A stretch of 64,000 nt of DNA. Origin: Mojavia pulchra JT2-VF2. Its GTDB lineage: Bacteria; Cyanobacteriota; Cyanobacteriia; Cyanobacteriales; Nostocaceae. The notes under the pieces were generated by a model. It was not told the origin of the DNA. It ran no database searches and saw only the letters and a list, made by a program, of their open reading frames with translations. How positions within the stretch are numbered: the stretch's first letter is position 1; the number at the start of each line of letters is the position of its first letter. The stretch lies in NCBI GenBank assembly GCA_019359325.1, contig JAHHHN010000017.1, forward strand, positions 1-64,000, in the 5' to 3' direction. The translations under genes were made by a program, and so were the position numbers. Shown here one piece after another: positions 1 through 64,000 of this stretch.

Positions 1-420
1 AGCAGTTACAACAACCTGGCTGGACTCTACGAATCCCAAGGCAGGTACGCGGAAGCTGAACCACTGTATCAAACAGCATTGTCACTGAGGCAACGGCTGC
101 TGGGAGAAGACCATCCCGATGTCGCCAGCAGTTACAACGACCTGGCAGTACTCTATCGTTCCCAAGGACGGTACGCGGAAGCAGAACCACTGTATCAAAC
201 AGCATTGTCACTCAGGCAACGGCTGCTGGGAGAAGACCATCCCGATGTCGCCAGCAGTTACAACAACCTGGCAGTACTCTACTATTCCCAAGAACGGTAC
301 GCGGAAGCTGAACCACTGTATCAAACAGCTTTGGAAATTGCTGAACGCAGTTTAGGGGTAAATCATCCCAACACAATTACTTTCCGTGAAAATCTGCAAT
401 TATTGCGCGAGCGTGGTTAG
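1..420 (+). CDS. TPR (kinesin light chain-type) protein, 3' end only
   Basis: The frame is open from base 1 to the stop at 420, so this is the C-terminal 139 residues of a longer protein cut by the window edge. It consists of 42-residue (126-bp) tetratricopeptide repeats of kinesin-light-chain type (pattern SSYNNLAxLYxSQGRYAEAEPLY, then LxLRQRLLGEDHPDVA). The phrase AGCAGTTACAAC recurs at 1, 127 and 253. Successive repeats are almost identical at DNA level, which suggests recent unit duplication. Such TPR stacks are protein-interaction scaffolds, in cyanobacteria often C-terminal to CHAT or NB-ARC signalling domains; the N-terminal domain is outside the window, so the full protein's role cannot be told. 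A TTG at 79 is not the start. Confidence 0.85.
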   Translation, partial: SSYNNLAGLYESQGRYAEAEPLYQTALSLRQRLLGEDHPDVASSYNDLAVLYRSQGRYAEAEPLYQTALSLRQRLLGEDHPDVASSYNNLAVLYYSQERYAEAEPLYQTALEIAERSLGVNHPNTITFRENLQLLRERG

Positions 421-449
421 AAGCCAAAGATTAGCCATCGATCGCATTT

Positions 450-939
450 TTACTCATCTTCATTATTTTGTAACGCGCTCGCAGAATCAATTTCTGAGCG
501 ATGATGTTCGTAATAATCCCAAGCGTTGTTGAGGTCTTGAAGGTTTAAACTCGGAAAATTACGCAGTAGTTCTGTATTATCTGCACCTTGTTGGCGAAAA
601 GAAACTAATGTCCAAACAGGAATACGCGTGTTGCGAATTCGAGCATGACCTCCACAAATACCTGGTGTTTTTTGAATACTATGACCTTGAAGGCGACTTT
701 CTATAAGTTCTCTTTCTTCAGAGGTTGTTTGAAAAGTTTTTAGCTGTGATTTTAGACACTTATTGATCCCCCCTACCCCCCTTAAAAAGGGGGGAAATAC
801 AATCAAAGTCCCCCTTTTTAAAGGGGGATTTAGGGGGATCTAAAACGTTTTGCTACCAACGACAGGGCTTTTAAAACATCCTCTCAGTGGAAAGTGATTC
901 CATAACTTGAACAAGCGAATCGACTAATCGCTTATTCAT
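450..939 (-). pseudogene. DUF433 (VapB-like) antitoxin gene interrupted by a MITE
   Basis: The 3' part (450-720) encodes a DUF433 domain with IQKTPGICGGHARIRNTRIP, followed by WTLVSFRQQGA and an AWDYYEHH tail. The 5' part lies on the far side of a hairpin element: from ATG 939-937 it reads MNKRLVDSLVQVMESLS and then runs into the element. Removing 721-886 (163-bp element plus one 3-bp TCA copy) joins the halves in frame as ...MESLSTEERELIESRLQGHS..., a normal-looking N-terminus. A shorter frame that starts inside the element at 806 stays open and could still make a chimeric protein whose first 29 residues are element-derived. DUF433 proteins are usually antitoxins paired with DUF5615 toxins; no toxin is seen here. 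The start lies 2 bp after the stop of the ParD-like fragment. Confidence 0.8.
721..883. repeat. MITE family C, copy 1 (163 bp)
   Basis: Its terminal inverted repeats are GAGGTTGTTTGAAAAG (left) and CTTTTAAAACATCCTC (right), around an inner pair of C-run/G-run hairpins. The flanks carry a TCA target duplication (718-720 and 884-886). A second copy of the same length at 38051-38213 is in the opposite orientation and has a TAA duplication, so the family duplicates TNA. No transposase is inside. It interrupts the DUF433 gene. Confidence 0.85.
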
Positions 940-941
940 AA

Positions 942-1112
942 CTATATTAGTTTCTGTTTTAGTTGATGAAAAACCGTTTCCCCCTCAATAACTTCCCCAC
1001 GTTCTGAAGCCTCAACCCCAATCATGATTTCTCGTCGCAATTCCTCAAATCTACCTTGATAAATAGATTTCCTTTCTTCCAGCAGTAATCGTAAGGGCAC
1101 AACATTGTTCAT
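942..1112 (-). pseudogene. ParD-like antitoxin fragment, 5' end replaced by MITE
   Basis: A 56-residue frame whose native part reads RLLLEERKSIYQGRFEEL, then RREIMIGVEASERGEVIEGE. This is the C-terminal half of the ParD/CopG-type antitoxin family (about 80-90 residues), which binds and neutralises a RelE/ParE toxin. The N-terminal ribbon-helix-helix DNA-binding half is missing. The only ATG (1112-1110) and the first residues lie within the terminal repeat of the hairpin element at 1091-1321, so the gene looks truncated. No ParE-type toxin follows; the DUF433 gene follows after 2 bp. Whether the fragment is expressed is unknown. Confidence 0.6.
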
Positions 1113-1321
1113 TGGTGTCAACTTAAGCTTAGATGCATACAGCGTAAGTCTTTAAGGTTCTCTCTCTTAGCACCATAGACTTTTGATCCCCCCTAACCCC
1201 CCTTTAAAAGGGGGGAATTAGAATCTTAGCCCCCTTTTAAAGGGGGTTGGGGGATCAAATATCTAGATCAACAAAGCCTTTCACGTTAAGTTGACACTCA
1301 TGAACATTGTTGTGCCCCTAC
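1091..1321. repeat. MITE family D (231 bp)
   Basis: Long terminal inverted repeats: 1091-1127 begins GTAAGGGCACAACATTG and 1286-1321 ends TTGTTGTGCCCCTAC; the reverse complements match over about 36 bp with few differences. The interior holds a C-run/G-run hairpin pair (about 1188-1255). No coding capacity and no clear target duplication. It overlaps the 5' end of the ParD-like fragment. Confidence 0.7.
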
Positions 1322-1337
1322 TACCTGTGTACGTAAT

Positions 1338-1958
1338 TCAATGCAGAAAGCTTTGAAAAATTTGTTCGGCATTCAAATTTAATTCTGGGAAACTTTGTGA
1401 GATGAGGACATCACTGTTTCGGAACTGACGGACTTGGTATTCTCCCTCAACTAATGAGTAAATCGAGATAGTGGGTTGCTTAGGATTGCCGATAAACCGT
1501 CTACCACCTAAAGCAGCGTAATCTATAATCCAGTATTCGGGGATGCCTATTGCCTCATAATCAGCAGCTTTTTTTAAATAATCATCTCTCCAATTGGTAC
1601 TAACAACTTCAACTACTAAGGGAATTGATTCTGCAAGGCTGACAGTTGATTCTTTTTTCCACAGAGGCTCATTTACTAAATTAGGTTGATTTAATATCAG
1701 CACATCTGGTGAATAAGCTGATTCACCCTCCAATGGTTTAACAAATGCTGTTTTGGGAATAAAATAAGGAAGTTTTAAACGTTTATATTCTGCAACTATT
1801 TCTCCAACTAAAAATCCAATAACCTGTTCATGGTCGCCAGTTGGTGGGGGCATCTCTACAATTACTCCATCATGCAATTCATAGCGTTGTGGCGAATTTT
1901 CTGGATACCAAGCGATAAAATCATCAAATGTTACTAGCGATCGTTTGGCTTGAATCAT
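1338..1958 (-). CDS. Uma2 family endonuclease (DUF820)
   Basis: A 206-residue protein of the Uma2/DUF820 family, restriction-endonuclease-fold (PD-(D/E)xK-like) proteins greatly expanded in cyanobacteria. Visible hallmarks are an N-terminal YELHDGVIVEMPPPTGDHEQ segment, YSPDVLILNQP (catalytic Asp region), IPLVVEVVSTNWRDDYLKKAADYEAIGIPEYWIID (Glu and Lys of the core) and a C-terminal Tyr-rich tail. The length is typical and complete. Biological substrates of the family are unknown; a nuclease role is inferred from the fold. No partner gene is adjacent. The surrounding spacers are full of hairpin repeats. Confidence 0.88.
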   Translation of the reverse strand: MIQAKRSLVTFDDFIAWYPENSPQRYELHDGVIVEMPPPTGDHEQVIGFLVGEIVAEYKRLKLPYFIPKTAFVKPLEGESAYSPDVLILNQPNLVNEPLWKKESTVSLAESIPLVVEVVSTNWRDDYLKKAADYEAIGIPEYWIIDYAALGGRRFIGNPKQPTISIYSLVEGEYQVRQFRNSDVLISQSFPELNLNAEQIFQSFLH

Positions 1959-2155
1959 AAATTATTTTTTATATCGCTTTAATATTGATTGCTAGGTACA
2001 GAGCATATCTCAAACATATCTGTTTTACCCATTAAGGTGCAAGCACTCGCCGATGAGCATCAACCTATAAGCATTAAATCAGTAGGGGCACGGCACCGAA
2101 AGACTTTGACTGGGACAGATATAGCAATCCGATTTGATTTCTGAATCACTCGTAG

Positions 2156-2192
2156 AGGTAAGGGACTGGGGATTGGGGACTGGGGACTGGGA
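2156..2192. repeat. Short heptameric tract (GGGGACT)n
   Basis: About four tandem copies of a 7-bp unit related to GGGGACT, the same heptamer (as its complement CCCCAGT) that fills 46741-46860 and recurs at 51131-51162. It is of the STRR type known from heterocystous cyanobacteria. Confidence 0.7.
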
Positions 2193-2263
2193 AGAAGGAA
2201 TAAAGGTGTACTGAATTTTGTTCAAAAATCAAATATGAGTCCTATAGATTATGGATGTTCCCT

Positions 2264-2556
2264 ACAGTGTATTGTTATGCCTGACAATGCCATTGCATCG
2301 AGTAACAATGCCATTGCATCGCGTAACAATGCGATTGTATCGAGTAACAATGCGATTGTATCGAGTAACAATGTGATTGTATCGAGTGACAATGCGATTG
2401 CATCGAGTAACAATGCCATTGCATCGGGAAACAATGCGATTGTATCGAGTGACAATGCCATTGCATCGCGTAACAATGCCATTGCATCGGGAAACAATGC
2501 AATTGTATCGAGTGACAATGCCATTGCATCGCGTAACAATGCGATTTTCGTGTAGA
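2264..2556. repeat. 21-bp palindromic tandem array 1 (13 units)
   Basis: Thirteen units begin every 21 bp from 2284 to 2536; the last is incomplete and a degenerate unit begins at 2264. Each unit is a 13-bp inverted repeat, ACAATGCNATTGY (arms ACAAT and ATTGT), followed by an 8-bp spacer ATCGRGTR. Variants are distributed as single-base changes in the loop, last arm base and spacer, which suggests unit-wise duplication. Because 21 is divisible by three, most frames on both strands lack stops; this is a by-product, not evidence of coding. The array ends 115 bp before the start of the small protein gene at 2672, on the same side as its promoter. A REP-like palindrome GGGCACAGCATTGCTGTGCCC lies at 2573-2593. 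Confidence 0.9.
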
Positions 2557-2671
2557 TGCGATACACAATAGGGCACAGCATTGCTGTGCCCCTACGATGG
2601 ATTTTTGACTTACTGATAATTTTTTAGTGCTGATGGGTACATTAAATATGTAATTTACCACTGATGCTTCT

Positions 2672-3046
2672 ATGCCAGCCCAAGATAAAACACGCCGTTT
2701 ACCCCCTCAAGCTATTAGTCAAGATATAACGTCATGGCACGGTTTGCAAACTGTCAGCACCTACGACACAACCCGTGCTGATGCTTCTGTTGCCAAGTTA
2801 CAGCAAACTTATCAAGCAATGTTGGCGCAGAAACAAGCGGAAACAGAGAAATTCACTTTATACCGTGCGGCGGCGGATGCGGCGCGATTAGCAGAATGGG
2901 AATTTCACAATGCTGTATTAGCGATGAAAGAGGTTATCCGTGGGCAATATGGATCGGATAGCGATCAAGCCCAAGCGGTAGGATTGAAGAAAAAATCAGA
3001 ACGCAAGCGTCCTAACCGTAAAAAATCAGTTGCGATCGCAATTTAA
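2672..3046 (+). CDS. Small charged protein with YGxDS motif, downstream of 21-bp array
   Basis: A 124-residue hypothetical protein: a polar N-terminus, a predicted long helix (about residues 40-95, rich in Ala, Gln, Lys and Glu), the motif QYGSDSDQ near residue 105, and a strongly basic tail (KKKSERKRPNRKK) that could contact nucleic acid. I do not recognise a named family. The protein at 44533-44940 shares the same order: helical body, then xYGxDSxQ, a Gly, and an Arg/Lys-rich end. Both genes sit just downstream, on the same strand, of a 21-bp palindromic array. The repeated pairing suggests a functional link (regulation by, or binding to, the array), but this is inference. Confidence 0.8.
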   Translation: MPAQDKTRRLPPQAISQDITSWHGLQTVSTYDTTRADASVAKLQQTYQAMLAQKQAETEKFTLYRAAADAARLAEWEFHNAVLAMKEVIRGQYGSDSDQAQAVGLKKKSERKRPNRKKSVAIAI

Positions 3047-3137
3047 TTAACAGTTATCAGTTTTGTAGGGTGGAATGGCACTTACTTAACGTGAGTTCGA
3101 CAAACCTCTCCCTCCCAGCTTCCCTCTCCTACAAGGC

Positions 3138-3302
3138 CTACGGTGTACACACAAGTCTTTGAGAGTTGCCCACAGGCTTTTGATCCCCCCAACCCCCCTT
3201 AAAAAGGGGGGCTAAAACCCCTCAAAGTCCTCCAATTTATCGGAGGATAATGACGGATCTACAATGATTTCGGTTTCGTACAGAGATGTGTGTACACCGT
3301 AG
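3138..3302. repeat. MITE family B, copy 1 (165 bp)
   Basis: Terminal repeats CTACGGTGTACACACA and TGTGTGTACACCGTAG flank a hairpin-rich interior containing ATCCCCCCAACCCCCC and a TCCTCCAATTTATCGGAGGA hairpin. A second copy, in the other orientation and 24 bp shorter, is inside another MITE at 62243-62383. The rest of the 3047-3520 spacer shows no gene. Confidence 0.85.
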
Positions 3303-3520
3303 CCCTGTGGGGGAGAGGAATGGAAGCGGGGTTTTTTAGATCTGTCGAACTTACGTTTACGCTGTTTAGATTCCCGATTTTTTGAAGAAATCAGGAATCT
3401 AAATTCAGCTTAGTGTTATTAATTAGAACTTACACATTCTCAAAAAGTTGATTATGTGTATTAATTTACTAATCAATACATATAATTTCTTCTTTATATA
3501 GTGTATAAGTCCTAAAATAT

Positions 3521-6115
3521 ATGAAAATTACTATCCCCGAACTTTCTCTAGTTGTCCTTATCGGTGCTTCTGGTTCCGGTAAATCAACCTTTGCTCGCCA
3601 GCATTTTCAGCCCTTTGAAGTGCTTTCCTCAGACTTTTGCCGGGGGTTGGTTTCTAATAACGAAAATAATCAATCTGCTACTAAGGATGCTTTTGAAATA
3701 TTGCACTTCATTACTGCCAAACGGTTAGCAGCAGGTAAACTGACGGTAATTGATGCTACTAGTGTGCAGATGGAAGACCGCAAACCATTACTGCAAATGG
3801 CAAAACAATATCACTGTTTTGCGATCGCCATTGTTCTCGACCTACCAGAAGAATTATGTCACGAACGCAACCAACAAAGGAGCGATCGCAATTTTGGCCC
3901 TCATGTAGTGCGTCGTCATAGTCAAATGTTGCGGCGTTCTCTGCGGGGTTTAGAAAAAGAAGGATTCCGCTTTGTCTACACTCTCAAATCTCTAGAAGAA
4001 ATTGCATCCGTTGAAATCGAACGTCAACCCCTCTGGAACAACCTCAAACACGAACACGGCCCCTTTGATATCATCGGTGATATTCATGGCTGTGGCGATG
4101 AACTCGAAGCATTATTGCAACAGTTAGGGTATGTAAAGGATGAGGGAGAATTTGCTTTATCATCTGCCCCTGCTCTAATTTGGGATGCTCCCACTTACTA
4201 CCACCCCCAAGGACGCAAAGCTGTTTTCTTAGGTGATTTAGTAGACCGAGGCCCCCGCATCATAGATACACTCAAGCTAGTGCGAAACATGGTTACAGCA
4301 GGTACGGCTCTCTGCGTTCCTGGTAATCATGAACACAAGTTATTGCGGAAACTACGCGGCAAAAATGTCAGAGTTAATCATGGTTTAGAGCAAACCATGA
4401 ATGAAATTGAGGCGTTATCTGATGAAGTGCGCCAACCTTTCACCAAAGAACTGCAAACATTTCTTGATTCTTTAGTCAGCCACTACCTCCTTGATGATGG
4501 GCGGTTGGTGGTGGCGCACGCAGGAATGAAACAAGAAATGCAAGGACGGGGTTCTGGTGCGGTGCGCGAGTTCGCCCTGTATGGTGAAAGTACAGGTGAA
4601 ATTGATGAGTTTGGCTTACCTGTGCGTTACAATTGGGCGGGAGAGTACCGGGGTGAAGCGTTGGTGGTTTACGGTCATACTCCTGTGCCAGAAGCGGAAT
4701 GGCTGAATAATACTATTGATATTGATACAGGTTGCGTGTTTGGTGGCAAATTAACTGCTCTGCGTTATCCAGAAAAGGAACTAGTAAGTGTACCCGCTGC
4801 TCGTATCTACTGCGAACCTGTAAAACCATTAATAGAAAACACCTTTACACGTACATCTCAGCAAGAACTCGATGATGTTTTGCACATTGAGGACGTATTA
4901 GGTAGGCGCATCGTCAAAACTCGACTTCAGCCTAACATTAACATTCGAGAAGAAAATGCGATCGCAGCCCTAGAAGTCATGAGCCGTTTTGCTGCTAATC
5001 CCAAATGGCTGATTTACTTACCCCCCACGATGTCCCCTGTGGAAACATCGCCAATAGCGGGTTTTTTGGAACATCCAACACAAGCTTTTGCTTACTACCA
5101 AAACCAAGAAATTACGCAGGTAGTATGCGAAGAAAAACACATGGGTTCGCGGGCAGTGGTGATTGTGTGCCGGGATTTAGCAGCCGCCGAGAAAAGATTT
5201 GGTGTGGTAAATGAAGGTATTGGTATTTGCTACACCCGCACCGGACGGAGATTTTTTGATGATCCAGCATTAGAAGCGGAACTGTTGACACGGGTGAATG
5301 CTGCCCTTACGCAAAGCAACTTTTGGGAAACATTAAATACCGATTGGGTGTGTTTAGATTGTGAATTGATGCCTTGGTCAGCGAAGGCTCAAGGATTGTT
5401 GCGATCGCAGTATGCACCTGTTGGAGTAGCTTCGCGCCTTGCTCTCAATGATGCCGTATCTTTATTACAACAAGCAAGCGATCGTGGGGTGGAGGTCAGC
5501 AGCCAACTCAGTCACTATCAACAACGGGCAGAAATGGCGCATCATTACGTTGCCGCTTACCGTCGCTACTGCTGGTCAGTTACAGATATTTCTCAACTGA
5601 AACTAGCTCCCTTTCACATTTTAGCAACTGAGGGATCTGTCCATATTGACAAAGACCATCGCTGGCATATGAAGCAAATCGCCACAATCTGCCAGTCAGA
5701 CCCCGCCTTACTCCTAGCTACAGCCTACAAGGTAATAGATTTGACAGACCCTAGCAGTCAGGCAGAGGGCGTTCATTGGTGGGAAGAACTTACCAAAGCT
5801 GGGGGTGAAGGCATGGTTGTCAAGCCGATGCAATTCATCGTCCAAGGTAATCGCGGCTTAGTGCAGCCTGCAATTAAGTGTCGCGGACAAGAATATCTGC
5901 GAATTATCTATGGCCCGGAATACTCAAGTCCTGAGAATCTGCAACGTCTGCGGCAGAGGGGATTATCCCTCAAACGTTCTCTAGCTATGCGCGAGTTTGC
6001 TTTAGGCGTTGAGGCATTGGAGCGATTTGTCGCCAATGATCCTCTGCGCCGCGTGCATGAATGTGTTTTCGGCATTTTGGCATTAGAGAGCGAACCCATC
6101 GATCCACGGCTTTAG
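3521..6115 (+). CDS. pnkp: Bacterial Pnkp: polynucleotide kinase-phosphatase-ligase of the RNA repair system
   Basis: An 864-residue three-domain RNA end-healing and sealing enzyme. The N-terminal kinase has a P-loop GASGSGKST (Lys21). The central metallophosphatase has GDIHGC (Asp187, His189), GDLVDRGP, GNHEHK and YGHTPVPEA. The C-terminal adenylyltransferase/ligase domain has motif I EEKHMGSRA, with Lys539 as the expected AMP-linked residue. In characterised bacteria Pnkp acts with the 3'-terminal methyltransferase Hen1, which activates the ligase, to repair broken RNAs such as toxin-cleaved tRNA. Hen1 is often the neighbour, but neither adjacent gene resembles it, so Hen1 must be elsewhere if present. 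The start ATG 3521 directly precedes the kinase strand; length matches the family. Confidence 0.95.
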   Translation: MKITIPELSLVVLIGASGSGKSTFARQHFQPFEVLSSDFCRGLVSNNENNQSATKDAFEILHFITAKRLAAGKLTVIDATSVQMEDRKPLLQMAKQYHCFAIAIVLDLPEELCHERNQQRSDRNFGPHVVRRHSQMLRRSLRGLEKEGFRFVYTLKSLEEIASVEIERQPLWNNLKHEHGPFDIIGDIHGCGDELEALLQQLGYVKDEGEFALSSAPALIWDAPTYYHPQGRKAVFLGDLVDRGPRIIDTLKLVRNMVTAGTALCVPGNHEHKLLRKLRGKNVRVNHGLEQTMNEIEALSDEVRQPFTKELQTFLDSLVSHYLLDDGRLVVAHAGMKQEMQGRGSGAVREFALYGESTGEIDEFGLPVRYNWAGEYRGEALVVYGHTPVPEAEWLNNTIDIDTGCVFGGKLTALRYPEKELVSVPAARIYCEPVKPLIENTFTRTSQQELDDVLHIEDVLGRRIVKTRLQPNINIREENAIAALEVMSRFAANPKWLIYLPPTMSPVETSPIAGFLEHPTQAFAYYQNQEITQVVCEEKHMGSRAVVIVCRDLAAAEKRFGVVNEGIGICYTRTGRRFFDDPALEAELLTRVNAALTQSNFWETLNTDWVCLDCELMPWSAKAQGLLRSQYAPVGVASRLALNDAVSLLQQASDRGVEVSSQLSHYQQRAEMAHHYVAAYRRYCWSVTDISQLKLAPFHILATEGSVHIDKDHRWHMKQIATICQSDPALLLATAYKVIDLTDPSSQAEGVHWWEELTKAGGEGMVVKPMQFIVQGNRGLVQPAIKCRGQEYLRIIYGPEYSSPENLQRLRQRGLSLKRSLAMREFALGVEALERFVANDPLRRVHECVFGILALESEPIDPRL

Positions 6116-6327
6116 TGGTATGTAGGTGACCGCATTTCTCAGATTGGAAGAATTCTAACTTTAGCTACTATTATTCGGGAGAAATCTTCTCTCGACCCAT
6201 TGGGTTTGTATTGGCAGCCAGGATAGCTGCCTACTCCGATTCATTGAGCCGATACGCGAAAACCACATTTACAGAAGGGTCAAATGTATTACATTTAGCA
6301 ACATCAGAATACTTTTCCTACATTTGG
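6116..6327. other. Spacer between convergent genes
   Basis: Non-coding DNA between the ends of pnkp and the DUF202 gene. I see no strong terminator hairpin or repeat family member here. Confidence 0.4.
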
Positions 6328-6726
6328 TTACTCTAATATAAAACTATTTAAGTATTCTAGAGGAACCGTGAATACATAGTATAGTACTCCCCCACCGAGG
6401 AGAACCACAGCTAGACTTGCAAGAAGTATCCAACGGTCTGGTGGTTGATAAGTATCCTCGTCAATATCTCGGCGAACAGCGAAATAATGCTGAGTTGAAA
6501 GTAATACTGTTAACACGCCGACCAGCGCAAATGCTAAACCTAATTTCCAACCATTACCAGGAGGTTGTGGTGCTACTGGAGGCCGGATGATCCGCAACCG
6601 CACAATCAAAACACCAAAACCCATGAGCGCAATACCAGTCCGCATCCATGCTAAATAAGTACGTTCATTCGCTAAATGATCCCGAACTCGGTCTGACCTA
6701 TACTTCTTTTTTTCCAAATTATTCAC
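6328..6726 (-). CDS. DUF202 (YidH-like) membrane protein
   Basis: A 132-residue inner-membrane protein. A charged N-terminus ending in RVRDHLANERTYLAWMRTGIAL, the DUF202 signature, leads into three hydrophobic segments: about 30-48 (MGFGVLIVRL), 65-85 (LGLAFALVGVLTVLL) and 100-122 (ILLASLAVVLLGGGVLYYVF). Members are small membrane proteins of unknown function found across bacteria; YidH is the E. coli representative. It is monocistronic as far as can be seen, with long AT-rich DNA upstream. Confidence 0.88.
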   Translation of the reverse strand: MNNLEKKKYRSDRVRDHLANERTYLAWMRTGIALMGFGVLIVRLRIIRPPVAPQPPGNGWKLGLAFALVGVLTVLLSTQHYFAVRRDIDEDTYQPPDRWILLASLAVVLLGGGVLYYVFTVPLEYLNSFILE

Positions 6727-7118
6727 TTCTAATTTTCCTGCTTATATTTTCATACAGATTGATATGTTAAGTAGCTATTCAAAATTTTTATTATTTAGTT
6801 ATTTTCATATGAAAAAGCTCTAATTTTTTTTAGTTTTTTTAAATACAAATTTATCTGCATATATCTTTGCCCATTTTTTTCTGTCGTTTATAATAATATA
6901 AATTTCAAAGCAAAAAGCCAGAAAAGTTCTGACTTTTAGTTTATATTCAAAATTCGTGCTTAATCTACCTAGAGGACTAAATATTTGATTTTTGAAATAC
7001 ACGTAAGGGAGTAAGTAGTGTGTAGTGTTGGCATTGCCCACTTTACAATTAAACTTAAGGTATACGGTATTTTTTTCAAAATCAAACCGAATTCCTATAT
7101 TCAATTAATGACAGTTAG
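6727..7118. other. AT-rich spacer without a supported gene
   Basis: Low-GC DNA. A 94-codon minus-strand frame (6820-7104) exists but has a biased Lys/Phe/Ile composition typical of chance reading through AT-rich sequence, and no recognisable domain. I do not annotate it. Confidence 0.4.
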
Positions 7119-7742
7119 CTAATCATCAATTTTTGCAGTGGTAATTCCAGCATCGAGCGCAGCTTGCGAATTCTCTGGAATAAACCAGTTAGCTTCACCA
7201 GATTGAAAAACCTTCGCAGGTGGAAGATTGAATTCCATTCCTCCAGTTTGTGGGTTAGTTGTTGCAACTAACCGAGTTCCATGAACAATCTTAAAAGCTT
7301 TAGCAGGTGTGGCTGCTTGTTCTGCTGTAGCCGCTTCTCCAGGAAGGTAAACTCCTTGACAGTCCCACTCGTCATCAGTTTCTGCACCACTGGGTAGCAG
7401 ATACAATTCATTGTCATAGGTTGAAGTAGATTTTTTCGGTTTTTGACCGTAGACTAGCAGTGTTTTATCTGTTTCATTGCGACAAATTCCCACAGAATCT
7501 TCACTATTTTCCAAAATATACTTTTGAAATTTCAAATTAGAAATTTTTTGTTCGATCTCTGATGTAGCTCCTTGGGTTTGTTTATCCTGTAAAGCAGATT
7601 TTAAGGATTTTGTAACTTCTATATAGTCTGGATCACTAGCATATTTTTTTCCAGCCCAAGATGGTTGAGCAATCATCAAGTTTGCCAGCAGTAAAAAGCA
7701 AACAAGCGTAATTTTGACAAGAGCATTTTTGAACATTTTCAT
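7119..7742 (-). CDS. Exported hypothetical protein
   Basis: A 207-residue protein with a clear signal peptide: a Lys-rich start, the hydrophobic core ITLVCFLLLANLMIA, and a likely cleavage site at PSWAG-KK near residue 30. The mature part has two paired Cys regions (SVGICRNETDK and DEWDCQGVY) that could form a disulfide in the periplasm. It then has an Ala/Pro-rich linker and a C-terminal segment ending in ALDAGITTAKIDD. I do not recognise a characterised family. A plausible ribosome site (AGGAG) lies just upstream of the ATG at 7742. No operon partner is evident. Confidence 0.8.
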   Translation of the reverse strand: MKMFKNALVKITLVCFLLLANLMIAQPSWAGKKYASDPDYIEVTKSLKSALQDKQTQGATSEIEQKISNLKFQKYILENSEDSVGICRNETDKTLLVYGQKPKKSTSTYDNELYLLPSGAETDDEWDCQGVYLPGEAATAEQAATPAKAFKIVHGTRLVATTNPQTGGMEFNLPPAKVFQSGEANWFIPENSQAALDAGITTAKIDD

Positions 7743-7848
7743 GTATTTCTCCTGAAATAGCAGATTTTTTACAAATCTAATTACCTAATTAAGGTATTAT
7801 TTGAACATTTTTTATCTATGTGTTGATGCAGTTTGCCACCATGAAAGC

Positions 7849-8601
7849 TCATTTTTGTTTCACTATGGATAAAACTTCAGTTTCAGGCGATCTCAAAGAA
7901 AATCCATAAATTACTTTCCAATAATTTTTGCTTAAAGTTAACAGGTAAGCGCCAAGACTTACACAGGTAATAACAAGTAAAGCAAGAGTTTCTAAAGTGC
8001 GGCTTTCTATTAAAATGGAAACACCCAATCCCATTAAAATAAAGGGAACTAAAGAATTACCGTAGCGAGTAATTGCAGAGGCGATCGCACTTACTTGAGT
8101 TAAGTAATAGGCGGTATAACACCACACACCTACTAAGACGAAGAACACTATCAAAATTACAAGTAAGCTGTCCCAGGTATGGGTGGCAAATATTGGCATA
8201 TAGATACTGATATTGTCACCGCCATTGGCGATTGTAATTGCTGCTACACCGTAGGTTTGAGGCGAAAGAAAATTACTCCACCAAGCTTGTGATGATTCAA
8301 GGGTGTTTACATCTTCTGTATCGTTAGTCTCTTGATTTCGTAAACGGTTGATACCAATAATGATTGGAACGATACCGAGCAACCCAATCCAAGATTCTGG
8401 TAGGATGAACTTGCCAAAAAAGCTGGGCAAGCTTGCAATTACTAACGCACTAAAACCCAGATACTGACCGATAACGATGTGACGACGGCGAAAGCAAGCA
8501 TTTATCTGTGAAAAAAACAGCGACAGCACGGCAATATCATCAAGATTGGTAGCAGTAAAAGCGGTGAGCCCTGTAGGAATAGCAGTCAGTAATCCACTCA
8601 T
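7849..8601 (-). CDS. CadD-family cadmium resistance transporter, paralogue 1
   Basis: A multi-pass membrane protein (250 residues from the chosen start) of the cadmium-resistance transporter (CadD) family. It shows the family N-terminus GLTAFTATNLDDIAVLSLFFSQ, RRRHIVIGQYLGF, SWIGLLGIVPIIIGINRL and, at mid-protein, TYGVAAITIANGGDNISIYMP. Conserved Asp/Asn residues in TNLDD and NGGDN lie within membrane helices. Start ATG 8601-8599 is chosen because its product aligns with paralogue 2 (MGDLITTLLVGISAF); an upstream ATG at 8658 would add 19 residues. It is divergent from the LysR gene at 8997, a usual arrangement for a regulated target. Substrate is inferred only from the family name. Confidence 0.87.
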   Translation of the reverse strand: MSGLLTAIPTGLTAFTATNLDDIAVLSLFFSQINACFRRRHIVIGQYLGFSALVIASLPSFFGKFILPESWIGLLGIVPIIIGINRLRNQETNDTEDVNTLESSQAWWSNFLSPQTYGVAAITIANGGDNISIYMPIFATHTWDSLLVILIVFFVLVGVWCYTAYYLTQVSAIASAITRYGNSLVPFILMGLGVSILIESRTLETLALLVITCVSLGAYLLTLSKNYWKVIYGFSLRSPETEVLSIVKQK

Positions 8602-8996
8602 GGGTGCGTCGTCTCTCATTAATGGTACGTGACTCTCAACCATCTGTATCAGTGACATGAAGGCTGCGAGTGTTGAAAATTTGTAATTCGTAATTCGTAA
8701 TTTGTAATTTCAGAAAATCATTAGTGTGGTCAGCACTTTTGATAAAGGCATAGTTTTACTCTATGGCGACCCATCAATAAGAGCAAGCAGTCTTTTTTGT
8801 CAAATTCATAGACTGAAGTTATGGTTTTGCAGATATGACTGTAATCACGTAATTAAGAACATTTATAGTTAACTACAGTTTACCGCCTAATTTACCGTAT
8901 AATACTTTCAAGGTGCTCAAAATCGCTGTGGTGCAATTTATTTATGGGGATTGTGGGGATTGTTAATTTTGAATTTTGAATTCGGAGCGAAGCGAC
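8602..8996. promoter_or_regulatory. Divergent promoter region between CadD paralogue 1 and LysR gene
   Basis: This spacer separates two divergent genes, where a LysR-type regulator normally binds T-N11-A palindromes. It contains an AT-rich stretch with several such half-site combinations, none outstanding. At 8679-8710 there is a short heptameric tract of the GTAATTC/GTAATTT type. Confidence 0.4.
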
Positions 8997-9932
8997 GTGA
9001 CGCTTGAACAGTTGCGAATTTTTTTAGCCGTGGCGGAAATGTTGCACTTTACCCGTGCAGCTGAAGCACTTTATATCACTCAACCAGCAGTCAGTGCTGC
9101 TATCCAAAGCTTAGAGACAGAATATGGTGTCAGGTTATTCCATCGCATTGGTCGTCATATTGAAATCACAGATGCTGGTAAATTATTACAGGGTGAGGCG
9201 CAAAAAATTCTCGATCATGTAGAGTTGACAGAACGTGGCTTGAAAGAATTAAATAATTTGCAACGAGGGGAGTTGAAGATAGGTGCAAGCCTCACAGTTG
9301 GTAACTATTGGCTACCGGAAAAAATTAGCCAGTTTAAGCAGTTATATCCTGGCATTTTTATAAATTGTAAGTTGGGAAATGCGGAAGAAATTTGTGAAGG
9401 AACTGCTGTGGGTATGTATGATTTAGGTTTGGTAACCGGGGAGATTAAACCATCATTACAGCAATCTTTAGAGAAAGACGAAGTAGGGAGCGATCGCCTG
9501 CAAATTGTTGTGGGTAAATCTCACCCTTGGTTCCAGCGTACCGAGATTTATCTAGATGAATTATCCAGCACAAGTTGGGTAATGCGTGAGTCTGGTTCTG
9601 GCGCACAGCAGATGTTTGAACAAGCCTTACAAAGTTGGGGAATTGAACCGAGAAACCTAGATGTTGTATTTAACTTAAACACTAGCGAAATGGTGAAAGC
9701 AGTTGTCGAAAGTGGTGTTGGTGCAGCCGCTATTCCAGAATCTATGGTAAAAAAAGAATTGCAATTAGGTACATTAAACGCCGTGCGAATTATCGATCCG
9801 CAACAAAAATCTACGAAAAAGTTAGAAATTATTCAGCCTGTTTGGAAGCTAAAGCACCGTCAACGTTTTCATACAAGGGTGATGATGGCTTTTGAAGATA
9901 TCCTTATGCAAAATAAAATGCAAGTTGCTTAA
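8997..9932 (+). CDS. LysR family transcriptional regulator
   Basis: A 311-residue LysR-type regulator. The N-terminal winged helix-turn-helix reads TLEQLRIFLAVAEMLHFTRA and then LYITQPAVSAAIQSLETEYG (about residues 1-60). The C-terminal effector-binding domain begins near RGELKIGASLTVGNYWLPEK. GTG at 8997 is preferred as start because GGAG lies about 10 bp upstream and the product then begins where the family begins; a TTG at 8976 would add seven residues. It is divergent from one CadD paralogue and convergent (12 bp apart) with a second, so it probably controls one or both. The effector is unknown. Confidence 0.9.
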   Translation: MTLEQLRIFLAVAEMLHFTRAAEALYITQPAVSAAIQSLETEYGVRLFHRIGRHIEITDAGKLLQGEAQKILDHVELTERGLKELNNLQRGELKIGASLTVGNYWLPEKISQFKQLYPGIFINCKLGNAEEICEGTAVGMYDLGLVTGEIKPSLQQSLEKDEVGSDRLQIVVGKSHPWFQRTEIYLDELSSTSWVMRESGSGAQQMFEQALQSWGIEPRNLDVVFNLNTSEMVKAVVESGVGAAAIPESMVKKELQLGTLNAVRIIDPQQKSTKKLEIIQPVWKLKHRQRFHTRVMMAFEDILMQNKMQVA

Positions 9933-9943
9933 TTTATCAACTA

Positions 9944-10615
9944 TCAATTTTTCAATAAAATCACTAAACACACACAACTAGCTGCTAGTTTCATCAAGCC
10001 TAAAGCTTCAGTATTTAAAATAATTACTCCACCTAATATTATTAAGACAACAGGAAAAATATAACTGCCGTATTGAATTAAAGTATCTGCAATTTTTATT
10101 TGATCAGTCAATTTATAAGCTAAATAACACCAAAGTGCTATTAATATAAAAAATATTCCAATAATAATTATAAAATTTAACAAGTTGCTACTCCCAAATA
10201 ATGGCACATAGACGCTAACATTATCACTTCCATTAGCGATAGTAATAGCTGCAACGCTGTAAGTCTGTGCATTAAAAAGACTTGTAGTGTTTATATCTTG
10301 ATATTCTGCTGTTATAACTACAGCCTCTTGAGTTTCATCTTCCTCTTGATTAATCAAACTACTGATTCCCATCGCCATTGGGATTAATCCCAACAGTCCA
10401 ATCCAGTTGGGTGGTATGATTAATCCACTAAACAACCCAGGAAGACTAGCAATAATTAACACTGTAAAGCCTAAATATTGCCCAACCACAATATGCCGAC
10501 ACTTAAAGTTAGAACTTACTTGAGAAAACAACAGTAATAAAATAACGATATCATCAATATTAGTGGCAACGAAGGCTGAGATCCCCACTAAGAGTGTAGT
10601 AATTAAGTCACCCAT
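9944..10615 (-). CDS. CadD-family transporter, paralogue 2
   Basis: A 223-residue polytopic membrane protein homologous to the products at 7849 and 11117. It shares GISAFVATNIDDIVILLLLFSQV, RHIVVGQYLGFTVLI, NWIGLLGLIPMAMGI and TYSVAAITIANGSDNVSVYVP. The last hydrophobic region (AASCVCLVILL) ends at the C-terminus. It converges on the LysR gene. The remnant of a further copy begins 74 bp beyond its start on the other strand. Family members are cadmium or cation exporters; specificity here is untested. Confidence 0.88.
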   Translation of the reverse strand: MGDLITTLLVGISAFVATNIDDIVILLLLFSQVSSNFKCRHIVVGQYLGFTVLIIASLPGLFSGLIIPPNWIGLLGLIPMAMGISSLINQEEDETQEAVVITAEYQDINTTSLFNAQTYSVAAITIANGSDNVSVYVPLFGSSNLLNFIIIIGIFFILIALWCYLAYKLTDQIKIADTLIQYGSYIFPVVLIILGGVIILNTEALGLMKLAASCVCLVILLKN

Positions 10616-10688
10616 GTCATTTTCTCCTGATTTGTTCGCTAAATTTTTATTAGTTAATCATTATTTTTTATCATCCCACGTGAATAAC

Positions 10689-10835
10689 ATGACCACAACT
10701 ATTACAAAGAGAGTTATTGCTTTTACCGCCACCAATATTAATGAAATTATTATATTAATATTTTTTCCAGCTAAATACTCAATTTATTCACCTAAACAAT
10801 TACGAATAATATTTAATGCCAATAAAGTAGTTTAG
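10689..10835 (+). pseudogene. Truncated CadD-family gene fragment
   Basis: A 48-codon frame beginning MTTTITKRVIAFTATNINEI and continuing IILIFFPAKYSIYSPKQLRIIF. It aligns with the first about 45 residues of the three intact CadD paralogues (xGxxAFxATNxDDIxxLxLFFxQ...RxIxxG). The conserved TNxDD has become TNINE, and the reading then ends at a stop. It is best read as the decayed 5' end of a fourth copy produced by local duplication. Confidence 0.6.
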
Positions 10836-11116
10836 TTATTTAATTACTTTTATTTATCGTTTTAAAAAGAAAGAATATTTGCTTTTATCAAGTAGAAAGA
10901 AATAATATTGATTTCAGACAAAGCCAAGTATCTGACTGAGAAAACAATCACAAAAAATCATCAGTTTATTTGATAGCGATCGCTTCTAAAGTTTCCCAAA
11001 ATCATTTGTCTGTTAATACTAAGCATAAACACTCAAATAATCTCCTAATGCCCTTTCACTTTAAAAAGTAGAGAGGGGCTAGGGAGAACAGAATTAAATC
11101 TTTGCGAGCAACAAAC
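10836..11116. other. Spacer without a supported gene
   Basis: AT-rich DNA after the CadD fragment, with one GCGATCGC (HIP1) octamer at about 10977. No gene or repeat-family member was recognised. Confidence 0.4.
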
Positions 11117-11791
11117 ATGAGTTGGTTAATTGGTACTCTCATTATTGGGATTTCTACTGCTATTGCAACTACCTTTGATGACAACTTATACTTAACGGCT
11201 TTCTTCGGTAAAGTCAATCGCACTTTTCGTCCCCAGCATATTATTCTCGGTGAATTTATGGGATTCACTGTGCTAGTACTAGCTAGCCTACCCGGTTTCT
11301 TTGGTGGTTTGATTATTCCACATACCTGGATTGGATTGCTGGGTTTTTTGCCAGTCGCCATTGGTATTAATCATCTTCTAAATCGAGAAAATGGAGAAGA
11401 AGCAGTACAAGCTGTGTCAGTTAACTTAAACTCTCTTGCGAAACCGCAGCATCATAAAAAATCCCTATTAGCAACTCTGCGCGACCCTCAAACCTACCGT
11501 GTCTCTGCTGTTACCATTGCCAATGGTGGAAATAATATTGGGATTTATGTCCCGTTGTTTGCTAGTAGTAATCTTCCAAGTTTGGGTGTAATTTTGTGTG
11601 TTTGCTATTCAACGCTTGGACTATGGTGTTTTCTCTCTTATAACTTGACTCGTAATCCTCTCATGGCTCCCGTTCTAGCTCGCTATGGTCAAAAAATCTT
11701 TCCTTTTATATTAATCTCTTTAGGATTTTCAATCCTCATGAAAAGTGAAACGTATCTATTATTACCTAGCATTGCCATGTTTTCTAATTAG
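11117..11791 (+). CDS. CadD-family transporter, paralogue 3
   Basis: A 224-residue membrane protein of the same family: MSWLIGTLIIGISTAIATTF, then DDNLYLTAFFGKVNRTFRPQ, HIILGEFMGFTVLVLASLPG and TYRVSAVTIANGGNNIGIYVP. It is the most divergent of the three: TNxDD is TTFDD, and the mid-protein NGxDN acidic residue is replaced (NGGNN). This may mean a changed substrate or weaker activity. The ATG at 11117 matches the N-terminal length of the paralogues; an upstream start at 11102 adds five residues. It is convergent with the TauE/SafE gene, 20 bp apart. Confidence 0.85.
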   Translation: MSWLIGTLIIGISTAIATTFDDNLYLTAFFGKVNRTFRPQHIILGEFMGFTVLVLASLPGFFGGLIIPHTWIGLLGFLPVAIGINHLLNRENGEEAVQAVSVNLNSLAKPQHHKKSLLATLRDPQTYRVSAVTIANGGNNIGIYVPLFASSNLPSLGVILCVCYSTLGLWCFLSYNLTRNPLMAPVLARYGQKIFPFILISLGFSILMKSETYLLLPSIAMFSN

Positions 11792-11811
11792 AGAAATATG
11801 ATGCTTTGTAT

Positions 11812-12603
11812 CTAATAAACTAACTTTAAGCTCACTATCATCAATATAAAGTAAATCATAAATCGCAGTGGTTTTTGCGGCGCAATTTGACAGATTTTTG
11901 CCCCTAGTAATACTCCTGGTACTGAGCCAAGCCATATCGGTAATACTAAACTCCAATCAACTGTTCCTAAAGTGAGGTGCCCTAGAGCAGTAAATACTAA
12001 GAGAATTGCGGCTTGGGAAATATCTGTACCAACTAATTTTCGTGCATCCAAGCGGAAAAATGTAATCAGCACCAAAGCAAACATGGAGCCAGAAGCGACA
12101 CTTGTTAAACCTACAATACAGCCTAAAAATGCTCCTACACTTACCGTTTGCAAGCGCCCTAGTTGAGTAGTTAAATCAAATTTTGGGAGTTCAGGTAATT
12201 GTAACTGTGGAAAGAAGTTGAATAGCAGCATTTGCACCAATGCCAAAACTGTGACTAACAAAATCGTCACACCTAGCAAATGTAGCATGATGTTATTCAG
12301 GTTATGCTCGGCCTTGAGTTTAATCAAGTGCAGTATTCCTACCCCGAACAAAGAACCGGGAACACTTCCCCACGCCAAGCATTTCACTACTTCGACATTG
12401 AGGGTTTGTTGCCGCCAGTGCTTAATGCTACCAACGATTTTCATTAACGTCGCCGCAACGACATCAGAACTTACTGCTACCGCAGGTGGTACTTGAAAAA
12501 CAAAAATCAACATTGGGGTGATGAGAGAAGCACCACCAATTCCTGTCAGGCCAACAACAATACCAACTAGAAAGCTGAAGAGAGGCAATAATAAAAAATC
12601 CAT
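11812..12603 (-). CDS. TauE/SafE family permease (sulfite/organosulfonate exporter-like)
   Basis: A 263-residue membrane protein of the TauE/SafE (DUF81) family with about eight hydrophobic segments and the duplicated family motif: GLTGIGGASLITPMLIFVF with PPAVAVSSDVVAATLMKIVG in the first half, and GLTSVASGSMFALVLITFF with RLDARKLVGTDISQAAILLV in the second. Members move small organic anions or sulfite across the inner membrane; the substrate is not predictable here. It stands at the end of the CadD cluster and may be transcribed on its own. Confidence 0.9.
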   Translation of the reverse strand: MDFLLLPLFSFLVGIVVGLTGIGGASLITPMLIFVFQVPPAVAVSSDVVAATLMKIVGSIKHWRQQTLNVEVVKCLAWGSVPGSLFGVGILHLIKLKAEHNLNNIMLHLLGVTILLVTVLALVQMLLFNFFPQLQLPELPKFDLTTQLGRLQTVSVGAFLGCIVGLTSVASGSMFALVLITFFRLDARKLVGTDISQAAILLVFTALGHLTLGTVDWSLVLPIWLGSVPGVLLGAKICQIAPQKPLRFMIYFILMIVSLKLVY

Positions 12604-12941
12604 ACTCCTGTCCTTAATCGGGGTTTTGTGAATGTAAGTTTGTTTAGCTGAAACTAAAAGACTGGTTGTAACGCTGTTGTGTAGAACGTTTCATGTAACT
12701 GCAAGTTTTGAATGACTGCTGGTAAAATTCCATAAAATACTAAAGCTTGACCGAATTACCGTATTTTAAATTCAAAAATAGTAAAAGTCTAGATTCTTAT
12801 GAAGTTATCTAAAATACTTACATTAATTTACACAAACACTTAAGCTATGTTTGTTGACAAACCGAGTTTCGCATATATTCACACTTCAGTATTAGTGTTG
12901 CAAAAAACTACACAAAATCTAGTTAAATAGCGTATTTGATA

Positions 12942-13259
12942 TGACAGAGTTAGAAAAAGCTAACGAAGAAAATTAACCAACAGCATCTTCGCCAAAGCCG
13001 CGTTCGCCTATTGGGTTTGTACAAAAGTTGTTATTTACCTACTGGCGTTCTTTATTACTGCTGTTCGTGGGGATATATTTACCACTGCAAATTTTTGGAC
13101 TGTGTTACCTATTCTGGGTGCGATCGCACTGATTTTATTAGTACAACGTCGCTGGCGATCGCTTGGGCAATTTGCGTGAGTTTGATTATTCTACGATTAT
13201 CACAATCAACAAATATTACCAGTCAAAAGTCAGCAAGTGAAACGAAGTTACTTCCTTAA
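12942..13259 (+). pseudogene. Probable remnant of a PAP2-like membrane phosphatase gene
   Basis: From ATG 12942 a short frame (MTELEKANEEN) ends in a stop. It is followed in another frame by KLLFTYWRSLLLLFVGIYLP and LQIFGLCYLFW, then after a frame change by TVLPILGAIALILLVQRRWR and SLGQFA. These resemble the first transmembrane part and a later helix of cyanobacterial PAP2 (phosphatidic acid phosphatase) proteins, with the middle deleted. No single frame carries a credible protein. The assignment rests on short hydrophobic stretches and is tentative. The spacer on either side (12604-12941, 13260-13431) shows nothing else. Confidence 0.35.
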
Positions 13260-13431
13260 GAACACAGCTAATTAATAATAAATGGGGTTTTTAAGTTCCT
13301 ATTTTAAGTCGCTATTAATACAAATATATTAAGCATTTATACTAAGAATTAGAATTTAATTTGGGTTTGGCTCTGGACTTTTTCACTTTTTTGGTTTAAA
13401 GTACGGTTAATCGATAGAACTACTGTAGAAA

Positions 13432-13860
13432 ATGAATGAGATCAAAAAGAGTGATCAAGAATTGTTATCACAAACCCCAGATAATTTACCTAAAACCTTA
13501 TTGCAAAAGCTTAGAGGTGGATTTTTCTTAGTCATTGGATATTTATTATCACCATTATGCTGGTGGAATGACTTGGTATTCAATTTACCAATTGCCTATT
13601 TTTTCGGCTCTATTTGTAGCCTTTTGGCTCCTAAATTATTTATGCCTTGTGTCATCATCGGTTACTGGCTATCTAATATAATTGGTATTTTGTTGATGCA
13701 AGCAGGTGCAATTGATGTTTTCCAAAAACACCCCCAAGAACGCAACTTAAAAAAAGAATTATTTACAGGCTTAGTTTCTTCAAGTGTGTATACTTTTTTT
13801 ATTTTACTATTAATCCAATTTAAAATTATCGATACTCCTAATTTTTGGTCTGGTATTTAA
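13432..13860 (+). CDS. Hypothetical membrane protein
   Basis: A 142-residue protein with a polar N-terminus (about 30 residues) and four hydrophobic segments: about 31-48 (GFFLVIGYLLSPLCWW), 50-66, 72-95 (LFMPCVIIGYWLSNIIGILL) and 116-132 (SSVYTFFILLLIQF). No signature I can name. It converges with the prohibitin gene (56 bp between stops). It has ordinary codon use and a clean start and stop, so it is probably real. Confidence 0.75.
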   Translation: MNEIKKSDQELLSQTPDNLPKTLLQKLRGGFFLVIGYLLSPLCWWNDLVFNLPIAYFFGSICSLLAPKLFMPCVIIGYWLSNIIGILLMQAGAIDVFQKHPQERNLKKELFTGLVSSSVYTFFILLLIQFKIIDTPNFWSGI

Positions 13861-13916
13861 CAAACAAATTCCGCCTTATATAGCAAATTGGAAATTTTGT
13901 TGTACATCTAATTAAA

Positions 13917-14732
13917 TTAATTACTTGATTTTAAAAGTTCATTTATATTTAAAACTTTAGGAGTATCTTTAGTCATAATTAAAGGTAACTTACCATCCCA
14001 TTTTTCTATTGCCTGCCTTTCTAATATCTCATTAGTCAAATTTTCATGTAGTAATCTGTTTATTTCTGCTTCTCCCTTAGCTAAATTGACCTTAGCTTCT
14101 GCTTGTTTTGCTGCTTTTAGTGCGATAAAATCTGCTCGCTTTGCATCTTGTTCTGCAATTTGTTTTGCCTCTACTGCTTCGCCAAATTTATCTGAAAAAT
14201 TGACATGAACTAGCGAGATATCATCAACCGCAATATGGTAATCATGCAATCTCGCCGTTAATGTATTATCAACTCCAGATTTTACTTCTCCTCGTTTGGT
14301 AACTATTTCTTCTGCTGTATACCTCGCCACAACTGCTTTTAAGACTTCTTCTACTGCGGGATTAATAATTTTCTCAACTACGTCTTTCTCGTCACCAATA
14401 TTTTGAAACATTACATTGGTTTCTTCAGGTATAATATGCCAGTTTAATGCTACATCTGTAAAAATATCCTGTAAATCTTTAGAAGAGGCTTCAGCCGATA
14501 TTTCTTGTTTTTGAACTTTTACATTAATTTTCTTTACTGTGTTTACGATAGGGATGATGAAGTGTATTCCCTCTTCTAAAATTGTTTCTTGTACTCTACC
14601 AAACTGCATTAATACGCCACGTTCTCCAGCATTAATTATCACACAAGGTGTCAGCAAAATTGTGATTAAAAATAGAATTGCAGTTATTTTTCCAGCATTA
14701 TTTGTAAGTTTAATTTTTTTCATATTAACCAA
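13917..14732 (-). CDS. Prohibitin/SPFH-domain membrane protein
   Basis: A 271-residue SPFH (band 7) protein of prohibitin type. A single N-terminal membrane anchor (ITAILFLITILLTPCVII) is followed by INAGERGVLMQFGRVQETIL, EEGIHFIIPIVNTVKKINVK and the band-7 domain to about residue 185. An Ala/Lys/Glu-rich coiled coil (VEAKQIAEQDAKRADFIALK) and a short C-terminal tail follow. Such proteins form ring or cage assemblies at the membrane and often modulate FtsH proteolysis. An alternative ATG three residues in (14723) is possible. It is not in an obvious operon. Confidence 0.9.
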   Translation of the reverse strand: MVNMKKIKLTNNAGKITAILFLITILLTPCVIINAGERGVLMQFGRVQETILEEGIHFIIPIVNTVKKINVKVQKQEISAEASSKDLQDIFTDVALNWHIIPEETNVMFQNIGDEKDVVEKIINPAVEEVLKAVVARYTAEEIVTKRGEVKSGVDNTLTARLHDYHIAVDDISLVHVNFSDKFGEAVEAKQIAEQDAKRADFIALKAAKQAEAKVNLAKGEAEINRLLHENLTNEILERQAIEKWDGKLPLIMTKDTPKVLNINELLKSSN

Positions 14733-15165
14733 GATAATTGTTATTACATTGTGGAAATTTATAAATAAACATTTACAATACTACGTTAAAGCGATGGAAA
14801 TAATCAAGTTTATAAATATTGTATATGAGTATGTCATATTTTTATCGGTGGGCATGTGGAGTGCGATCGCGTTTTGGCAAAATGTGACTCATTTGTGGAC
14901 ATTTTCTCCTTGCCATATAATCAGCCAAAGTTCTCAACCTCATTGAGAAAAGCCACGACTCTGACTATCTTGTGAAGTGCGTAGACCCCCAGAGGACAGA
15001 ATTAATACTATTTTGGATTTCAGATTTTGCGGAAAGTTGAGCGTCTGTAAATGTATTTTATTACTTAGGATGGTTTTGGATTCAACAAACTTGTATTTAA
15101 TATTACAGACACTAAAAAAATAAATTTGTAGGGAATTACTTTTCCCCTGCTATCAAGGAGTAATA
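14733..15165. other. Spacer; upstream region of the stress-protein gene
   Basis: No gene was seen. The last part carries AAGGAG about 8 bp before ATG 15166, a good ribosome binding site. A GCGATCGC octamer lies near 14862. Confidence 0.5.
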
Positions 15166-15600
15166 ATGATTTTAAGTCGATATCAACGTGCTGTAGGCGT
15201 GTTTACTCATCGTCTTGATGCAGAACAGGCACTACATGAGTTGAGAGAATCTGGCTTGGCAATGGAGAAAGTATCTGTAGTTGTACAGAATTCAGACCGC
15301 AATCATGAGATTGCCAATGATGAAATTAAGGAACGCACTGGTGATAAAGCTGACGAAGGTGCAACAGTCGGAGGGCTTTCAGGGGGCGCTGTTGGTGGAT
15401 TGACTGGTTTATTAGTTGGTCTTGGTACTTTAGCAATCCCTGGAGTTGGCCCAATAATGCTGGCTGGTGCAACAGTAACTGCTTTGGCTACAACCCTTGT
15501 CGGGGCCACAGACAATGAGCTTGATCGTGCTAGCTTTATTCTGGGCAAATATGGCGTTCAAGAGTGCCAAATTTATGACCCAATGTTAATTCGTTCTTGA
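15166..15600 (+). CDS. General stress protein 17M-like (glycine-zipper) protein
   Basis: A 144-residue protein. The N-terminal module (YQRAVGVFTHRLDAEQALHE, LRESGLAMEKVSVVVQNSD) matches the general stress protein 17M/YflT-like domain. The middle is a glycine-zipper membrane-inserting segment (GGLSGGAVGGLTGLLVGLG followed by IPGVGPIMLAGATVTALATT), and the C-terminal part repeats the small domain (ASFILGKYGVQECQIYD). Proteins of this build are stress-induced in bacteria; the molecular role is unknown. A strong AAGGAG precedes the start. Confidence 0.85.
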   Translation: MILSRYQRAVGVFTHRLDAEQALHELRESGLAMEKVSVVVQNSDRNHEIANDEIKERTGDKADEGATVGGLSGGAVGGLTGLLVGLGTLAIPGVGPIMLAGATVTALATTLVGATDNELDRASFILGKYGVQECQIYDPMLIRS

Positions 15601-16294
15601 AAATACCGCAAGCAGGATAATATCCGATTGCAGATGACCAAAGCAAGCCGAGGAAAGATGTTAGCAGGACTGATGATATTGGAATCTGTAAAATTAAAAG
15701 CTTTCACATAAGTGGAAAATTTCAACGAGTTTTAAAAACTGATTCGTAAAGCCAACCCTTCGGATACTCTCGATATTGATACCATTTCACGAAATGCCTG
15801 ATACAAATGATTGCTCTTTAATTCTTTCCCCCTGCTGCCTATTTGTATCAATCTTAAAGTGACACGGTATGAGGCGTGAAATACCTGCTCCTCGCAAAAC
15901 ATCATCTGGAGTGTTTAGGAAATCCAAAGCTGATGGAAAAGGGCTAGACTTACATATTTAATGTTTTTTACTCCATTGGCATGGCGAATTACTACGCTAA
16001 TTGTGTCTAGTGTGCCACTCAGCATTAGCATCAATATTGTTATATAGTTTATTCCAAAGAAGCTAGGGGAGCTGTGGTAGCGGGGGGGGTGAAGAGGAAG
16101 ATGAAGATGAAGAGTTATTGAGTTATTTTTCAATCTCTTTCTCCCCCAGCCTAAACAGCCTCCCCAACTTCCTTCATTCTTGAAAAGGCTAACTAGACAA
16201 TCTAGGGTTACGCCAATTTAATCCAAAACACTTTATTGGCACTCGCTGGATTTTTACAGAACAGAGTGCCAATTTATGACTTCGTTAACAGAGT
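15601..16294. other. Long spacer, no gene recognised
   Basis: About 690 bp between the stress-protein and rpaA genes. A 72-codon minus frame (15915-16133) has His/Pro/Leu-biased composition and no domain, so it is not supported. A purine tract GAAGAGGAAGATGAAGATGAAGAG lies at about 16091-16114. I see no member of the repeat families found elsewhere. Confidence 0.4.
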
Positions 16295-17038
16295 TCACTC
16301 AACAACTGATATTGAGGCTCCTTCACTGGTTGGGGGTAGACTGGGTAACTCAAGACAATATCCGGCACCATATACTGTCTTGATATAGCGGGGATGGCGA
16401 GGATCGGGTTCGAGTTTGGTTCTCAAGTGGCGGATATGTACTCGAATCGTTTCAATGTCATCATCTGGATCGTAGCCCCAAACTTCCCTGAGAATTTCAC
16501 TGGGAGAAACTGTCTGTCCGTGGCGCTGAAGCAAGCAGTGAAGTAACTCAAACTCCAAGTGAGTCAATTTCACTGTCTCATGGAACCAAATTGCCTCAAA
16601 TCGTTCGGGAACGAGGGTTAGTGGCCCATAATTAAGAATCTCACTATGCTTTGCTGCTTGGGGAATACGGTCTGTGCGCCGTAATAGTGCGCGCACCCGC
16701 GCCAGCATTTCTTCGACTTCAAAGGGCTTGGTAAGATAGTCATCTGCACCAGCATTGAAGCCTTCCACTTTATCTTGGGTTTGGCTTAAAGCCGTCAACA
16801 TTAGCACGGGAATCTCAGATGTGCGCTCATCTCGACGCAGGCGTTGGCAAACGGTGAATCCATCTACCCTTGGTAACATCAAATCGAGCATGATCAAGTC
16901 TGGTTGTAGCTGGAGAGCTAAGGCCTGACCTTTGATCCCGTCTTCTGCTTGACTAACATCGTAGCCAGCCATTTCCAAGTTGACGGCAACGAGTTCTGAA
17001 ATTGCTGGGTCATCGTCTATGACAAGAATCCTCGGCAT
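16295..17038 (-). CDS. rpaA: RpaA, OmpR-type master circadian output response regulator
   Basis: A 247-residue response regulator. The receiver domain reads [20 protein letters not shown] with phospho-acceptor Asp52 in [14 protein letters not shown], Thr in [15 protein letters not shown] and Lys in [14 protein letters not shown]. The OmpR/PhoB winged helix has [40 protein letters not shown] and [19 protein letters not shown]. These stretches are almost invariant in cyanobacterial RpaA. In Synechococcus RpaA is phosphorylated by SasA and drives clock-controlled and night-time genes. It stands alone with a 153-bp upstream region shared with the divergent hydrolase gene. Confidence 0.95.
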
Positions 17039-17191
17039 TCTTAAAATTTATTACTACTTATTAAGGATAAATAAGAACCTTTGGTAGATACAAAGATTGC
17101 TGTCTTGATTATAAAAAAGATTTTAAATCTAACATAATCCTTAAGATAACAGAATTAGCAAATCTCCCTTAAAGTACACGAAATTTTTTAT

Positions 17192-18262
17192 ATGATATGT
17201 TGCGCTCCCTACAATCCGCCGCGTTTGCTGCAAAACGGTGTGGCAATGACAATGTTCACCTTCTTGTGGGGAAGACGTTACTGGGAAAGAACAATTCAAC
17301 ATCCAGAACCGCTATATCACAAAACGGTGTTGATTGGTGGGCAAGGTGTACCAATTTTTAGTTGGGTAGCTATACCAAAAAAGGCTCATAGTACGATTAT
17401 TGCCACTTATGGGATTATAGGAGACTTGGCTACAGAATGGTTTTTGAGGCTCCTGGGACGTAAAGCCTATGCACAAGGGTACGCTGTGGTGTTATTTGAT
17501 TGGCGTGGTCACGGCAAGACGGCTGAACTGTCACCGACTTTAATGTCTGATGGTTTGTATGAAGGAGAAGATTTTGTTCGTATTGCCGCAAGTGCAGCGT
17601 CGATGGGTTGTCCGGGTAAATTTTGGTTTACTGGGTATTCTTTGGGGGGACAATTGGCGCTATGGGGGCTGAAAGCTGCGGAAAATTTAACTAAGGACAA
17701 TGAAGATTTAGGAATAAAATACAGTGATATTGGTGGTGGTGTAGCAATTTGTCCGAATTTAGATTCTATGCGATCGCTGTCTCATTTAATGACAGACCCT
17801 GCGGGCAAATATTTCCATGCAGTTATCACTCGTAATTTAAAACAGCTGGCTTGGCAAATACATGATGCTCATCCTGGTAGCCTTGACCCCACAGCCATTG
17901 AACGGGCAAACAGTATCTGGAATTTTGATCATGAACTAGTAATTGATAAGTTAGGTTTTCCTAACGTAGAAGCGTATTACCAAGCTAGTTGTGTTTTACC
18001 ACTGCTACCACAAATCTCAAAGCCCACTTTGATTATCTATGCCGCCGATGATCCATTTTTCCCCACAGCCATCATCCCTGACTTGCAGGCTGCTAGTGCG
18101 AGCAATTCGATGATAGATTTGTTGCTCACCCGCTATGGTGGTCATATTGGCTATTTGAGTAGTAAAAAGTGTCAGCGTCAGGCACAAGACCCAGACCAAT
18201 GGTGGGCTTGGAATCGAGTTTTACAGTGGCTGGAGCAACAGCAGGGCAGTAGGGGGGAGTAA
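17192..18262 (+). CDS. Alpha/beta hydrolase, YheT-like
   Basis: A 356-residue alpha/beta hydrolase. Family markers are YGIIGDLATEWFLRLLGRKA, GYAVVLFDWRGHGKTAEL, the nucleophile elbow GYSLGGQLALWG, an acidic residue in IYAADDPFFPTAI, and a terminal His in TRYGGHIGYLSSKKC. This supports a Ser-Asp-His triad. It begins MICCAPYNPPRLLQNGVAM, the usual N-terminus of the cyanobacterial YheT-like proteins (COG0429). The substrate is unknown; medium-chain esters or lipids are the usual guess. It is divergent from rpaA. Confidence 0.88.
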   Translation: MICCAPYNPPRLLQNGVAMTMFTFLWGRRYWERTIQHPEPLYHKTVLIGGQGVPIFSWVAIPKKAHSTIIATYGIIGDLATEWFLRLLGRKAYAQGYAVVLFDWRGHGKTAELSPTLMSDGLYEGEDFVRIAASAASMGCPGKFWFTGYSLGGQLALWGLKAAENLTKDNEDLGIKYSDIGGGVAICPNLDSMRSLSHLMTDPAGKYFHAVITRNLKQLAWQIHDAHPGSLDPTAIERANSIWNFDHELVIDKLGFPNVEAYYQASCVLPLLPQISKPTLIIYAADDPFFPTAIIPDLQAASASNSMIDLLLTRYGGHIGYLSSKKCQRQAQDPDQWWAWNRVLQWLEQQQGSRGE

Positions 18263-18294
18263 TTTGTAGCTTTGATGAGATGCCTAATATATCT

Positions 18295-18445
18295 AGGACT
18301 TACGCACTGAAGCCCTGATCCCCCCTAACCCCCCTTTTGAAGGGGGGAATTTCTAAAGCCACGCCACTGAGGGAGTCGGGGAACCCGCAAGGGCGCAGGG
18401 CTGCCCCTTTTGAAGGGGGTTGGGGGATCTGAGTGCGTAAGTTCT
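18295..18445. repeat. MITE family A, copy 1 (151 bp)
   Basis: Terminal repeats AGGACTTACGCAC and GTGCGTAAGTTCT flank a C-run/G-run hairpin and a short GAGTCGGGGAACCCGCAAGG stem. The copy at 62188-62495 has the same ends and interior but is split by a family B element. It lies just downstream of the hydrolase gene and about 100 bp before hetI. Confidence 0.85.
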
Positions 18446-18549
18446 GATATCGCAAACATTGTGTGAATTGGTATTACAATGAGGGCGCGATGCTTTAAGC
18501 GCAGGTTGGTAAAATAACTCCACTCACCAATTTTCAATGTTCTGGCTTG

Positions 18550-19269
18550 ATGACTTCTCCTAACCCTCTATGGCTACCTGCACCGATAGATTTAACTTTG
18601 TTGCCAGATGAGGTTCATATCTGGCGAATAAACCTCGACCAGCCAGAAGCGAAGTTGCAAGACTTAGCAGCTATCTTATCCAACGATGAACTGGCTCGTG
18701 CCCAAAGATTCTATTTCCCAGAACATCGCCAACGTTTCATTGCTGGGCGTGGTAGCTTACGAACTATCTTGAGTCTTTACTTAAGTATTGCTCCAAAACT
18801 GGTGAAGTTTGATTATGAACCTCGTGGCAAACCATTCTTAGCTGATCAATGTGCGGAGAGTGGATTATCGTTTAATTTATCTCACTCTCAAAATTTAGCT
18901 TTGTGCGCGGTGAGTTTCGATCGCCAAATTGGAATCGATTTAGAATATATCCGTGAAATTTCCGACTTAGAATCCCTTGCTCAACGGTTCTTTTTACCTA
19001 CAGAATATGAAATGGTGCGATCGCTACCTGCAAATCAAAAGCAAAAGGTATTTTTTCGCTATTGGACTTGCAAGGAAGCTTATCTAAAAGCTACAGGAGA
19101 AGGAATAGCTCAGTTAGAGCAAATTGAAGTTTCTCTAACTCCTACCACACCAGCCAAATTGCAAACATCTCAAGACTGGAGCCTTCTAGAACTATTACCT
19201 GCTGACAATTATGTTGCTGCTGTTGCTGTAGCTGGTTTTGGCTGGCATCACAGGCTTTGGCAGTATTGA
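18550..19269 (+). CDS. hetI: HetI, Sfp-type 4'-phosphopantetheinyl transferase
   Basis: A 239-residue Sfp-type PPTase that converts apo carrier proteins to holo form using CoA. Hallmarks are GRGSLRTILSLYL, FNLSHSQNLALCAV, the Mg-binding IGIDLEYIREI and the FRYWTCKEAYLKATGEG motif. HetI is the heterocyst-region PPTase and is the expected activator of the ACP domains of HglE and HglB. ATG 18550 (MTSPNPLW) is the natural start; a TTG at 18547 is adjacent. It converges with the methyltransferase gene, only 7 bp between stops. In Anabaena hetI lies next to hetN, but here the neighbour is a different gene. Confidence 0.93.
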   Translation: MTSPNPLWLPAPIDLTLLPDEVHIWRINLDQPEAKLQDLAAILSNDELARAQRFYFPEHRQRFIAGRGSLRTILSLYLSIAPKLVKFDYEPRGKPFLADQCAESGLSFNLSHSQNLALCAVSFDRQIGIDLEYIREISDLESLAQRFFLPTEYEMVRSLPANQKQKVFFRYWTCKEAYLKATGEGIAQLEQIEVSLTPTTPAKLQTSQDWSLLELLPADNYVAAVAVAGFGWHHRLWQY

Positions 19270-19276
19270 GTACTAA

Positions 19277-20212
19277 CTATCGGCTTTTGCGGAACATAAC
19301 TGCCATCCCAGTTCGGAAACTCAGCCAATAACCGAAAAGAGCATAAAACCAGAATTTATAAGATGCCAGTGCTTTCCACACTTTGAGCGGTTCATAAATG
19401 GTATCAATTGAACCATCAAAAAGTCGTTGGTACTGGTTCCATGCACGAGTATTCATAGCGAACCAAGGTGTATCGTGATAGGGACGAGCAAAAAATTCTA
19501 CAGGCTGCCAACCTTGTTTATATCCTACTGATTCCAACGATTCACGAGTGTAGATATGCAGATGATAAGGAACATGGACATCATTATAGAAATCGGATAT
19601 GTGGGGTTTGCTTAAGTCAAGATTAGCTGCGTTGGGTGTGCCAATGAGAATATAACCACCAGGGGCGAGTAAGCTATCCAACTTAGATAATAGTTCATGG
19701 GGGTCTTCAACGTGTTCGATCACATCTTGAAGCAAGATGTAATCGAATGGCCCATGATTCAGGATACTGCGATCGCCAAACCCATTTTCCGATCCATAAG
19801 GATCATAGCCGTAACAATTTGCAAAGCCGCATTTTTGTAAATACTCTAAAAATAAACCATTGGCACAACCATAATCTAAGAAAGAATGATTCTTAGAAAA
19901 GCCATGCTTTGTTAGTTGTCGCCTCAGATTCCGATAATAGAAAAGGTATGGCCATGTAAGTTTTGCTTGAGCAATAGGATACTTGGCGTAGTATTGCGGC
20001 AAATCAACAACATCTAGACAATGAATCGTTTGGCATTGAGAGCATCGCCAAACCTTAAATTTCTCTTTTCTAAAAGCTCTGACATTAGAAGCAAAAGTTG
20101 CTAATGCAGATTTTTTATTCTCATTTATAGAGCTATTACAAACTACACACTTAATGCGCTGTTTGCTGATTTTCTCGTTATCTTGTAGCGATTTAGAGAG
20201 ATTCTGAATCAT
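19277..20212 (-). CDS. Class I SAM-dependent methyltransferase with N-terminal Cys-rich motif
   Basis: A 311-residue protein. A likely zinc-binding N-terminus has CVVCNSSINE and CSQCQTIHC. The methyltransferase domain (methyltransf_23 type) has SFLDYGCANGLFLEYLQKCG (SAM-binding loop), DYILLQDVIEHVEDPHELLS and APGGYILIGTPNAANLD. A C-terminal amphipathic region follows. The substrate is unknown; related enzymes methylate sugars or lipids and are common in glycan clusters. It occupies the slot between hetI and hglB where hetN sits in Anabaena. It is followed upstream by a 368-bp spacer, so it may or may not be cotranscribed with hglB. Confidence 0.88.
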   Translation of the reverse strand: MIQNLSKSLQDNEKISKQRIKCVVCNSSINENKKSALATFASNVRAFRKEKFKVWRCSQCQTIHCLDVVDLPQYYAKYPIAQAKLTWPYLFYYRNLRRQLTKHGFSKNHSFLDYGCANGLFLEYLQKCGFANCYGYDPYGSENGFGDRSILNHGPFDYILLQDVIEHVEDPHELLSKLDSLLAPGGYILIGTPNAANLDLSKPHISDFYNDVHVPYHLHIYTRESLESVGYKQGWQPVEFFARPYHDTPWFAMNTRAWNQYQRLFDGSIDTIYEPLKVWKALASYKFWFYALFGYWLSFRTGMAVMFRKSR

Positions 20213-20580
20213 GTAAGTCTCAACTTAATTTCGCAGTAACTGCAAGGTTCTCAATAGAACAGATATGGCATTAGCCATCCTGAACTTACTTGAAAAGCAA
20301 AATTACAGAAAAACCTTGGCAGCAAATTTGTGAAGGGATTTACTGTTGTTGAGTTTGGCACAATCGAGATAAATTGAACTGTTACGAACACGACAAATAT
20401 AAAAATTACTTTGCCTTGTTGCTGTTGAAGTTTATATTTATTAACTAAAGTAGGGGCACAACGACTGTTGTACCCCTGAAAATATAGCAATTCTATTTGA
20501 TTTGTGGAAATGAGTGGACTTCAGATCCTCGGCTTCGTCGAGAAGTCGGGGATCTTGTTCTTACTTACTCATCGCTCTAA
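20213..20580. other. Spacer downstream of hglB with a hairpin
   Basis: A 79-codon minus frame here has no recognisable domain and is not supported. An imperfect hairpin at 20524-20554 (GATCCTCGGCTTC pairing with GAAGTCGGGGATC) lies 27 bp beyond the hglB stop. It could act as an RNA end for the hgl transcript, though no T-run follows, so it may simply be a REP. Confidence 0.45.
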
Positions 20581-22089
20581 CTAAGCAACATTCAAGAAAC
20601 CAGTCTGAATCAAATATGCAGTATAGGTCATAAACAATTCCGAACTGATTGGTGGACAGACGATGGAACTACCTGCGAGTGCTTGTAGAGTTTCTTGACA
20701 ACTAATGTGGGGTCTTCTTGCTTGTAGATACAAATCTGGAATTGTCAGTTGTTCATCAGACCAGCGTTCTAACAAAAATGGTCTGAGTGTGTATAAAGGA
20801 TTATCCACAGAAGACACATTATTAATCAACTCTGCTTGCCACTGTTCATAAGGAATCGCCTGGACTGGATAACCGAATGATTGCACCCATGTAATTAAGG
20901 TACTTAAAGGTGCAGGTTGGGGATGTTGCAAGTTGAACGCTTTACCTATAGATGATGGCTGCATCGATAGATACACGATCGCTTTGCTGACATAATCTAC
21001 AGGAGACATATCCATCATATATTCCACATCTGGGAAGTATCCCATTTGCAGACAGCCTTTGACCATCAAGTTGATAAAGTCATGGGTATTACAAATACCT
21101 GTCTCGCTATCTCCAGAGATTAATGGTGGTCTGTGGATAGTTACAGGTAAACCGCGATCGCGAGCAATTTTAACTAACTTCTCAGCAACCCATTTAGTTT
21201 GAGAGTATCCAAGAAAAATGCCTTCCCAATGATTAAAATCATCCTGTTCTTTAACCACTTTGCCAGCATAAGCAGGTGATTCAAACACAGCCACACTAGA
21301 AACGTAATGTACAGGCTTGAGTTTGATTTGACTTGCCAATCTCAAAACTTCTTGAGTTCCGAGAACGTTGGCTGCTTTCAGTGCTGAGTAAGGATAAACA
21401 TAATTCAGCAAAGCACCACTATGATAAATGGTGTCAATATTGGCAGCTAAAATTTGAAATTGCTCTGCACCAATACCCAACATTGGTAGTGCTAAATCGC
21501 CAACAACCGGGACAATTCTCGACTTGTATTTTTCATCCCAAATTGCATAAGCTTTGAGATTTTTTTCTAGTTTGCTCTTACCTTCTTGGGCATCAGCAGC
21601 ACGCACTAAGCAATATATATCAGCATTAGTTTGCTGTAACAGTTCCCGAATTAAAAACGCTCCTAAAAAGCCTGTACCTCCAGTTAAAAAGATATTTTTA
21701 GGTTCACCTATAGACACTGGAGGTAAAGCATCAGGACGGATGGTCGGGTCAAGAACAGCTTCGGCGTGTAAATCTAAAGTCGGGATAGCAGTGTTGACAG
21801 TTGCACTAGTCGTGTCTTGAATCTCTGACTCTTCTGGTACTTCTTCTGCTAGACGCTGTGAAAGCGCTGCAATATTTGGGTAATGCCACAACAGCAGGGG
21901 TGAGGGCTGAAATCCCAACAATTTCTCTAATTTACTGACGAGAATCATTGCTTGGGCTGAATCTAACCCATAGTTTTCTAGATGTTCTTCGACATCTATC
22001 TCATCAGTTTCTACCCCTAATAACTCAGCCAGATTAGACACCAGCCAATCTTGAATATCTGCTGCACTATAAGAATGTTTTAGAGTCAT
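20581..22089 (-). CDS. hglB: HglB (HetM): ACP plus thioester reductase
   Basis: A 502-residue two-domain protein. Residues about 10-90 are an acyl carrier protein with the attachment site YGLDSAQAM (Ser44). A linker leads to a reductive-release domain (about 130-490) with [15 protein letters not shown] (NADPH site), [20 protein letters not shown] and the catalytic [13 protein letters not shown] (Tyr-x-x-x-Lys). In the HG pathway it would reduce the ACP-bound polyketide to the long-chain alcohol that is then glycosylated. Known family: HetM/HglB of Anabaena, of similar length. It starts 2 bp after hglA and is surely cotranscribed with it. Confidence 0.93.
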
Positions 22090-22091
22090 TT

Positions 22092-23762
22092 TTACATCTC
22101 CAATGTAGAGCGAAGCGGGCGATACTGACTGTAGGAATCGGGAATTTGTAGACCTTGAAATTTCAAACTTTGTATCCGGTATAAAAATGCTGCCCCGGTC
22201 ATAATATGGTTAGCAACATCAACTACTTTGCGATTTTGAGGTTCAGATAGATAAGAACCACGCACCCAGTCATTGAAGCCACCCATTGCCGGGCCACACC
22301 AAATTTGATAATCGACTTCTCGACCTTTTTCTCCAGAAAGAGACCAACGGGAAGATAAGCCTAAATACCAGCGGAAAATCACTGCCATTTTCAGTTTGGG
22401 ATTATTAACTGCTTTGCCCAGTTTTTCAGGGTTCTTTTGGGACAGATAAGCAGCAGTTCCTTCCCAAACTTCTGCAATAGTCTTGCGGAAAATCTGTTTT
22501 TCTAATTTCTCTCTTTCGGGAAGTGGGATGTCTTCAATCGAGTCATAAGTCCGATATAACTCATACAATTTTTGCGCTCGCATCGGAAACATTGTGCCCC
22601 GTTTGAGAACTTGTAATTTGACTCCCATTTCAAACATATCTGCTGCTGGAGCCATGATCACATCAGCCATTTCTGCTTGAGCAAGTAATTTCTTTGTGTG
22701 TTCGCAAGCTCCAGATTCAATGCATGATTGATTAATTGAGCCGGTCATCACATAAGCAGCACCCATCATAAAAGCAGCTAAGGCTGATTGTGGTGTGGCT
22801 ATTCCGCCTGCTACTCCCACTCTAATCGGTTGTGAGTATTGATATTGTTCCTGAATTTCATCTCTTAAAGCTATGATCGAAGGTAAGAGACAAACTAAGG
22901 GACGATTATCTGTGTGTCCGCCAGAATCAGCTTCGACGGTAATATCATCAGCCATCGGAACCTTAGTTGCAAGAGTTGCTTGCAACTCGCTAATTAGCCC
23001 TTGCTCAACAAGTTCTTTGAGTATTCTGGCTGGTGCTGGTTGGAGAAATTTGGTGGCTACTTCTCTGCGTGAAATTTTGGCAATGACTTTATTTTTAATT
23101 TCAATTTGATTAGCATCATTCAAACTTAACCCCGCAGCACGGTAATAAACAATGTTGGGAGTTAAGTCAAGAAATGCCGACGCTTCGACTATTCTCACGC
23201 CATATTTGAGGAATAAATCTACCGCACAGCGCTCAATTCTTGGTTCATTGGGACTGTGAATTAAATTGAAAGCGTAGGGGCCTTGAGGTAAAGCTTGTTG
23301 AATTTTATGAATAGCAGCTTCTAAACGCTCTGGACTTAAACCGCCTGCACCAAACGAACTTAAAATTTTCTCTTTTCCTAGCGCAATCACCATTTCTTCG
23401 GAAGCAATACCTCCAGCCATTGCGCCAGTAGCATAGGCATATTTCACGCCATAAAAGGCGAGAAAACTTGGATCTCCTAATTGTTGAATTTTAATTGGTG
23501 GAATTGATGTCAGCAGTTCTACTGGTGTGATATTGCCATTATCAGCAGGACACAAATAACCATCATTAGTGACACCAATTTTTCCTGCAACTTTTACGAT
23601 ATAACAGGGTTTATCTAATGTAAGGAATTTATCTAGTATGGTTGTTTGTTCAAAAGATATACAATCTAAGGAACCTTTCCAAGCAAGATTTTGTCCATAA
23701 GAATAGGAAGCAAATCTCAAACCATTATCGTGTTTACTTAGTGGCGTATCTACAGTGGTCAC
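22092..23762 (-). CDS. hglA: HglA: PfaD-like FMN enoyl reductase
   Basis: A 556-residue PfaD-type protein (nitronate-monooxygenase-like TIM barrel). Recognisable parts are a small N-terminal cap, [80 protein letters not shown] (flavin phosphate loop) and the C-terminal [19 protein letters not shown]. In PUFA and HG synthases this trans-acting reductase saturates enoyl intermediates. The gene name follows the Anabaena order and is less certain than the function. It overlaps nothing, is 2 bp from hglB, and is preceded by a 265-bp spacer with a repeat. Confidence 0.9.
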
Positions 23763-23914
23763 GCTAGTTATCCCTCGATTTATAAGCGATGAGTTATAAA
23801 GGTTGAAGGGGTAAGGATAAAGGATGAAGAAGAAAGTAATACCAAGTTTGAATTCTCTATCCTAATATTGGCTCTGTTGTAAAATGCTCAAAAAATGCTA
23901 TCTGAGATGTAAAA

Positions 23915-23968
23915 ACATTTTTTAACGAACCGCAGAGAACACAGAGAGCGCAGAGTCAGAAGAGAGAA
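23915..23968. repeat. Repeat family H, copy in hglC-hglA spacer
   Basis: TTTTTTAACGAACCGCAGAG followed by AACACAGAGAGCGCAGAG. The same AACGAACCGCAAAG...CACAAAGGA sequence occurs in the same orientation at 27621-27675 and 31301-31350, each in a spacer of the hgl cluster. Confidence 0.7.
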
Positions 23969-24027
23969 TATAGGTTGCAGTTAATGGGAAATACTGTAAT
24001 TCATCCTTTATCCTTAATACTTAATGA

Positions 24028-27000
24028 TTAAGAGTCTTCGTTGAGTAAATTTTGGGCACAAGCTAATTGCAATTGAATAATTTCGCTCATTTGCTTGCTA
24101 AAATTTTGTCTAGATTTTAAGAAGGCAGTGTGAGCTTTAGTCAAATGTGCATTGTTAGCATTGAGCTTTTGATATTGAGTCTTATTTAAATCGGACATAC
24201 TGATAGTTTTGCCAAATTTGCGAGTTATATTTTGTGGTGGTAAGCTGGGCTGTGTTGGTTGTTGGCTGGTAGTTATCTCAGAGGATTGTAATTGTTCCGT
24301 TGAGACTAAACCGTGTTCAATGATATTTTTCTCTGCGATTTCTTCTGGCTGATTTGTAGGCAGTGAAATATCATCAACAGACTTATTATTTGTAGCAATT
24401 ACCACTGGAGTATTCAGTGAGTTGATAATTTCAACTTCTCTTTGATACTCAAATTTGGTGGATTGTAGCTGAGGGTTATTAGTTGAATTTTGGAAAAATT
24501 TTCGATTTTCTTCACTCAATATTGTGTCAGTAATTGAGTTACCACCTAAAGTGATAGTTCTTAGCGTTAATTTACTGCGATCGCCTTCTCCTGTTGGAGA
24601 CGCTGCGCGAACGGCAGTGCGCTCCGCGCGATCGCTACTTTCTTGGGAGAGGCCATACAGAGATGATAAGTCCATATCAACTCGATGACTAAGCAGTTTT
24701 GCTAACGCTTTAACTATGGAAGTATGATCATCCATACCTCTTCTGTTGAGAGATACTGTGATGTGTTCTTGTCCTTCAAGAATTTTACCTACCCAGCGAG
24801 AACAGACACCGCCTGCACCTGCTTCAATAAAGATTTTGACTCCATCGGCGTAAACGCGGTTAACTAAGCGAGGAAAATCAAGTTGTTGGCTTAGTCCGGT
24901 GGCGATACTATGGGCTACTGCTTCACTGTTAACTGCGATCGGTTTATATCCAGCCGCAGAATAAAAAGTAATACCAGGAATCTCCTGAGTTGGTAAAGTG
25001 TTGAGTTTGACTAACTCTGTATATTCCGATCGCATGGCTTCACAATGAATCACATGGTCGAAGGGAGCCGGAAATGCATTGCAGCCAAGAGTTTCGATTA
25101 CTCGCTTACAGGCTGCTGGTTCGCCAGCAATTAATACTTCTTCTGGTGTATTAATCTGCGTTAAATAGACACGACTCTCATTTTTAAGGCATTCTCTCAC
25201 CTGGGCTGGAGTCGCCATGAGAACATAGTTACACCAGAAATTATTGTCTGGAGTGTCGGATGCTGGTGGTAATCCCCAATATTCACGCACGGCATTTTTC
25301 GGGCCAGATAACCTATCGCCAAATAAAGCCGATGAGTTAAAGCTGTTACTTCCTTCGTAAAAATTACTCCAAACGCCTTGGGCTACCATCATGCTAGTTT
25401 CACCAAGGCTATAGCCAAACACGTATTTGGGTTTGACTTGAAAGTTATCACGAATAACTGTGGTGATTAGCCTGGTAAAAAACATTTCCGCCTCAAACAT
25501 TGCTAGGGAATCATCTAGCAATTTCTTTTCCAGGGTTTCTAGTTGCCGAGTTGACAACTTATTTAAGCTTCGGGGAAAAACGAGTTTCTCAACATCCGAG
25601 ACTCGTTTATACAGACTCTTAACGAAGGGGTCATCCTGAACGTTGGGGAATAGCCGGAAGAGAGTGCGACCAATACCCACATAAGAATTGACCGCAGCTG
25701 GATAAACGTATGCAACTGAACCTTTTTTGCCTAATGGGTTAGCTGTGAAATAACTACCTATTGGTGTTTGCCAGTCTGTATTGCGTTCAAAGGCAGTATT
25801 TACACCTTTTTGCGCCGATATGATTTCTTTGAGTAATTCCTTCTTATTCCGGCCTGCGATCGCTAGCACATACTTAGCTGTAGAATGCTGCTGAAATCTC
25901 ACAAAGTTCAAGCTAGCAGCATCAGATAAAGAGTCAGCATTTTCGATATCTTGTTGGAGATTATCCAACAAATCTAGTAAAGCTGAACGCTCATCAGCTG
26001 CCAAGGGGAAAAGATAAAAAGGCCGTTGTTGTAAATACTTGCTGCTGTGATTTATTTGGTCTGGTTCATCTGACAAGATGACATGGGCACAAGTCCCATC
26101 ACAACCCATACCATTAATGGCGGCGATTCTGTGAGTACTGTCTTTATGGAGGAACCAAGGTCTAGATTCCGTCGCCACAAAGAAAGGACTACCTTGCCAA
26201 ACTTCGGGTGTTTTCACACCAGACCAGTTAGGCGTAGCAGGAATATAGTTGTGATAGAGACACAAAGCTGTTTTGATTAAGCTAGCAATTCCCGATGCTA
26301 CATAGGTGTGACCAATATTGGACTTCACACTACCAATCGCACAGTGCAGACCATCTCCTACTGGGGGATAAGCCTGAAGCATCCCGGCAATTTCTGCTTC
26401 ATCTTCCTGGGGAAAACCACTAGCAACAACTTCTACATAGTTAACTTCTGTAGGTTGAATCCCCGCCAATTGGAAAGCTTGCTGGCAGGTTTGGTTAATG
26501 GTTTCCGCATCTACAGAGGTAGAAGGTGCTTGCCCAATACTAACGGCATCAATAACTGCATAGATGCGATCGCCATTTTGTTTAGCAGTATCATAACGCT
26601 TGAGAACGACTGCACCTGCACCTTCGCCAACCGTCCAGCCATTGGCTTTCTGGTCATAACTTAAGGTATTAGCACCAGTGTTAACTGTTCCCCATTGGCT
26701 ACGCAATAAAACATTTTCTATGCCACCTGCCAAATCGACAGCACCAACCACCACAGCATCTACTTCCCCAGTTATGAGTAGCATTTGTGCCACTTCCAAA
26801 GCTTTGAAAGCAGAAGTTTCCACCGCCGTCATAGTAAATGCAGGGCCAGTGAAATTCCACAGCGAAGAAATACGACTCGCCATGATGTTGGCAATGTAAC
26901 TGAGATATTCACCAATATCTACTTGATGGTGAACACTATCTTTGACAATTGTTTCTAACTGAGCAATTTTATCAGCAGGCAAGGCAATTTCCGCAGCATT

Positions 27001-27450
27001 TAAACCATCTTTAATTTGCCACGATAAATTCCATCTTTGCTGTAGCTGGTGAACAGACAATTCTGCCTCAGCTGCAATAATTACGGCGACATTTCCCCCT
27101 TCTTGAATGCTGGCATCTTTCAATGCACCATCTGCCACTGTTAACAGTAACAGTTGTTGCGGATTCAGTTGTTCTACTTCATTTGGAGGAATTTTGTAAG
27201 CTAAAGTGTCAAGTTCAAAATCTTGAATGTATGCCCCTACTGGTGCTTTACCGTCTGGCAAGCCATACTCTTTAAGCAAATTTTCCTGCCCATCTATGCC
27301 ATACCATCTCTTAGACGGCAGAGGAACAAAATGCTGTTTGCCGTCATAAATACTACGTTCAAAAGCATCTAAATCTTTACATTCACTAAAAAAGGCATCC
27401 ATGCCCACAATGGCAATTTTGGCTGATTGCATATTTTGCTCAAACATCAT
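24028..27450 (-). CDS. hglC: HglC: ketosynthase-like (chain-length-factor type) plus acyltransferase
   Basis: A 1140-residue polyketide synthase subunit. Residues about 10-460 have the ketosynthase fold (AKIAIVGMDAFFSECKDLDA; VNYVEVVASGFPQEDEAEIA; GSVKSNIGHTYVASGIASLI), but the nucleophile region reads GPAFTMTAVETSAFKAL. Glu211 replaces the catalytic Cys, as in chain length factors. Residues about 560-930 form an acyltransferase-like domain (YVYPAAVNSYVGIGRTLF; FGYSLGETSMM). The tail has a helical docking-like segment (LTKAHTAFLKSRQNFSKQMS). It presumably pairs with HglD, the active ketosynthase. A repeat insertion encodes an Arg-rich stretch of the linker (24577-24635). Confidence 0.92.
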   Translation of the reverse strand: MMFEQNMQSAKIAIVGMDAFFSECKDLDAFERSIYDGKQHFVPLPSKRWYGIDGQENLLKEYGLPDGKAPVGAYIQDFELDTLAYKIPPNEVEQLNPQQLLLLTVADGALKDASIQEGGNVAVIIAAEAELSVHQLQQRWNLSWQIKDGLNAAEIALPADKIAQLETIVKDSVHHQVDIGEYLSYIANIMASRISSLWNFTGPAFTMTAVETSAFKALEVAQMLLITGEVDAVVVGAVDLAGGIENVLLRSQWGTVNTGANTLSYDQKANGWTVGEGAGAVVLKRYDTAKQNGDRIYAVIDAVSIGQAPSTSVDAETINQTCQQAFQLAGIQPTEVNYVEVVASGFPQEDEAEIAGMLQAYPPVGDGLHCAIGSVKSNIGHTYVASGIASLIKTALCLYHNYIPATPNWSGVKTPEVWQGSPFFVATESRPWFLHKDSTHRIAAINGMGCDGTCAHVILSDEPDQINHSSKYLQQRPFYLFPLAADERSALLDLLDNLQQDIENADSLSDAASLNFVRFQQHSTAKYVLAIAGRNKKELLKEIISAQKGVNTAFERNTDWQTPIGSYFTANPLGKKGSVAYVYPAAVNSYVGIGRTLFRLFPNVQDDPFVKSLYKRVSDVEKLVFPRSLNKLSTRQLETLEKKLLDDSLAMFEAEMFFTRLITTVIRDNFQVKPKYVFGYSLGETSMMVAQGVWSNFYEGSNSFNSSALFGDRLSGPKNAVREYWGLPPASDTPDNNFWCNYVLMATPAQVRECLKNESRVYLTQINTPEEVLIAGEPAACKRVIETLGCNAFPAPFDHVIHCEAMRSEYTELVKLNTLPTQEIPGITFYSAAGYKPIAVNSEAVAHSIATGLSQQLDFPRLVNRVYADGVKIFIEAGAGGVCSRWVGKILEGQEHITVSLNRRGMDDHTSIVKALAKLLSHRVDMDLSSLYGLSQESSDRAERTAVRAASPTGEGDRSKLTLRTITLGGNSITDTILSEENRKFFQNSTNNPQLQSTKFEYQREVEIINSLNTPVVIATNNKSVDDISLPTNQPEEIAEKNIIEHGLVSTEQLQSSEITTSQQPTQPSLPPQNITRKFGKTISMSDLNKTQYQKLNANNAHLTKAHTAFLKSRQNFSKQMSEIIQLQLACAQNLLNEDS
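24577..24635. repeat. In-frame REP insertion inside hglC
   Basis: A 59-bp palindromic block bounded by GCGATCGC on both sides (24577-24584 and 24628-24635), with CTCCTGTTGGAGACGCTGCG and ACGGCAGTGCGCTCCGCG inside. It adds the residues SSDRAERTAVRAASPTGEGD to a linker after the acyltransferase domain without breaking the frame. Confidence 0.75.
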
Positions 27451-27532
27451 TTAATTACGCTAACTAAGGTTTGAAGGATGGAATATGTTGCAGAAATTAG
27501 TCTGTTGGCTACAGTAATCTCTCTGAAAGTAT

Positions 27533-27675
27533 CTTTACTTTGCGTTCTTCGTGCCCTTTGTGGTTCATTTTTTTTAGCACTGTGTAAGCTATGCTCAGAT
27601 AAGTAGTAAACAAAAAATAATTAGAACGAACCGCAAAGTACACAAAGTACACAAAGGAAAGAGACAAAGGAAGAG
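27533..27675. repeat. Repeat family H, inverted pair in hglD-hglC spacer
   Basis: An inverted copy (27533-27574, TTTGCGTTCTTCGTGCCCTT then TGTGGTTCATTTTTTT) and a direct copy (27621-27675, AACGAACCGCAAAGTACACA then AAGTACACAAAGG) face each other about 46 bp apart, so a transcript through the spacer could fold into a long stem. Confidence 0.7.
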
Positions 27676-27747
27676 AATCGGCGTTTATCCGCGTTTATCG
27701 GCGGTTAAATAATTTATTTTTTTGACTTTCGCAAGCAGCCTAATTTT

Positions 27748-29109
27748 TTACACTTCATCCTTCTTTTCCAGAATTAGATGTGAGTTAGTTCCGCCAAAGC
27801 CAAAAGCACTTAAGGCTGCACGTTTTATTGAAGAATTATTTGGCCAGGTTGTGGCAGTTCTCACAATATTTTTGGCAGAAATGACAGTATTTTCTGAACC
27901 TATAGGTTCAGCCACATTAATCGTTGCTGGAATAACACCTGCATTCATACTACAAATGGTTTTAGCCAAGCCAACCATACCGGCAGCAACTAATAAGTGT
28001 CCTACATTAGCTTTGCTAGAACCTACTAAAGGAGATGCTTGATGTTGTCCAAAGAAAGTTTCTATAGAATTTAATTCGGTGGTGTCTCCTAGTAAAGTTC
28101 CAGTAGCATGACACTCCATATAGTCAATTGCTTTGGGAGAAATTTGTGCTTCAGTATATGCCCGTTCAAATGCTAGAATTTGCCCTTTAGAATTGGGGCT
28201 AAGTAAGTGCTTACCTTTACCATCATTTGAAAGTCCATTGCCAGAGATAACAGCTAAAATTTTATCGCCATCTCTGACAGCATCACTATACCGTTTCAGC
28301 ATTACCATCCCAATACCATCGGATGTAATTAGTCCGCGAGAAGACTTATCTAAAGGACGGCTGATGCCATTTTCGGGATAACCTTGAATGCCAGAAAATA
28401 ACATCCGTAAAAAGAGTGTATCTACGCAACTAATTGCACCAGCTAACATCACATCAGCTTTGCGCGATCGCAAGTAATGAGATGCCAGCTTTATCGCATA
28501 AAATGATGATGAACAAGCTGCATCTATCGTGAAATGATTACTAGATAAAGAAAATGCTTGAGAGACTAGCGCGGCTGGAAAGCCGGTGATCATTGCATTA
28601 TAAGGAGAGGCTTTGGTTGTCGTTGGTAACGCAGCTAATTTGAAGTTTTTAGCTTGTAAAAGTTCTGCGATCGCAGGTTCAATAGTTTGCTGATAAATTG
28701 GTGCAAACAATTGATTAGATAATTTGGTGGGTAAAGATAAAGTCCCTAAAATTACACCACATTTGGAAAGAACTTTTTGATTTCCCCAATAACCACTTTG
28801 CTGAATAGCTTGTTTAGCGGCATAAAGTGACCACTTAAAGCTGTTATCCAAACTTTGAATAAATTCTGGTTCTAGGTTATACTCGCTAGCATCAAACTCA
28901 AAATTACGGATGAATCCACCTTGAAGAAAATAGATTTTTTCCGGTTGACCCTTAATTGGCTCGTAAAATATTGTGGGGTCTACTCCCAAATCTTCGGCAG
29001 TAACAGGTGATGTAGAATCTTTCTCCTCGGTGAGATTCTGCCAAAACTGTTCGGGATTATTCGCATCAGGAAAGAGGCATGATAATCCGATAATGGCTAT
29101 TTTTTCCAC
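27748..29109 (-). CDS. hglD: HglD: active beta-ketoacyl synthase
   Basis: A 453-residue stand-alone ketosynthase. The catalytic triad is intact: Cys199 in FTIDAACSSSFYAIKLA, His in MECHATGTLLGDTTE and His in SSKANVGHLLVAAGM. It starts KIAIIGLSCLFPDANNPEQF and ends with ALSAFGFGGTNSHLILE, so the KS domain is complete and no other domain is attached. It resembles the KS of PUFA-synthase PfaC; together with the Cys-less HglC it would reproduce the KS/chain-length-factor pair found fused in PfaC. It lies in the hgl cluster between hglG and hglC with non-coding spacers of about 300-370 bp on either side. Confidence 0.93.
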   Translation of the reverse strand: MEKIAIIGLSCLFPDANNPEQFWQNLTEEKDSTSPVTAEDLGVDPTIFYEPIKGQPEKIYFLQGGFIRNFEFDASEYNLEPEFIQSLDNSFKWSLYAAKQAIQQSGYWGNQKVLSKCGVILGTLSLPTKLSNQLFAPIYQQTIEPAIAELLQAKNFKLAALPTTTKASPYNAMITGFPAALVSQAFSLSSNHFTIDAACSSSFYAIKLASHYLRSRKADVMLAGAISCVDTLFLRMLFSGIQGYPENGISRPLDKSSRGLITSDGIGMVMLKRYSDAVRDGDKILAVISGNGLSNDGKGKHLLSPNSKGQILAFERAYTEAQISPKAIDYMECHATGTLLGDTTELNSIETFFGQHQASPLVGSSKANVGHLLVAAGMVGLAKTICSMNAGVIPATINVAEPIGSENTVISAKNIVRTATTWPNNSSIKRAALSAFGFGGTNSHLILEKKDEV

Positions 29110-29482
29110 TGCTTATATCCTCGTTGGGGTATTAGGCGAGAGGGGAATTGTATATAGTTATCTTCATTGATTTGTGAAATTATTTATTTTTTGGCTCTGC
29201 ATTATCCGCTGCACCGAAGTTATGATGCCTTCGGCAAGCTACTACGCTTTTAATGATTAAAAAAGTAAATTTCACAACTCAAATAAGATTACTATATTAA
29301 AAAACTTATTCTTTCCCCACACTTAACAGGATTTACGCTATTCCCCGAACTTGACGCAATTAAAATTTTACGCTGTTACCTAAACAAAAAAATGTTAAAG
29401 CATAGCATTTCTAAGTTGAGTATAATACATCTTAGTTTGTATTTAATTCAATTCAGAAATGCTATTCATACAATGAGCTTAA
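29110..29482. other. hglG-hglD spacer
   Basis: About 370 bp of AT-rich DNA with no gene. Unlike the neighbouring hgl spacers it lacks the family H repeat. It is long enough to hold a separate promoter for hglD-hglC-hglA-hglB, but I cannot point to a convincing binding site. Confidence 0.4.
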
Positions 29483-31216
29483 TTACTTAGGTTGTAGTAA
29501 GCTCATTGGTGCAACAACTGCTTTAGCACCCAAGATACGTGAGTATAATTGCCCTTGGCGATCGTGGAGAATGAAATCAGCAGTTACACCAGTTGCTTTT
29601 TTCTCCTTAATGTCACAAGAAACATAAAAAGTTTCATTGACTGGTATTGCTCTGTATTGTTCAGATGTAGTCAACATTCCAGGTAAACAAACTTCTTGAT
29701 GAAAATGGTTTAACCAAATCCATAAGGGTTGTGTACTCAAATCTGTTGAGTATGGATTGTGCCAATGTATAGGAAATTGCCCTTGTTGTTGCTCTGTGAT
29801 TTGTGACCAAAAGCATTCCGTAGTAATTTTTGCTTGACTAATGTTTAAAACCCTTTGGATTTGCTGAAAACATGGCCCATGAAATAATGTAGATGGCCCG
29901 TTTTGATAAAAATCTTTACCAGTAGCTGTAATGATACCATCCTCTGTAAGGTTCATGGCATCATACATAGGTGCAGTAGGTAATTCTCGCACCAGTTTGA
30001 TGGTAGAACTAAAATGATAATGAGTTTTACCTTCGGGGGTTTTACTCAAAATCTTGGTTTCAAATTCAATAAATTGCCCATCGGTTTTAGCAAGTTCTTT
30101 GAGTTGTAGAATATGCTCGCTGGCTACAGATTCATTAAAGGTAATTCCCTTGAGAACTTTAAAATCTTTGCAACTGAAATATCGATAACCTGGATAAATT
30201 TCTTCACAACCATTAATCATCCATGACATAGCACAGGTAGCTGGAACTACTGGATAACCAGCAATCACGTGATCCATTAAAAAAGGATTGGCTGCTACTG
30301 TGATGCGGCGACGAATTTGATAAGTTTTCAGTTCTGAATCTAAAGGTGCAGGAGGTGGAATTAAAGGGCTACCAATGACAACTTGGGTAGTTGCATGATT
30401 CTTAGGATGTAGTTCTTTGACTAACATTTTTGTGCCAACTTCCACAGGGATAATATCAATTCCCCGTTCCGCAAAAGCTTTTTTGAGTTCTGGCGTTACC
30501 ATCCCACTATCCCAGCCTCCCCAATTAATCGCCACTACGTGACAGTTGGGATAGTTCTGTTTCATCAAGTGGGCTGATTTGTTGAGGATTTCGTTGGCGA
30601 TCGCATAATCAGATTGACCAATATTGCCATAAAATCCTGTTACTGAAGAAAACAACACTAAATGCTGAAGTTGTTCTGGTTTAACGCAAGCTAAAAGATT
30701 TTCTAACCCTTGCACTTTGGCAGTGTAAACCTTTTCAAAATCCTGTTCTGTTTTCTTTTCAATTAACTTATCAGCTAAATTACCTGCACCATGTATGATG
30801 CCTGTAATTGGCCCCATCCGGTTAACAGCAGCCGTAAGTTTCTCTTCTAAAGCTTGCGTATCTGTAACATCAACGCTCAGATATTCAGCCGTAGCTCCTG
30901 TTTGTTGAATTTCTGCCAGAGTTTTTTTAATTTCGCGGCTAGAGTGAATCTTGTTATATATCTTTTGCACACTCATGGGTGTAGGCTTCTCACCTTGAGC
31001 AAGAAGATTTTCCATGATGCGTTTTTTTAATGCAGCTTCTTCAAAACAATTCTGAGCGTAATCAGGCTCATTTTCTAATAGTTCAGAACGACCAAGAAGA
31101 ATAAATTTACAAGGTTGTTTTTTGGCGAGTTCAATCGTGCATTCAGCAGTTATACCTTTAGCTCCACCACTAACAAGAAAAACTGATGAAGGACGAATAG
31201 GTGTTTGTGTTGTCAT
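29483..31216 (-). CDS. hglG: HglG: ketoreductase (catalytic half) plus dehydratase
   Basis: A 577-residue protein. Residues about 10-270 are the catalytic Rossmann part of a polyketide ketoreductase: SVFLVSGGAKGITAECTIEL, CKFILLGRSELL, GIIHGAGNLADKLIEKKTEQ, LFSSVTGFYGNIGQSDYAIA. Residues about 300-570 are a hot-dog dehydratase (NPFLMDHVIAGYPVVPATCA; STLFHGPCFQQIQRVLNIS). In PfaA-type synthases the ketoreductase also needs an N-terminal structural half; that half is the C-terminus of HglE, the upstream gene, so the domain is split over two proteins. The hglF/hglG naming is by analogy with Anabaena and uncertain. Confidence 0.88.
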   Translation of the reverse strand: MTTQTPIRPSSVFLVSGGAKGITAECTIELAKKQPCKFILLGRSELLENEPDYAQNCFEEAALKKRIMENLLAQGEKPTPMSVQKIYNKIHSSREIKKTLAEIQQTGATAEYLSVDVTDTQALEEKLTAAVNRMGPITGIIHGAGNLADKLIEKKTEQDFEKVYTAKVQGLENLLACVKPEQLQHLVLFSSVTGFYGNIGQSDYAIANEILNKSAHLMKQNYPNCHVVAINWGGWDSGMVTPELKKAFAERGIDIIPVEVGTKMLVKELHPKNHATTQVVIGSPLIPPPAPLDSELKTYQIRRRITVAANPFLMDHVIAGYPVVPATCAMSWMINGCEEIYPGYRYFSCKDFKVLKGITFNESVASEHILQLKELAKTDGQFIEFETKILSKTPEGKTHYHFSSTIKLVRELPTAPMYDAMNLTEDGIITATGKDFYQNGPSTLFHGPCFQQIQRVLNISQAKITTECFWSQITEQQQGQFPIHWHNPYSTDLSTQPLWIWLNHFHQEVCLPGMLTTSEQYRAIPVNETFYVSCDIKEKKATGVTADFILHDRQGQLYSRILGAKAVVAPMSLLQPK

Positions 31217-31300
31217 ATTTTGTTAAAGACTGATGAACGCGGATAATTGCTTTCTTCTCTCCTCTTCTCTGCGCCTTCGCGTCTGTGCGTGAGAAAAAAA

Positions 31301-31350
31301 GATTTTTAAACGAACCGCAAAGGACGCAAAGTACACAAAGGAAGAAGAAT
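31301..31350. repeat. Repeat family H, copy in hglE-hglG spacer
   Basis: TTTTTAAACGAACCGCAAAG followed by GACGCAAAGTACACAAAGGA. It lies between the two genes that share one ketoreductase domain. Confidence 0.7.
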
Positions 31351-31397
31351 TTTGAAGAGAGGGAGATGAGGTGTTACTCGTTGTCTCCCTCACCTCT

Positions 31398-34300
31398 TTA
31401 CTTATCAGATGAACTAGTGAGGGTAACTCGCCCTTGAGCGCCGTAAGCAACTTCACTTATATAGAGATTGGAGTCGTGCAATTCAGCAATGATGTGTTGT
31501 GCTGATTGTTGAGCATCTAGACTGGGGCTAAGGTCGATCGCTCTCGAATATACTTTGGGCCATTCCCATCTCATTGTTTTGGTTAAGCCAGCTAAACCAG
31601 CACCGATGACTCCAAAGTTGACGTTATGCTCAAACCCGAAGGCTCCATCTAAACGAGCTACAGTTACAAAACAACTGCGTCCGTAACGCGCCGCATCATT
31701 GAGGGGTTTTTTTAGGTGTTTGGCCATTAAGAAGACGTGTTTGACGATCGCTTTTTCTTGTTCTAGATAGGAAATTGTCTTTGTGCGACTTACCGGAAAT
31801 ACAGGGTGAAGATGAATGAAAGCCCCAATGTTGCCGAAGTTAGTGGCGATGCCTTCGGCAACCCCTGCGGAGAACGCAGATAATTTATCTTGCAGTAGCT
31901 GTTCACTCAAATCTGCTAGGGTTATCCTCGTCACGCCTGGGGGTAAGAGTGCTTGTTGAGGAACAATCGATTGGGGGAAACTTAATACTACGATTTTCCA
32001 ACCTTTCTCGATTAGAGATTGCACTACCACCGAGGTGGTGAGGGAACCATCATCGGTGACTAAACCAATGTGTCCCTCTGGTAAACTGAAATCTAGATAA
32101 TCTGGTGTTGGCAGGAATTTGAGTTTAGCGGGAAGCCGTTGGACGTTGTGGTCTACATTTATAATTGGCTCATCGTCAAACTCAAGCTGATACTTTTTTT
32201 TTTCACCTCCAGCCAGCTTCTGGAGATAATCAACTATTTGACCGATGGTGCGTAAGTCTCCCAGTTCTTCGATATTAGGCTTAGGTAAATCGGGGTACAT
32301 CTCCTGCATTGCGCCCAAGATTTCTACTCGTTTAATGGAGTCAATCCCTAAATCTGCCTCCATGTCCATATCCATTTCCAGCATCTCTACTGGGTAACCT
32401 GTTTTTTCACTGGTAATGGTGAGTAGAGTTTGACCTAAATCTGCGTAATCGCTGGTAGTTGTTGTTTCAGTTTCGGGGTTGAATAAGATAGTGTCGCTGG
32501 CTGGGGTTGATTCAAAACTAACTACTGGCTCAGGAGGAGTAACTACAGTCTCTACTGGAATGACTACTTGGGGAATTTCCGCAACTTGCTGTACTTCTTG
32601 AATCGCTATCTCTACTGAGACACTTCTAGCAGTGTGAGATTGCAGATACTCGACGACTTGGCCAATGGTACGTTTTTCTGCCAATTCTTCTAAATTTGGC
32701 TTGGGTAAGTCGGGGTATAATTCTTGTAGTCCACCCAAGATTTCTACCCGTTTGATGGAGTCAATTCCTAAGTCTGCCTCCATATCCATGTCCATCTCTA
32801 ACATTTCAATGGGGTAGCCTGTTTTTTCACTAGTGATGGCTAACAGGTTGTTACCCAATTCAGCTAAATCGACGGTGCTAGATACAGGTGCAGGTTCTGG
32901 GTTGAATGAGATAATTTCAGCTACAGGCTCAGGCTGAACAGGAAGCTCAGGAATCTCAACTACAGGCTGGGGCTGAATTTCTACAGCTTTGGGCGTGGGC
33001 GCTACAGGAATCTCAACTACAGGTTGAGGTGGAATTTCTACAGCCTTGGGCGTGGGCGCTACAGGAATCTCAACTACAGGCTTGGAAGTTGTAGCTGAAC
33101 CATTTTGAGCGACAGGCTCAATTAGAGATACAGGCTGACTTGCTACAATTTTGGCAGTAGGAGGTACAGGTGCATCGGTAACAATTTGGGCTGACAGCAC
33201 TGGTTGAGTAACTTCCTCACCAGAAACTATCTGCGAATACTCTTGCTGAATAAGTTGGAAAAAGTTTTTGGTATATTCTACTTGCTCTTGCAGATACTGC
33301 TCATGAATGCGTAGTGTTTCACCTTGTTGAGAATGAAACTGCATCATGCTGCGCTCTAAGCTTTCCATGACAACTTGCTTGAGCTTGGTAGTTTCCGCAG
33401 AAGATTTAGCTTCAGCTAGCAAGGAATTTTGCTGCTGCATCAATTGGAAAAACGTTTTGGCGTATTCCATCTGATGATTAAGATATTGTTCGTGTACTTG
33501 TAAATTTTCGCTTTGATTGTTCTGAAACTGTGCCAGGAGGTATTCTAAACTCTCTAGAACTCGTTGATGATTTAGAGGTTTTTCTGGTGGTGTTTGCATC
33601 TTAGATTCCTGGGCTGGTTGATCTAAAAGGGTCACAGGATTCATCTGAGGCTTTGGTTCAATAATGAGATTGCTGGTAACAGGGGATGCTTTTTTATGTC
33701 CATTACCCTGGATTGCTTCTGGTGTGGGAACTGGAGAAGCTGTATTTGCAGAGAACTCAGGGGTGACGTGGTTTGTTAAAGCTGGCTCTGGGGATGGCGC
33801 AGCAGGTAGTTTTACTTGATGTCCGTTCTGCAAAGCTTGTGCAAAGGCGTTTTTGGTTTTTTCCGACACATAGTTAATGCCGTTTAAACGCACATTTAAT
33901 GCCTTCTTCTTCTCATTTTCCAGTGCGGGAAGTGCAGGTGGTAGTTGATAAGGGTCGAGGTTTTTCAAAGCCAAGCCAGCTACGCGCAACTGTACAGCCG
34001 CTTCTCGTAGAGAGCGATCGCTACTCTTTTGAGTGCTGGGGTTCAAAGATACGGTAAGATGAGGGCGATCGCCAAGGATATCTTTGACTAAGTTAGTGAG
34101 AATCTTTCGAGGCCCAAATTCCACAAAGCAAGAACCGCCGACTGCGTAGATATTCTCAATCTCCTGCTTAAACAGCACCGAGTTTGATAGGTGAGTTTCG
34201 AGGATTTTTTGAATCGATTGAGCTTCTTTGGGATACTGTTTGCCAGTGACGTTGCTAAAAACAGGGATTTGGGGAGCTTGGAAGCTAACTGTCTTAGTAG

Positions 34301-36833
34301 CGATCGCAAAGGATTTTTGAGCAAAAGCAATCAAAGGTGTATGGAAAGCTGCGGATACAGGTAGTAAAACAGCCGCATAGCCTTTGTCTTGCAATGCTTG
34401 CCGAACTTTGGCGATTTCGGCGGTAGGCCCGGCTAATACAACTTGTGTCGGAGAATTAATATTAGCGATCGCTACTTGGGGAAAATGTCTCACAACCGCT
34501 TCTACTTTGCCAATTTCTTCTTTGACGGCTAGCATACTTCCCGCATCATGATCCGGGTCTTCGGGAGCCGCCATTGCTTGACCCCTAGCTTTCACCAAGA
34601 ATAAGTAATCTTGCTCGCTCAAAACCCCCGCAGCCCACAAAGCTGTCAGTTCCCCAAAGCTGTGTCCAGCCACAAAATCTGACTTGAAGCCAGCTTGTTG
34701 CATAATGGAATACAACCCAGCACTCAACACCCCGATCGCGGGTTGAGCATATTCTGTCCGTTGTAAAGCGGCGACTTGGGCATTTTTCTCTGCTTCTTCA
34801 AACGTTGGAGCAGGAAACACGATCTCCGACAACGGCCGCAAATTATCTTTGAGTAACAAACTATCCATTTGCCCGTAAAGACGGCGCATTTCGGGGAAGT
34901 TCATCACCACTTCCCGCCCCATCTCTAAATATTGAGAACCTTGCCCAGAAAACAGCGATACGACTTTACCGCCCAAATTCATCCCAGCGGAACGGAAGTA
35001 AATTCCTTGGGGATGCTCCCAAGAGATTGCTGAACCTTTGTGTTTTAGCCAGTCAAGACTAATTTGCAGTAACTTGCAAGCTTCTTGCAGATTCTCGGCG
35101 ACAAACCCAACTCTCGCCGCAGCTTGGGGAATTTCTTGAGATGTACACTCTTGAACTAATTCTGCATAATGTCTTTCGCCATCATTTGACTGCAACTTAC
35201 CCAAAGTTTCTTCACACTTGGTTACAAGTTGGACAGAAGTACCAGCAAATAGCAGAATTTCCGCAGGTGCATTGTGTAAGCGGTAGGGGCGGTTTTGTTC
35301 GTCTCCATATTCTTCTAAGACGACGTGATAATTTGTACCGCCAAAGCCAAAGGAACTTACACCCGCGCGTCTTGGGGCTTCACCTTCTGCCCGAATCCAA
35401 GGTCTAGTTTCTGTATTTAAATAGAATGAGGAATTTTTAATGTTGAGTTTGGGGTTTGGCTCGGTAATGTTAATCGTCGGTGGCAATATCTTGTGATGTA
35501 ATGCCAAAGCAGTTTTAATTAAGCTTGCTGCACCCGCAGCTGCTTTAGTATGTCCAATTTGCGATTTCACACTGCCAAGAGCGATGTGCTGCCTTTTAGA
35601 GTCATGTTCACCAAAGAAATCTCTTAAAGAGCCGAATTCTGTGGGGTCGCCAGCCATTGTGCCTGTGCCGTGCGCTTCCATCAAACCCACAGTAGCGGGA
35701 GAAAAGCCTGCATCTTCATAAGCACGTTCTAAGGCTTTTACTTGACCTTCTTTGCGGGGAGCATAAATGCTCTTGTAGCGTCCATCGCTAGAAGTACCAA
35801 TGCCTTTGATTACTGCATAAATTTTATCGTTGTCGCGTTCCGCATCTTCCAAACGCTTCAGAACAATCATGCCGATACCTTCACCTAGCATCATCCCATC
35901 CGATTTAGCATCAAAAGGTCTGACATTCTCGCTAGGCGAAACAGCCGGGGTTTTGCTGAAGGAGATGTAAGCCATGATGGTGTTGTCGGTGTCAACGCCA
36001 CCTGTTAGCATCATGTCGCTGCGATACTCGACTAGTTCGCTAATCGCCATTTTTAAAGCGCCGAAGGAACTAGCACAAGCAGCATCAACTACACAGTTCA
36101 TCCCGCCAAAATTCAGGCGGTTGGCAATTCTACCTGCAACGACGTTGGCTAACATTCCAGGGAACGCGTTCTCGTCCCACTTGACATAAGCGCTTTTGAT
36201 TTTTTCAACAATTTTTGCGGTATCTTCATCAGATAAACCGCTGCTTTTGAGCGCTTTTTCCCAAATCGGATACTCCAACCGTGCTGAAAGTGGCATTCCT
36301 AGCTGCTTGGCCATCGCCACGCCTAAAATTACCCCAACAGTCTCGCGGCTAAACTCACGATTTTCACCATAGCCAGCATCTTCCATTGCTTCTTTCGCAA
36401 CTACTAAACTTAATAGTTGCGATACATCTGTGACTTCCAAAATGCTCGGTGGGATGCCGAATTCCATTGGGTTAAAATCAACTTCAGGAATAAACCCACC
36501 TCGTTTACAGTAGGTTTTATCTTCCGGTGTTCTGGGGTTTGGATCGTAGTAATCTTTCACGCTCCAATGTGTATCAGGAACATCGGTAATACAGTCAATT
36601 TTGTTAACAATATTGCGCCAATATTCCCGTAAATTTCTGGCCTTGGGAAATAGAGACGCCATACCAACAATGGCTATAGGATTTTGTTGTAATTGTCTGT
36701 TAATCTTGTTAATGGACATTGGTTTTTCTGATTTCACTTTTTTCTCCTCTATAAACCGAATCAAAGTCTTTTCACAACTGTTGATTTGAGCTTCCAACTC
36801 CGCCAAGGCAGTATCAATGGAATAAGCAGACAT
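31398..36833 (-). CDS. hglE: HglE: type I PKS, KS-AT-ACP-ACP-KR(structural half)
   Basis: An 1811-residue synthase. The ketosynthase (about 51-500) has Cys253 in VVDAACASSFGALKM and His in EAHGTGTMAGDPTE and IGHTKAAAGAASL. The acyltransferase (about 615-930) has SLFSGQGSQYLEMG and Ser725 in GHSFGELTALWAAG. A long Pro/Val-rich linker holds a duplicated helical block (HEQYLNHQMEYAKTFFQLMQ / HEQYLQEQVEYTKNFFQLIQ). Two tandem ACPs carry Ser1359 and Ser1499 in LGIDSIKRVEILG. The C-terminal 220 residues are the structural half of a ketoreductase, completed by HglG. The layout is PfaA-like and matches heterocyst glycolipid synthase HglE. It heads the minus-strand hgl cluster. Confidence 0.95.
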   Translation of the reverse strand: MSAYSIDTALAELEAQINSCEKTLIRFIEEKKVKSEKPMSINKINRQLQQNPIAIVGMASLFPKARNLREYWRNIVNKIDCITDVPDTHWSVKDYYDPNPRTPEDKTYCKRGGFIPEVDFNPMEFGIPPSILEVTDVSQLLSLVVAKEAMEDAGYGENREFSRETVGVILGVAMAKQLGMPLSARLEYPIWEKALKSSGLSDEDTAKIVEKIKSAYVKWDENAFPGMLANVVAGRIANRLNFGGMNCVVDAACASSFGALKMAISELVEYRSDMMLTGGVDTDNTIMAYISFSKTPAVSPSENVRPFDAKSDGMMLGEGIGMIVLKRLEDAERDNDKIYAVIKGIGTSSDGRYKSIYAPRKEGQVKALERAYEDAGFSPATVGLMEAHGTGTMAGDPTEFGSLRDFFGEHDSKRQHIALGSVKSQIGHTKAAAGAASLIKTALALHHKILPPTINITEPNPKLNIKNSSFYLNTETRPWIRAEGEAPRRAGVSSFGFGGTNYHVVLEEYGDEQNRPYRLHNAPAEILLFAGTSVQLVTKCEETLGKLQSNDGERHYAELVQECTSQEIPQAAARVGFVAENLQEACKLLQISLDWLKHKGSAISWEHPQGIYFRSAGMNLGGKVVSLFSGQGSQYLEMGREVVMNFPEMRRLYGQMDSLLLKDNLRPLSEIVFPAPTFEEAEKNAQVAALQRTEYAQPAIGVLSAGLYSIMQQAGFKSDFVAGHSFGELTALWAAGVLSEQDYLFLVKARGQAMAAPEDPDHDAGSMLAVKEEIGKVEAVVRHFPQVAIANINSPTQVVLAGPTAEIAKVRQALQDKGYAAVLLPVSAAFHTPLIAFAQKSFAIATKTVSFQAPQIPVFSNVTGKQYPKEAQSIQKILETHLSNSVLFKQEIENIYAVGGSCFVEFGPRKILTNLVKDILGDRPHLTVSLNPSTQKSSDRSLREAAVQLRVAGLALKNLDPYQLPPALPALENEKKKALNVRLNGINYVSEKTKNAFAQALQNGHQVKLPAAPSPEPALTNHVTPEFSANTASPVPTPEAIQGNGHKKASPVTSNLIIEPKPQMNPVTLLDQPAQESKMQTPPEKPLNHQRVLESLEYLLAQFQNNQSENLQVHEQYLNHQMEYAKTFFQLMQQQNSLLAEAKSSAETTKLKQVVMESLERSMMQFHSQQGETLRIHEQYLQEQVEYTKNFFQLIQQEYSQIVSGEEVTQPVLSAQIVTDAPVPPTAKIVASQPVSLIEPVAQNGSATTSKPVVEIPVAPTPKAVEIPPQPVVEIPVAPTPKAVEIQPQPVVEIPELPVQPEPVAEIISFNPEPAPVSSTVDLAELGNNLLAITSEKTGYPIEMLEMDMDMEADLGIDSIKRVEILGGLQELYPDLPKPNLEELAEKRTIGQVVEYLQSHTARSVSVEIAIQEVQQVAEIPQVVIPVETVVTPPEPVVSFESTPASDTILFNPETETTTTSDYADLGQTLLTITSEKTGYPVEMLEMDMDMEADLGIDSIKRVEILGAMQEMYPDLPKPNIEELGDLRTIGQIVDYLQKLAGGEKKKYQLEFDDEPIINVDHNVQRLPAKLKFLPTPDYLDFSLPEGHIGLVTDDGSLTTSVVVQSLIEKGWKIVVLSFPQSIVPQQALLPPGVTRITLADLSEQLLQDKLSAFSAGVAEGIATNFGNIGAFIHLHPVFPVSRTKTISYLEQEKAIVKHVFLMAKHLKKPLNDAARYGRSCFVTVARLDGAFGFEHNVNFGVIGAGLAGLTKTMRWEWPKVYSRAIDLSPSLDAQQSAQHIIAELHDSNLYISEVAYGAQGRVTLTSSSDK

Positions 36834-37129
36834 AGGACATAGACTAATCTGGGGGACTGTAAATTGCGAAGCTACAGTAATTTCTGTTGCCTACCAACAA
36901 TGAGAAGTTCTCTCTTCTTATCAGCAGCTAGCTATCCTATCTGCGATTGCCTTCGGCAGTGCGCTCCGCGCAATCGCTCCGCACCATCGCGCAGTGTGCC
37001 ACAGGCTAAATACTTTTTTGGAATTAACACCACACAACACATATTGCCCTGATTAAGCCTCGATTAATTAACACTTTTGGCGTGTTCAGGCTATTTTGGA
37101 ACATAGCGATTAGTGAATGTGTAAAAAGA
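36834..37129. promoter_or_regulatory. Upstream region of hglE
   Basis: A 296-bp spacer between hglE and the small gene above it. It contains a GC-rich REP (about 36944-36985, GCGATTGCCTTCGGCAGTGC then GCTCCGCGCAATCGC). I did not find a clear GTA-N8-TAC NtcA site. Confidence 0.4.
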
Positions 37130-37408
37130 CTAGACAACGCTTGACTCTTGATATTGTGGTAGTAAGTCAATGACGTTATTAAAACTGGTAAAATAGTCTT
37201 GAAGTGCGTTAGCTGCTTGACCTGTAAATTCAATCCATTCGTAGTGATAGAGATTTTGAGCAACTGTATCCCACTGGAGCAATGGAAACTTAGGGGTAGC
37301 TATTAAGACAGAAACGCTTTTTTCTCCCAAACTCGTTTGATTATCTAGCTTTATTGCAGCAACGTAGCTGGTGTTAATGACAACGTTCTGTATCTTGATA
37401 AATGTCAT
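37130..37408 (-). CDS. Conserved hypothetical small protein upstream of hglE
   Basis: A 92-residue protein beginning MTFIKIQNVVINTSYVAAIK. It has a strand-rich N-terminal half (LGEKSVSVLIATPKFPLLQW) and a Trp/Tyr-rich middle (VAQNLYHYEWIEFTGQAANA), ending near LQDYFTSFNNVIDLLPQYQ. No membrane segment or signal peptide. I recognise this as the type of small hypothetical common in filamentous cyanobacteria but cannot assign a function. It is on the hgl strand, 296 bp before hglE, and could be the first gene of the transcript. Confidence 0.75.
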   Translation of the reverse strand: MTFIKIQNVVINTSYVAAIKLDNQTSLGEKSVSVLIATPKFPLLQWDTVAQNLYHYEWIEFTGQAANALQDYFTSFNNVIDLLPQYQESSVV

Positions 37409-38050
37409 AGCCAGTTTCAGCGTCCAGGATAATATATTTTATGCAATTTGCCCGATAAAAGTTGACAATTTCGTTACAGAAAAAACATCACCTTTAGTCC
37501 GAATTTATGCATTTATTTGAACAATAATTGAGCAGTTATAAGGTGATGACAAAGCGGCTTGGTTTAGTTTTTTCTTTTCTACTATCCAGAAATCAACTAA
37601 ATTACCTGCCGCTTTGAAACACTTGAATTAATACAAAGACTAGCACAATTTAAATAAATTGAATTGTTTATTTCAAGTTATTTAAGAAAGAAAATTGAGT
37701 GTTGCTGACAAAAAGATTTAATTAAGCTGAAAGCATCAGTATCTTTTTTCACCATGATTAGCAACCTTATATTTGCTTGCTTATGAGCTAGATATCGGAT
37801 TAAATAATAATTCCAATAATAACCGTAATGAATAAGCCAAATAGATTACGTTGTGATTAGTACAAAGATTGCATGAAGTAGTAACCGTATTTTTTTCAGC
37901 ATAACATCATAAAACCCCAAATTTTTTTAGTGTTTTTTCAAGATAATTCAACATAAGAAATAAATAAGTGCTTTATAAAGCAAAGCTTAATTTTGCTAAA
38001 AGTGCATTATAAACAGCAATTTTATTCCAAACATTCTCTCGTTTACCTAA

Positions 38051-38213
38051 GAGGATGTTTTAAAAGTCCTCTTGTGCGTAGCAAAAAATTATAGATCCCC
38101 CTAAATCCCCCTTTTTAAGGGGGACTTTGATTCCAGTTCCCCCCTTAAAAAGGGGGGCTAGGGGGGATCAGCAAGTACCTAAAATCACAGCAAACCACTT
38201 TTCAAACAACCTC
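38051..38213. repeat. MITE family C, copy 2 (163 bp)
   Basis: Same length as copy 1 but inverted. The ends are GAGGATGTTTTAAAAG and CTTTTCAAACAACCTC, with TAA duplicated on both sides (38048-38050 and 38214-38216). This confirms the element ends and the 3-bp TNA duplication. Confidence 0.85.
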
Positions 38214-38248
38214 TAAAAGACCACCTACAGGCTGTAAGCCTGGGGCTA

Positions 38249-38330
38249 ATACCAATTTGAAAAAGAATGCGACAGATGGTAGGGGCAAGGCAATGCCTTG
38301 CCCTCTAGAATATATTGATGTGTCGCCAAC
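38249..38330. repeat. Family E element, truncated copy
   Basis: Starts ATACCAATTTGAAAAAGAAT and runs through GCAAGGCAATGCCTTGCC to TGATGTGTCGCCAAC, but lacks the distal terminal repeat present in the full copies at 45066-45165 and 53381-53486. Confidence 0.7.
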
Positions 38331-38403
38331 TACAGCAGTTTTGCCGTGCATGGCATATACTACTCTATGATTATTCTTAACAGAATTCTCTTGAAAATCA
38401 GTA

Positions 38404-38841
38404 ATGAACAGCATCTTTACCCCCGAAGAAATTACTGCCCTCTCTGCCGAAATTGACCGCCAGTTAACAGAACTGCGCTATGCCCCAGATTCAGAGCAAA
38501 AACAAGGAGAGGATAAAATATCAGATGAAAAGATGCTGGTAAAACAAACCGCAGCAATTACAAATCTTACACAAGAAAATTCTCAGAGTTTTTTGCAGAA
38601 ATTTGGACGAGCTGCTAAAAGTGATTTATGCCAAGAAGGGGGAATGCTGAATAAGCAGTGGCAGAAATGGGGTGATTTGGATAATAAGGATGCTGTGGAA
38701 CGCTTGGGTGCAGTGTTGGTAACAATGGGTTTTTCGGGAGATGTGTTATCTCCTTTAGTTGTTGCAATCACGGTGATTATTATTCACATTGGATTGAAAG
38801 CTTTTTGTGAAGATTATTCTTCGGAAGTGGAGAATAAATGA
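38404..38841 (+). CDS. Hypothetical protein with C-terminal hydrophobic segment
   Basis: A 145-residue protein. A polar, Glu/Gln-rich N-terminal half (ITALSAEIDRQLTELRYAPD) is followed by QSFLQKFGRAAKSDLC, then LNKQWQKWGDLDNKDAVERL and a hydrophobic stretch LSPLVVAITVIIIHIGLKAF before a short acidic tail. One membrane or membrane-associated helix is likely. I do not recognise the family. It converges on the CHAT-NTPase-TPR gene (276 bp between stops). Whether it is a functional partner is not shown by the sequence. Confidence 0.7.
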   Translation: MNSIFTPEEITALSAEIDRQLTELRYAPDSEQKQGEDKISDEKMLVKQTAAITNLTQENSQSFLQKFGRAAKSDLCQEGGMLNKQWQKWGDLDNKDAVERLGAVLVTMGFSGDVLSPLVVAITVIIIHIGLKAFCEDYSSEVENK

Positions 38842-38894
38842 ATTTTGCATCACGCAAAGGCGCAGCGAAAAGTCGAGCCAGCGCGTTGCCAATA

Positions 38895-39115
38895 CGGTTC
38901 GGTTGAGATCCCCCCAACCCCCCTTAAAAAGGGGGGCTTATATTTTCTTATACCCCCTTTTTAAGGGGGTCGCCGCAGGCGGGGGGATCTTGACGGTGCG
39001 TTGCGCTGCGCGACAACACAACGCCAGTTTGCTCAAGTCGGGAAACCCGCCCACGCAACTGGCTCCCCTACATTTACTGCAAATTACGAATTACGAATTA
39101 CGAATTACGAATTAT
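38895..39115. repeat. C-run/G-run hairpin element and (AATTACG)n tract
   Basis: 38895-38998 is a hairpin-rich element (GATCCCCCCAACCCCCC paired with GGGGGGATC), with a small GCCGCAGGC insertion near its right arm. 39080-39115 is a heptameric tract of about five AATTACG units directly before the end of the CHAT gene. The same heptamer appears at 51706-51825 and 53214-53245. Confidence 0.65.
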
Positions 39116-39117
39116 TA

Positions 39118-42100
39118 TCACTCTGCCAATAACGCTTCAAGGGATTGAGGGTCAGCAATACCCCGCAGGATAGCGGAGATAATCATAGAATCTTGCCAAT
39201 CTAACGGCTCGCACAGTATATTCTCATCTCGCTCGCCTGCTAAGATGCGACGGATGGCAGCAACGAGATTTTGCCTACCTTCTGCGGCATTCTCCATCAC
39301 AGCTTCTAGCTGTTCCCTCACTTCTGCATTATCCACAGCAGCTACCACCAGTGTAATAAACTGCCCATGTTGCCGCAACTCATACTGTGTCCCCGCGAAC
39401 GCCGCTTTTGCTTGCCTTGCTTGGCGACGATATTCTTGAGCTGGGGTGGTGTCGCCCTGCTTGTAGGCAATAGCTGCCAAGAGGTCATAGGTTGTCCAAA
39501 TCTCAGCCGCAGCTGGGTCTAAGGTTCTGTGGATGGCTAATGCTTCTTCTGCCAATTGTCGGGCTTCGCTGAGGCGGTGGGGTTGATTTTGTAGTATGAC
39601 AGCAAGGTTACTTAATGTCCGAGATGCACTTGCTTGATTTTTTAATTGTTGATATTGTTCTAAAGCTTTACGAGCCCAAGCCTCTGCCTCTATCAGTTTG
39701 CCAGCAAGTAGATTGAGGTAGCCTAATTGTTGCCAAGTTCCTGCTGCATCTGCCAGATTTCCTAGAGATTCTTGAATTTGTGCTGATTTTCGGTAGGCAT
39801 CTTCCGCAGCGTCCCACAGCTTGCCTTCTTCGTACACCCTACCCAGGTGATGCCAAGCCCTGGCTTCTGATGCTGGTTCGTTGAGTTGCTGGTAAGTAGT
39901 CAGTGCTTCAAGGAAACGCTGTTCTGTTTTTGAAGGGTTGCCTTGCAGCATAGCTAGAGTGCCAAGTTGAAAATTTGATACCGCAGCTCCACGAAGGTTT
40001 CCAAGCTCTTTGTAAATAGCTAATCCTGCTTCATAAGCAATGCGTGCCTCACCATAATTTCCCATATCTTTCAGCGCATTTGCCAATTCAGTCTGCAACG
40101 CTGCCATCAGGTTCTTGACATCATCAGACTGTTCCAACTGCTGCGCCACTGCCAACCCCTGGCGATAGAGTTCTGCGGCTTGTGCTGTTTGTCTTTGCAA
40201 CCTCAAGCAGCGCCCCAGCAAACCCAAAGTAACACAAAGGTTATAACTTGGTTGCTCACCCAACTCTGCCAGTATCTCACTAAACACCTGCGCTGCTTGT
40301 TGATAGCGACCATCATTGAATAATTGCTCGCCTGAACTACTACGGCTGAGAAACCATGTATCAAAACCGACTTCTCCAGTTAACTGAGCAATCCGTTGAT
40401 TTAGTCTAGTACGATCGCGGTTAAGTCCAAAGTAGCCAAGAAATTTGTTTACATGGTTAACAAATTCTACTGCCCATTCTGCACCTGCATCCAACGCGCC
40501 GTGAACTGCATAAAGTAAATTCGGTAATTCCCTTTCGGCAATGGCACGGGCAAAATGAGGATTTTTTGTATCTTCAACGTACAAATAGCCAGAAACTTGA
40601 TAATACCACTGTTGATAACGGGCAAGCAGTTGTGTCTGTGCTTCTGGGGATAAGCGCGGCCACAAGGCAGGGGCTAAGGTGGGGTGAAATTTGAGAAAAG
40701 GCTCATCAACTTGAATTAACCCAGTGGCTTCTAATGCTGGGCGCAAAGTTTGCCACTGTGACTCAGAAATTTCTGTAATTTTCAGCAAGTAAAGTTCTAA
40801 CGCCCCGCCCTGAAACACGCCTAAACGAGGCAACAACTTCATTGCTTCAGCATCCAACCGTTCTAAAGATAAATTCAACGATGCCAATAGGGGATTATCT
40901 GGTGTTTGGGCAATCAAGGTTTCTAAGCGTTTCCCCAACTCTGCTGGACGGCGACTTTCCAACTGTTTCGCCAATAAACCAATGGAGAGGGGATGAAAAT
41001 CCACCAGTTTAAATAATTCCAACAACACTTCGCGTTTAGGTGGGTCAAATTTGGGTGCTAGCGTCAGTTTAATCAAACTCTGGAAATACGCTAGGGCATC
41101 TTCTTGTCCCAAACCTCGCAAAGGTAAGGAGATATGTTTGCGACTGCCTTGTATGGGATAATCGGGATGGTGAAAATCTGGTGTGCGAGTGGTGAGTAAT
41201 ACCCGACATTCCCCAACCTCAGACCACTGTTTTGCCACGGTTAACAGTTCTCGTAGAGTTTCTGCTGCCAAGGTTTCTAAGTTATCTAAAATCAGTAATG
41301 TGGCTTGGTTACGCAACGCCTGAGTTGCCGCCGCCCCATCAATTAAACTCTCGTCTAACACTGTCGCCAGGGTGCTAACTGCAAAGCCTACAGCATCCAC
41401 ACCACCAAAGGCAGCATAATTAACAAAACAAACTTTCTCAAACATCCCGGTGCGGTGTAACCAGCGTCCTGCTTCCTGGACAAGATAGGTTTTTCCCTGT
41501 CCACCAAAACCCGATACTGTGAGGCGGCGCGTTCCCTGCACAAACAATCTTTCTATCTGCCATAATTCCCGGCTACGACCGAAGAATCCAACTTCTTGTA
41601 AATCCGGCAAGTTTCCCCATTTTGGTGACTCGCCGCTTTCTTGGTTGTTCAAGTTTTGCTGCAATAATGGGGTATCACCAGCCGCTTGATACAAGGCAGG
41701 TAAAAACCAATCTTGCAATTTTAACTGTACTCGTTGCTCACCCCGTTGCCGTTCTCCCCGTTGTTGGTTGAGATACAAGTCTCGCCGCGCATTATCTAAT
41801 GCTTCACCCATACCTGCACCAGACACTAAACCCTGATAAAACTTGGCAAACAGTTGATGGGCAGTTGTCACTAATACCGAATAAGTCATTGCCAAGACTG
41901 TGGGAATACCTGCATGGGTTAACCTAGCGGCTACACTACCCATTGCATCCTCTCCATCTTCCCCACCCATCGCCGCCGACTGACAGGCAGACAAAACAAT
42001 TAACCCCACTTTTTGCCGATTCAGCATATCACCCAAGGTTTCGGCAGTAATCAGGGCTTTTTTCCCTTCTTTATCTTCAAATAACAAATAACCTATATTG

Positions 42101-42864
42101 CTGCCGTTCTCATTCCCGCCTTTAGTTAGTCCCACCGGGTCGCTATGTTTAGCCTGTTCTTGGAAACGCCCATCTAAATCAAATACCCCATGACCGTCAA
42201 AATGCACAATATCAACAGGGGGTTTGCGCGAGTCTTCTAGCCGCGCTACTAAATTATCCAAGGTGGCTGGACGCAAAAATTCTACCTCAACCCTTCCGGC
42301 TGCTTCTTGTTGAATGGCATTCAATACTGCCATTGCTTCACCACGGGGGTCAATAAATCCCGCATCACTGGGACGGCTAACGACAAACAATAACCGCAAT
42401 CGGTCTTTGACTTGCACTTTAAAAGGTCTGCGTCCACCCCCTGCACCAGCCAAACGACGACGAATAGAAATGCGGGGATTTTCGTGAAACAAATAAGTAC
42501 CTTCTGGGTCGCGTAACAATTCCCAAGGCAGCGATAAAATTGCTGGATGACTAGCGCTGATTGTTAATAAGCGTCCTGGTTGATTTTGCTCTTGAAAATC
42601 ATTAAACAGCCGTTGAGCAGCCCGATGTTGAAAAACCGCATTAAATAAATCTTCGCCCCATTGCCGGAATTTTTTTGCTATCCCTTCTGCCCGTGTATCA
42701 TCTACATCCGTGGTGTAATGTGCCGCATAAGTTTCTAAGTACCAGCGAATCTCTTCTCTGTCTGCTGCACTCAACGGTGAGGCAAAATCCAGCCTATCAG
42801 TGTCTTGCCCATCAAATGTTACAATGACTTGATGATTCTCTGGGAAGCGGAGATTTAATTCCAT
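39118..42864 (-). CDS. CHAT protease - NTPase - TPR protein
   Basis: A 1248-residue signalling protein. A short N-terminal region (about 1-100) is followed by a CHAT caspase-like domain (about 110-390) with the His-Cys dyad intact: His225 in VHFDGHGVFD and Cys294 in IVLSACQSAAMGGED. A STAND-type NTPase follows, with P-loop SGFGGQGKTYLVQ (Lys458) and Walker B TLLILDNLETLAAE. The C-terminal third is a run of TPR units (AAELYRQGLAVAQQLEQ; ARIAYEAGLAIYKELGN; AEAWARKALEQYQQLKN). The build is that of regulated death or defence proteins: TPRs sense, the NTPase assembles, CHAT cleaves. The target is unknown; no gasdermin-like or other obvious substrate is adjacent. Confidence 0.92.
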   Translation of the reverse strand: MELNLRFPENHQVIVTFDGQDTDRLDFASPLSAADREEIRWYLETYAAHYTTDVDDTRAEGIAKKFRQWGEDLFNAVFQHRAAQRLFNDFQEQNQPGRLLTISASHPAILSLPWELLRDPEGTYLFHENPRISIRRRLAGAGGGRRPFKVQVKDRLRLLFVVSRPSDAGFIDPRGEAMAVLNAIQQEAAGRVEVEFLRPATLDNLVARLEDSRKPPVDIVHFDGHGVFDLDGRFQEQAKHSDPVGLTKGGNENGSNIGYLLFEDKEGKKALITAETLGDMLNRQKVGLIVLSACQSAAMGGEDGEDAMGSVAARLTHAGIPTVLAMTYSVLVTTAHQLFAKFYQGLVSGAGMGEALDNARRDLYLNQQRGERQRGEQRVQLKLQDWFLPALYQAAGDTPLLQQNLNNQESGESPKWGNLPDLQEVGFFGRSRELWQIERLFVQGTRRLTVSGFGGQGKTYLVQEAGRWLHRTGMFEKVCFVNYAAFGGVDAVGFAVSTLATVLDESLIDGAAATQALRNQATLLILDNLETLAAETLRELLTVAKQWSEVGECRVLLTTRTPDFHHPDYPIQGSRKHISLPLRGLGQEDALAYFQSLIKLTLAPKFDPPKREVLLELFKLVDFHPLSIGLLAKQLESRRPAELGKRLETLIAQTPDNPLLASLNLSLERLDAEAMKLLPRLGVFQGGALELYLLKITEISESQWQTLRPALEATGLIQVDEPFLKFHPTLAPALWPRLSPEAQTQLLARYQQWYYQVSGYLYVEDTKNPHFARAIAERELPNLLYAVHGALDAGAEWAVEFVNHVNKFLGYFGLNRDRTRLNQRIAQLTGEVGFDTWFLSRSSSGEQLFNDGRYQQAAQVFSEILAELGEQPSYNLCVTLGLLGRCLRLQRQTAQAAELYRQGLAVAQQLEQSDDVKNLMAALQTELANALKDMGNYGEARIAYEAGLAIYKELGNLRGAAVSNFQLGTLAMLQGNPSKTEQRFLEALTTYQQLNEPASEARAWHHLGRVYEEGKLWDAAEDAYRKSAQIQESLGNLADAAGTWQQLGYLNLLAGKLIEAEAWARKALEQYQQLKNQASASRTLSNLAVILQNQPHRLSEARQLAEEALAIHRTLDPAAAEIWTTYDLLAAIAYKQGDTTPAQEYRRQARQAKAAFAGTQYELRQHGQFITLVVAAVDNAEVREQLEAVMENAAEGRQNLVAAIRRILAGERDENILCEPLDWQDSMIISAILRGIADPQSLEALLAE

Positions 42865-42938
42865 AGTCGGCTGTTTGGGGTGTGGGCGTGGAAGCTTATT
42901 TGAGATAATACAAACTTTTTAGCCTAAATTCCGTAAAA

Positions 42939-43070
42939 ATGCTAGGCGATCGCGTTTCCTTTGAGCATATTTTAACTAACTTGATTTTTAATCTATTATG
43001 CAGTGCGTTAGGCTTAATTATGTATGGCAAACTATGGCGTGAGTTCAAGCGATCGCCAAATGAGCTTTAG
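42939..43070 (+). CDS. Possible 43-residue membrane peptide
   Basis: ATG 42939 to TAG 43068-43070 encodes MLGDRVSFEHILTNLIFNLL, continuing CSALGLIMYGKLWREFKRSP. This is a single hydrophobic helix with a basic end. No strong ribosome site and no family recognised, so it may be chance. The remaining part of the 42865-43179 spacer shows nothing else. Confidence 0.25.
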   Translation: MLGDRVSFEHILTNLIFNLLCSALGLIMYGKLWREFKRSPNEL

Positions 43071-43179
43071 TTACCAATATCACAACATACATAGAGTTTT
43101 AACACTACCATTAAACATTGTGTATAGAGTCAAAGAAATGTTACCCTGAGCCTCAAAACAAGCTGCCAATTTAACTATT

Positions 43180-43434
43180 ATGACCATACAAATTAACATC
43201 GAACTTCCAAATGATGTTTTTTCAGCACTCCGCAGTAACCCAGAAACGTTTGTTCAAGAGATGCGTTTAGCGGCTGCTGTCAAATGGTATGAAGTTGGTA
43301 TGGTTTCCCAATCCAAGGCTGCTGAAATTGCTGGAGTTAGCCGTCAGCAATTGTTAGAAGCACTCCATCGCTATAATGTTTCACCTTTTCAAGTCACTCC
43401 CGAAGAATTAGCCGAGGAGTTAGCGCGTGACTAG
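43180..43434 (+). CDS. UPF0175 family antitoxin
   Basis: An 84-residue UPF0175 protein: IELPNDVFSALRSNPETFVQ, EMRLAAAVKWYEVGMVSQSK and a helix-turn-helix AAEIAGVSRQQLLEALHRYN. It is the typical antitoxin paired with DUF3368 PIN-like toxins. Its end overlaps the start of the toxin gene by 8 bp, the usual coupled arrangement. It likely also represses the operon. Confidence 0.9.
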   Translation: MTIQINIELPNDVFSALRSNPETFVQEMRLAAAVKWYEVGMVSQSKAAEIAGVSRQQLLEALHRYNVSPFQVTPEELAEELARD

Positions 43435-43912
43435 ACAATGGGTTGTGAATGCCTCGCCATTGATTGTACTAACTAAGGTTAATCAGGTTCATTTGCTCTT
43501 TGAACTCTGTAGTGAGGTTGTCATTCCTAGCGGTGTTGTCCGAGAGATCTGCATTGCACCAGATAATGACCCTGCAAAACTCTGGATTCTAAATGAAGGA
43601 ACTAACTATATTCGAGATGTGGAACAAGTTGATCCAGTGATTGCTGCATGGGGTCTTGGTTTAGGAGAGAGTCACGTTCTCACCTATATATATATAAATC
43701 CTGGCTATGAAGCAATTTTAGATGATCGCGCCGCCAAAACCGCAGCACTTGCTTTAGGAATTCCTGTACGGGGAACTCTAGGTGTTATTCTTCTTGCAAA
43801 ACAGGAAGGTAAGGTAGAAGCCGCTAGACCGATTTTTGAACAACTGATTCAGGTTGGTTTTAGAGTCAGTACGCAAGTTTTGGAATCAGCACTTAGACTT
43901 GTTGGTGAATAG
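43427..43912 (+). CDS. DUF3368 PIN-like toxin
   Basis: A 161-residue PIN-fold (DUF3368) protein, presumed RNase. Conserved parts are VVNASPLIVLTKVNQVHLL (the N-terminal acidic position of PIN nucleases is Asn here, as usual in this family), VVIPSGVVREI, LGLGESHVLTY (Glu) and AILDDRAAKTAALALGIPV (Asp pair). It overlaps the UPF0175 antitoxin gene. A (TA)6 run at 43685-43696 inside the gene encodes TYIYIN; slippage there would shift the frame. A 21-bp repeat array begins 71 bp after the stop. Confidence 0.9.
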   Translation: MTRQWVVNASPLIVLTKVNQVHLLFELCSEVVIPSGVVREICIAPDNDPAKLWILNEGTNYIRDVEQVDPVIAAWGLGLGESHVLTYIYINPGYEAILDDRAAKTAALALGIPVRGTLGVILLAKQEGKVEAARPIFEQLIQVGFRVSTQVLESALRLVGE

Positions 43913-43983
43913 TACATTAGATGTGTTGAACCAGAAACTGCGATCGCAAACTCGCCAACAACAGAAGCCACTATCGTTAAGTC

Positions 43984-44172
43984 AATAGTGGCTATTCTCA
44001 ACTCAGTAGTGGCTATTCTCAAGTCAGTAGCGGCTATTCTCAACTCAATAGTGGCTTTCCTTAACTCAATAGCGGCTATCCTCAACTCAATAGTGGCTTT
44101 CCTTAACTCAATAGCGGCTATCCTCAACTCAATAGTGGCTATTCTCAACTCAGTAGCGGCTTTCCTAAGTTT
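43984..44172. repeat. 21-bp palindromic tandem array 2 (9 units)
   Basis: Nine units begin every 21 bp from 43984 to 44152. Each is a 13-bp inverted repeat AATAGTGGCTATT (arms AATAG and CTATT, loop TGG or CGG) plus an 8-bp spacer CTCAACTC or CTTAACTC. The architecture (13 + 8) is identical to the array at 2284-2548, but the sequence is unrelated. Open frames on both strands are a consequence of the period. It lies 361 bp upstream of the small YGxDS protein gene at 44533. Confidence 0.9.
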
Positions 44173-44345
44173 CCTAAACGCGAAACTCATAGCCCGCCTC
44201 CGAATGAATTCGGAGCCTAATAGCAAAAGTAAGCTAAAGCTAACTAAAAATTATCACTTATCCCCAGTTTACTTTAGTAAACTTTGCCTATTAGCCTTGG
44301 AATTCATTCCAAGGTGGGTAGGTAAGCCTTGCAATGTTGACACAG

Positions 44346-44407
44346 GTGGGCAATGCCATGCCCTCTAGAATATATTGATGTGTCGCAAACATTATTTGAA
44401 TTGGTAT
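44346..44407. repeat. Family E element, truncated copy
   Basis: Right half only: GGTGGGCAATGCCATGCCCT, then CTAGAATATATTGATGTGTC, ending GCAAACATTATTTGAATTGGTAT. It sits between the second 21-bp array and the gene at 44533. Confidence 0.7.
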
Positions 44408-44532
44408 TAGATACCGAAATATTACTGATATTAGCTGAAAATTGTACGTTCAAAAATTGCTATTTATGCTGAACCAGATTTCGATTTAATTAAGGCAAGC
44501 TATGTTTAGAACTATTTTTAAAGGGCAAGTTT

Positions 44533-44940
44533 ATGAGTCGCAAAAAACGTAAATCCAACGTTTTAGAAAAAGTTGAGTCAAGAGCAGCCGGGATGAAATT
44601 GGTCGATCCAACTCTGAAACTGGATGATGATTATAGTCTGGAGAAACTGCTGGAGTCAATGGAACAGTTACGTACTAAACTTGAGGTTCACAATAACGCT
44701 CTGTCTTTAGCTGATTCTTCTTTAACTGAAGTTGAAGAGATGGAGAAAAATTTGACTAAATTTTCTCAAAAGATGCTAATGCTAATTGCTATTAAGTACG
44801 GCACAGATAGCCCTCAATATGAAACAGCAGGTGGTGTTCGAGATAGCGATCGCGTCCGCAAAATGAGGTCGAGCCGCTTGAAAAATGTTGCACAACAAAC
44901 ATCAAATAATAATAGTAAAATCGGGAATTTTAGCGAATAG
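44533..44940 (+). CDS. Small charged protein with YGxDS motif, second copy
   Basis: A 135-residue hypothetical protein. A basic N-terminus (MSRKKRKSNVLEKVESRAAG) is followed by an amphipathic helical body (about 35-90, ESMEQLRTKLEVHNNALSLA), the motif IKYGTDSPQYETAGG (about 96-110) and a basic tail DRVRKMRSSRLKN. It shares the YGxDSxQ motif, the following Gly and the Arg/Lys end with the protein at 2672-3046. I infer one family, although overall identity is low. AAAGGGCAAG precedes the start. Like its relative it follows a 21-bp palindromic array on the same strand. Function unknown; nucleic-acid binding is plausible from charge. Confidence 0.78.
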   Translation: MSRKKRKSNVLEKVESRAAGMKLVDPTLKLDDDYSLEKLLESMEQLRTKLEVHNNALSLADSSLTEVEEMEKNLTKFSQKMLMLIAIKYGTDSPQYETAGGVRDSDRVRKMRSSRLKNVAQQTSNNNSKIGNFSE

Positions 44941-45065
44941 AATGAGATTGTTGGTTAAGTAATGATGGGTTAAACCACCCATCCCTAAAACCTTGGTTTT
45001 GCGTTGCTTTCCCGCCCTGCAATAAATTGCGGGCTAATAGCTAAAGTGCGTTGAAACGCACTCTT

Positions 45066-45165
45066 ATACCAATCAAATAATGTTTGCGACACATCAATAA
45101 TATTCTAGAGGGCACGGCAGTGCCATGCCCCTACTATCTGTCGCATTCTTTTTTCAAATTGGTAT
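45066..45165. repeat. Family E element, full copy (100 bp)
   Basis: Ends ATACCAATCAAATAATG and CAAATTGGTAT are inverted repeats. The interior carries GGGCACGGCAGTGCCATGCC. This copy is inverted relative to 53381-53486. No coding capacity. Confidence 0.8.
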
Positions 45166-45244
45166 TATTAAAGAAATTGAAGATAAATTGTGCTGATGGG
45201 TAATACCCCTCTCTTATTCGCCAACAGTCTCACCGCGTCCTTGA

Positions 45245-46564
45245 TTACCCCATTTTCTGACATCGCTTTCCCGTCCACTTCTCCCATCGCAGAATCCCAC
45301 GGCTGATTAATTCTGGATTCTCGTCACCAGCAAAACAGATCCGCCCCATTCTTTCGCAAGCAATAAGAACCTCACCATGTCCCATAAACGGCGCAATCAC
45401 AAAATTGTTTTGACTGGTATACAAATTAATCAAGTAGTTGACGATGCCCTCTACTCCTTCAACATTAATTGGTGTCTGTGGCTTGGATAGGAATTGCTGA
45501 GAAAAAATTCCTACATAGATGTTGCCTAGCACTAATTCGTATTGAAAGGGCATCTGATTATGCCTGTAGAATTCGTAAATATGCCCTTCCGATCGCAGCA
45601 CAGCTACAACCCTAGCCTCAGAAACTAAATAATTATGATTCCAAGTAGATGAAAGAGTAGCGATCGCCAAAGCTGCATCTGAAGGTAGCAAATTCATGAA
45701 TTCTTGCTGTGCCGTATCACCACAATACACTAGATGTCTTTCCAGCATCCATTCCTGACCAACTTTGGCGATCGCTTGTTTCTCTATTACTTCCTCAGAC
45801 TGACGCTGGGCTTTTTTAAGCAGTAACTTAGTTTCCTTTTCAGCTAAAGCACTTTTGTGCGCCAGCATTTGTAATTCTTTTTGCCTAGCCCTCGCCTCAG
45901 CCACAATTTTAGCTTGGCGTTCAGCTTCTTCTTGATCGCCTTGTCCCTGAGCTAATTTCCAAGCCTTTTGTGCTTCTTCTGCTAAGGCACGTTCTTGACT
46001 ACCAGCCCTTGCTACCTTTAGTAATGCCGTCGGACTGTCGGCGATCGCTGTACCCTTAATAATTTTTTTGACATCTGGGTGAATACTTTTAGCAATCTGC
46101 TTACCGTGCTGAAAGGTACGCTCGGAATATCCCGCTTCTCTTGCTAACTCTACAGTTCTTTTGGGAGGTGGTGAAATCATTTCACCACCTTTGTGGGTAT
46201 GTTGGTTATCCCCGACTTTCGCCCTCAGCCCCATGCGTTCGAGAATTTGATCTCGCTCTAACCACAGTTCTGAGCGCTCTAGAGGCTCTAGTTCATTGCG
46301 GATTAAATTCTCGTCAATCTCTGCTAAACGAGCTTGGTCAGTATCTTGGTAGTTAACAATATTGCACTCAATTGCCACTAACCCCAACAGCTTACAAGCT
46401 GTGAGACGATGTAGCCCCGCAATCAAATTCAGCTTTTGGTCAACTGTAATCGGGTTCAATAGACCATTAGCCTTAATTGATTCCTTTAACTCATCAACTT
46501 TCTCACCCTTTACCGGACGGCGGTTGCGACCAATAAGAATGTGGTCTATGGGCACAATAGGCAT
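45245..46564 (-). CDS. ParB-domain protein fused to a degenerate DNA methyltransferase domain
   Basis: A 439-residue protein. Residues 1-110 are a ParB/Srx domain (VPIDHILIGRNRRPVKGEKV; IKANGLLNPITVDQKLNLIA; GLHRLTACKLLG; ENLIRNELEPLERSEL). A charged helical region follows (about 180-270). The C-terminal third resembles an N4/N6 adenine methyltransferase: HLVYCGDTAQQEF at its start and FVIAPFMGHGEVLIACERMG, ending RGILRWEKWTGKR. The catalytic DPPY tetrad is absent (ATLSSTW stands in its place) and the SAM-binding DPFxGxG is altered to APFMGHG, so it is probably inactive as a methylase. ParB-methyltransferase fusions are typical of phage and mobile elements. Confidence 0.85.
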   Translation of the reverse strand: MPIVPIDHILIGRNRRPVKGEKVDELKESIKANGLLNPITVDQKLNLIAGLHRLTACKLLGLVAIECNIVNYQDTDQARLAEIDENLIRNELEPLERSELWLERDQILERMGLRAKVGDNQHTHKGGEMISPPPKRTVELAREAGYSERTFQHGKQIAKSIHPDVKKIIKGTAIADSPTALLKVARAGSQERALAEEAQKAWKLAQGQGDQEEAERQAKIVAEARARQKELQMLAHKSALAEKETKLLLKKAQRQSEEVIEKQAIAKVGQEWMLERHLVYCGDTAQQEFMNLLPSDAALAIATLSSTWNHNYLVSEARVVAVLRSEGHIYEFYRHNQMPFQYELVLGNIYVGIFSQQFLSKPQTPINVEGVEGIVNYLINLYTSQNNFVIAPFMGHGEVLIACERMGRICFAGDENPELISRGILRWEKWTGKRCQKMG

Positions 46565-46635
46565 AACTACTGTTCTTTAGTGCAGTCAGTTAAAACACCA
46601 ACAATAGCATTAAGATACACCTAATTTCTAGGTTA

Positions 46636-46860
46636 TGGGGCATGGGGCATGGGGCATGGGGCATGGGGCATGGGGCATGGGGCATGGGGCATTGGGCATC
46701 GGGAAGGAGCAAAAGTTATTCATAGTTCCTTCCCCTTGCCCCCCAGTCCCCAGTCCCCAGTCCCCAGTCCCCAGTCCCCAGTCCCCAGTCCCCAATCCCC
46801 AGTCCCCAGTCCCCAGTCCCCAGTCCCCAGTCCCCAGTCCCCAGCCCCCAATCCCCAATC
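46636..46860. repeat. Two heptameric STRR tracts (GGGCATG and CCCCAGT)
   Basis: 46636-46700 holds about nine GGGCATG-type units, and 46738-46860 about seventeen CCCCAGT/CCCCAAT units, separated by a short unique piece. These are STRR-type 7-bp repeats known in heterocystous cyanobacteria. Apparent frames through them (Pro/Gln/Ser or Gly/Trp/Asp) are artefacts. Confidence 0.85.
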
Positions 46861-47499
46861 CCTAACACCTAATTTAATGAGAATGTCTTATGGTACACAA
46901 CTGAGCTAATCACAATCCGTTGATAATAGCTAAAGTCGGTTGATTACCCATAATATTTAGAAATTATATGAGGAAATCTACTCAATCCATATTTACAATT
47001 TCCTCAGCATTTTATCAAAGATATTATGGATATTTAAGGAAAACGTATGCAGCGAAAATCAGTTGACAAATTAAAAGTTTTTTGCCATACTTGAACGAAA
47101 GTTTATCTTAGTTTATTCTGTCATTATTATCAGCGCTTTGTTATTCTTGGATGTCATTATATTGCTAGCGCTACCAGATTTTTAAGTTACTTGAGTCCGT
47201 GTGTGTAGAGGATAAACTGAAAATACTTAAAAGTAGCGCTAATATGAATTTAGTCGCTAAACAAAATTCAAAATTAAAAAAGCTTGTTATATAAGCTTTT
47301 CTCGTAGTCAGAATTGTATCTTTATTTTTGCTGTACTGGTACTAATAATCTGTAGCAGCTAAAAAGGCGTAAAAGAATTCACATACAACTAATTAGACTT
47401 ATCTATTTGTGTACGTAAAAACATTTCAGATAAGTCTACTGTAATCAACTGATATAGCCATTAGGCTAACCCTTGGCATAGCACAATTGGAATGAAAAT
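46861..47499. promoter_or_regulatory. Upstream region of the hgdB-hgdC-hgdA genes
   Basis: About 640 bp without a gene, leading to hgdB. It is probably where the export/tailoring cluster is switched on in developing heterocysts. It contains GTACTGGTAC at 47333-47342 (a short palindrome) but no convincing GTA-N8-TAC NtcA site. The start of hgdB has no strong Shine-Dalgarno. Confidence 0.45.
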
Positions 47500-48699
47500 A
47501 TGGCAGTAAATAAGGAAAGCCAACTATTCAAAAAACCGATACATCGGTGGCAAATAATTTTGGCAGCTTCTGTTGCTTTAGCTACTGGGCTAGCATCTTT
47601 TTACGCTTTATCAACATTGTTTCGCCCTAATACTCAGACTCGCCCAGCAAGTACCCCAAAAGTTGCTCCCGCCAAAGTTGCTGTAACCGCTTTGGGACGT
47701 CTTCAGCCTGAAGGTGAAATTACTTATTTGTCTGCGCCCAATTCAATTAATGGTGTGCGAGTCGAAAAACTGTTGGTGAAGGAAGGCGATAAGGTACAGG
47801 TAGGACAAATATTGGCTTACCTGGAAGACTATAATCGCGCCACAGCAGCTCTGCAACAGTCTTTAGACAAACTGCAAGTTGCTAAAGCCCAACTAGCCCA
47901 GGTCAGATCTGGAGCGAAAACCGGAGACATCGATGCTCAAAAAGCGGCGATCGCTCGTTTACAGTCACAATTAAAAGGAGACGTTGCAGCGCAACAAGCA
48001 ACAATTGCTCGCCTCCAGGCTCAGGTAGAGAATGCTCAAACCGAGAACGATCGCTATCAGCAATTATACAAACAAGGTGCGATCGCAGCTTCTGTAGGAG
48101 ATAGCAAAGCTTTACAACTCAAAACTACACAACAGCAGCTAACAGAGGCTCAAGCCACCCTTAAGCGTACTCAAGATACATTGCAACAACAGCTTCAAGA
48201 AGCAAAATCTCGACTCAATAGTATCAGTGAAGTGCGTGGTGTAGATGTTGAGTTAGCACAAACCGAAGTCAAAAGTGCTACAACTGCTGTCAAACAAGCA
48301 AAAGCAGACCAGGATTTAACTTACATTAAATCTCCCATCAATGGCACAATTTTAAAAATTCACGCCAAAACTGGAGAAGTCATCTCCACTTCTGGGTTTG
48401 CTGAGATAGGTAAAATATCTCAAATGTTTGTAGTTGCAGAAGTCTACCAAACCGACATTGAAAAAGTCCGCTTAGGACAAAAAGTTACCATTACCAGCCC
48501 CGCATTTTCTGGAAAATTGCAGGGAACTGTCAGTGAGATTGGTTGGCAAGTTGACAAACAAAGCATCTTCAGCATCAATCCAGGCTCAGACACAGACCGC
48601 AAAATTATCCAAGTGAAAATATCCATCGATAAACCCGCAGATAGTGCAAGGGTGGCTCGGTTAACCAACTTACAGGTTGACGTCGCTATTCACATATAG
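47500..48699 (+). CDS. hgdB: HgdB/DevB-like membrane fusion protein (HlyD family)
   Basis: A 399-residue periplasmic adaptor. It has an N-terminal membrane anchor (IILAASVALATGLASFYAL, about 20-40), a lipoyl half-motif with VEKLLVKEGDKVQVGQILAY, a long coiled coil (about 125-250, Gln/Ala rich), then IKSPINGTILKIHAKTGEVI and a beta-barrel region. It belongs to the DevB family, whose members link an inner-membrane ABC permease to TolC to export heterocyst glycolipids. The gene is first in the plus-strand hgd cluster. HgdB is preferred over DevB because hgdC and the epimerase hgdA follow, while a devA ATPase does not. Confidence 0.9.
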   Translation: MAVNKESQLFKKPIHRWQIILAASVALATGLASFYALSTLFRPNTQTRPASTPKVAPAKVAVTALGRLQPEGEITYLSAPNSINGVRVEKLLVKEGDKVQVGQILAYLEDYNRATAALQQSLDKLQVAKAQLAQVRSGAKTGDIDAQKAAIARLQSQLKGDVAAQQATIARLQAQVENAQTENDRYQQLYKQGAIAASVGDSKALQLKTTQQQLTEAQATLKRTQDTLQQQLQEAKSRLNSISEVRGVDVELAQTEVKSATTAVKQAKADQDLTYIKSPINGTILKIHAKTGEVISTSGFAEIGKISQMFVVAEVYQTDIEKVRLGQKVTITSPAFSGKLQGTVSEIGWQVDKQSIFSINPGSDTDRKIIQVKISIDKPADSARVARLTNLQVDVAIHI

Positions 48700-48856
48700 C
48701 TATTAGTCATTGGTCACAAGTAACTAATACCAATTCTTCACCAGGAAACACAGATTGAATCTGGCTTTCTTAATTACGAATTGGTATAACAACTGACCAT
48801 TGAGAACTAACAATTAATAACTAACAACTGACTACTGACAACCGATAACTGAATCC

Positions 48857-50035
48857 ATGAATTTTAAGATTCCTTTGGCATGGCTACAACTAGCCCAGCA
48901 AAAAGTTCGTTTTCTGGTAGCTGTAGCGGGGATTGCTTTTATTGTGCTGCTGATGTTTATTCAGTTAGGCTTTCAAGACGCACTTTATTCTAGCGCTACC
49001 GCAGTGCATCAGAGTCTACGAGGAGATTTATTTTTAATCAGTTCTCAATATAAATCTTTGACTTCAAATCAAAGCTTTTCTCGGACTCGTTTATACCAAG
49101 CCCTTGGGTTTGAGGGCGTAGAGTCAGTTAGCCCCATGTATTTGCAATTTGCAAAACTAAAAAATCCCGTAACTGGAGAGAAATACTCAATCTATGTTAT
49201 TGGATTTGACCCAGGTAGATCTATTCTAAATATTCCTGAAGTTGAGGAGAATTTAGATAAGCTCAAGATTCCAGATGTCATGCTTTTTGACAGAGATTCC
49301 CGTTCAGAATTTGGGCCAATTGCTGAACAATATGATAGTGGTAATACTGAACAAACAATTGAAATATTTCCCTTTAATTCACTAATTGGTTATAGGGTAA
49401 GAGTTGGGGGATTATTCAGCTTGGGGCCTTCCTTTGGCGTGGATGGCAATTTAATTGTCAGTGATTCAACTTTTATGAGGATAAATCCCAATAGCCGTCC
49501 GGCAGAAATGATTGATGTGGGTGTGATTACCTTGAAACCTGGTGTAGATCCAAACAAGGTTCAAAAAGATTTGCAGGCAAGTTTACCTAATGATGTCCAA
49601 GTTTTTACATACCAAGGTTTTATCGATTTTGAAAAACAATATTGGGCTGTCAGAACACCAATTGGATTTATCCTTAACCTAATGCTGACAATGGCTTCTG
49701 TTGTTGGTGTAGTGATTGTGTATCAAATACTTTACAGCAACATTGCTACTCAATTTATTGCTTATGCAACTTTAAAAGCTATAGGTTATGCAAATAATTA
49801 TTTACTAAATGTAGTCTTTCAACAAGCTTTAATCTTGGCATTCTTAAGTTATATACCCGGATTTATTTTATCCGTACTTCTATATGATTTTGCCATGAAA
49901 GCTACTAAGCTACCAATTGTGATGACCTTTAATAATGCATTAGTTGTCTTAATATCAGCCGTTTTAATGTGTATAACTTCTGGGTCACTTGCTATTAATA
50001 AGCTCCGTTCCGCAGACCCGGCTGATATTTTCTAA
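48857..50035 (+). CDS. hgdC: HgdC/DevC-like ABC transporter permease
   Basis: A 392-residue MacB/FtsX-type permease. It has a first membrane helix FLVAVAGIAFIVLLMFIQL, a large periplasmic domain (about 45-265), and three C-terminal helices (LNLMLTMASVVGVVIVYQIL; QQALILAFLSYIPGFILSVL; VVLISAVLMCITSGSLAI), ending SADPADIF. It would work with HgdB (157 bp upstream) in glycolipid export. No ABC ATPase gene follows or precedes, so an ATPase such as DevA encoded elsewhere must power it. This matches the known ATPase-less hgdBC layout of Anabaena. Confidence 0.9.
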   Translation: MNFKIPLAWLQLAQQKVRFLVAVAGIAFIVLLMFIQLGFQDALYSSATAVHQSLRGDLFLISSQYKSLTSNQSFSRTRLYQALGFEGVESVSPMYLQFAKLKNPVTGEKYSIYVIGFDPGRSILNIPEVEENLDKLKIPDVMLFDRDSRSEFGPIAEQYDSGNTEQTIEIFPFNSLIGYRVRVGGLFSLGPSFGVDGNLIVSDSTFMRINPNSRPAEMIDVGVITLKPGVDPNKVQKDLQASLPNDVQVFTYQGFIDFEKQYWAVRTPIGFILNLMLTMASVVGVVIVYQILYSNIATQFIAYATLKAIGYANNYLLNVVFQQALILAFLSYIPGFILSVLLYDFAMKATKLPIVMTFNNALVVLISAVLMCITSGSLAINKLRSADPADIF

Positions 50036-50127
50036 ACGATGAAAAAGGAACGCTTGGACTGGTAATTAGTATTTTACTTACAACTCACAACTCAGCACTC
50101 ACTACTCAAACCAATTATCTCTGCTCT

Positions 50128-51132
50128 ATGAACCTCGAAAATAAAACTCTCCTGATCACCGGAATTGATGAATTTATCGGTTGGCGTGCGGCTGAGTTAG
50201 CCATAGCAAAAGGAATGAAAGTCCGGGGACTACAAAGTTCTAGCGATCGCAATCAACAAGTGCAAGATTTAGGCATTGAGTTAATTGTTGGTAGTATTAC
50301 CGATCCTAAAATTGCCCAAAAAGCTTGTCAGGGAGTAAACATCGTTTTACATACAGCCCAACTTGCTCAAGAAGCTGGCCCACTCAAAGATTTTCGTGAG
50401 GTCAATGTTGATGGCACTGTCACTATGGCAAAAGCTGCTAAAGATGCTGGCGTCAAAACTTTTGTGCATCTATCTAGTGTATTAGTTTATGGTTTTAATT
50501 ACCCAGATAAAGTCACCGAATCCGGGCCACTTGTTGACGAAAATAACCCATACTGTCAAACAAAAATCGCTGCCGAATCAGCAGTATTACAACTAAATTC
50601 TCCCCCAGATTTTGGCATTATAGTTATTCGCGCAGGTGATGTTTACGGGCCTGGATGTATCCCTTGGATTGTCCGACCAGTTCATTTTATGCGCCAAAAA
50701 TTATTTGCCTATGCTAATGATGAGCATGGAGTTATCAATCATGTATATATAGATAACTTGGTTGATGCCATCTTTTTAGCGATAGAAAAAGAAACCTACG
50801 GTGAAATCTTTAATATCACTGATGGGCAAGAAACTTCTTGGAAAGAATATTTTACGCGTTTAGCAGAAATATCTGGTTCACCTGCACCTATGTCAATAGG
50901 AAAAGATGAAATTAAGTTGTTTCTCAAGCTGCGTGTCCAAGGGCAAAAGCTATTTCGGAAAAAAGCCGATATTCTGCCAGAGTCTATAGATTTTATGACT
51001 CGTCCATACGCTTATTCCATTGCCAAAGCGCAAAATCAATTAAGTTACGCACCAAAAATTGACTTAGAAGAAGGACTACAGCGCATACAGGAATGGTTGG
51101 AGAAAACAGATATCCAACAGTTGATGAAATAG
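50128..51132 (+). CDS. hgdA: HgdA-like NAD-dependent epimerase/dehydratase
   Basis: A 334-residue extended SDR protein. The nucleotide-binding start is LLITGIDEFIGWRAAELAIA, where the usual GxxGFIG has lost its middle Gly (GIDEFIG). Further motifs are VLHTAQLAQEAGPLKDFREV, FVHLSSVLVYGFNYPDKV and the catalytic NPYCQTKIAAES (Tyr-x-x-x-Lys), then VIRAGDVYGPGCIPWIV. It is placed directly after hgdC as in Anabaena, where HgdA is implicated in the heterocyst glycolipid layer, possibly by modifying the sugar head group. Its exact reaction is unknown. Confidence 0.88.
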   Translation: MNLENKTLLITGIDEFIGWRAAELAIAKGMKVRGLQSSSDRNQQVQDLGIELIVGSITDPKIAQKACQGVNIVLHTAQLAQEAGPLKDFREVNVDGTVTMAKAAKDAGVKTFVHLSSVLVYGFNYPDKVTESGPLVDENNPYCQTKIAAESAVLQLNSPPDFGIIVIRAGDVYGPGCIPWIVRPVHFMRQKLFAYANDEHGVINHVYIDNLVDAIFLAIEKETYGEIFNITDGQETSWKEYFTRLAEISGSPAPMSIGKDEIKLFLKLRVQGQKLFRKKADILPESIDFMTRPYAYSIAKAQNQLSYAPKIDLEEGLQRIQEWLEKTDIQQLMK

Positions 51133-51162
51133 GAACTGGGGACTGGGGACTGGGGACTGGGG
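51131..51162. repeat. Short heptameric tract (GGGGACT)n
   Basis: About four GGGGACT units right at the hgdA stop, of the same heptamer type as 2156-2192 and (as complement) 46738-46860. Confidence 0.65.
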
Positions 51163-51233
51163 GACAAGGAAGAAATGCCCCATGCCCCATGCCCAATCCT
51201 CAATCCCAAAGATTATCTTTAGGAGAATATTAG

Positions 51234-51704
51234 ATGATGTTGAAGCTATCTAAGTTTACTTCGTTTGTTCTCGCTGCTTTAGCAAGTATTAGCTCTGCTA
51301 AGATTGTGAATGCTGCACCAACTCAAACATTAACCGTTGTCGTGAATGGTATCCAACACCAAAAAGGAGAAATTTGCATAGGAGTTTATTCTAAAGAAAA
51401 AGGATTTCCTTCAAATACTTCTAATGTATTGCAAAGCTCTTGCACGAAAATTACAGGTAGCACGGTAAAACAGCAGTTCTCTGGTTTGAAACCTGGCAAT
51501 TATGCGGTGGCTATAGTTGATGATCAAAATGGCGATCGCAAACTCAATAAAGACTTTTTCGGCATCCCCACAGAAGGTTTTGGAGTTTCTAACAATCCAA
51601 CAGTATCAATCCAAACTGGTACACCCAAGTTCCGCGATGCTAGTTTTTCTGTGAGTAAAAATACCACAATCAACATTAACGTCAAATATTCCCTCGATCC
51701 GTAA
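51234..51704 (+). CDS. Exported DUF2141 protein
   Basis: A 156-residue protein with a signal peptide (KLSKFTSFVLAALASISSAK, likely cleaved before APTQT at about residue 27) and a DUF2141 beta-sandwich: QTLTVVVNGIQHQKGEICIG, VYSKEKGFPS, FSGLKPGNYAVAIVDDQNGD and FGIPTEGFGVSNNP. The two Cys (EICIG and QSSCTK) may pair. TAGGAG precedes the start. Its position in the hgd/hglT cluster suggests a role in the heterocyst envelope, but the family has no assigned function. Confidence 0.88.
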   Translation: MMLKLSKFTSFVLAALASISSAKIVNAAPTQTLTVVVNGIQHQKGEICIGVYSKEKGFPSNTSNVLQSSCTKITGSTVKQQFSGLKPGNYAVAIVDDQNGDRKLNKDFFGIPTEGFGVSNNPTVSIQTGTPKFRDASFSVSKNTTININVKYSLDP

Positions 51705-51880
51705 ATTTCCTAATTACGAATTACCCTTCGGGTACTCTGCGAGAACCCCTACGGGGAACGGCAGTTCCTCTTTGGGGAAACCACCAAGACCGGACTGCCT
51801 CACGAATTACGAATTACGAATTTGTATGCTTCCTAATGACTGATGACTATTAACTAATTCTGCCGGAGGCTTTAAATTTA
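51705..51880. repeat. Short REP and (AATTACG) units
   Basis: AATTACG units at 51710-51722 and 51806-51824 flank a hairpin-rich REP (CCCTTCGGGTACTCTGCGAG, then CCCCTACGGGGAACGGCAG). GGAGGC at 51866-51871 is a good ribosome site for the next gene. Confidence 0.6.
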
Positions 51881-53149
51881 ATGCCAGATTTGGTAATGTT
51901 TCTGTGTAAATCGTTGCTGGGTTGGCTGGCTATTCAAGGATGTTTAACCCTTGTTTTCTTGTGGTCTCTGCAATCCAGTCAGCAAAAGTTATTATTAGAT
52001 GATCAGTTGCCCAAAACAGCGGTTATTCTCTGTCTACGTGGAGCCGACCCCTATCTCAGCGACTGTTTACAGGCATTATTAAAGCAGAACTATCCCCAGT
52101 ATGATTTAAAAATTATTGTCGATCATCAGGAAGACCCAGCTTGGAAAATTGCTGTTGATACTGTCCAAGAGCAAGGAGCATCTAATGTTGAAATTAGTGC
52201 TTTGACGACAGTACGCAATAATTGTAGTCTCAAATGCAGTTCCCTACTGCAAGCTGTCTCAGAATTGGATGATTCCTATAAGATAGTTGCTTTAGTGGAT
52301 GCCGATACAGTAGTTCATCCTAATTGGCTGCGGGAATTAGTCAGCCCCCTAGCTGATCCTCATGTGGGAGCGACAACTGGCCACCGTTGGTATTTACCCA
52401 CAGGTCGCTATTGGGGGTCTTTGGTGCGGTACATAGGTAACGTCTCAACAGTTGTGCAGATGTATCTGTTCGGGGTTCCTTGGGGTGGAACTTTGGCGAT
52501 TAAAACAGAAGTGCTTCGCCAAACAGGACTTCTAGATAAGTGGAGTCAAGCTTTTGGCGAAGACATGATGATCCGTAGCGTTTTAAAAAAATACGGAATG
52601 CAGGTCAAATTTGTACCTTCTCTAATGATGCTCAATCAGGAAGAGTGCGATTTACCTAGTTTAAGAACCTCAATTCATCGTCAACTACTCTGCGCTCGAC
52701 TTTATCACCCCCAATGGATGGCTGTTGTTGGTGATGTGATTTCTAGCATATTATTCCCTAATCTTGTGCTGATGTCTTTGCTAGGGGCGTTGTTGACTTG
52801 GCAATGGGAAAGTGTCGCTTTGTTATTAGGGTATTATGGCAGCTATACCTTGGGATTACTTTGGCTGATGGTAATTTTAGAGCAAGGTGTACAGCAAGTA
52901 ATCCGCGATCGCAATCAACCCAATCAACCACTGGCAAAACTATCATCTCCAATAATTATTAGACTATTGCTTGGCATTCCCCTAACTCAATGGATTTATG
53001 GGTTAGGAATGTTGTCTTCTCTGCGGATATCTACAGTTAAATGGCGTGGTATTAACTATCGAATTTCCGGCCCTTGGAATATCCGCTTACTTGAGTATCA
53101 CCCTTATCAAATATTAGATCAACCAGGCGATCCTAAAGTATCTCTTTGA
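51881..53149 (+). CDS. Family 2 glycosyltransferase, membrane-bound
   Basis: A 422-residue GT2 (cellulose synthase-like) enzyme. It has an N-terminal anchor (LLGWLAIQGCLTLVFLWSL) and a catalytic domain with PKTAVILCLRGADPYLSDCL, IVALVDADTVVHPNWLREL (DxD), TGHRWYLPTG, GVPWGGTLAIKTEVL and SQAFGEDMMIRSVLKKYG (catalytic ED). A QxxRW-like element is replaced by HRQLLCARL. Three to four C-terminal membrane helices follow. It lies in the glycolipid cluster and probably transfers a sugar at the cytoplasmic membrane; acceptor unknown. A decayed 5' copy lies 104 bp downstream. Confidence 0.88.
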   Translation: MPDLVMFLCKSLLGWLAIQGCLTLVFLWSLQSSQQKLLLDDQLPKTAVILCLRGADPYLSDCLQALLKQNYPQYDLKIIVDHQEDPAWKIAVDTVQEQGASNVEISALTTVRNNCSLKCSSLLQAVSELDDSYKIVALVDADTVVHPNWLRELVSPLADPHVGATTGHRWYLPTGRYWGSLVRYIGNVSTVVQMYLFGVPWGGTLAIKTEVLRQTGLLDKWSQAFGEDMMIRSVLKKYGMQVKFVPSLMMLNQEECDLPSLRTSIHRQLLCARLYHPQWMAVVGDVISSILFPNLVLMSLLGALLTWQWESVALLLGYYGSYTLGLLWLMVILEQGVQQVIRDRNQPNQPLAKLSSPIIIRLLLGIPLTQWIYGLGMLSSLRISTVKWRGINYRISGPWNIRLLEYHPYQILDQPGDPKVSL

Positions 53150-53252
53150 GCGGCGAGGGACTTTCAAGCCTGTCTCCTATTCCCTATCCCCTGCTATAAA
53201 TCTGCCTTTCTTAATTACGAACTACGAATTACGAATTACAAATTAGTCGCAC

Positions 53253-53380
53253 ATGAACGAGTTAGCAATATTGCTGTCTAAAGTTTTGCTGGGTTAGTTA
53301 GCTATTCAAATATTTTTAACACTCCTCTTCTTGTAGAATCTGCGTTCCCAGTACAGCAAATTGTTACCAAATGACAAGTT
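53253..53380 (+). pseudogene. Decayed 5' fragment of a second GT2 gene
   Basis: Reading MNELAILLSKVLLG, stop, LAIQIFLTLLFL, stop, NLRSQYSKLLPNDKL, it aligns through both stops with the N-terminus of the GT2 just upstream (LCKSLLGWLAIQGCLTLVFLW, SLQSSQQKLLLDDQL). TGG (Trp) has become TAG at both stops. The similarity ends exactly where the family E element starts (53381). It is a remnant of a tandem duplication. Confidence 0.7.
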
Positions 53381-53486
53381 ATACCAATTTGAAAAAAGAA
53401 TGCAACAGATGGGTAGGGGTAGGGGCACGGCAGTGCCGTGCCCCTACGAAGAATTTATCTGTCGCAAACATTATTTTAATTGGTAT
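53381..53486. repeat. Family E element, full copy (106 bp)
   Basis: ATACCAATTTGAAAAAAGAA at one end and TTATTTTAATTGGTAT at the other, with GGGGCACGGCAGTGCCGTGC inside. It abuts the GT2 fragment. Confidence 0.8.
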
Positions 53487-53625
53487 TACCTAAATGTTAA
53501 TCACCTGGGTATGAACTCCCCCTGGCTTGAAAGAGTAATGAAGTGCTGAGTTCTGAGTCGTGAGTTAAGAATAAGAATTTCTCTCCTTGTTCCCGCGTCC
53601 CCAATTCAAACTATTCCCTAAAATT

Positions 53626-54891
53626 ATGAAACAGCAACCTCTACGGATTGCACTTTTAACTGGATTATATGCTCCTTTCTTAACAGGGGTTTCAGTCGCA
53701 GTACATCAGCGAGTTCGTTGGTTATTACAGCAAGGACATGAAGTTTTTCTCATCCATCCTGAAATCAACGACCAATACCCCAAACAAGTAGGGAACCGTC
53801 CCATGCCAGGATTAGAGGAGTTACAGGTTTTCCCTAACTTTTCCTCCTATGCATTCCCTACACAACCACTGATATTCTACAAATCGTTGCCCCAACCATT
53901 GAACTACAAGCATTGGAGCGATACTAAGTTGCTGATGAACTTTCAACCCGACATAATTGTAGTTGAAGAATCAGCACAAATGAGAGGGGCTTACTCAGCT
54001 TTCTTGCAAGGTTATGGTCGTCCTGTGGGAGTTAAATACGCCAAGCAAACAGGCACTCCTATCGTCTCAGTCTTCCATACAGATATCGTTGCTTATATCA
54101 AATATTACTTAGGAAACTTGTTCTTCAGCTTGCTGCGTCCAATCATTCCCTTAATAGTCAAACAGGTGAGTGATGCTTATGATGCCAATTTATTTTCATC
54201 ACGAGAACAGCTTACCAAATACAAAAATTTGAAATGCCAACGTGGTGAATATTTACCTTATCAAGGCATTGATTGCGAAAAGTTTCATCCCCGCAATATT
54301 TGTTATGATCCAATTCCCAATGACCACAGACCAACTTTGCTGTTTGTAGGACGCATCACCGCAGAAAAGAATGTCACTCAACTTTTAGATGCATTTCCTC
54401 TAATTGCTGCTAAAATTCCTGATGTGCATTTAGTCATTGTTGGCAGTGGCCCCCTAGATGAACAAATCCGCCGACGTGCCGAAAAATTTAAATCTGGTGT
54501 TACCATTTGGGGTGAATCTCACGGCACAGAACTTTTAGGTTGGTTTGCTCGCGCTGATGTATTTATTAACCCCTCCGTCACCGAAAACTTCTGCACCACA
54601 AATAACGAAGCCCTGGCTTCTGGAACTCCTGTAGTTGCTGCCCTTGCACCCTCAACCGCAGAGCAAGTAATTCCCGGTCACAACGGCTTTTTAGCTGAAC
54701 CCAACAACCCGGCAGATTTCGCTCAAAAAGTAATTGCAATTCTACAAAATCCTACACTGAAAACAGAAATGGCGCAGCAGGCGCGTCCTTCCATACTAGA
54801 ATTTGATTGGTCAGCTTGTATGGAAAAATTTGAAGCAAAACTCTATCAGCTAGTGGCTGGATCTAAAAAGCAAAAGGTGAAGCTTAAGTAG
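53626..54891 (+). CDS. hglT: HglT-like family 4 glycosyltransferase
   Basis: A 421-residue GT-B fold enzyme (GT4). The N-terminal acceptor domain has RIALLTGLYAPFLTGVSVAV and PDIIVVEESAQ. The C-terminal nucleotide-sugar domain has LLFVGRITAEKNVTQLLDAF, VHLVIVGSGPLDEQI and FINPSVTENFCTTNNEALAS (the EX7E motif). ATG 53626 (MKQQPLRIALLTG) is taken as start; an upstream in-frame start at 53587 adds 13 residues not typical of the family. By position and family it is the candidate for HglT, which glucosylates the long-chain alcohol to make heterocyst glycolipid. The symbol is moderately certain. Confidence 0.85.
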   Translation: MKQQPLRIALLTGLYAPFLTGVSVAVHQRVRWLLQQGHEVFLIHPEINDQYPKQVGNRPMPGLEELQVFPNFSSYAFPTQPLIFYKSLPQPLNYKHWSDTKLLMNFQPDIIVVEESAQMRGAYSAFLQGYGRPVGVKYAKQTGTPIVSVFHTDIVAYIKYYLGNLFFSLLRPIIPLIVKQVSDAYDANLFSSREQLTKYKNLKCQRGEYLPYQGIDCEKFHPRNICYDPIPNDHRPTLLFVGRITAEKNVTQLLDAFPLIAAKIPDVHLVIVGSGPLDEQIRRRAEKFKSGVTIWGESHGTELLGWFARADVFINPSVTENFCTTNNEALASGTPVVAALAPSTAEQVIPGHNGFLAEPNNPADFAQKVIAILQNPTLKTEMAQQARPSILEFDWSACMEKFEAKLYQLVAGSKKQKVKLK

Positions 54892-54897
54892 CTTAAG

Positions 54898-55019
54898 TAG
54901 GGTGGGCATTGCCCACCGAAACCCGGATGTGGTGGGCATTGCTTACCCTACTCAATTGATGCTTTTTATCAAATGCTGTTAAGTACAAACCCGAATGTGG
55001 TGGGCAATGCCCACCCTAC
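54898..55019. repeat. Family F REPs upstream of the RAYT gene
   Basis: A full element at 54898-54951 (GTAGGGTGGGCATTGCCCACC, AAACCCGGATG, GGTGGGCATTGCTTACCCTAC; here split for length) and a half element at 54984-55019. Related copies: 55666-55720, 57347-57368, 58457-58511, 60036-60084. Confidence 0.8.
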
Positions 55020-55078
55020 CTTTCTAACACCAAAACGGATAAAACAGAATAAGCACTTACCATCTGTTTTATTCCTCA

Positions 55079-55654
55079 ATGCCCAACTATCGCAGAGCTT
55101 ACATTGCTGGTGGAACTGTCTTTTTGACACTGGTTACTTATCAACGTCATCCTTTATTTGCTAAACCAGAAAATGTAGCTATGTTGCGTCAGGCTGTGGC
55201 AACTGTTCGCGCTGAATCTCCCTTTGAAATTGTTGGTGCTGCTGTTCTTCCCGATCATCTGCATTTTATCTGGACATTGCCACCAGAGGATAGTAACTAT
55301 TCCAAACGAGTTGGACGTATTAAAGTGTTGTTTACTCGTGCTTTGAAAGGCAATGAATTACTTACAGAAGAATTGCCTTTGTCCCGTGGCAAACATCGAG
55401 AACAAGACGTTTGGCAGCGTAGATTTTGGGAACATACAATTCGAGATGAAAATGATTTGAGAAATTGTTTAGATTATATTCATTACAATCCAGTTAAGCA
55501 TGGTTTAGTTTCTTGCCCTCATTTATGGCAGTATTCAAGTTTTCATAAATGGTTAAGGCAAGGGCATTATAGTAATGATTGGGGATGCCAGTGTAATGAT
55601 AAAGAGGCAAATATTCCTGATTTCTCTAGTTTAATTGAACAGTTTGGGGAATAG
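55079..55654 (+). CDS. REP-associated tyrosine transposase (RAYT, Y1 HUH)
   Basis: A 191-residue Y1 transposase of the RAYT branch of the IS200/IS605 superfamily. It has MPNYRRAYIAGGTVFLTLVT, the HUH metal site LPDHLHFIWTLP (His60, His62), FWEHTIRDENDLRNCLDYIH and the catalytic Tyr in YIHYNPVKHGL. The C-terminal WLRQGHYSNDWGC is typical of cyanobacterial members. RAYTs act on REP palindromes; it is bracketed by family F REPs at 54898-55019 and 55666-55720. All motifs are intact, so it may be active. It interrupts the glycolipid cluster. Confidence 0.92.
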   Translation: MPNYRRAYIAGGTVFLTLVTYQRHPLFAKPENVAMLRQAVATVRAESPFEIVGAAVLPDHLHFIWTLPPEDSNYSKRVGRIKVLFTRALKGNELLTEELPLSRGKHREQDVWQRRFWEHTIRDENDLRNCLDYIHYNPVKHGLVSCPHLWQYSSFHKWLRQGHYSNDWGCQCNDKEANIPDFSSLIEQFGE

Positions 55655-55665
55655 TTTCACAAAGT

Positions 55666-55720
55666 GTAGGGTGGGCATTGTCCACCGAAACCCGGATAGG
55701 GTGGGCAATGCCTAGCTTAC
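55666..55720. repeat. Family F REP downstream of the RAYT gene
   Basis: GTAGGGTGGGCATTGTCCACC, ACCCGGATAGG, GTGGGCAATGCCTAGCTTAC: same plan as the upstream REPs, in the same orientation. Confidence 0.8.
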
Positions 55721-55723
55721 TAA

Positions 55724-57265
55724 TCAATTCATTCTTTCTAACAAATGCTCCCCAACTCGTAGGGCATTGGCAATAATCGTTAGCGATGGGTTCACCGCAG
55801 CACTAGAAGGAAAAAAGCTCCCATCAACAACGTAAAGGTTATCAATATCGTGAGTGCGACAATTAATATCAAGTACTGAAGTTTTAGGGTTTTCACCAAA
55901 ACGACAAGTACCACATTGATGTCCAACTTCTTTAATAGTCATCTTTTGCGGAACACAAAATGAGAATTGCCCAGGTTTCTGTGGCTGTTCAATGGACTTT
56001 AAAACTTCAACCCAACGTTTGATTAAACGATTAAATGCCTCTTGATTATTATTTGTATAATCAATAACAATTTTCTCTCCATTAACGCGCACGCGATTGT
56101 TAGCATCTGGTAAATCTTCATTGACAAGCAACCAAGCAACAGAATGATTTGCCACTGTTTCAGCGATGATGCTGGGCATCATTGGTGGCGCATGAGCTGC
56201 AATTCTGTCTTTATTAACATTACCCAACATTTGTACACTGCCCATTGGGTAGGTAAAATCTTGATCACCCCAATAAAAATCATTAACTGCTAGCGTCTTT
56301 TGAAAAACTGTCGGATTTAGCTTTGTACTCAAAGTCATAACTACTGCAAAGTTATGTGCCATGTAATTACGTCCCACGAGATTAGAACTATTAGCTAATC
56401 CATTTGGATGTTTGTCATTGGCAGATTTAAGCAATAATGCTGCTGAGTTAATTGCACCACAAGCAACAACTACAATATTCCCAGTGAATATCTGATGCTG
56501 TCCAGCGATTTCTGCTTCTACACCAGTGACTGTGTTACCAGATGCATTGGTGTGTAAACGCACCACTTTTGCTTCTGTAATTAATCTAAGATTTGTATAT
56601 GTGATTGCTGGACGTATACAGTTAACATCTGCATCAGCTTTAGCATTAATTAAACATGGAAATCCATCACAAGTATCACAACGAATACAAGCACTTAAAT
56701 GACGATTTACTTCATTGAGTTTGATAGCTAGGGGTAGATAAAAAGGATGGAGGTCTATGTCTTTTAAGGAATAGTGAATGTCTTCAATGTATGGTTCGTG
56801 GTTGATGGCGGGAAAGGGATAATCTTTACTAGCTTGCGGTTCAGTAGGGTCAAGGCCTCGCTTACCATGTACTTCGTAAAGTTTCTCAGCTTGGTCATAG
56901 TAGGGTGCAAAGTCTTGATATTTTAAAGGCCATTCAGGAGAAATTCCTCCTTGATGAATGACTGTTTCAAAGTCTTGTTCGCGTAATCTAAACAGCGCAC
57001 CACCGTAAAATTTAGTATTACCGCCTACATAATAGTGCGTTACAGGATTTATTACTTTGCCGTCTTTGTCGTACCATTTTTCTGAAGTGCGATAGCATTC
57101 TTTCTGCAAAACTTGTTTAGAATCCCAATTAGTTTTTTTTCTAGGTAAAAAACTACCTCGTTCTAAAACTAAGATGTTTTTACCACTTGCGGCTAATTGA
57201 TAGGCTAAAGTGCCACCACCAGCACCTGTGCCAATGATGATAACATCGTAATGAGCATCGGTCAT
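55724..57265 (-). CDS. GMC family oxidoreductase
   Basis: A 513-residue flavoprotein. FAD binding is by YDVIIIGTGAGGGTLAYQLA and the C-terminal NLYVVDGSFFPSSAAVNPSL. The GMC signature region is HYYVGGNTKFYGGALFRLRE, and the active-site His is in KEVGHQCGTCRFGENP. A four-Cys stretch CIRCDTCDGFPCLINAK (about residue 205) is unusual for simple choline-dehydrogenase types but occurs in long-chain alcohol oxidase-like members. Together with the adjacent SDR and HglT it could oxidise a hydroxyl of the glycolipid chain to a ketone; this is inference. It is convergent with the RAYT block. Confidence 0.88.
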   Translation of the reverse strand: MTDAHYDVIIIGTGAGGGTLAYQLAASGKNILVLERGSFLPRKKTNWDSKQVLQKECYRTSEKWYDKDGKVINPVTHYYVGGNTKFYGGALFRLREQDFETVIHQGGISPEWPLKYQDFAPYYDQAEKLYEVHGKRGLDPTEPQASKDYPFPAINHEPYIEDIHYSLKDIDLHPFYLPLAIKLNEVNRHLSACIRCDTCDGFPCLINAKADADVNCIRPAITYTNLRLITEAKVVRLHTNASGNTVTGVEAEIAGQHQIFTGNIVVVACGAINSAALLLKSANDKHPNGLANSSNLVGRNYMAHNFAVVMTLSTKLNPTVFQKTLAVNDFYWGDQDFTYPMGSVQMLGNVNKDRIAAHAPPMMPSIIAETVANHSVAWLLVNEDLPDANNRVRVNGEKIVIDYTNNNQEAFNRLIKRWVEVLKSIEQPQKPGQFSFCVPQKMTIKEVGHQCGTCRFGENPKTSVLDINCRTHDIDNLYVVDGSFFPSSAAVNPSLTIIANALRVGEHLLERMN

Positions 57266-57346
57266 TTGGGACTCCGCAGATAATAAGAATTGCTAAATTT
57301 TGATGGCTAATTACTTCTGTTTTAACCAAAGTGAGAAACTTAAATT

Positions 57347-57368
57347 ACGGTGGGCAATGCCCACCTTA
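57347..57368. repeat. Family F REP, half element
   Basis: ACGGTGGGCAATGCCCACCT palindrome between the SDR and GMC genes, probably in their common transcript. Confidence 0.6.
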
Positions 57369-57402
57369 CAGAAATAGATTTAAGCGATTTGACGATACTT
57401 GC

Positions 57403-58218
57403 TCATCCACGCATTTGTTTTTCCGCGCAGGTTTTGTTTAACTTTGTCAAACCAATCCAGCGATAAATAATATCTCCAAACTTGGGAAAAAGCTGAATAT
57501 TGGAAAACAAAAGTTTGGTAAGAAATCCATCAATGATGATTTCTGGTTGGTTTTGCTTGATGGCTTGCAGAACTGCGATCGCAACTTCTGTTGGTTGCGA
57601 AACTTGCGCTAAACTGGGCGAAGGCAGCCCAAAAGCCAGAAACATTCCAGCTTTTGTATATCCTGGGCAAACTACTGTCACGCCTACATTGGTATCAGCC
57701 AATTCTTGCCGCATCGCATCAGTCCACATAATTACACCGGCTTTACTGGCTGAATAAATGCTGTTATAAGGCGCTCCCTTTTTGCCAGAACCAGACGCAA
57801 TATTGACGATGTGACCATTATTGCGAGCTATCATGCTCGGTAGGATTAAACGAGTTAATTCCATACCTGCAATGAGGTTGGTTGTCAGTATTGATTGGAT
57901 ATCTTCTAAAGAATAATCTTGAAATGCTCGGTATTTTTCAATCGCAGCATTATTAATTACGATATCAATTTGACCTGCAATTTGATGAATCTGCTGTACT
58001 AATACTGGTAATTCTCCAATCTTACTGATATCAAATGGAATACTTATTCCTTTACCACCTAAAGCTTGCACTTCAGTAGATATTTGATTTAGCTTTTCTT
58101 GTGAACGTGAAACGCTGACTACCGTTGCTTGCTCTTTTGCCAAAGCACGAGCAATAAATGCCCCAATACCACCTGATGCTCCGGTCAAAAGGACTGTCTT
58201 ACCTGCTATGGATGTCAT
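57403..58218 (-). CDS. HetN-like short-chain dehydrogenase/reductase lacking the RGSGR peptide
   Basis: A 271-residue SDR: cofactor site KTVLLTGASGGIGAFIARAL, NNAA (VINNAAIEKY), a Ser in NIASGSG, and the catalytic YSASKAGVIMW. The sequence is strongly HetN-like (SRSQEKLNQ; LTRLILPSMI; SIYSASKAGVIMWTDAMRQEL; VVCPGY). HetN, an inhibitor of heterocyst formation, carries ERGSGR at residues 131-136; this protein has ARNNGH there, so it should not make the patterning peptide. The reductase active site is intact. It lies 136 bp upstream of the GMC oxidoreductase on the same strand, which suggests a joint metabolic role, perhaps in glycolipid keto/hydroxy chemistry. Confidence 0.88.
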   Translation of the reverse strand: MTSIAGKTVLLTGASGGIGAFIARALAKEQATVVSVSRSQEKLNQISTEVQALGGKGISIPFDISKIGELPVLVQQIHQIAGQIDIVINNAAIEKYRAFQDYSLEDIQSILTTNLIAGMELTRLILPSMIARNNGHIVNIASGSGKKGAPYNSIYSASKAGVIMWTDAMRQELADTNVGVTVVCPGYTKAGMFLAFGLPSPSLAQVSQPTEVAIAVLQAIKQNQPEIIIDGFLTKLLFSNIQLFPKFGDIIYRWIGLTKLNKTCAEKQMRG

Positions 58219-58855
58219 AGTTAACCGTGTTTAATAAGTATGGCTTTCAACTTGAATAGATTAAAAAAGCAACTTTTTCAGATGACTGTAGTAGAATTTG
58301 CCACCCACATTGTTAAAAGTAAGCAGTCTGAATTACTTGCTAATATTGGGTTTTACACTAAATAAACTTTTAAATTTGTAATTGCTGTGACCAGTTATTA
58401 AATTAGATAATGCAAGTTTCAAGTTATCATAACAAATAAAAATATTTAGCTTAATTGTAGGGTGGGCAATGCCCAGCATATCCTGGTTTTGGTGGGCAAT
58501 GCCCACCCTACCTACTTCCTCCCGTGTCCCTTGCCCTGTTTATTGACCAAACAGGGTATCATATGATGTCCGCCTAATCACTTATTAAAAAAACTCTCCG
58601 TGTCCCCTTCCGCGTCAGTCCTAATGATAAGTCTTCAATCAAACACGATATCAGAGGGTGGGATGAGCTTAAGGAAGGTTCAAAAATTCAGTTTTCGCCG
58701 CTAGCTGGATACCTTGATGATTTATGATGATAACCGCCACAAGGAGCAGCGAGATATTACTTAGTTGCTTGATGAGTTATTCTAAAGGGCAATCTCCTAG
58801 CCAAATGGCAGCAGTAGCCTTTATTTGATGCCGCCAAGTGAGGACTTTTTCAAAG
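58219..58855. other. Long spacer with one family F REP
   Basis: About 640 bp without a gene. A full family F REP lies at 58457-58511 (GTAGGGTGGGCAATGCCCAGC ... TGGGCAATGCCCACCCTAC, shown in part). The DNA after it (58512-58855) shows no gene or further repeat. Confidence 0.6.
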
Positions 58856-60001
58856 ATGATCAAGGACTGGTTTATCAAGCAAAAATTACTGATAGGTATT
58901 GTAGTTACTGCAATTGGGGCTACTTTAATTATTGCAAAGCTGTATCCATTTGAAGGTGTTGGTGAGTGGACTGGCTTTGGAGAAAGCTTGAATAAATCAA
59001 AAAGTATAGAGAGAACAATCAGAGATGGAATAGTTATTAGTATTAGAGAGACTGAAACTGAGAATTTAGAATCAGCCAAGACATTTTGGGATTGGTTGGG
59101 TTTAGCTAGTACGCTTGCAATTCCTATTGTGTTATTGCAATTTGAGCGTAGAGAACAAAGACGAGCAGATAAACAAGCTGAAGCACAAAAAGCAATAGCA
59201 GTTAACAATTTACACGAAGAAATTTTAAAAGTTTATATTGACCGGATGTCAGAATTGTTGCTTGATAAAAATTTGAAGACTTTAAAACTTGATGACCCTT
59301 TGCGAGATACAGCATTAGATGTAGCACGAGCTAGAACTTTATCGGTGCTGCGGAGACTAGACAAAGATAGCGATCGCAAAGGTAGCGTGATTCAATTCTT
59401 AATTGATGCAGAACTTGCAAGTGAGTTAAATCTAAGCGGTGTTGACCTCAAAGATGCCGACCTCAGAAGTGCCAACCTCATAGGTACTAACCTCAGAAAT
59501 GCCAATCTCAAAAGTGCCATCCTTAAAGATGCCAATCTTAGAGGTGCCAATCTTAAAGATGCCAATCTTAGAAGTGCCAACCTCAAAGATGCCAACCTCA
59601 ATAATACCATCCTCAATTTTACCTACCTTAAAGATGCCAACCTCATAGGTGCTAATCTCATTGGCGCTAACCTCATTGGTGCTAACCTCATTGGTGCTAA
59701 CCTCACTAGTGCCAACCTTACAGGTGCATATCTCAAAGATGCCAAACTTGAACACGCCAATCTTAAAGATGCCAAACTTGAATATGCCAACCTCAAAGAT
59801 GCCAAACTTGAATATGCCAACCTTAAAGATGCCAACCTTAAAGATGCCAAGCTCACAGGTGCTAATCTTACAGGTGCCGATCTCAGTCATGCCAAATATA
59901 TAAGTATTGACCAAATAAAATTTGCCGAAAACTGGGATAAGGCAATATATGACAAAGACTTTCGCGCCAAGTTGGGTTCACCAGTGCAAGATGCAAAGTA
60001 G
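58856..60001 (+). CDS. Membrane-anchored pentapeptide-repeat protein
   Basis: A 381-residue protein. It has two N-terminal membrane segments (LLIGIVVTAIGATLIIAKL and WLGLASTLAIPIVLLQF), a charged helical linker (RREQRRADKQAEAQKAIAVN), then about 28 A(N/D)LxX pentapeptide repeats (about residues 185-355: SGVDLKDADLRSANLIGTNL and so on), which form a right-handed quadrilateral beta-helix. The repeats IGANL and KDAKL/EYANL occur in near-identical runs. ATG 58856 is preferred; a GTG at 58838 adds six residues. Many cyanobacteria have such proteins; function unknown, presumably a cytoplasmic binding surface. Confidence 0.87.
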   Translation: MIKDWFIKQKLLIGIVVTAIGATLIIAKLYPFEGVGEWTGFGESLNKSKSIERTIRDGIVISIRETETENLESAKTFWDWLGLASTLAIPIVLLQFERREQRRADKQAEAQKAIAVNNLHEEILKVYIDRMSELLLDKNLKTLKLDDPLRDTALDVARARTLSVLRRLDKDSDRKGSVIQFLIDAELASELNLSGVDLKDADLRSANLIGTNLRNANLKSAILKDANLRGANLKDANLRSANLKDANLNNTILNFTYLKDANLIGANLIGANLIGANLIGANLTSANLTGAYLKDAKLEHANLKDAKLEYANLKDAKLEYANLKDANLKDAKLTGANLTGADLSHAKYISIDQIKFAENWDKAIYDKDFRAKLGSPVQDAK

Positions 60002-60035
60002 ATTCAAGAGCAAGCGCAATCGCACCTACTCAGAC

Positions 60036-60084
60036 AGGACATTGCCCACCATATCCGGGTTTTGATGGGTAATGGCGACCCTAC
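60036..60084. repeat. Family F REP, diverged copy
   Basis: GACATTGCCCACCATATCCG and GGTAATGGCGACCCTAC: same plan as the others with several substitutions. Confidence 0.6.
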
Positions 60085-60143
60085 AATTATAAATTCTGCA
60101 ACCTATTTTTAAAGTTTGAAAATATGCCTTAGCTGTTGTTCAA

Positions 60144-61367
60144 TTACATATTTGCTTTCGACAATTTATCAATTTGCTGAGTAAAATATGTTTCATCATA
60201 CTTGAGTTGTTGGGCTAATTCTAACCCCTTTTGAAAGGCTGCTAGTGCTTGGGGATACTGTTGACGTTCTTGATAAATTTGCCCAATTTGATCATAGGCT
60301 TGCATCATCCCGTAAAAGTTGGCAGCTCGCGCCTGCGCTTCTACTAAAATCTGGCTAGTTTGCAAAGCTTCATCTATTTGTCCTTGAGAACGGTACAGTG
60401 CAATTAATTGCTGTAAAGCTTCACCAGCATTAACATACTGCTCCAATTGCCAAGCGGTAGTATAAGCTTCTTGATAGTTTTTAAATGCTTCTGGTAGTAA
60501 ACTCGGATTTTCCTTCGCTAGTGATTGGTAATTTGAAGCGATCGCTAGTTTAACTTTAGGTAATAAAGTTGTATTATTTTGGCTCACGTAAACTTCTGCT
60601 AGCTTACCAAGTATATTTGCAGATTGCTGATATTCTTTTGCCTGCTCGTAAATATAAGCTAGCTGTTGCAAGTATGCTACCTCATTTAAGCGATCGCCTC
60701 TGCTACTAGCTAAACTCAATAATTCTTGGTAGGTAGCGGCGGCTTCGGGATAATCGAACCAACTCAAATGCACTTCACCAATAGTTTTGAGAGTGTCTAC
60801 TATTGCGGCTGCATTTTTTTGCTGTCGCACTGTTGCCAAAACTTGGTTGTAAACTTCAATAGCCAGTTTGGGCGATCGCACATTTTGATAAGCTTCACCT
60901 AGCGATCGCAACAATGGTAAGTCAACGCTTTTCTGAGATAAAGCCTGCTTTTGAATTGCTTGCAATCGCTGCGTAATATGTAGTATCTGTGCGCGATTAT
61001 TTTGATTAAAGGCGATCGCACCCACTCGTGACAGTGCTTGTACCTCAGCTAATGAACCGAATAAGCGCCGCAAACGTAGTTCCCGATTCCAAATATCAAA
61101 TGCTGCTACCTGATCTCCCGCTTTCAACTTAGCCGCAGCTGCTTGATTTAACTGCTCAAGTTCTGGTTCTAATTTACGCAGTTGCTCAGAAGTTAACTGC
61201 TGTTTGTTGCCCAAAAATAGTAGCAATGGATCGGGAGCCATCTTCTCTAGAGGACTAGGAGGATATTTATCTGGCTGATCTGGCTTTTGGCTTTGTGCCA
61301 GTGTCAACGAACTGCTAAACTGCCAGAGTATAGCGGCAGTAACAATCATACTTAAGGGCCGTAGCAT
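60144..61367 (-). CDS. Exported TPR protein
   Basis: A 407-residue protein from the chosen start MLRPLSMIVTAAILWQFSSS (signal peptide ending near LTLAQSQ). A longer frame from 61430 adds 21 residues without family character. The mature part is a Pro-rich spacer (PDQPDKYPPSPLEKMAPDPL) and about eight TPR-like helical pairs (YPEAAATYQELLSLASSRGD; YQQSANILGKLAEVYVSQNN; YPQALAAFQKGLELAQQLKY). It is probably periplasmic and mediates protein contacts. No catalytic domain. Such proteins are common in filamentous cyanobacteria and not functionally assigned. Confidence 0.85.
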   Translation of the reverse strand: MLRPLSMIVTAAILWQFSSSLTLAQSQKPDQPDKYPPSPLEKMAPDPLLLFLGNKQQLTSEQLRKLEPELEQLNQAAAAKLKAGDQVAAFDIWNRELRLRRLFGSLAEVQALSRVGAIAFNQNNRAQILHITQRLQAIQKQALSQKSVDLPLLRSLGEAYQNVRSPKLAIEVYNQVLATVRQQKNAAAIVDTLKTIGEVHLSWFDYPEAAATYQELLSLASSRGDRLNEVAYLQQLAYIYEQAKEYQQSANILGKLAEVYVSQNNTTLLPKVKLAIASNYQSLAKENPSLLPEAFKNYQEAYTTAWQLEQYVNAGEALQQLIALYRSQGQIDEALQTSQILVEAQARAANFYGMMQAYDQIGQIYQERQQYPQALAAFQKGLELAQQLKYDETYFTQQIDKLSKANM

Positions 61368-61617
61368 AGAAACTTTACCTTGCTTTGAGTAAGTTGCATG
61401 GATGGTCATTAGGCAATGAATTTTAGGCATTGATAATTATCTCCATCTCCAATAACCTTAACTGCCAATTTGGATGACGCACAAAGCAATGATAATTATC
61501 CCTGCACACTATGCCCAATGCCTAATGCCCCAAACGACGGGGAGAGCAACCTCGTCCACCCACAAGGGGATGGAGTTTCCCGTCGCTTTCGATGAAACCT
61601 TGAGGAGTAAATTTATT

Positions 61618-62109
61618 ATGTTCCGTCTGCTAACAGCGATCGCACAGCGACTATTGCGGAGAATTACTTTTGTAATATTCCTAACTCTGGCTAGTAGTTT
61701 AATACTCACAGGGGCTGCTTGGGCTAACTCTTCTGGCTTAGGAGTTAATAATGGTCATCTGAGTTCTTGTCCAGCTTCCAATAACTGTGTTGTCAGTCAA
61801 GATGCTGATGCCAAACACGCCATTGACCCGATTACCTATCATGTAGACCGCGACACAGCACGAGAAACCTTACTAAAAGTTCTCACCGTTGTTCCCCGTA
61901 CTCAAGTTATAGAACAGACAGGTAATTATATCCATGCTCTTTCTAAAAGCCGCATCTTCAAATTTGTTGATGACGTAGAGTTTTATTTGCCTACTAATGA
62001 GCCAGTAATTCATCTGCGATCAGCATCTCGCATCGGAGAGTCGGATCTTGGTGTCAACCGCAGGCGTTTGGAGCAAATTCGTCTGGCTCTACGCGATTTG
62101 AACATTTGA
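61618..62109 (+). CDS. Exported DUF1499 protein
   Basis: A 163-residue protein. Signal peptide MFRLLTAIAQRLLRRITFVI continues FLTLASSLILTGAAWA (cleavage near residue 36). The DUF1499 domain follows: LSSCPASNNCVVSQDADAKH, TYHVDRDTARETLLKVLTVV, SRIFKFVDDVEFYLP and SRIGESDLGVNRRRLEQIRL. ATG 61618 is chosen because GAGGAG lies about 11 bp upstream and a signal peptide then starts the protein; an in-frame upstream start at 61474 is unlikely. Function unknown; the family is widespread in oxygenic phototrophs. Confidence 0.88.
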   Translation: MFRLLTAIAQRLLRRITFVIFLTLASSLILTGAAWANSSGLGVNNGHLSSCPASNNCVVSQDADAKHAIDPITYHVDRDTARETLLKVLTVVPRTQVIEQTGNYIHALSKSRIFKFVDDVEFYLPTNEPVIHLRSASRIGESDLGVNRRRLEQIRLALRDLNI

Positions 62110-62187
62110 TTTTTTCGTTGTTGAGATTGTTTGCTGAACACCAGAATAATCGGCGATCGCAACTTTTATATTAGTGAGATAGATTCT

Positions 62188-62495
62188 AGGACTTACGCAC
62201 CCAAGCCTGAAACCCTGATCCCCCCTAGCCCCCCTTAAAAAGCTACCGTGTACACACATCTCTCCGTCATTATCCTCCGATAAATTGGAGGACTTTGAGG
62301 GATTTTAGCCCCCCTTTTTAAGGGGGGTTGGGGGGATCAAAAGCCTGTGGGACAACTCTCAAAGACTTGTGTGTACACGGTAGCCTTCAAAAGGGGGAAA
62401 GTCTAAAGCCACGCCACTGAGGGAGTCGGGGAACCCGCAAGGGCGCAGGGCTGCCCCTTTTGAAGGGGGTTGGGGGATCTGAGTGCGTAAGTCCT
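62188..62495. repeat. MITE family A, copy 2, interrupted by a family B element
   Basis: Ends AGGACTTACGCAC and GTGCGTAAGTCCT are perfect inverted repeats. The part after the insertion (62390-62495) matches copy 1 at 18295-18445 almost base for base, including the GAGTCGGGGAACCCGCAAGG stem. Confidence 0.85.
62243..62383. repeat. MITE family B, copy 2 (141 bp), nested
   Basis: CTACCGTGTACACACA and TGTGTGTACACGGTAG ends. It lies within the left hairpin of family A copy 2 and is inverted relative to 3138-3302, lacking a 24-bp piece of that copy. A CCTT on both sides (before AAAAAGCTACC and after GGTAGC) may be the target duplication. Confidence 0.85.
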
Positions 62496-62553
62496 GGATT
62501 CATTGCTCATTGGTAAGCTTTACAATACTTTTAGATGATTTTCAAGCTATATA

Positions 62554-63156
62554 ATGACTCACTCTACAGACATTGCTACCTTAGCTCGCTGGATGGCAGC
62601 TGATTTTAGCAATCAAGAACAAGCTTTTGAAAACCCGCCTTTTTATGCCCATATCCGCGTGTGTATACGTCCTCTCCCTTTAGAAGTGTTATCAGGAGTT
62701 AGTTTTTTTGTCGAACAAGCTTACGACTATTCACTCAATGACCCCTATCGTGTACGGGTGTTAAAGTTGGTGAACGCTGGAGATCACATCCAAATCGAAA
62801 ACTACAGCGTTAAAGAAGAAAAAATTTTCTACGGTGCGTCTCGTCATCTCGAAAAACTCAAAACTTTAAACGCCGATTATTTGGAAAAATTACCAGGCTG
62901 CAACATGATTGTAGAATGGACTGGCAACAGCTTCAAAGGCAGAGTTGAACCGGGCAAAGGCTGCATGGTTGTTCGCAAAGGGCAAAAGACATATCTAGAT
63001 AGTGAATTTGAAATTAACGAAGACAAATTTATCAGCCTTGACCGGGGGCGTGATCCAGAAACTGATGAGCATATTTGGGGGTCTGTCGCTGGGCCATTTC
63101 TGTTTGTGCGTTGGAGTAGTTTTGCTGATGAAGTAAAACTAAGTTCCGAGTCTTAA
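62554..63156 (+). CDS. cpcT: CpcT, phycocyanobilin lyase for beta-phycocyanin Cys155-type site
   Basis: A 200-residue CpcT/CpeT-family bilin lyase. Conserved stretches are LARWMAADFSNQEQAFENPP, IRPLPLEVLSGVSFFVEQAY, YSLNDPYRVRVLKLV, LPGCNMIVEWTGNSFKG and SEFEINEDKFISLDRGRDPE. The length is typical. CpcT attaches phycocyanobilin to the C-terminal Cys (about 153-155) of phycocyanin and phycoerythrocyanin beta subunits. It is a single gene, transcribed towards the convergent phosphodiesterase gene with a terminator hairpin between. Confidence 0.94.
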   Translation: MTHSTDIATLARWMAADFSNQEQAFENPPFYAHIRVCIRPLPLEVLSGVSFFVEQAYDYSLNDPYRVRVLKLVNAGDHIQIENYSVKEEKIFYGASRHLEKLKTLNADYLEKLPGCNMIVEWTGNSFKGRVEPGKGCMVVRKGQKTYLDSEFEINEDKFISLDRGRDPETDEHIWGSVAGPFLFVRWSSFADEVKLSSES

Positions 63157-63162
63157 GTAATG

Positions 63163-63191
63163 AAGTGCTGAGTAATGAAAACTCAGCACTT
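63163..63191. terminator. Bidirectional hairpin terminator between cpcT and the phosphodiesterase gene
   Basis: An 11-bp perfect stem AAGTGCTGAGT/ACTCAGCACTT with a 7-base loop lies between two convergent stops. TTTTCT follows on the plus strand and a less pure T-run on the other. Confidence 0.7.
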
Positions 63192-63193
63192 TT

Positions 63194-63991
63194 CTAATAT
63201 CCCTTTGCCTTTAATTCCACTGGATGAAAATATGAAACTCGCTCAACCCAAGTTTCCCAGTTACCATCAGGGTAAAGTTTTAGCAAACGAAATCCAGGCG
63301 GTTTTTGCTCAAGTGCAAAAGTTGCGCTTTTAGGCTTGAACTGAATACAAGTTGAGGGAGTACCCAGGTAGTGAACATTATGGCGTTGATACTCAAATTC
63401 TTGGTGAATGTGCCCACACAAAACTAACTTAACTTGGGGATGGTTATCTAAAATGGCAAAAAGTTCTTCAGGATTTTGTAGGGTGCTGCTATCTAGCCAC
63501 TCAGAATTTACTAAAAAAGGCGGATGATGTAGCGCTATTACAGTAGGGTAGTTACTTAGTATTTTTAATTGAGAGTCTAGCCAATTTAGAGTTTCGGCTG
63601 AAAGATGACCATGTACGCACTCAGGTACAGAGGAGTTGAGTAAGATAAAATTCCACTTACCACGCTCAAAAGACTTACGCCGAGAAAGCAGCCCTAAATT
63701 TAAGATTTCATCCATTGCGATCGCACAGTCATGATTTCCTGGAACCCAGTAAGTTGGGATTTTTAGTGGACTCAGTAGATTTTGGAGATTTTCGTAAGAT
63801 TCAACTGTTCCATCACCAGACAAATCGCCTGTTAGAAGTAGTAAATCAAGTTCAGGTTGCAAGTCCTTTAATCTTTCTATTACTGCTTGGAAAGAATCTC
63901 TAGTAGGTATTCCCACTAGATGGTGATTTTCCGCTGCAAACAGATGCATATCTGTTATCTGAACAATTGATATAGGAGAGACTTGATTCAT
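63194..63991 (-). CDS. CpdA-like class III cyclic-nucleotide phosphodiesterase (calcineurin-like)
   Basis: A 265-residue metallophosphoesterase with all metal-binding motifs: QITDMHLF (DxH), LLLTGDLSGDGTVESY (GDxxxDG), WVPGNHDCA (GNHD), VIALHHPPF and LVLCGHIHQEFEYQ (GHxH). The build and length match CpdA/IcC phosphodiesterases that hydrolyse 3',5'-cyclic AMP; in cyanobacteria, where cAMP signalling is common, this is plausible, but related enzymes have other substrates. It begins MNQVSPISIVQITD near the window's right edge and is complete. Confidence 0.9.
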   Translation of the reverse strand: MNQVSPISIVQITDMHLFAAENHHLVGIPTRDSFQAVIERLKDLQPELDLLLLTGDLSGDGTVESYENLQNLLSPLKIPTYWVPGNHDCAIAMDEILNLGLLSRRKSFERGKWNFILLNSSVPECVHGHLSAETLNWLDSQLKILSNYPTVIALHHPPFLVNSEWLDSSTLQNPEELFAILDNHPQVKLVLCGHIHQEFEYQRHNVHYLGTPSTCIQFKPKSATFALEQKPPGFRLLKLYPDGNWETWVERVSYFHPVELKAKGY

Positions 63992-64000
63992 CTTTGCTAA

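Follow-up and report, generated by a model that had tools for sequence, protein, structure and literature searches.

The sequences analysed here suggest that related small basic proteins, each encoded beside its own type of 21-base tandem array in many filamentous cyanobacteria, each recognise their own repeated DNA sites. Our tentative explanation, to which we give a little less than even chances, is that a sequence-specific protein coats its cognate arrays as double-stranded DNA, much as ParR does on parC, and that many such chromosomal sets exist in parallel. No description of matched sets of this kind, in which binding is putative, was found in the literature searched, which was mostly open-access.

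The array and gene in the window

The window is the whole stretch of DNA that was analysed, 64,000 nucleotides from Mojavia pulchra JT2-VF2, and it holds two such loci (Table 1). A preliminary description had placed nine 21-bp units upstream of a small gene at locus 2, and TRF indeed finds a tandem array there. Eight consecutive units, from 43984 to 44151, differ by at most one mismatch from the degenerate unit, where dinucleotide shuffles lead to an expectation of 0.02 matches. In the 8.19 Mb window genome (G000, 85 contigs) the unit occurs only in its own array and at one site with three mismatches, while the backward control gives three matches.

The range given in that description, 43913-44940, ends correctly with the gene; its first position, however, is the base after an upstream ORF (43427-43912), and the array starts at 43971. 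The array does lie upstream of the gene as described, although the distance from the TRF array end to the ORF start is 366 bp and not 361 bp. For the family as a whole the median distance is 176-185 bp, and the imperfect inverted repeat between array and gene may explain why the spacer of locus 2 is longer than usual. The repeat element that had been noticed in this spacer, and described as truncated, is present as a copy of a dispersed repeat. As the partner copy behind the gene is inverted relative to it, the gene is bracketed by two inverted repeat copies; a third copy of the same repeat lies at 53457-53482.

Table 1 Features of locus 1 and locus 2 in the window.
Feature	Position	Strand	Description
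Locus-1 array	2284..2546	+	12.5 copies of 21 bp (TRF); solo arrays of this type on other contigs
Locus-1 gene	2672..3046	+	124-residue remote relative of the locus-2 protein
Locus-2 array	43971..44166	+	Unit ARTAGYGGCTWTYCTYAACTC, 9.3 copies of 21 bp (TRF); distal 5' end of the array-gene cassette
Imperfect inverted repeat	44193..44318	.	Arms of 53 nt, 75% complementary; between locus-2 array and gene
Dispersed-repeat copy	44349..44399	-	Between locus-2 array and gene
Promoter-like motif	44469..44504	+	CTGAACC, 18 bp, GGCAAGCTATG; between locus-2 array and start codon
Locus-2 gene	44533..44940	+	135-residue basic helical protein, locus-2 type
Inverted partner of the dispersed-repeat copy	45073..45124	+	Behind the locus-2 gene

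The promoter-like motif is common to many family members in an alignment of 47 upstream regions (40 displayed) and may act as a promoter. As it sits between the array and the start codon, the transcript probably starts downstream of the array. A scan with the sigma-70 consensus found 4 sites against 3.5 expected, and the shared motif was not among them. Around locus 2, Rfam returned nothing at gathering score (best E 0.013). Two overlapping ORFs before the array (43180-43912) resemble what we take to be a UPF0175/PIN-type toxin-antitoxin pair, and an ORF downstream (45245-46564, minus strand) presumably encodes a protein with a ParB-like N-terminal domain. TRF also finds heptamer tandem repeats in the window, at 46635-46862 and 51135-51194 (ATGGGGC, CCCCAGT), which we assume to be of the type known from Nostoc.

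The proteins of the two loci had been described as related. They are, but remotely: pairwise BLASTP gives E 0.001; with a profile built without the locus-1 type, the locus-1 ORF ranks second among the window ORFs (E 0.0017, the next at 0.14); and profile-profile comparison is weak (probability 10.5, E 0.003). Together with a paralogue of 81% identity, locus 1 represents a remote subfamily in the window genome.

Association of arrays and genes

The locus-2 protein has 16 matches in the window genome, including two fragments of a single broken copy. A profile search detected the family in nine genomes out of 40 (G000 and its relatives), each with 4 to 19 matches. At the level of the order it was detected in 42 of 388 genomes, and at that of the phylum in 28 of 386; with a profile of the locus-1 type, the last count was 24/386. 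Among the best 80 of 171 relatives are records named as Nostoc, Fischerella, Westiellopsis, Scytonema, Tolypothrix, Chlorogloeopsis and Phormidium. The 163 loci collected for the upstream analysis are redundant, with some contigs present as both G and N loci (e.g., a pair at 100% protein identity), and this should be considered when referring to the counts below. At least 650 bp of upstream sequence was available for 156 of them, and the remaining seven were dropped.

Upstream of 142 of these 156 loci, tandem arrays were found whose period is near 21 bp or a multiple thereof. Such arrays are far rarer in the far-flank control, where 452 kb contained 22, compared with the 142 in 158 kb of upstream DNA. 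Of the 22 control arrays, 16 lie in open frames of at least 150 codons, compared with 13 of the 142 family arrays. Downstream arrays were flagged in two rows among the 156 loci, one of them at a gene end. The median array has 9.6 units (76 non-redundant arrays). Upstream arrays are also present at 20 of 28 additional loci, most of them more distant, and absent from the other 8; those with an array include members in other orders of the class.

Array loss accompanies gene decay: the array is kept by two of six broken genes (<100 codons) and by 140 of 150 intact genes (Fisher p 0.0006). For two of the ten intact genes with no array within 1 kb, the array is displaced, to about -1.2 kb (L096) and about -3 kb (L114). 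At L159, the counted array is that of another family gene located upstream. At L158, a 21-bp array of 13.6 copies (GAGTCTTTAATACTCGCGGGA) lies about 3.6 kb upstream of the family gene, with no family gene found near the array, which may be a solo array of another type. Locus-1-type genes present in single copy in eight small genomes (L213-L220) have no array, possibly the ancestral state, and two locus-1-type genes in 3.0 Mb genomes likewise have none. In a far relative (L258, 1320-1510), a 21-bp array instead follows the gene closely. This relative is found on a GC-rich contig that is assigned to a cyanobacterial genome and may not be cyanobacterial; the association may reach other phyla.

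The array and gene behave as a portable cassette. In 18 of 46 close pairs, the homologous stretch starts no more than 60 bp from where the array starts; proteins that are 94% identical are found in unshared contexts, and below 80% protein identity the flanking genes are mostly not shared. No general motif was found upstream of the arrays. Searches for viral and phage relatives returned none, and the plasmid collection gave one match, in a 1.2 Mb replicon of Kovacikia; for the far relative there was no match.

Period, sequence and folding of the array unit

The period of the arrays is constant while the unit sequence is not, as had been proposed from the two loci of the window, and the unit varies by subfamily. 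In 140 arrays the unit length averages 20.94 bp (range 20-21.33), about two helical turns, and composite periods of 41, 62, 63, 82 and 84 bp still come close to 21 bp per unit. On the gene strand, 103 of these arrays have at least one open frame and 37 have none. Coding heptad repeats were rejected on the grounds of the latter arrays and of the periods of 20, 41, 62 and 82 bp; a constant period would fit phasing along the DNA helix better than codons. Curvature by A-tracts was rejected as well, with 58 of 76 non-redundant arrays having less than one A4/T4 tract per two units.

One clustering of the units yields 39 types. Within single genomes nearly each array is its own type, with 63 types, counted genome by genome, for 69 arrays in nine genomes. 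The co-variation of array and protein that had been anticipated was examined in the 85 of 140 arrays with a clean unit (3570 pairs), and it is present: unit identity correlates with protein identity (Mantel r 0.47, reached in 0 of 999 permutations). On the same strand, units agree at about 9.7 of 21 positions when protein identity is low and at 18 of 21 when it exceeds 90%, whereas the reversed-unit control stays flat near 10 of 21 and the reverse complement climbs to 13. In one set of orthologues, which ranges from Fischerella to Phormidium, 10 of the 11 members keep the core TGTCGTTA. However, unit identity is close to, and on average no higher than, identity at fourfold degenerate sites. 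Plain descent yields such co-variation too. A stronger constraint on units than on fourfold sites was not seen on average. Extra divergence between paralogues of one genome was not seen either, as arrays are alike to the same degree within and between genomes at equal protein identity. In some pairs with 85-86% identical proteins, the units are no more alike than the reversed control.

The 13-bp palindrome that had been proposed for the locus-2 unit is not above chance: the stem is of length 4, which 45% of shuffled units match, and the full palindrome is carried by two of the eight listed units and no more. Nor is a conserved palindrome supported as the shared feature of the family: stem lengths over the 39 types average 4.18, compared with 3.56 for shuffled units, a weak enrichment to which locus 2 does not contribute. 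Compared with column-shuffled versions, the arrays of the 39 types fold better on average (mean z -1.12), yet neither strand gains more than the other, and some arrays are nearly structureless. With stems only weakly enriched and folding equal on both strands, an RNA hairpin is not supported as a shared feature.

The protein

The AlphaFold model of the locus-2 protein (pLDDT 85.7, pTM 0.51) predicts helices at residues 9-24, 36-89, 94-98 and 104-130, so that a helix of 54 residues would be followed by a conserved YGxDS turn and two more helices. A 54-residue helix (40-93) is also predicted for the locus-1 protein, at lower confidence (pLDDT 67.8). The family has a median pI of 9.5, with a net charge of +5 in residues 1-22 and again in residues 96-120. 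It is under purifying selection (median dN/dS 0.18, 41 non-overlapping pairs). When pairs whose array has been replaced were compared, with two identity bins matched, residues 1-9 and 105-120 differed more, but so did residues 36-50 and 66-80, a weak signal from pairs that are not independent.

The family libraries offered no consistent family model, only scattered, mostly helical matches among the 25 most frequent families. These results refer to an alignment, A3, of 113 of 115 sequences (L087 and L096 omitted); as it includes one locus-1 protein and its relatives, its matches to the locus-1 type are partly circular. The most frequent Pfam match is HBM, a helical sensor domain, found for 40 of 113 members at E<=0.1 (best 3.6e-10), and these matches probably reflect a resemblance between coiled coils. 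No DNA-binding domain is among the listed family matches, and the fold search gave weak helical matches at most. No transposase appears in the full Pfam and NCBIfam lists of both window proteins or among the 25 most frequent families of the 113 members. RNases of the ToxN/CptN/TenpN type are likewise absent from the full lists of the window proteins and from a comparison of the locus-2 protein with PADLOC. Among the unannotated neighbour ORFs listed at a few loci, no motor or effector gene was noticed.

Solo arrays

Most array types tested recur, in G000 and in the complete genome G006 of another genus, as solo arrays at unrelated intergenic sites. The locus-1 unit forms further arrays at four other places in G000 (60 unit matches in all, against 1 in the control). 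When twelve array pieces were used as queries in G000, which left out two types (L028, L031), solo arrays were found for L021, L023, L025, L026, L027, L030 and the related pair L032/L033, and none for the locus-2 type (W2), L020 or L029. The L034 piece matched arrays of the locus-1 type. For G006, the matches listed include solo arrays of 8 of 12 types, at 28 places at least, and none of the other four; they hold none for L063, whose protein is the nearest relative there of the locus-2 protein (66% identical). The array filter was passed by 20 of 21 places in G000 and by all 28 in G006 (48/49 together), the one failing place being L316 in G000, where a weak 84-bp period is listed.

No family gene was detected near solo arrays in the stretches examined in either genome. 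The neighbouring genes are codirectional in 26 of the 48 rows, convergent in 15 and divergent in 7, without concentration between divergent genes; the orientation at L292 is unreliable, as that row spans three arrays. These three, of the locus-1 type, lie within 2 kb (3774-5723), and the last adjoins an ORF that resembles a REP-associated tyrosine transposase. In G006:C1, the four solo arrays listed for the L072 type lie within 0.22 Mb (2.77-2.99 Mb), a region that also holds the gene of L089, a related type. At 5 of the 48 solo places the match to the cassette of the same type extends beyond the array; at the other 43 no further cassette sequence was found, and no place contains a decayed gene. 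One of the five, L335, still has about 135 bp of the spacer and resembles a cassette whose gene was lost; the match at L334 spans 40 bp in reverse, and three arrays of the L090 type have matches of 30-64 bp.

Solo arrays resemble the linked array of their own type (similarity 0.62) and not those of other types (0.03), a contrast that is partly due to construction, as they were found by their similarity to linked arrays. In all five type pairs compared, the solo arrays of G006 are closer to the linked array of G006 than to that of G000. For the L072 type, where the proteins are 83% identical, the similarities are 0.85 and 0.14, respectively. In G000, the solo arrays of L026 and L032 are likewise closer to their own linked array, and those of L027 barely so, whereas those of L023 and L030 are closer to the linked array of G006. 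One solo array, of the L023/L036 type, occupies the same intergenic site in both genera, with flanking genes that are 91% and 70% identical, whereas no other pair of solo arrays of the same type shares a site between G000 and G006. The conserved position speaks for a function of the site, and the lack of others for turnover.

Possible functions of the arrays and proteins

In the explanation that we favour, each of these small, basic and mostly alpha-helical proteins would recognise its own array type as double-stranded DNA. Proteins would bind side by side on the phased array, which offers about ten sites placed two helical turns apart, with charge at both protein ends contacting DNA and the long helix serving for pairing. 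The array of the protein's own gene would be coated first, with probable control of its expression, and for most types the same protein would also load at solo arrays elsewhere in the chromosome. The outcome would be several parallel protein/site sets per chromosome, distinct in sequence, that could serve chromosome organisation or autoregulation.

This coating of arrays is favoured by the association of array and gene, the period, the co-divergence, the arrays in trans, purifying selection and the basic charge of the proteins. The loss of arrays with gene decay, the lack of strand preference in folding and the spread of solo arrays beyond divergent gene pairs also count for it. Against it count the lack of a DNA-binding domain among the listed matches, the weak fold matches, the ten intact loci without an array within 1 kb, the failure to notice a motor or effector gene among the neighbour ORFs listed at some loci, the types that have no solo array in G000 (locus 2, L020 and L029) and the four types that have none among the matches listed for G006, as do unit identities no higher than those of fourfold sites and the single shared solo position. 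A more ambitious version, which we consider rather unlikely, holds that a chromosome may carry a dozen or so parallel sets of protein and satellite array, each with a private DNA code, a cis array and up to eight or more trans arrays; such sets would diverge like the centromere proteins and satellites of eukaryotes, and would serve to organise or to mark regions of the chromosome in filamentous cyanobacteria.

The strongest rival is a mobile repeat system similar to RAYT/REPIN, somewhat unlikely in our judgement, in which the array is the mobile DNA, the linked array the autonomous locus and the solo arrays its copies, with the protein helping a host enzyme to amplify or move them. The portability of array and gene would be expected of such a system, as would solo arrays at unrelated sites with one position shared between the two genomes compared, the clustering of the listed L072-type arrays in G006, and the scarcity at solo places of the remaining cassette and of decayed genes. 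That the solo arrays of some types are not closest to the linked array of their own genome strengthens this rival and weakens the case for coating. Neither window protein has a transposase match, however, and there is no general motif upstream of the arrays; one solo array has been held in place between genera, and both the period and the presence of an array persist over long divergence, all of which counts against mobility.

It is improbable that the array is an upstream regulatory minisatellite that is bound by some other host factor and sets the expression of an unrelated protein. Although a position upstream of the promoter-like motif and descent together with the gene would suit it, one factor would need to read dozens of unrelated units, and the scatter of solo arrays of the same types over unrelated places, flanked by convergent genes in 15 of 48 rows, does not suit it. 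Still less probable is that the partner is RNA transcribed from the array, whose hairpins the protein would bind in the manner of a type III toxin-antitoxin system. The upstream position and the better average folding are offset here by the equal gain on both strands and the almost structureless arrays. Composite periods that stay near 21 bp per unit, the lack of a general upstream promoter motif and a protein predicted to be all helical also speak against it, and a separate role would have to be assumed for solo arrays that have no gene. That the arrays are coding heptad repeats (21 bases being 7 codons, and most arrays having an open frame on the gene strand) or neutral tandem duplications without function is very improbable, given the arrays without such a frame, the periods that are not multiples of three, the loss of arrays with gene decay and their rarity in far flanks.

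If the proteins read their arrays, they would form a natural library of dozens of protein/DNA-site pairs from one ancestor, in which the evolution of specificity could be studied and from which orthogonal DNA-binding parts might be taken; they would also raise the question of the role that solo arrays play in large cyanobacterial chromosomes. If, instead, the arrays are mobile, they would be a class of repeat element with a partner protein unlike any transposase.

Comparison with known systems

Iteron plasmid origins have direct repeats about two helical turns apart that are bound by the product of the adjacent gene. Unlike in these origins, no Rep protein was found here, and the loci lie on contigs of chromosome size. 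Type III toxin-antitoxin systems have tandem repeats upstream of a small gene; the present loci differ from them in the lack of RNA strand preference, in the all-helical model predicted for the protein and in the solo arrays. The small dispersed repeats of Nostoc treated by Elhai et al. in 2008 are reportedly single dispersed elements. They share with the present repeats that both are short and cyanobacterial, whereas here phased arrays accompany a gene.

In the RAYT/REPIN system, a distinctive single-copy gene lies beside its own repeat type, which is dispersed in the genome, long co-evolution is proposed, and the system is present in Nostoc punctiforme (PMC3116915). On that account, a mobile array system is plausible in Nostoc. 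Dispersed repeats specific to the gene type are found for most types here, locus 2 excepted. REPINs, however, are doublets of hairpins whose movement is attributed to a tyrosine transposase, while the present repeats are phased 21-bp arrays of about ten units, and the 135-residue protein matches no transposase, of the Y1 tyrosine type or any other, in the Pfam and NCBIfam lists.

ParR on parC appears to be the closest working analogue. ParMRC of Clostridium perfringens comprises about ten families with different direct repeats upstream of the operon, ParR ignores noncognate repeats, and ParR of pSK41 uses 20-bp repeats (PMC9426499). As in ParMRC, where the small protein binds DNA, a small protein with putative binding has a direct-repeat array upstream, here at 142/156 loci. 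A ribbon-helix-helix is not visible, as the predicted locus-2 model has no strand of three or more residues, though weak fold matches remain compatible with that family. Unlike in ParMRC, no motor gene was noticed in the few listings of unannotated neighbour ORFs, and the sets described here are chromosomal, number many per genome and are accompanied by solo arrays elsewhere.
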